Assembly: GCA_028279995.1 (NCBI GenBank)
Contig: JANQMQ010000318.1
Span: 1-6,449 of the forward strand
DNA: 6,449 bases
Source of the DNA: Candidatus Phaeomarinibacter sp.
GTDB lineage: Bacteria; Pseudomonadota; Alphaproteobacteria; CGMCC-115125
Direction of reading: 5' to 3'
This document shows, in pieces, positions 1-6,449 of this stretch. Every line of letters starts with the position of its first letter. Position 1 is the first letter of the stretch. The notes under the pieces are model-generated. The model saw only the letters and a list, made by a program, of their open reading frames with translations. It was not told the origin of the DNA and searched no databases. The position numbers and the translations under genes were made by a program.

Positions 1-62
1 CTCCCATGCTTGCCGACATGATCACTCCCGCAATGGGGACAAAGAACAGGTTCTAATACCAT
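1..62 (-). CDS. IS1-like transposase (InsA-type), N-terminal fragment cut by the window edge
   Basis: Read on the minus strand from the CAT at 60-62, an ATG opens 20 codons that run off the left edge: MVLEPVLCPHCGSDHVGKHG. The CPHC pair (residues 8 and 11), followed by a basic G-K-H-G turn, matches the first half of the zinc ribbon at the start of IS1-family InsA/transposase proteins, which normally continue with a GxQRYxC segment carrying the second Cys pair. A Shine-Dalgarno-like GAGGA (minus strand of 73-77) lies 10 bases before the ATG. In these elements the N-terminal domain binds the terminal repeats and a DDE domain follows. The call rests on 20 residues, so another zinc-ribbon transposase or a small zinc-ribbon protein remains possible. 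Whether the full gene is intact lies outside the window. Confidence 0.55.
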   Translation of the reverse strand, partial: MVLEPVLCPHCGSDHVGKHG

Positions 63-275
63 GACTGTCATTTCCTCTTGTTTAGCTTCATGTTGAAAAC
101 AATGCACAACAATTAACTCTTGGTAACGAGTCAGAAGCAAAGTATATAGAAGTTTCATATGATATTCGAGCAAAACCAAAAGCCAATAAACATAACGTCA
201 TGTTTCTGAAGATGAAATGAATGCTACCTATTCAGGGATGTCCGTATGGCATATGGAAACACTATACGTTATGCT
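63..275. other. A+T-rich intergenic stretch between two IS-related segments
   Basis: About 210 bases are clearly A+T-rich compared with the GC-rich DNA after about 297. No frame on either strand gives a convincing protein. The segment next to 62 should hold the upstream end of the IS1-like element, but the element's terminal repeat could not be recognised without its partner outside the window. An 8-base inverted pair (CATAACGT at 191-198, ACGTTATG at 266-273) is present but could be chance. The stretch may also keep part of the original upstream region of the polysaccharide operon. Confidence 0.5.
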
Positions 276-1652
276 GAGTGCCTATGCATTTTGTTAGCGG
301 GCCTTTAGACTCCGTCGCTCACGCAGAGCAAACCGAGCGCCTGCACCGATCTCGCACCTGAAAGAGCGCCATGAATCCCTTTCCCAGCTACGATGAAGAA
401 CACGAAAGGACGATGCGACTGTATTGCCGCTCGTTGCCCGAGGACCACCGTCGTCGCTATGCGGCGGTGGATGCGCTGAAGATTGGCCACGGTGGCATCG
501 CCTCCATCGCCAAGATGCTGGGCATGAGTCGGCGCACGATTGACAGCGGGATTCGCGAGTTGGAGACGATGGGCGAGGACGATCCCACGCCACCGCCGAG
601 GCGTCCCAGCGGGATGGGGCGCATCCGCCGTCGCGGCGGCGGGCGCCCCAAGGTCACCCAACGCCAGCCGGGGCTGGAGAACGCGGCCGCGTGCGTGCTC
701 GACGCGCACACCGCGGGTCGTCCGACCGATCCCGATGTCGACTGGACCCACCTCACGCCAGCGGGACTGGCCACGGCGCTGCTGGACTGGGGACATGAGG
801 TCAGCCGCCAAACGGCCGCGCGCCTGATGGACTGGGCGGGCGATCGTCGACGCGCGCTGCGGAAGGAATTGATCATTGGCCACGTCGACCCCCAGCAACG
901 CGATCAACAGTTTCAGCGCGTCGCCCAGCAGCGCCGCGAGCAACAGGCACGCGGGACTCCCGTGCTCTGCGTCGACACCAAACACAAGGAGCGTTTGGGT
1001 TTTCTGCATCGCCCAGGAACGTGCGACGGCACGGCGACACAACCGGTCTATGATCACGACGATCCGTATTTGGCCACCGGCGTGGTGGTGCCGCACGGCG
1101 TCTATGACCCTGTCGACAACATCGGCTTTCTCACGCTTGGCACCTCGCGCGAGACCAGCGCCTTCGTCTGCGATGCCATCGCCCTGGCCTGGGAGCGGCA
1201 GTTTTGCGCCCGCTATCCGAGCGCCACCGAGCTGTTCTTGACCTTCGACGCTGGCGGCGCCAATGCGGTGCGCTCGTGGCGCTTCAAGGAAGACCTGGTC
1301 GCACTCAGTCGACGCCTCGCCAGGCGCCTGCGCATCGCCCACGACCCGCCCGATACCTCGAAATGGCATCCCATCGAGCATCGCCTGTTCAGTCAGGTCG
1401 AGCGCAGCCTGCGCGGGCAGATCCTCGATACCCATGAGACGGCGCTCAAAGCGGTGCAGCGCACCACCACAGACACCGGACTGCGCGTGAGCGCTTGTAT
1501 CCTCGATCGCGTGTATGAAGTCGGGCGCAAGTGCTCCGAGACCTTTCGCGCGATCAAAGACCGGTTCATTCGCCACGATGAAACGCTCGAGGCATGGAAC
1601 TATGTCGTCGATGCCAATGGATTCTCAGGTGCATTATCCATAGAAATGCACC
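276..1652 (+). mobile_element. ISAzo13-family insertion sequence (ends approximate)
   Basis: The element is recognised from its complete ISAzo13-type transposase and from composition: DNA is A+T-rich up to about 290, strongly GC-rich to about 1620, then A+T-rich again. The ends are not firm. The right edge is placed at 1652, where a 25-bp near-palindrome closes. The left edge is placed at 276 because GAGTGC then CTATG there resembles, with gaps, the reverse complement of the right end (GGTGC, then CTATG). A second short match is CCTTTAGACTCC (301-312) against CCTGAGAATCC read from the right end. No clean terminal inverted repeat or target-site duplication could be aligned by eye. The element sits just upstream of the polysaccharide-type operon, in the same orientation. 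Confidence 0.6.
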
Positions 1653-1657
1653 ATTAG
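371..1657 (+). CDS. ISAzo13-family DDE transposase
   Basis: This 428-residue protein carries out DNA cutting and strand transfer for its IS. Residues about 15-65 form the N-terminal helix-turn-helix region (GHGGIASIAKMLGMSRRTI at 39-57). A basic, proline-rich linker follows (about 72-98). The RNase H-like catalytic core has all three acidic residues in recognisable family contexts: D202 (CVDTKHKERLGFLHRPG), D293 (TFDAGGAN) and E336 (TSKWHPIEHRLFS), with 42 residues between the last two. The C-terminal TTTDTGL and AWNY segments are also family-typical. Length is near the usual figure of about 400 or slightly above. The start at 371 keeps the expected N-terminus and has a weak purine run (GAAAGAG) just upstream. 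The last 15 or so residues after AWNYVVDA look non-conserved and are encoded by the right end of the element. No frameshift or internal stop is seen, so it may be active. Confidence 0.93.
   Translation: MNPFPSYDEEHERTMRLYCRSLPEDHRRRYAAVDALKIGHGGIASIAKMLGMSRRTIDSGIRELETMGEDDPTPPPRRPSGMGRIRRRGGGRPKVTQRQPGLENAAACVLDAHTAGRPTDPDVDWTHLTPAGLATALLDWGHEVSRQTAARLMDWAGDRRRALRKELIIGHVDPQQRDQQFQRVAQQRREQQARGTPVLCVDTKHKERLGFLHRPGTCDGTATQPVYDHDDPYLATGVVVPHGVYDPVDNIGFLTLGTSRETSAFVCDAIALAWERQFCARYPSATELFLTFDAGGANAVRSWRFKEDLVALSRRLARRLRIAHDPPDTSKWHPIEHRLFSQVERSLRGQILDTHETALKAVQRTTTDTGLRVSACILDRVYEVGRKCSETFRAIKDRFIRHDETLEAWNYVVDANGFSGALSIEMHH
1628..1652. repeat. Near-palindrome at the right end of the IS
   Basis: GGTGCATT (1628-1635) and AATGCACC (1645-1652) are perfect 8-base arms around a 9-base loop. 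They overlap the last codons of the transposase gene. No run of T follows, so it is a poor intrinsic terminator. It more likely belongs to the transposase-recognised terminal region of the element, although no good copy is seen at the left end. Confidence 0.6.
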
Positions 1658-1672
1658 TTAGTGAACATTTCC

Positions 1673-1701
1673 TTGTTGTAGGTCACCATAGCAGATTTAA
1701 A
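1673..1701 (+). promoter_or_regulatory. Weak sigma-70-like promoter candidate upstream of the operon
   Basis: TTGTTG (1673-1678) and TTTAAA (1696-1701) are 17 bases apart, with 3/6 and 4/6 matches to the -35 and -10 consensus, and lie 23 bases before the PFK-like gene start. It is the only plausible promoter in the 66 bases between the transposase stop and that gene. The matches are weak, and transcription could instead read out of the IS or come from farther upstream. Confidence 0.2.
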
Positions 1702-1723
1702 GAATCGAAACATTACCGAGCCC

Positions 1724-2935
1724 ATGTCTAACATACTCATCATGATGTCTGGCGGCACGTCACCCGTGATCAATGCCACACTAGCTGGTATTCTTACCGC
1801 GTCCGACCGTGCGCCCAGCATTGAAAAAGTCTATGCCGGATACCCTGGCTTCCAGGGCGTGCTCGAAGGCTCCTTGAAAGACCTGGCGCGACTCGACGCT
1901 GCAGACCGTGCCAGGCTCTACAGAACGCCCGGCTCCAGCGTAATCGGTACCACACGTGTCGCACCAATGGAAGACGAAACACTGGAGCGCTTTGCTGCAC
2001 AGTTAAAGACGCATGAGATTGACATGGTGATCAATATCGGCGGCAATGGAACAATTAAGCAGACGCGTGCGATGGCTCGTGCGCTCTCAGGCAGGATCCG
2101 TTTCGCGTCTTGCCCTAAGACAGTTGACAATGACCTCGGTGACCAAGATTATGCGGCAATGCTCTTTACACCAGGCTTTGCTTCCTGCGCCAACCAATGG
2201 ATCCACCATACGCGCCTGTTCGACATTGAGAACCGCGGCGCTGCTCAACACGACAAAATCCTGGTTGCTCAGACCTTTGGGCGGGAAACTGGTTTCATTA
2301 CGGGTGTGGCACGGATCGCTGACCGCAACCGTGAGCTTCCACTGCTCATTCTTCTGCCCGAGGATCAACAGCCGGTAGACGCCGTTCTGACTAAGCTTGA
2401 TGACACGCTGAGCCATCATGGCCGTGCCGTGGTCATCATGAGCGAAGGCTACAGCATGGGCGATATCGGGATCCGGCGCGACCTATCCGGCCATGTTATG
2501 TTCGGCAGCAGTAGAGGCACTAATGCCCAATTGCTTGTTGATTACTGTTCCGGCGCTGGCATGCAGGCAAGAACAGTGATTCCGACAGTCCTCCAACGAG
2601 TCTTTACCGACCGGGTCATGGAATTTGATCGGGATATCGCCTTCCAACAGGGCGTTAAAACTGTCGAGGCTCTGATGTCTGGCCAGTCCGAGTTTCTGAT
2701 GGGGCTTTATGCTGACCCGGCCATTGGTGTCGAGCCCATCCCCTATGAGACCTTCGACGATTACTCACGCAGCTTGCCACCAAGCTTCATTGCACCTGGG
2801 CAATTTGATGTGTCAGAAGAATATGTCCGCTATCTGGACAGCTTTTTTGCCTTCAGCCGTTTCGAAACCGGATATGATGAACCTGAAGGTTTGCTCGTCG
2901 CCTTGCCCGAATTAATGAATAGGAAGCCTGCATGA
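1724..2935 (+). CDS. Divergent phosphofructokinase-family protein (PPi-PFK-like)
   Basis: The 403-residue protein belongs to the PFK fold family, whose members phosphorylate fructose 6-phosphate or related sugar phosphates with ATP or pyrophosphate in the cytoplasm. Landmarks in order are: SGGTSPVINA (9-18), the phosphate-binding glycine loop; IGTTR (74-78), with R78 matching the phosphoryl-donor Arg; GGNGT (106-110); PKTVDND (131-137), with D135 as the catalytic base; FGR (185-187) in place of MGR; EG (241-242); and R283 with QR (291-292). K132 in PKT is the residue typical of pyrophosphate-using and related clades. Asn108 replaces the Mg-ATP Asp of E. coli PfkA, while Gly109 is kept. Val289 occupies the position of the fructose-6-phosphate His/Tyr, so the substrate may differ. 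The gene is first in the operon, its stop overlaps the next start by four bases, and no strong ribosome-binding site precedes it. Confidence 0.85.
   Translation: MSNILIMMSGGTSPVINATLAGILTASDRAPSIEKVYAGYPGFQGVLEGSLKDLARLDAADRARLYRTPGSSVIGTTRVAPMEDETLERFAAQLKTHEIDMVINIGGNGTIKQTRAMARALSGRIRFASCPKTVDNDLGDQDYAAMLFTPGFASCANQWIHHTRLFDIENRGAAQHDKILVAQTFGRETGFITGVARIADRNRELPLLILLPEDQQPVDAVLTKLDDTLSHHGRAVVIMSEGYSMGDIGIRRDLSGHVMFGSSRGTNAQLLVDYCSGAGMQARTVIPTVLQRVFTDRVMEFDRDIAFQQGVKTVEALMSGQSEFLMGLYADPAIGVEPIPYETFDDYSRSLPPSFIAPGQFDVSEEYVRYLDSFFAFSRFETGYDEPEGLLVALPELMNRKPA
2921..2926 (+). promoter_or_regulatory. Shine-Dalgarno for the glycosyltransferase fusion gene
   Basis: AGGAAG lies 5 bases before the ATG at 2932, inside the 3' end of the PFK-like gene. 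It supports this start and coupled translation of the two overlapping genes. Confidence 0.65.
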
Positions 2936-5097
2936 AAATTAGCATGGCAATTCTCGCCTATAACCGGCCCGATCATCTCGAACGTGTTGTGCGCGCAACC
3001 GTCGAGCAGGGCATTCGAGCCTTTACCGTCTATATTGACGGCGCCCCCAATACGGCTGTCGCCCAAAACCAGGAAAAAATCGTCTCCTTTCTAGAGTCCG
3101 TCAATCAGGCGGATATCACCATCATCCGCAGGCAGAAAAACCACGGACTGGCCTATTCCATCACCACGGCGGTCACCAGCGAGTTGGAGCGCAATGAAGC
3201 GGTAATCGTTCTTGAGGATGACTGTGTGCCTCGGTCCGGATTTTTTACCTTCATGACCGAAGCGCTCACGCGCTACCGCGACCATCCGTCGGTGCGTAGT
3301 GTGTGCGGCTATCAGTTCCCCTTTGCCATCGATGATAGTAATATTATCAGTTTGCGCGCTATACGGCGCTTTACCCCCTGGGGTTGGGCAACCTGGCGGA
3401 ACCGCTGGACCGACTATAGCAAGGACTTCAAGACGGTCGCCGACACGGTCGAACGCTATGGTATGCGACACCGCCTCACACAGGATCTCAGGGTCTACTG
3501 CAACGATCAGGCGTTCCTCTCAGGCACACAGGACATCTGGAGCTTGTCCTGGGTGATCGCGCATTATATGACAGATACCTTGTGCGTGTATCCCACCTAT
3601 CCGCTGGTGGAAAATATCGGCTTCGATGGCTCGGGCGTACACTGTATAGAGACCAGTGATTTCGATATTCCCGATCAGCTTGACGCAGTCAAAGTTGACC
3701 TGCCGGATGATGTCCAACTGGACTTCGGCTTCGATTGTCAGGTCGAGCGCTTCCTGGACGCCAATTCAGTCAAAACCATGCTCAAGGAGGCCGATGCAGA
3801 GGACGACCAGGACGTTTGGACTGACGCCATCCAACCTTTTAGCATGCGCCGATTTGGCAGCCATTCTCTGGCAATCGAAGACATCAAAGGGCTTGTCGAG
3901 GTTGCTGTTGAAGGCAGCCCGATTCTAGACATGCACACCCATCTCTTTCCGCCTCAGCATAAAGGTTTTTATTTGCAGGGGCTGGAGGCTTGCTTTAATT
4001 ACCATTATCTGGTGGCCGAAGTCCTGACCGTGACCAAGCGAGCGCCAGCAGAGTTTTACTCACTTAGCAGCCCAGAGCGTGCCCGGTTCGTTTGGGACGA
4101 GCTATTTGTCAAACGCTCACCCATGTCGGAAGCTTGCCAGGGCGTGCTAACTCTACTGTCACGGTTCCATATTTCCGGACTAGGCATGAGCTTTGACCAG
4201 ATTTCGGAAAAAGCGGACCGCGTCATCTACCAGGATAGCGCTCTTTTTGAGAGTAGCGGGGTTGAGAGCGTGGTAATGACCAACGATCCCTTTAATGCCG
4301 AGGAGTGGGCCCTCTTTGACCGCGACGACTGGGACCGCAAACGCTATCTGCCGTCCATGCGCCTCGATGTCATGTTTAACGACCCAGTTAAAGCTGCCGA
4401 AATGGCTCGTGAAGTAGGCGCCAAGGGCTCGAACGACATGGCGTGCCTCCTTGATCATCTGGAGACATGCTACGCCGCCTCAAAGCCGGTGTATAGCGCC
4501 ATTTCGCTCGATGGTTTGGCCCTCGAGACGCTCATCAAATCTGACCTATGGTTAGGCGTCCTGGATTGGCTCAAAGAGAAAGATATGCCACTCGCTCTGA
4601 TGCTGGGCGTAACCCGAGCGGTAAATCCTCACTTCGGCTTGGCAGGCGACGGTCTCGGCGCTATTGATCTGAAGGCGCTTTCTGCACTTTGCCGCACCCG
4701 GTCCGACAACCGGTTCCTGGTGACGGTTCTGTCCGCCACAGACCAGCATGCGATCAGTGTTCTCGGCCGCAAACACCAAAATCTCACTCTGTTCGGTTTC
4801 TGGTGGTTCGTCAATCAGCCCAGCCTGATTGAGTCGTTCCTCGAAATGCGGTTCGACCTTTTGGGCGAAAATTTCGTCCCTCAGCATTCGGATGCGCGAG
4901 TAACCGACCAATTGATCTATAAATGGGATCACTTCCGTGCCCTTTTGGCAAAGGTCTTAACCCGGCGTTACCAATCTTTGGCGCTGCGTGGCTGGCATGT
5001 GACCCCGCAGATCATCAGTCGGGATGTGATCCGCTTACTATATAGCCGCCCAGCGGAAGCCCTGGGCCTCGACCTCGAACCGAGGATTGTCGCGTGA
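2932..5097 (+). CDS. Bifunctional protein: GT-A glycosyltransferase fused to a uronate-isomerase-like amidohydrolase
   Basis: One uninterrupted frame encodes 721 residues with two domains. Residues about 1-280 are a GT-A glycosyltransferase: MKISMAILAYNRPDHLERV opens the nucleotide-binding fold, VLEDDC (93-98) is the metal/nucleotide-sugar acidic motif, and WGWATWRNRW (150-159) plus NIGFDGSGVH (228-237) are typical of polysaccharide-cluster transferases. Residues about 328-715 resemble uronate isomerase (UxaC) relatives in the amidohydrolase superfamily: DMHTHLF (333-339) gives the HxH pair, NYHYLVAE (356-363) matches the HY of UxaC, SEACQGVLTLL follows (399-409), then FGFWWF (621-626) and QHSDAR (651-656), where D654 and R656 align with the UxaC D-S-R motif. 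Met557 stands where UxaC has the His of QLH, so the metal site may be changed. No signal peptide or membrane helix is seen, so it is probably cytoplasmic. M305 (3844) could start a separate product but has no visible ribosome site. The sugars used are unknown. Confidence 0.85.
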   Translation: MKISMAILAYNRPDHLERVVRATVEQGIRAFTVYIDGAPNTAVAQNQEKIVSFLESVNQADITIIRRQKNHGLAYSITTAVTSELERNEAVIVLEDDCVPRSGFFTFMTEALTRYRDHPSVRSVCGYQFPFAIDDSNIISLRAIRRFTPWGWATWRNRWTDYSKDFKTVADTVERYGMRHRLTQDLRVYCNDQAFLSGTQDIWSLSWVIAHYMTDTLCVYPTYPLVENIGFDGSGVHCIETSDFDIPDQLDAVKVDLPDDVQLDFGFDCQVERFLDANSVKTMLKEADAEDDQDVWTDAIQPFSMRRFGSHSLAIEDIKGLVEVAVEGSPILDMHTHLFPPQHKGFYLQGLEACFNYHYLVAEVLTVTKRAPAEFYSLSSPERARFVWDELFVKRSPMSEACQGVLTLLSRFHISGLGMSFDQISEKADRVIYQDSALFESSGVESVVMTNDPFNAEEWALFDRDDWDRKRYLPSMRLDVMFNDPVKAAEMAREVGAKGSNDMACLLDHLETCYAASKPVYSAISLDGLALETLIKSDLWLGVLDWLKEKDMPLALMLGVTRAVNPHFGLAGDGLGAIDLKALSALCRTRSDNRFLVTVLSATDQHAISVLGRKHQNLTLFGFWWFVNQPSLIESFLEMRFDLLGENFVPQHSDARVTDQLIYKWDHFRALLAKVLTRRYQSLALRGWHVTPQIISRDVIRLLYSRPAEALGLDLEPRIVA

Positions 5098-5831
5098 TGC
5101 AATGGGTGATCCCGATGGCCGGTCTGGGAACCCGCACTTTGGCGCGTGGCCCCTTCAAGCCTTTCATCCCGGTCGCGGGCAGGCCTATTGTTGGCTGGTG
5201 CCTGACAGGCCTTGCTCCCATGATGAAATCAGGCGACCGACTAGTCACGGTCACCACCGAGGCCTTTGACCGCGACTTTGACGTGTGCAGGACTCTAGCC
5301 AAGATTGCAGTGGAGTTCTGTGATGTACTGGAGGTGATCACGCTGACTGTGCCTGACGTTCCGGCAGGTCCGGCCAATACAGTCAGCGCTACCTTTGATC
5401 ATCTAGATCGCGAGGCGCCCGTCTTCATTGTGAATTCCGACCAGCTCATCCAATTCCATCTGCCGCAGTCGCTGGAGGCGGACACCGTTTATCTGCCCGT
5501 CTATTTCAATGCTACTGGCAAATCGAGCTATGTCACCTTTGACCAAGATCACCGGGTGAACGGCATAGTGGAGAAGGAACTGCGGTCTCTTCATGCCAGC
5601 GCTGGTGTTTATGGTTTCGGAAGAGCAGACCGGCTCATGCAGGCCCTGCAGGCTGCCGGCGCAGCAGGAGGTGTCCACAAGGGTGAACTCTATTTGAGCC
5701 ATGTTGCATCGGCCCATATCTCAGCTGGAGGCATGGCACAGGCCCTACGGACCTTTATCAAATACGACCTCGGCAACGTGCCTGAAATCGAATTCTTTGA
5801 ACGCCAGGGTGCCCCTCTCCTGAAGGGCTAA
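5094..5831 (+). CDS. Sugar-phosphate nucleotidyltransferase (NTP_transferase family)
   Basis: The 245-residue cytoplasmic enzyme is expected to join a sugar 1-phosphate to an NTP, giving an NDP-sugar and pyrophosphate. The N-terminus has the family signature PMAGLGTR (7-14) followed by FKPFIPVAGRPI (21-32), with K22 as the conserved Lys. AGPANTV (91-97) is in the base-recognition region, NSDQ (114-117) carries the likely Mg-binding D116, and IVEKE (158-162) then ASAGVYGF (168-175) match the later substrate loops. Length fits single-domain RmlA-like proteins without a hexapeptide acyltransferase tail. The start could be GTG 5094 (GTGA overlap with the previous stop) or ATG 5097 (TGATG overlap). 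GAGGA at 5082-5086 is 7 bases from the GTG and 10 from the ATG, which slightly favours the GTG. The nucleotide and sugar cannot be read from the sequence. Confidence 0.85.
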   Translation: MMQWVIPMAGLGTRTLARGPFKPFIPVAGRPIVGWCLTGLAPMMKSGDRLVTVTTEAFDRDFDVCRTLAKIAVEFCDVLEVITLTVPDVPAGPANTVSATFDHLDREAPVFIVNSDQLIQFHLPQSLEADTVYLPVYFNATGKSSYVTFDQDHRVNGIVEKELRSLHASAGVYGFGRADRLMQALQAAGAAGGVHKGELYLSHVASAHISAGGMAQALRTFIKYDLGNVPEIEFFERQGAPLLKG

Positions 5832-5858
5832 CCGGAACATCGCGGAGACACCATCGGT

Positions 5859-6449
5859 ATGTGCGGAATTGCAGGCCTGATCGATCCACAAGGGTCACCG
5901 ATACTCAAAGAGCGGACCCGCACCATGCTGGATGCGATTGCGCACAGGGGGCCGGATGCCTCAGGTGTATGGGCCGAAGGCTCAGTGGCATTGGGCAGCG
6001 TGCGTCTGCAGGTGGTAGACCGATCCGCGGCCTCAAACCAGCCAATGATCAGCAACGACGGCCGTTATGTCATTGCCTATAACGGTGAGGTCTACAACTT
6101 CCGAATCCTGGCCCAGAGACACGGCATCCAACCGCGCACGTGTAGCGACACAGAAATTATCGTCGAACTCTATGCCCGGCTCGGCGAGCAAACCTTCACC
6201 GAAATCGAGGGCATGTTCGCCCTTTGCATTTATGACCGCGAACAGCGCATCAGCCTCTTGGGCCGCGACCCCTTCGGTATCAAGCCGCTTTATATCTCGC
6301 AGAGGGACAACACACTTGCTTATGCCTCAGAGATCAAGGCCATCCTGACACTCGGTGGCGATCAAGCCGAACCTGACTATAAAGCTGTTTATGACTTCCT
6401 GCGGTGGGGTGCACTGGACCATAGCGAGAAAACCTGGTTCAAGGCCATC
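5859..6449 (+). CDS. Asparagine-synthase-type glutamine amidotransferase, N-terminal part (runs off the window)
   Basis: The first 197 codons of an AsnB-like protein are present and the frame is open at the right edge. After Met removal, Cys2 of MCGIAGL is the Ntn nucleophile that releases ammonia from glutamine. Other class II glutaminase marks are HRGPD (29-33), R49-L50, YNGEVYN (74-80), SDTE (97-100), GMFA (118-121), GRDPFGIKPLY (135-145) and SEIKA (157-161). The synthetase half, which activates a carboxylate with ATP, should follow outside the window. GGAG (5844-5847) lies 11 bases before the ATG, and the 27-bp gap to the previous gene suggests the same operon. In polysaccharide clusters such proteins are often proposed to amidate uronic acids or other carboxyl groups rather than to make asparagine. 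That role is inferred here from context only. Confidence 0.92.
   Translation, partial: MCGIAGLIDPQGSPILKERTRTMLDAIAHRGPDASGVWAEGSVALGSVRLQVVDRSAASNQPMISNDGRYVIAYNGEVYNFRILAQRHGIQPRTCSDTEIIVELYARLGEQTFTEIEGMFALCIYDREQRISLLGRDPFGIKPLYISQRDNTLAYASEIKAILTLGGDQAEPDYKAVYDFLRWGALDHSEKTWFKAI

Follow-up and report, generated by a model that had tools for sequence, protein, structure and literature searches.

Among the closest described parallels to the locus analysed here is the NDP-heptose pathway, which employs the isomerase GmhA, the kinase HldE/HddA, the phosphatase GmhB and the nucleotidyltransferase HddC. The logic of this pathway, in which a sugar is isomerised, phosphorylated, (dephosphorylated), nucleotidylated and transferred, recurs in the window, by which we mean the whole stretch of 6,449 nucleotides from Candidatus Phaeomarinibacter sp. 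that was analysed: an isomerase, a kinase, a nucleotidyltransferase and a transferase lie in one locus, a likeness known here from the genes. A 6-deoxy-mannoheptose pathway protein (6jq8/5xhw) is also near the profile of the window's nucleotidyltransferase. However, the isomerase and the kinase of the NDP-heptose pathway are of other families, those of the window being a uronate isomerase and a phosphofructokinase (PFK)-like protein. On the level of the single proteins, the isomerase compares best to BH0493 from Bacillus halodurans (PDB 2pnk, 2q08, 3hk5, 3hka), which is a single-domain protein whereas the window's domain is fused to a glycosyltransferase. The transferase has the GT-A fold and the EDD metal motif in common with GnT-I and POMGnT1 (GT13) and with bacterial GT2 enzymes, and we know of no fused isomerase in any of these transferases.

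The fusion gene (2932..5097, + strand) encodes 721 amino acids, with a GT-A domain at residues 1-277 (2932..3762; EDDC at 95-98, PWGWATW at 149-155), a linker at residues 278-309 (3763..3858) and a uronate-isomerase domain at residues 310-715 (3859..5076). Model confidence in the predicted structure is lowest at and just beyond the linker, with a pLDDT <50 at residues 287-311. An earlier note on this DNA had read the two domains as sharing one uninterrupted frame, and this layout is real: among the matches listed, 61 full-length relatives besides the window's own protein retain it at 36-45% identity, which rules out a frameshift or a chimeric ORF. The same note had assigned the halves to a GT-A transferase and a uronate-isomerase-like amidohydrolase, which fold as well as motif and residue checks confirmed, and had proposed a survey for fused and split versions; both exist, the split forms being adjacent genes. 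The fusion is a new combination of already known families, and the portions of the open-licence papers covered by our literature search describe neither the fusion protein nor the gene set.

The C-terminal domain has an amidohydrolase TIM-barrel fold that is close to BH0493 across its full length. H335, H337, Y359, D654 and R656 of the fusion align with H26, H28, Y50, D355 and R357 of BH0493, which we take to be its metal-binding and catalytic residues, and these core positions are identical in all 67 fused rows (window included), all four split rows and all 59 standalone rows. Judged from its sequence, the assignment of this domain to the BH0493-type uronate isomerases, with a predicted activity on D-glucuronate or D-galacturonate, is well supported. 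A classical UxaC was considered and rejected, as there is no match to PF02614 and the domain reaches 21.5 bits against a cut-off of 387 for NCBIfam PRK02925; a standalone isomerase relative in locus L175 is likewise below that cut-off (20.8 bits). Position 328 of BH0493, which adjoins the conserved WWF motif, is methionine in 59/59 standalone rows, whereas among the 67 fused rows it is asparagine in 43, threonine in 10 and methionine in 4. Since this position is variable in the fusions and fixed in the standalone proteins, the site beside WWF has changed.

In the rooted isomerase tree, which included BH0493 and 21 of 120 listed rows, BH0493 clusters with the 21 general relatives, while the window's domain falls into a clade of its own (99/92), which occurs in glycan loci. 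Standalone isomerases branch next to the window's domain, one of them (L175) encoded near uxuA, and marine standalone isomerases nest within the fusions. For the mannitol-dehydrogenase-family protein of L175, no specific NCBIfam model reaches its cut-off (fructuronate reductase, 198 vs 603). A single origin of the fusion was rejected by tree testing; a clade of all fusions minus P0070 is tolerated by the AU test (p 0.08). The placement of the long branches split_L011 and P0056 is unsure and the pairing of P0070 with L010 is weak (94/37); the glycosyltransferase tree is poorly supported at some nodes and contains four long branches.

The N-terminal half is predicted to be a GT-A glycosyltransferase from its fold and its acidic metal motif. 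Identity to the GT13 structures 1foa and 5ggi is 16-19%, and the domain misses the Pfam cut-off for GT2 enzymes (Glycos_transf_2, PF00535; 22.5 bits for the N-terminal half and 20.6 for the whole protein against a gathering threshold of 23.3). Short calpain matches to this half were put down to chance.

The genes on either side of the fusion are crucial for reading the locus as a pathway, and the earlier note had not used them. Upstream lies a PFK-like sugar kinase of 403 amino acids (1724..2935, + strand; PF00365, 135.4 bits against a cut-off of 30.9), whose stop codon shares bases with the fusion's ATG (ATGA). The PPi-type 6-phosphofructokinases (PDB 3hno, 3k2q; PRK14072) belong to the same family, score 179 and 168 bits with the profile of the module kinases and conserve the KT[VI]DND and SEG motifs with them. 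However, 3hno reads GGGDS where the window's kinase reads GGNGT, a subfamily signature present in 112 of the 120 listed kinase rows (window included), and the window's kinase falls short of PRK14072 (PPi-phosphofructokinase), with 192.6 bits against a cut-off of 273. In the module kinase alignment, the residue two before the conserved QR, presumably equivalent to H249 of E. coli PfkA, is V, I, F or S, so that the 6-phosphate pocket may be altered. More distant kinase relatives, such as those of L196 and L198, sit in operons resembling sugar-acid catabolism; since these two pass PRK14072 (366 and 368 bits), which describes a diphosphate-fructose-6-phosphate phosphotransferase, they may be ordinary PPi-phosphofructokinases and little informative on sugar acids. 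The gap in score between the module kinases and those of L196-L200 stems in part from a profile that was built on most module kinases; the L011 kinase, which was outside the building set, reaches 521 bits. A LarA-like protein of L196 is under the NCBIfam cut-off for a hexonate epimerase (204 vs 500); related LarA groups are reported to epimerise mannonate/gluconate (PMC7583248). For a short-chain dehydrogenase/reductase (SDR) at L196:9124-9897, the score is below the cut-off of each of the 25 NCBIfam models shown.

Downstream, a sugar-phosphate nucleotidyltransferase-like protein of 245 amino acids (5094..5831, + strand) starts at GTG 5094 or ATG 5097, so that its start and the fusion's stop codon overlap. 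The window's protein alone is under the Pfam cut-offs; the family profile matches 4evw (E 3.5e-16), GlmU (2.6e-7) and 6jq8/5xhw (3.8e-7), and the family is recurrent among the module loci. It is followed by the start of an asparagine-synthase-like amidotransferase (5859..6449, + strand; GATase_6, 126 bits), which is cut by the contig end and is found in the same place after the nucleotidyltransferase in L005, L006 and L008.

The fusion belongs to a module of PFK-like kinase, glycosyltransferase, isomerase and nucleotidyltransferase. A genome scan yielded 80 glycosyltransferase loci that were retained; 10 of them, spread over about six phyla, combine three or all four of these genes, and 70 hold the transferase without the other module genes. 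Among the 10, five loci have the isomerase as part of a fusion, four have it split and one lacks it; one locus has the transferase fused to the nucleotidyltransferase. All four genes are present in the window and in seven of the 10 (L003-L007, L010, L011), and the L008 locus ends at a contig edge. The same partners recur in altered gene order, and the genes overlap or abut. For 9 of 61 fusion contigs, a PFK relative among the 119 listed PFK rows besides the window's lies on a contig of equal length, which is indirect evidence. The 149 ORFs of L003-L012 contain no relative of the uxuA and mannitol-dehydrogenase-family proteins of L175, nor of KduI, Gnd or LarA (blastp E 1e-5); a single weak SDR match (27%) occurs in L004. 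The module probably serves to synthesise an unusual acidic sugar and to link it to a polysaccharide of the cell surface.

The earlier note had offered a joint role of the two domains, on the same glycan or precursor, as its own interpretation, and this is supported in part. That both belong to a common pathway is supported by the conserved gene neighbourhood, the alternative fusions (transferase to isomerase or to nucleotidyltransferase) and the split adjacent versions. A shared precursor is favoured over action on a common glycan, because uronate isomerases use free open-chain uronates; the isomerase is therefore expected to act before sugar activation and transfer.

Tentatively, and with somewhat less than even confidence, we propose that the fusion, the PFK-like kinase and the nucleotidyltransferase produce, from a hexuronate, an activated sugar of the ketouronic-acid type destined for a surface polysaccharide. 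The C-terminal domain, in the well-supported part of this prediction, would interconvert free D-glucuronate/D-galacturonate and D-fructuronate/D-tagaturonate. The kinase may then phosphorylate the ketouronate at the primary C1 hydroxyl created by isomerisation, with the C6 carboxylate occupying the pocket in which PFK usually holds the 6-phosphate of fructose-6-phosphate. The nucleotidyltransferase would convert the ketouronate phosphate to a nucleotide-activated sugar, and the GT-A domain, as fold and motif predict, would move the sugar or sugar phosphate onto the growing glycan. Fusion of the first and last enzymes would unite both in a single complex that is expressed as a unit. The transfer would be unusual chemistry, since we know of no GT-A enzyme that uses a C1 (non-anomeric) ketose nucleotide. 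Several observations count against the proposal: L009 has no nucleotidyltransferase within the 16.7 kb examined; L012 has transferase, nucleotidyltransferase and kinase and no isomerase in its draft assembly; the PFK subfamily is broader than the module as far as the latter could be traced (482 matches, including Actomonas and Pseudoalteromonas entries); the kinases of L196 and L198 pass the PPi-phosphofructokinase model; the mannitol-dehydrogenase-family protein of L175 fits no specific model; and none of the literature matches listed for ketouronic acids and glycans presents such an acid as a glycan constituent. A GlpX phosphatase near the kinase in one locus (L007) and HAD proteins in L010 and L012 are superfluous to the four-step scheme and also weigh against it; the latter are just distantly alike to the HAD proteins beside the L196-L200 kinases (best blastp E 9e-8), and a phosphatase was thus kept out. 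Doubtful in its entirety is the fuller version, in which a PFK-fold ketouronate-1-kinase is fed by the uronate isomerase, the fused GT-A domain places a nucleotide-linked ketouronic acid on a surface glycan containing fructuronic or tagaturonic acid (or a phosphodiester), and a catabolic enzyme was recruited to biosynthesis and later released to catabolism in marine lineages.

A rather doubtful alternative is a salvage of uronates, in which the isomerase returns a ketouronate to D-glucuronate or D-galacturonate and the PFK-like kinase then adds a phosphate at the anomeric carbon; the nucleotidyltransferase would form an ordinary NDP-uronate, from which the transferase would pass on an ordinary uronic acid. 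The uronate isomerase reaction is reversible, GT-A domains bearing an EDD motif are expected to use an anomeric NDP-sugar donor, and the nucleotidyltransferase profile is nearest to 4evw, 6jq8/5xhw and GlmU, which we take to be users of anomeric sugar-1-phosphates. PFK-family kinases, however, phosphorylate a primary hydroxyl and to our knowledge never the anomeric one, and a set of four dedicated genes would be wasteful since UDP-glucuronate is obtained from UDP-glucose in one step. The variation at position 328 would fit an isomerase that acts in the same pathway on a different acidic sugar, yielding an acidic product other than fructuronate or tagaturonate; this is unlikely, given that the core catalytic and metal residues are all unchanged and that the window's domain has standalone relatives, one near uxuA, as its neighbours in the tree.

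It is similarly improbable that kinase and nucleotidyltransferase form one unit and the isomerase another, with the kinase an ordinary phosphofructokinase or another sugar-phosphate enzyme and the isomerase fused to the transferase for a separate reason. The kinase relatives that pass the PPi-phosphofructokinase model and the gene content of L012 speak for such a division, but the isomerase is found in nine of the 10 module loci and beside none of the other 70 transferases in the stretches examined. Mere co-expression, with the fusion a chance outcome of overlapping genes where the polysaccharide locus is variable, and with an isomerase devoted to unrelated uronate breakdown, is very unlikely. 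Polysaccharide loci often shuffle genes, and read-through fusion would be easy because the module genes overlap or abut; yet the layout persists in the 61 relatives among the matches listed, a single fusion origin was rejected, the same partners return in changed order and relatives of the five proteins searched for with blastp are absent from the 149 ORFs. Least probable is a catalytically dead isomerase domain that assists the transferase in a structural or regulatory role: fusions sometimes retain dead enzyme folds as scaffolds, but the positions we take to be catalytic are intact in every fused row.

If the proposed conversion is true, bacterial glycobiology would gain a new pathway of sugar activation and a building block that was not expected, a PFK-like branch that is named glycolytic in databases would receive a testable function, and a catabolic isomerase would be seen to have entered glycan synthesis. 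Setting the ketouronate hypothesis aside, these genes still link proteins of four types with a single process, and a gene of a glycan locus that is annotated as 'glucuronate isomerase' or '6-phosphofructokinase' may have a role other than in catabolism.

The fusion is rare in the genome samples scanned. The fusion query matched 2 of 59 related genomes (the window's own and one with the transferase part only), and a two-domain profile matched 12 of 385 genomes of the same class, the window's own over its full length, one in the isomerase half and the rest in the transferase half. At E 1e-20, the isomerase branch was found in 1/398 genomes of the phylum, the window's own, and in the phylum sample around the L010 genome in 1/345, L010's own. 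At E 1e-80, the PFK-like protein was present in 2/247 genomes from the order to which L004 belongs, both of which have the module, and in 3/179, 4/178, 1/45 and 1/150 genomes of four further samples. A phage origin was rejected, as a scan of viral sequences, in which 80 of the 129 relatives were kept, gave transferase-type matches alone and none beyond query residue 266, and so was a plasmid origin, none of the 18 matching plasmid records covering 80% of the query. Plasmid matches to the PFK-like protein, of which 20 of 49 records were listed, have 25-29% identity in these 20 and are mostly named phosphofructokinases. Lineages that carry the gene set include marine Pelagibacter, halophilic Spiribacter and several that are uncultured.

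The earlier note had read the 721-aa open frame at 2932–5097 as a glycosyltransferase (GT) fused to a uronate-isomerase-like protein, and this pairing in one frame is real. A search of 5.8 billion proteins, in which 7998 candidates were scored, gave 804 matches; besides the protein of the window itself, the best 120 include 61 further ones of 684–726 aa that cover 94–99% of the fusion at 36–45% identity, one of them named Candidatus Pelagibacter. These 61 relatives rule out an artefact, and an alignment of the window protein with 22 of them reveals many invariant residues in both halves. The stop codon of an upstream phosphofructokinase (PFK)-like gene (1724–2935) overlaps the start codon of the fusion, while its stop codon is overlapped by a nucleotidyltransferase-like gene (5094–5831), followed by an incomplete asparagine-synthase-like gene that leaves the contig end. 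Farther upstream lies an ISAzo13-family transposase (371–1657, 368 bits against a cut-off of 200), 66 bases past the end of which the PFK-like gene starts; its GC content of 0.64–0.67 is above the 0.53–0.57 of the window from 1601 onward. Terminal inverted repeats of length at least 14 were looked for and not found, and comparison with plasmids gave no near match.

The observation of the fusion was thus confirmed, and it could be widened to a conserved gene module. We scanned the genomes of 84,980 species and retained the best 80 loci of 344 relatives. The module comprises four genes, for a PFK-like kinase, the GT, the isomerase and a nucleotidyltransferase. Three or all four of them occur in 10 of the 80 loci, the ten top-scoring ones (L003–L012), and the full set in seven; by their record titles, with taxonomy looked up for L003 and L007, the ten spread over about six phyla. 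In the other 70 loci the GT stands without other module genes within the stretches examined. As for the fused and split versions raised in the earlier note, GT and isomerase are fused in five loci (L003, Spiribacter salilacus; L004, L005, L006 and L008, four Pelagibacteraceae) and separate and adjacent in three (L007, Ca. Obscuribacterium, Elusimicrobiota; L009, Gastranaerophilales, with no nucleotidyltransferase in the stretch examined; L010, Flavobacteriaceae). An alternative fusion joins GT and nucleotidyltransferase in the Bdellovibrionales locus L011 (2612–4315, 567 aa), with kinase and isomerase next on the opposite strand. The Neomarinimicrobiota locus L012 harbors GT, nucleotidyltransferase and kinase, and no isomerase anywhere in its assembly; the L008 stretch ends before the kinase position. 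An apparent 1850-aa ORF starting with the nucleotidyltransferase (L004:12064–17616) was dismissed as an artefact of an N run in the record. The component families are all known; literature searches turned up no description of the four-gene set.

The module loci resemble surface-polysaccharide loci: L003, L010 and L012 contain Wzz, WecA-like, export-protein or flippase genes, and L004 and L007 encode DegT-type sugar aminotransferases. Comparison of the 149 ORFs of L003–L012 with the uxuA, mannitol-dehydrogenase-family, KduI, Gnd and LarA proteins encoded in catabolic loci gave no match at E 1e-5; a single SDR match (27% identity) occurred in L004. A 354–393 aa family recurs near three module loci (L007:4813–5877, L010:10531–11673, L012:11044–12225), its L007 and L012 members having no Pfam match at E 0.01, and a GlpX-type class II fructose-bisphosphatase (L007:5874–6857, 375 bits) is encoded two genes upstream of the module kinase.

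An aldouronate lacks a primary hydroxyl, and isomerisation to the ketouronate makes one at C1, the site that PFK phosphorylates on fructose-6-phosphate; hence, an isomerase and a PFK-like kinase make sense in one pathway. A joint pathway of the four proteins is probable. In our scheme, which shares its logic with the NDP-heptose pathway, the isomerase would turn an aldouronate into a ketouronate, the kinase would act on the new C1 hydroxyl, and the nucleotidyltransferase and then the GT would finish. The scheme is weakest at the donor. Nucleotides linked through C1 are not usual glycosyl donors; the GT may therefore transfer a phosphate-sugar in the final step, or the kinase may instead phosphorylate the anomeric position, as in uronate salvage to an ordinary NDP-uronate.

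The kinase may act on a sugar acid. The motif GGNGT marks the PFK-like subfamily (112 of the 120 rows listed), whereas the PPi-type 6-phosphofructokinase structure 3hno has GGGDS there. A lower-scoring group seen in five genomes (L196–L200; 310–321 bits versus 521–635 for module members) carries GGNDS, with HAD genes alongside. All five loci examined have adjoining Gnd-like and LarA-like genes, and four of them a D-mannonate-oxidoreductase-like SDR. NCBIfam models were passed for KduI and 6-phosphogluconate dehydrogenase in L196 and for D-mannonate oxidoreductase in L197 and L198, and the L196 LarA-like protein matches a putative hexonate epimerase model below cut-off. Related LarA proteins epimerise D-mannonate to D-gluconate, feeding the pentose phosphate pathway, according to PMC7583248. 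The position of these distant kinases among sugar-acid enzymes suggests that a carboxylate can stand in for the 6-phosphate in this branch. This suggestion is weakened by the L196 and L198 kinases, the two relatives tested: both score above the cut-off of the diphosphate-fructose-6-phosphate phosphotransferase model and may simply be glycolytic enzymes located in sugar-acid operons. The L196–L200 kinases are possibly either PFK-fold gluconate/hexonate kinases feeding 6-phosphogluconate dehydrogenase or plain PPi-phosphofructokinases.

In a tree rooted on 22 general BH0493-type isomerases (BH0493 and 21 chosen among 120 rows listed), all module isomerases included and the marine standalone isomerases form one clade (99/92), with three of the four split isomerase genes near its base. 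One shared origin for all fusions was rejected (AU p 0.001, a question posed after the tree was seen), the exception being the fused relative P0070; one fusion clade without P0070 was not rejected (AU p 0.08). The marine standalone isomerases nest beside the window isomerase domain (96/87). One of them (L175:10246–11460), the one standalone gene with its surroundings examined, has uxuA and a gene for a mannitol-dehydrogenase-family oxidoreductase no more than 8 kb away and apparent sugar transport genes around it, as in glucuronate breakdown. Most simply, a catabolic isomerase would have entered a glycan module, been fused to the GT and, in one lineage, gone back to catabolism. This return is only probable, because the test with p 0.08 leaves a sister position possible; it would mean that the isomerase stayed active, and the isomerase domain of the fusion is likely active as such. 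The NCBIfam glucuronate isomerase model fails to detect the L175 isomerase (20.8 bits against a cut-off of 387); genes of this type may be under-annotated.
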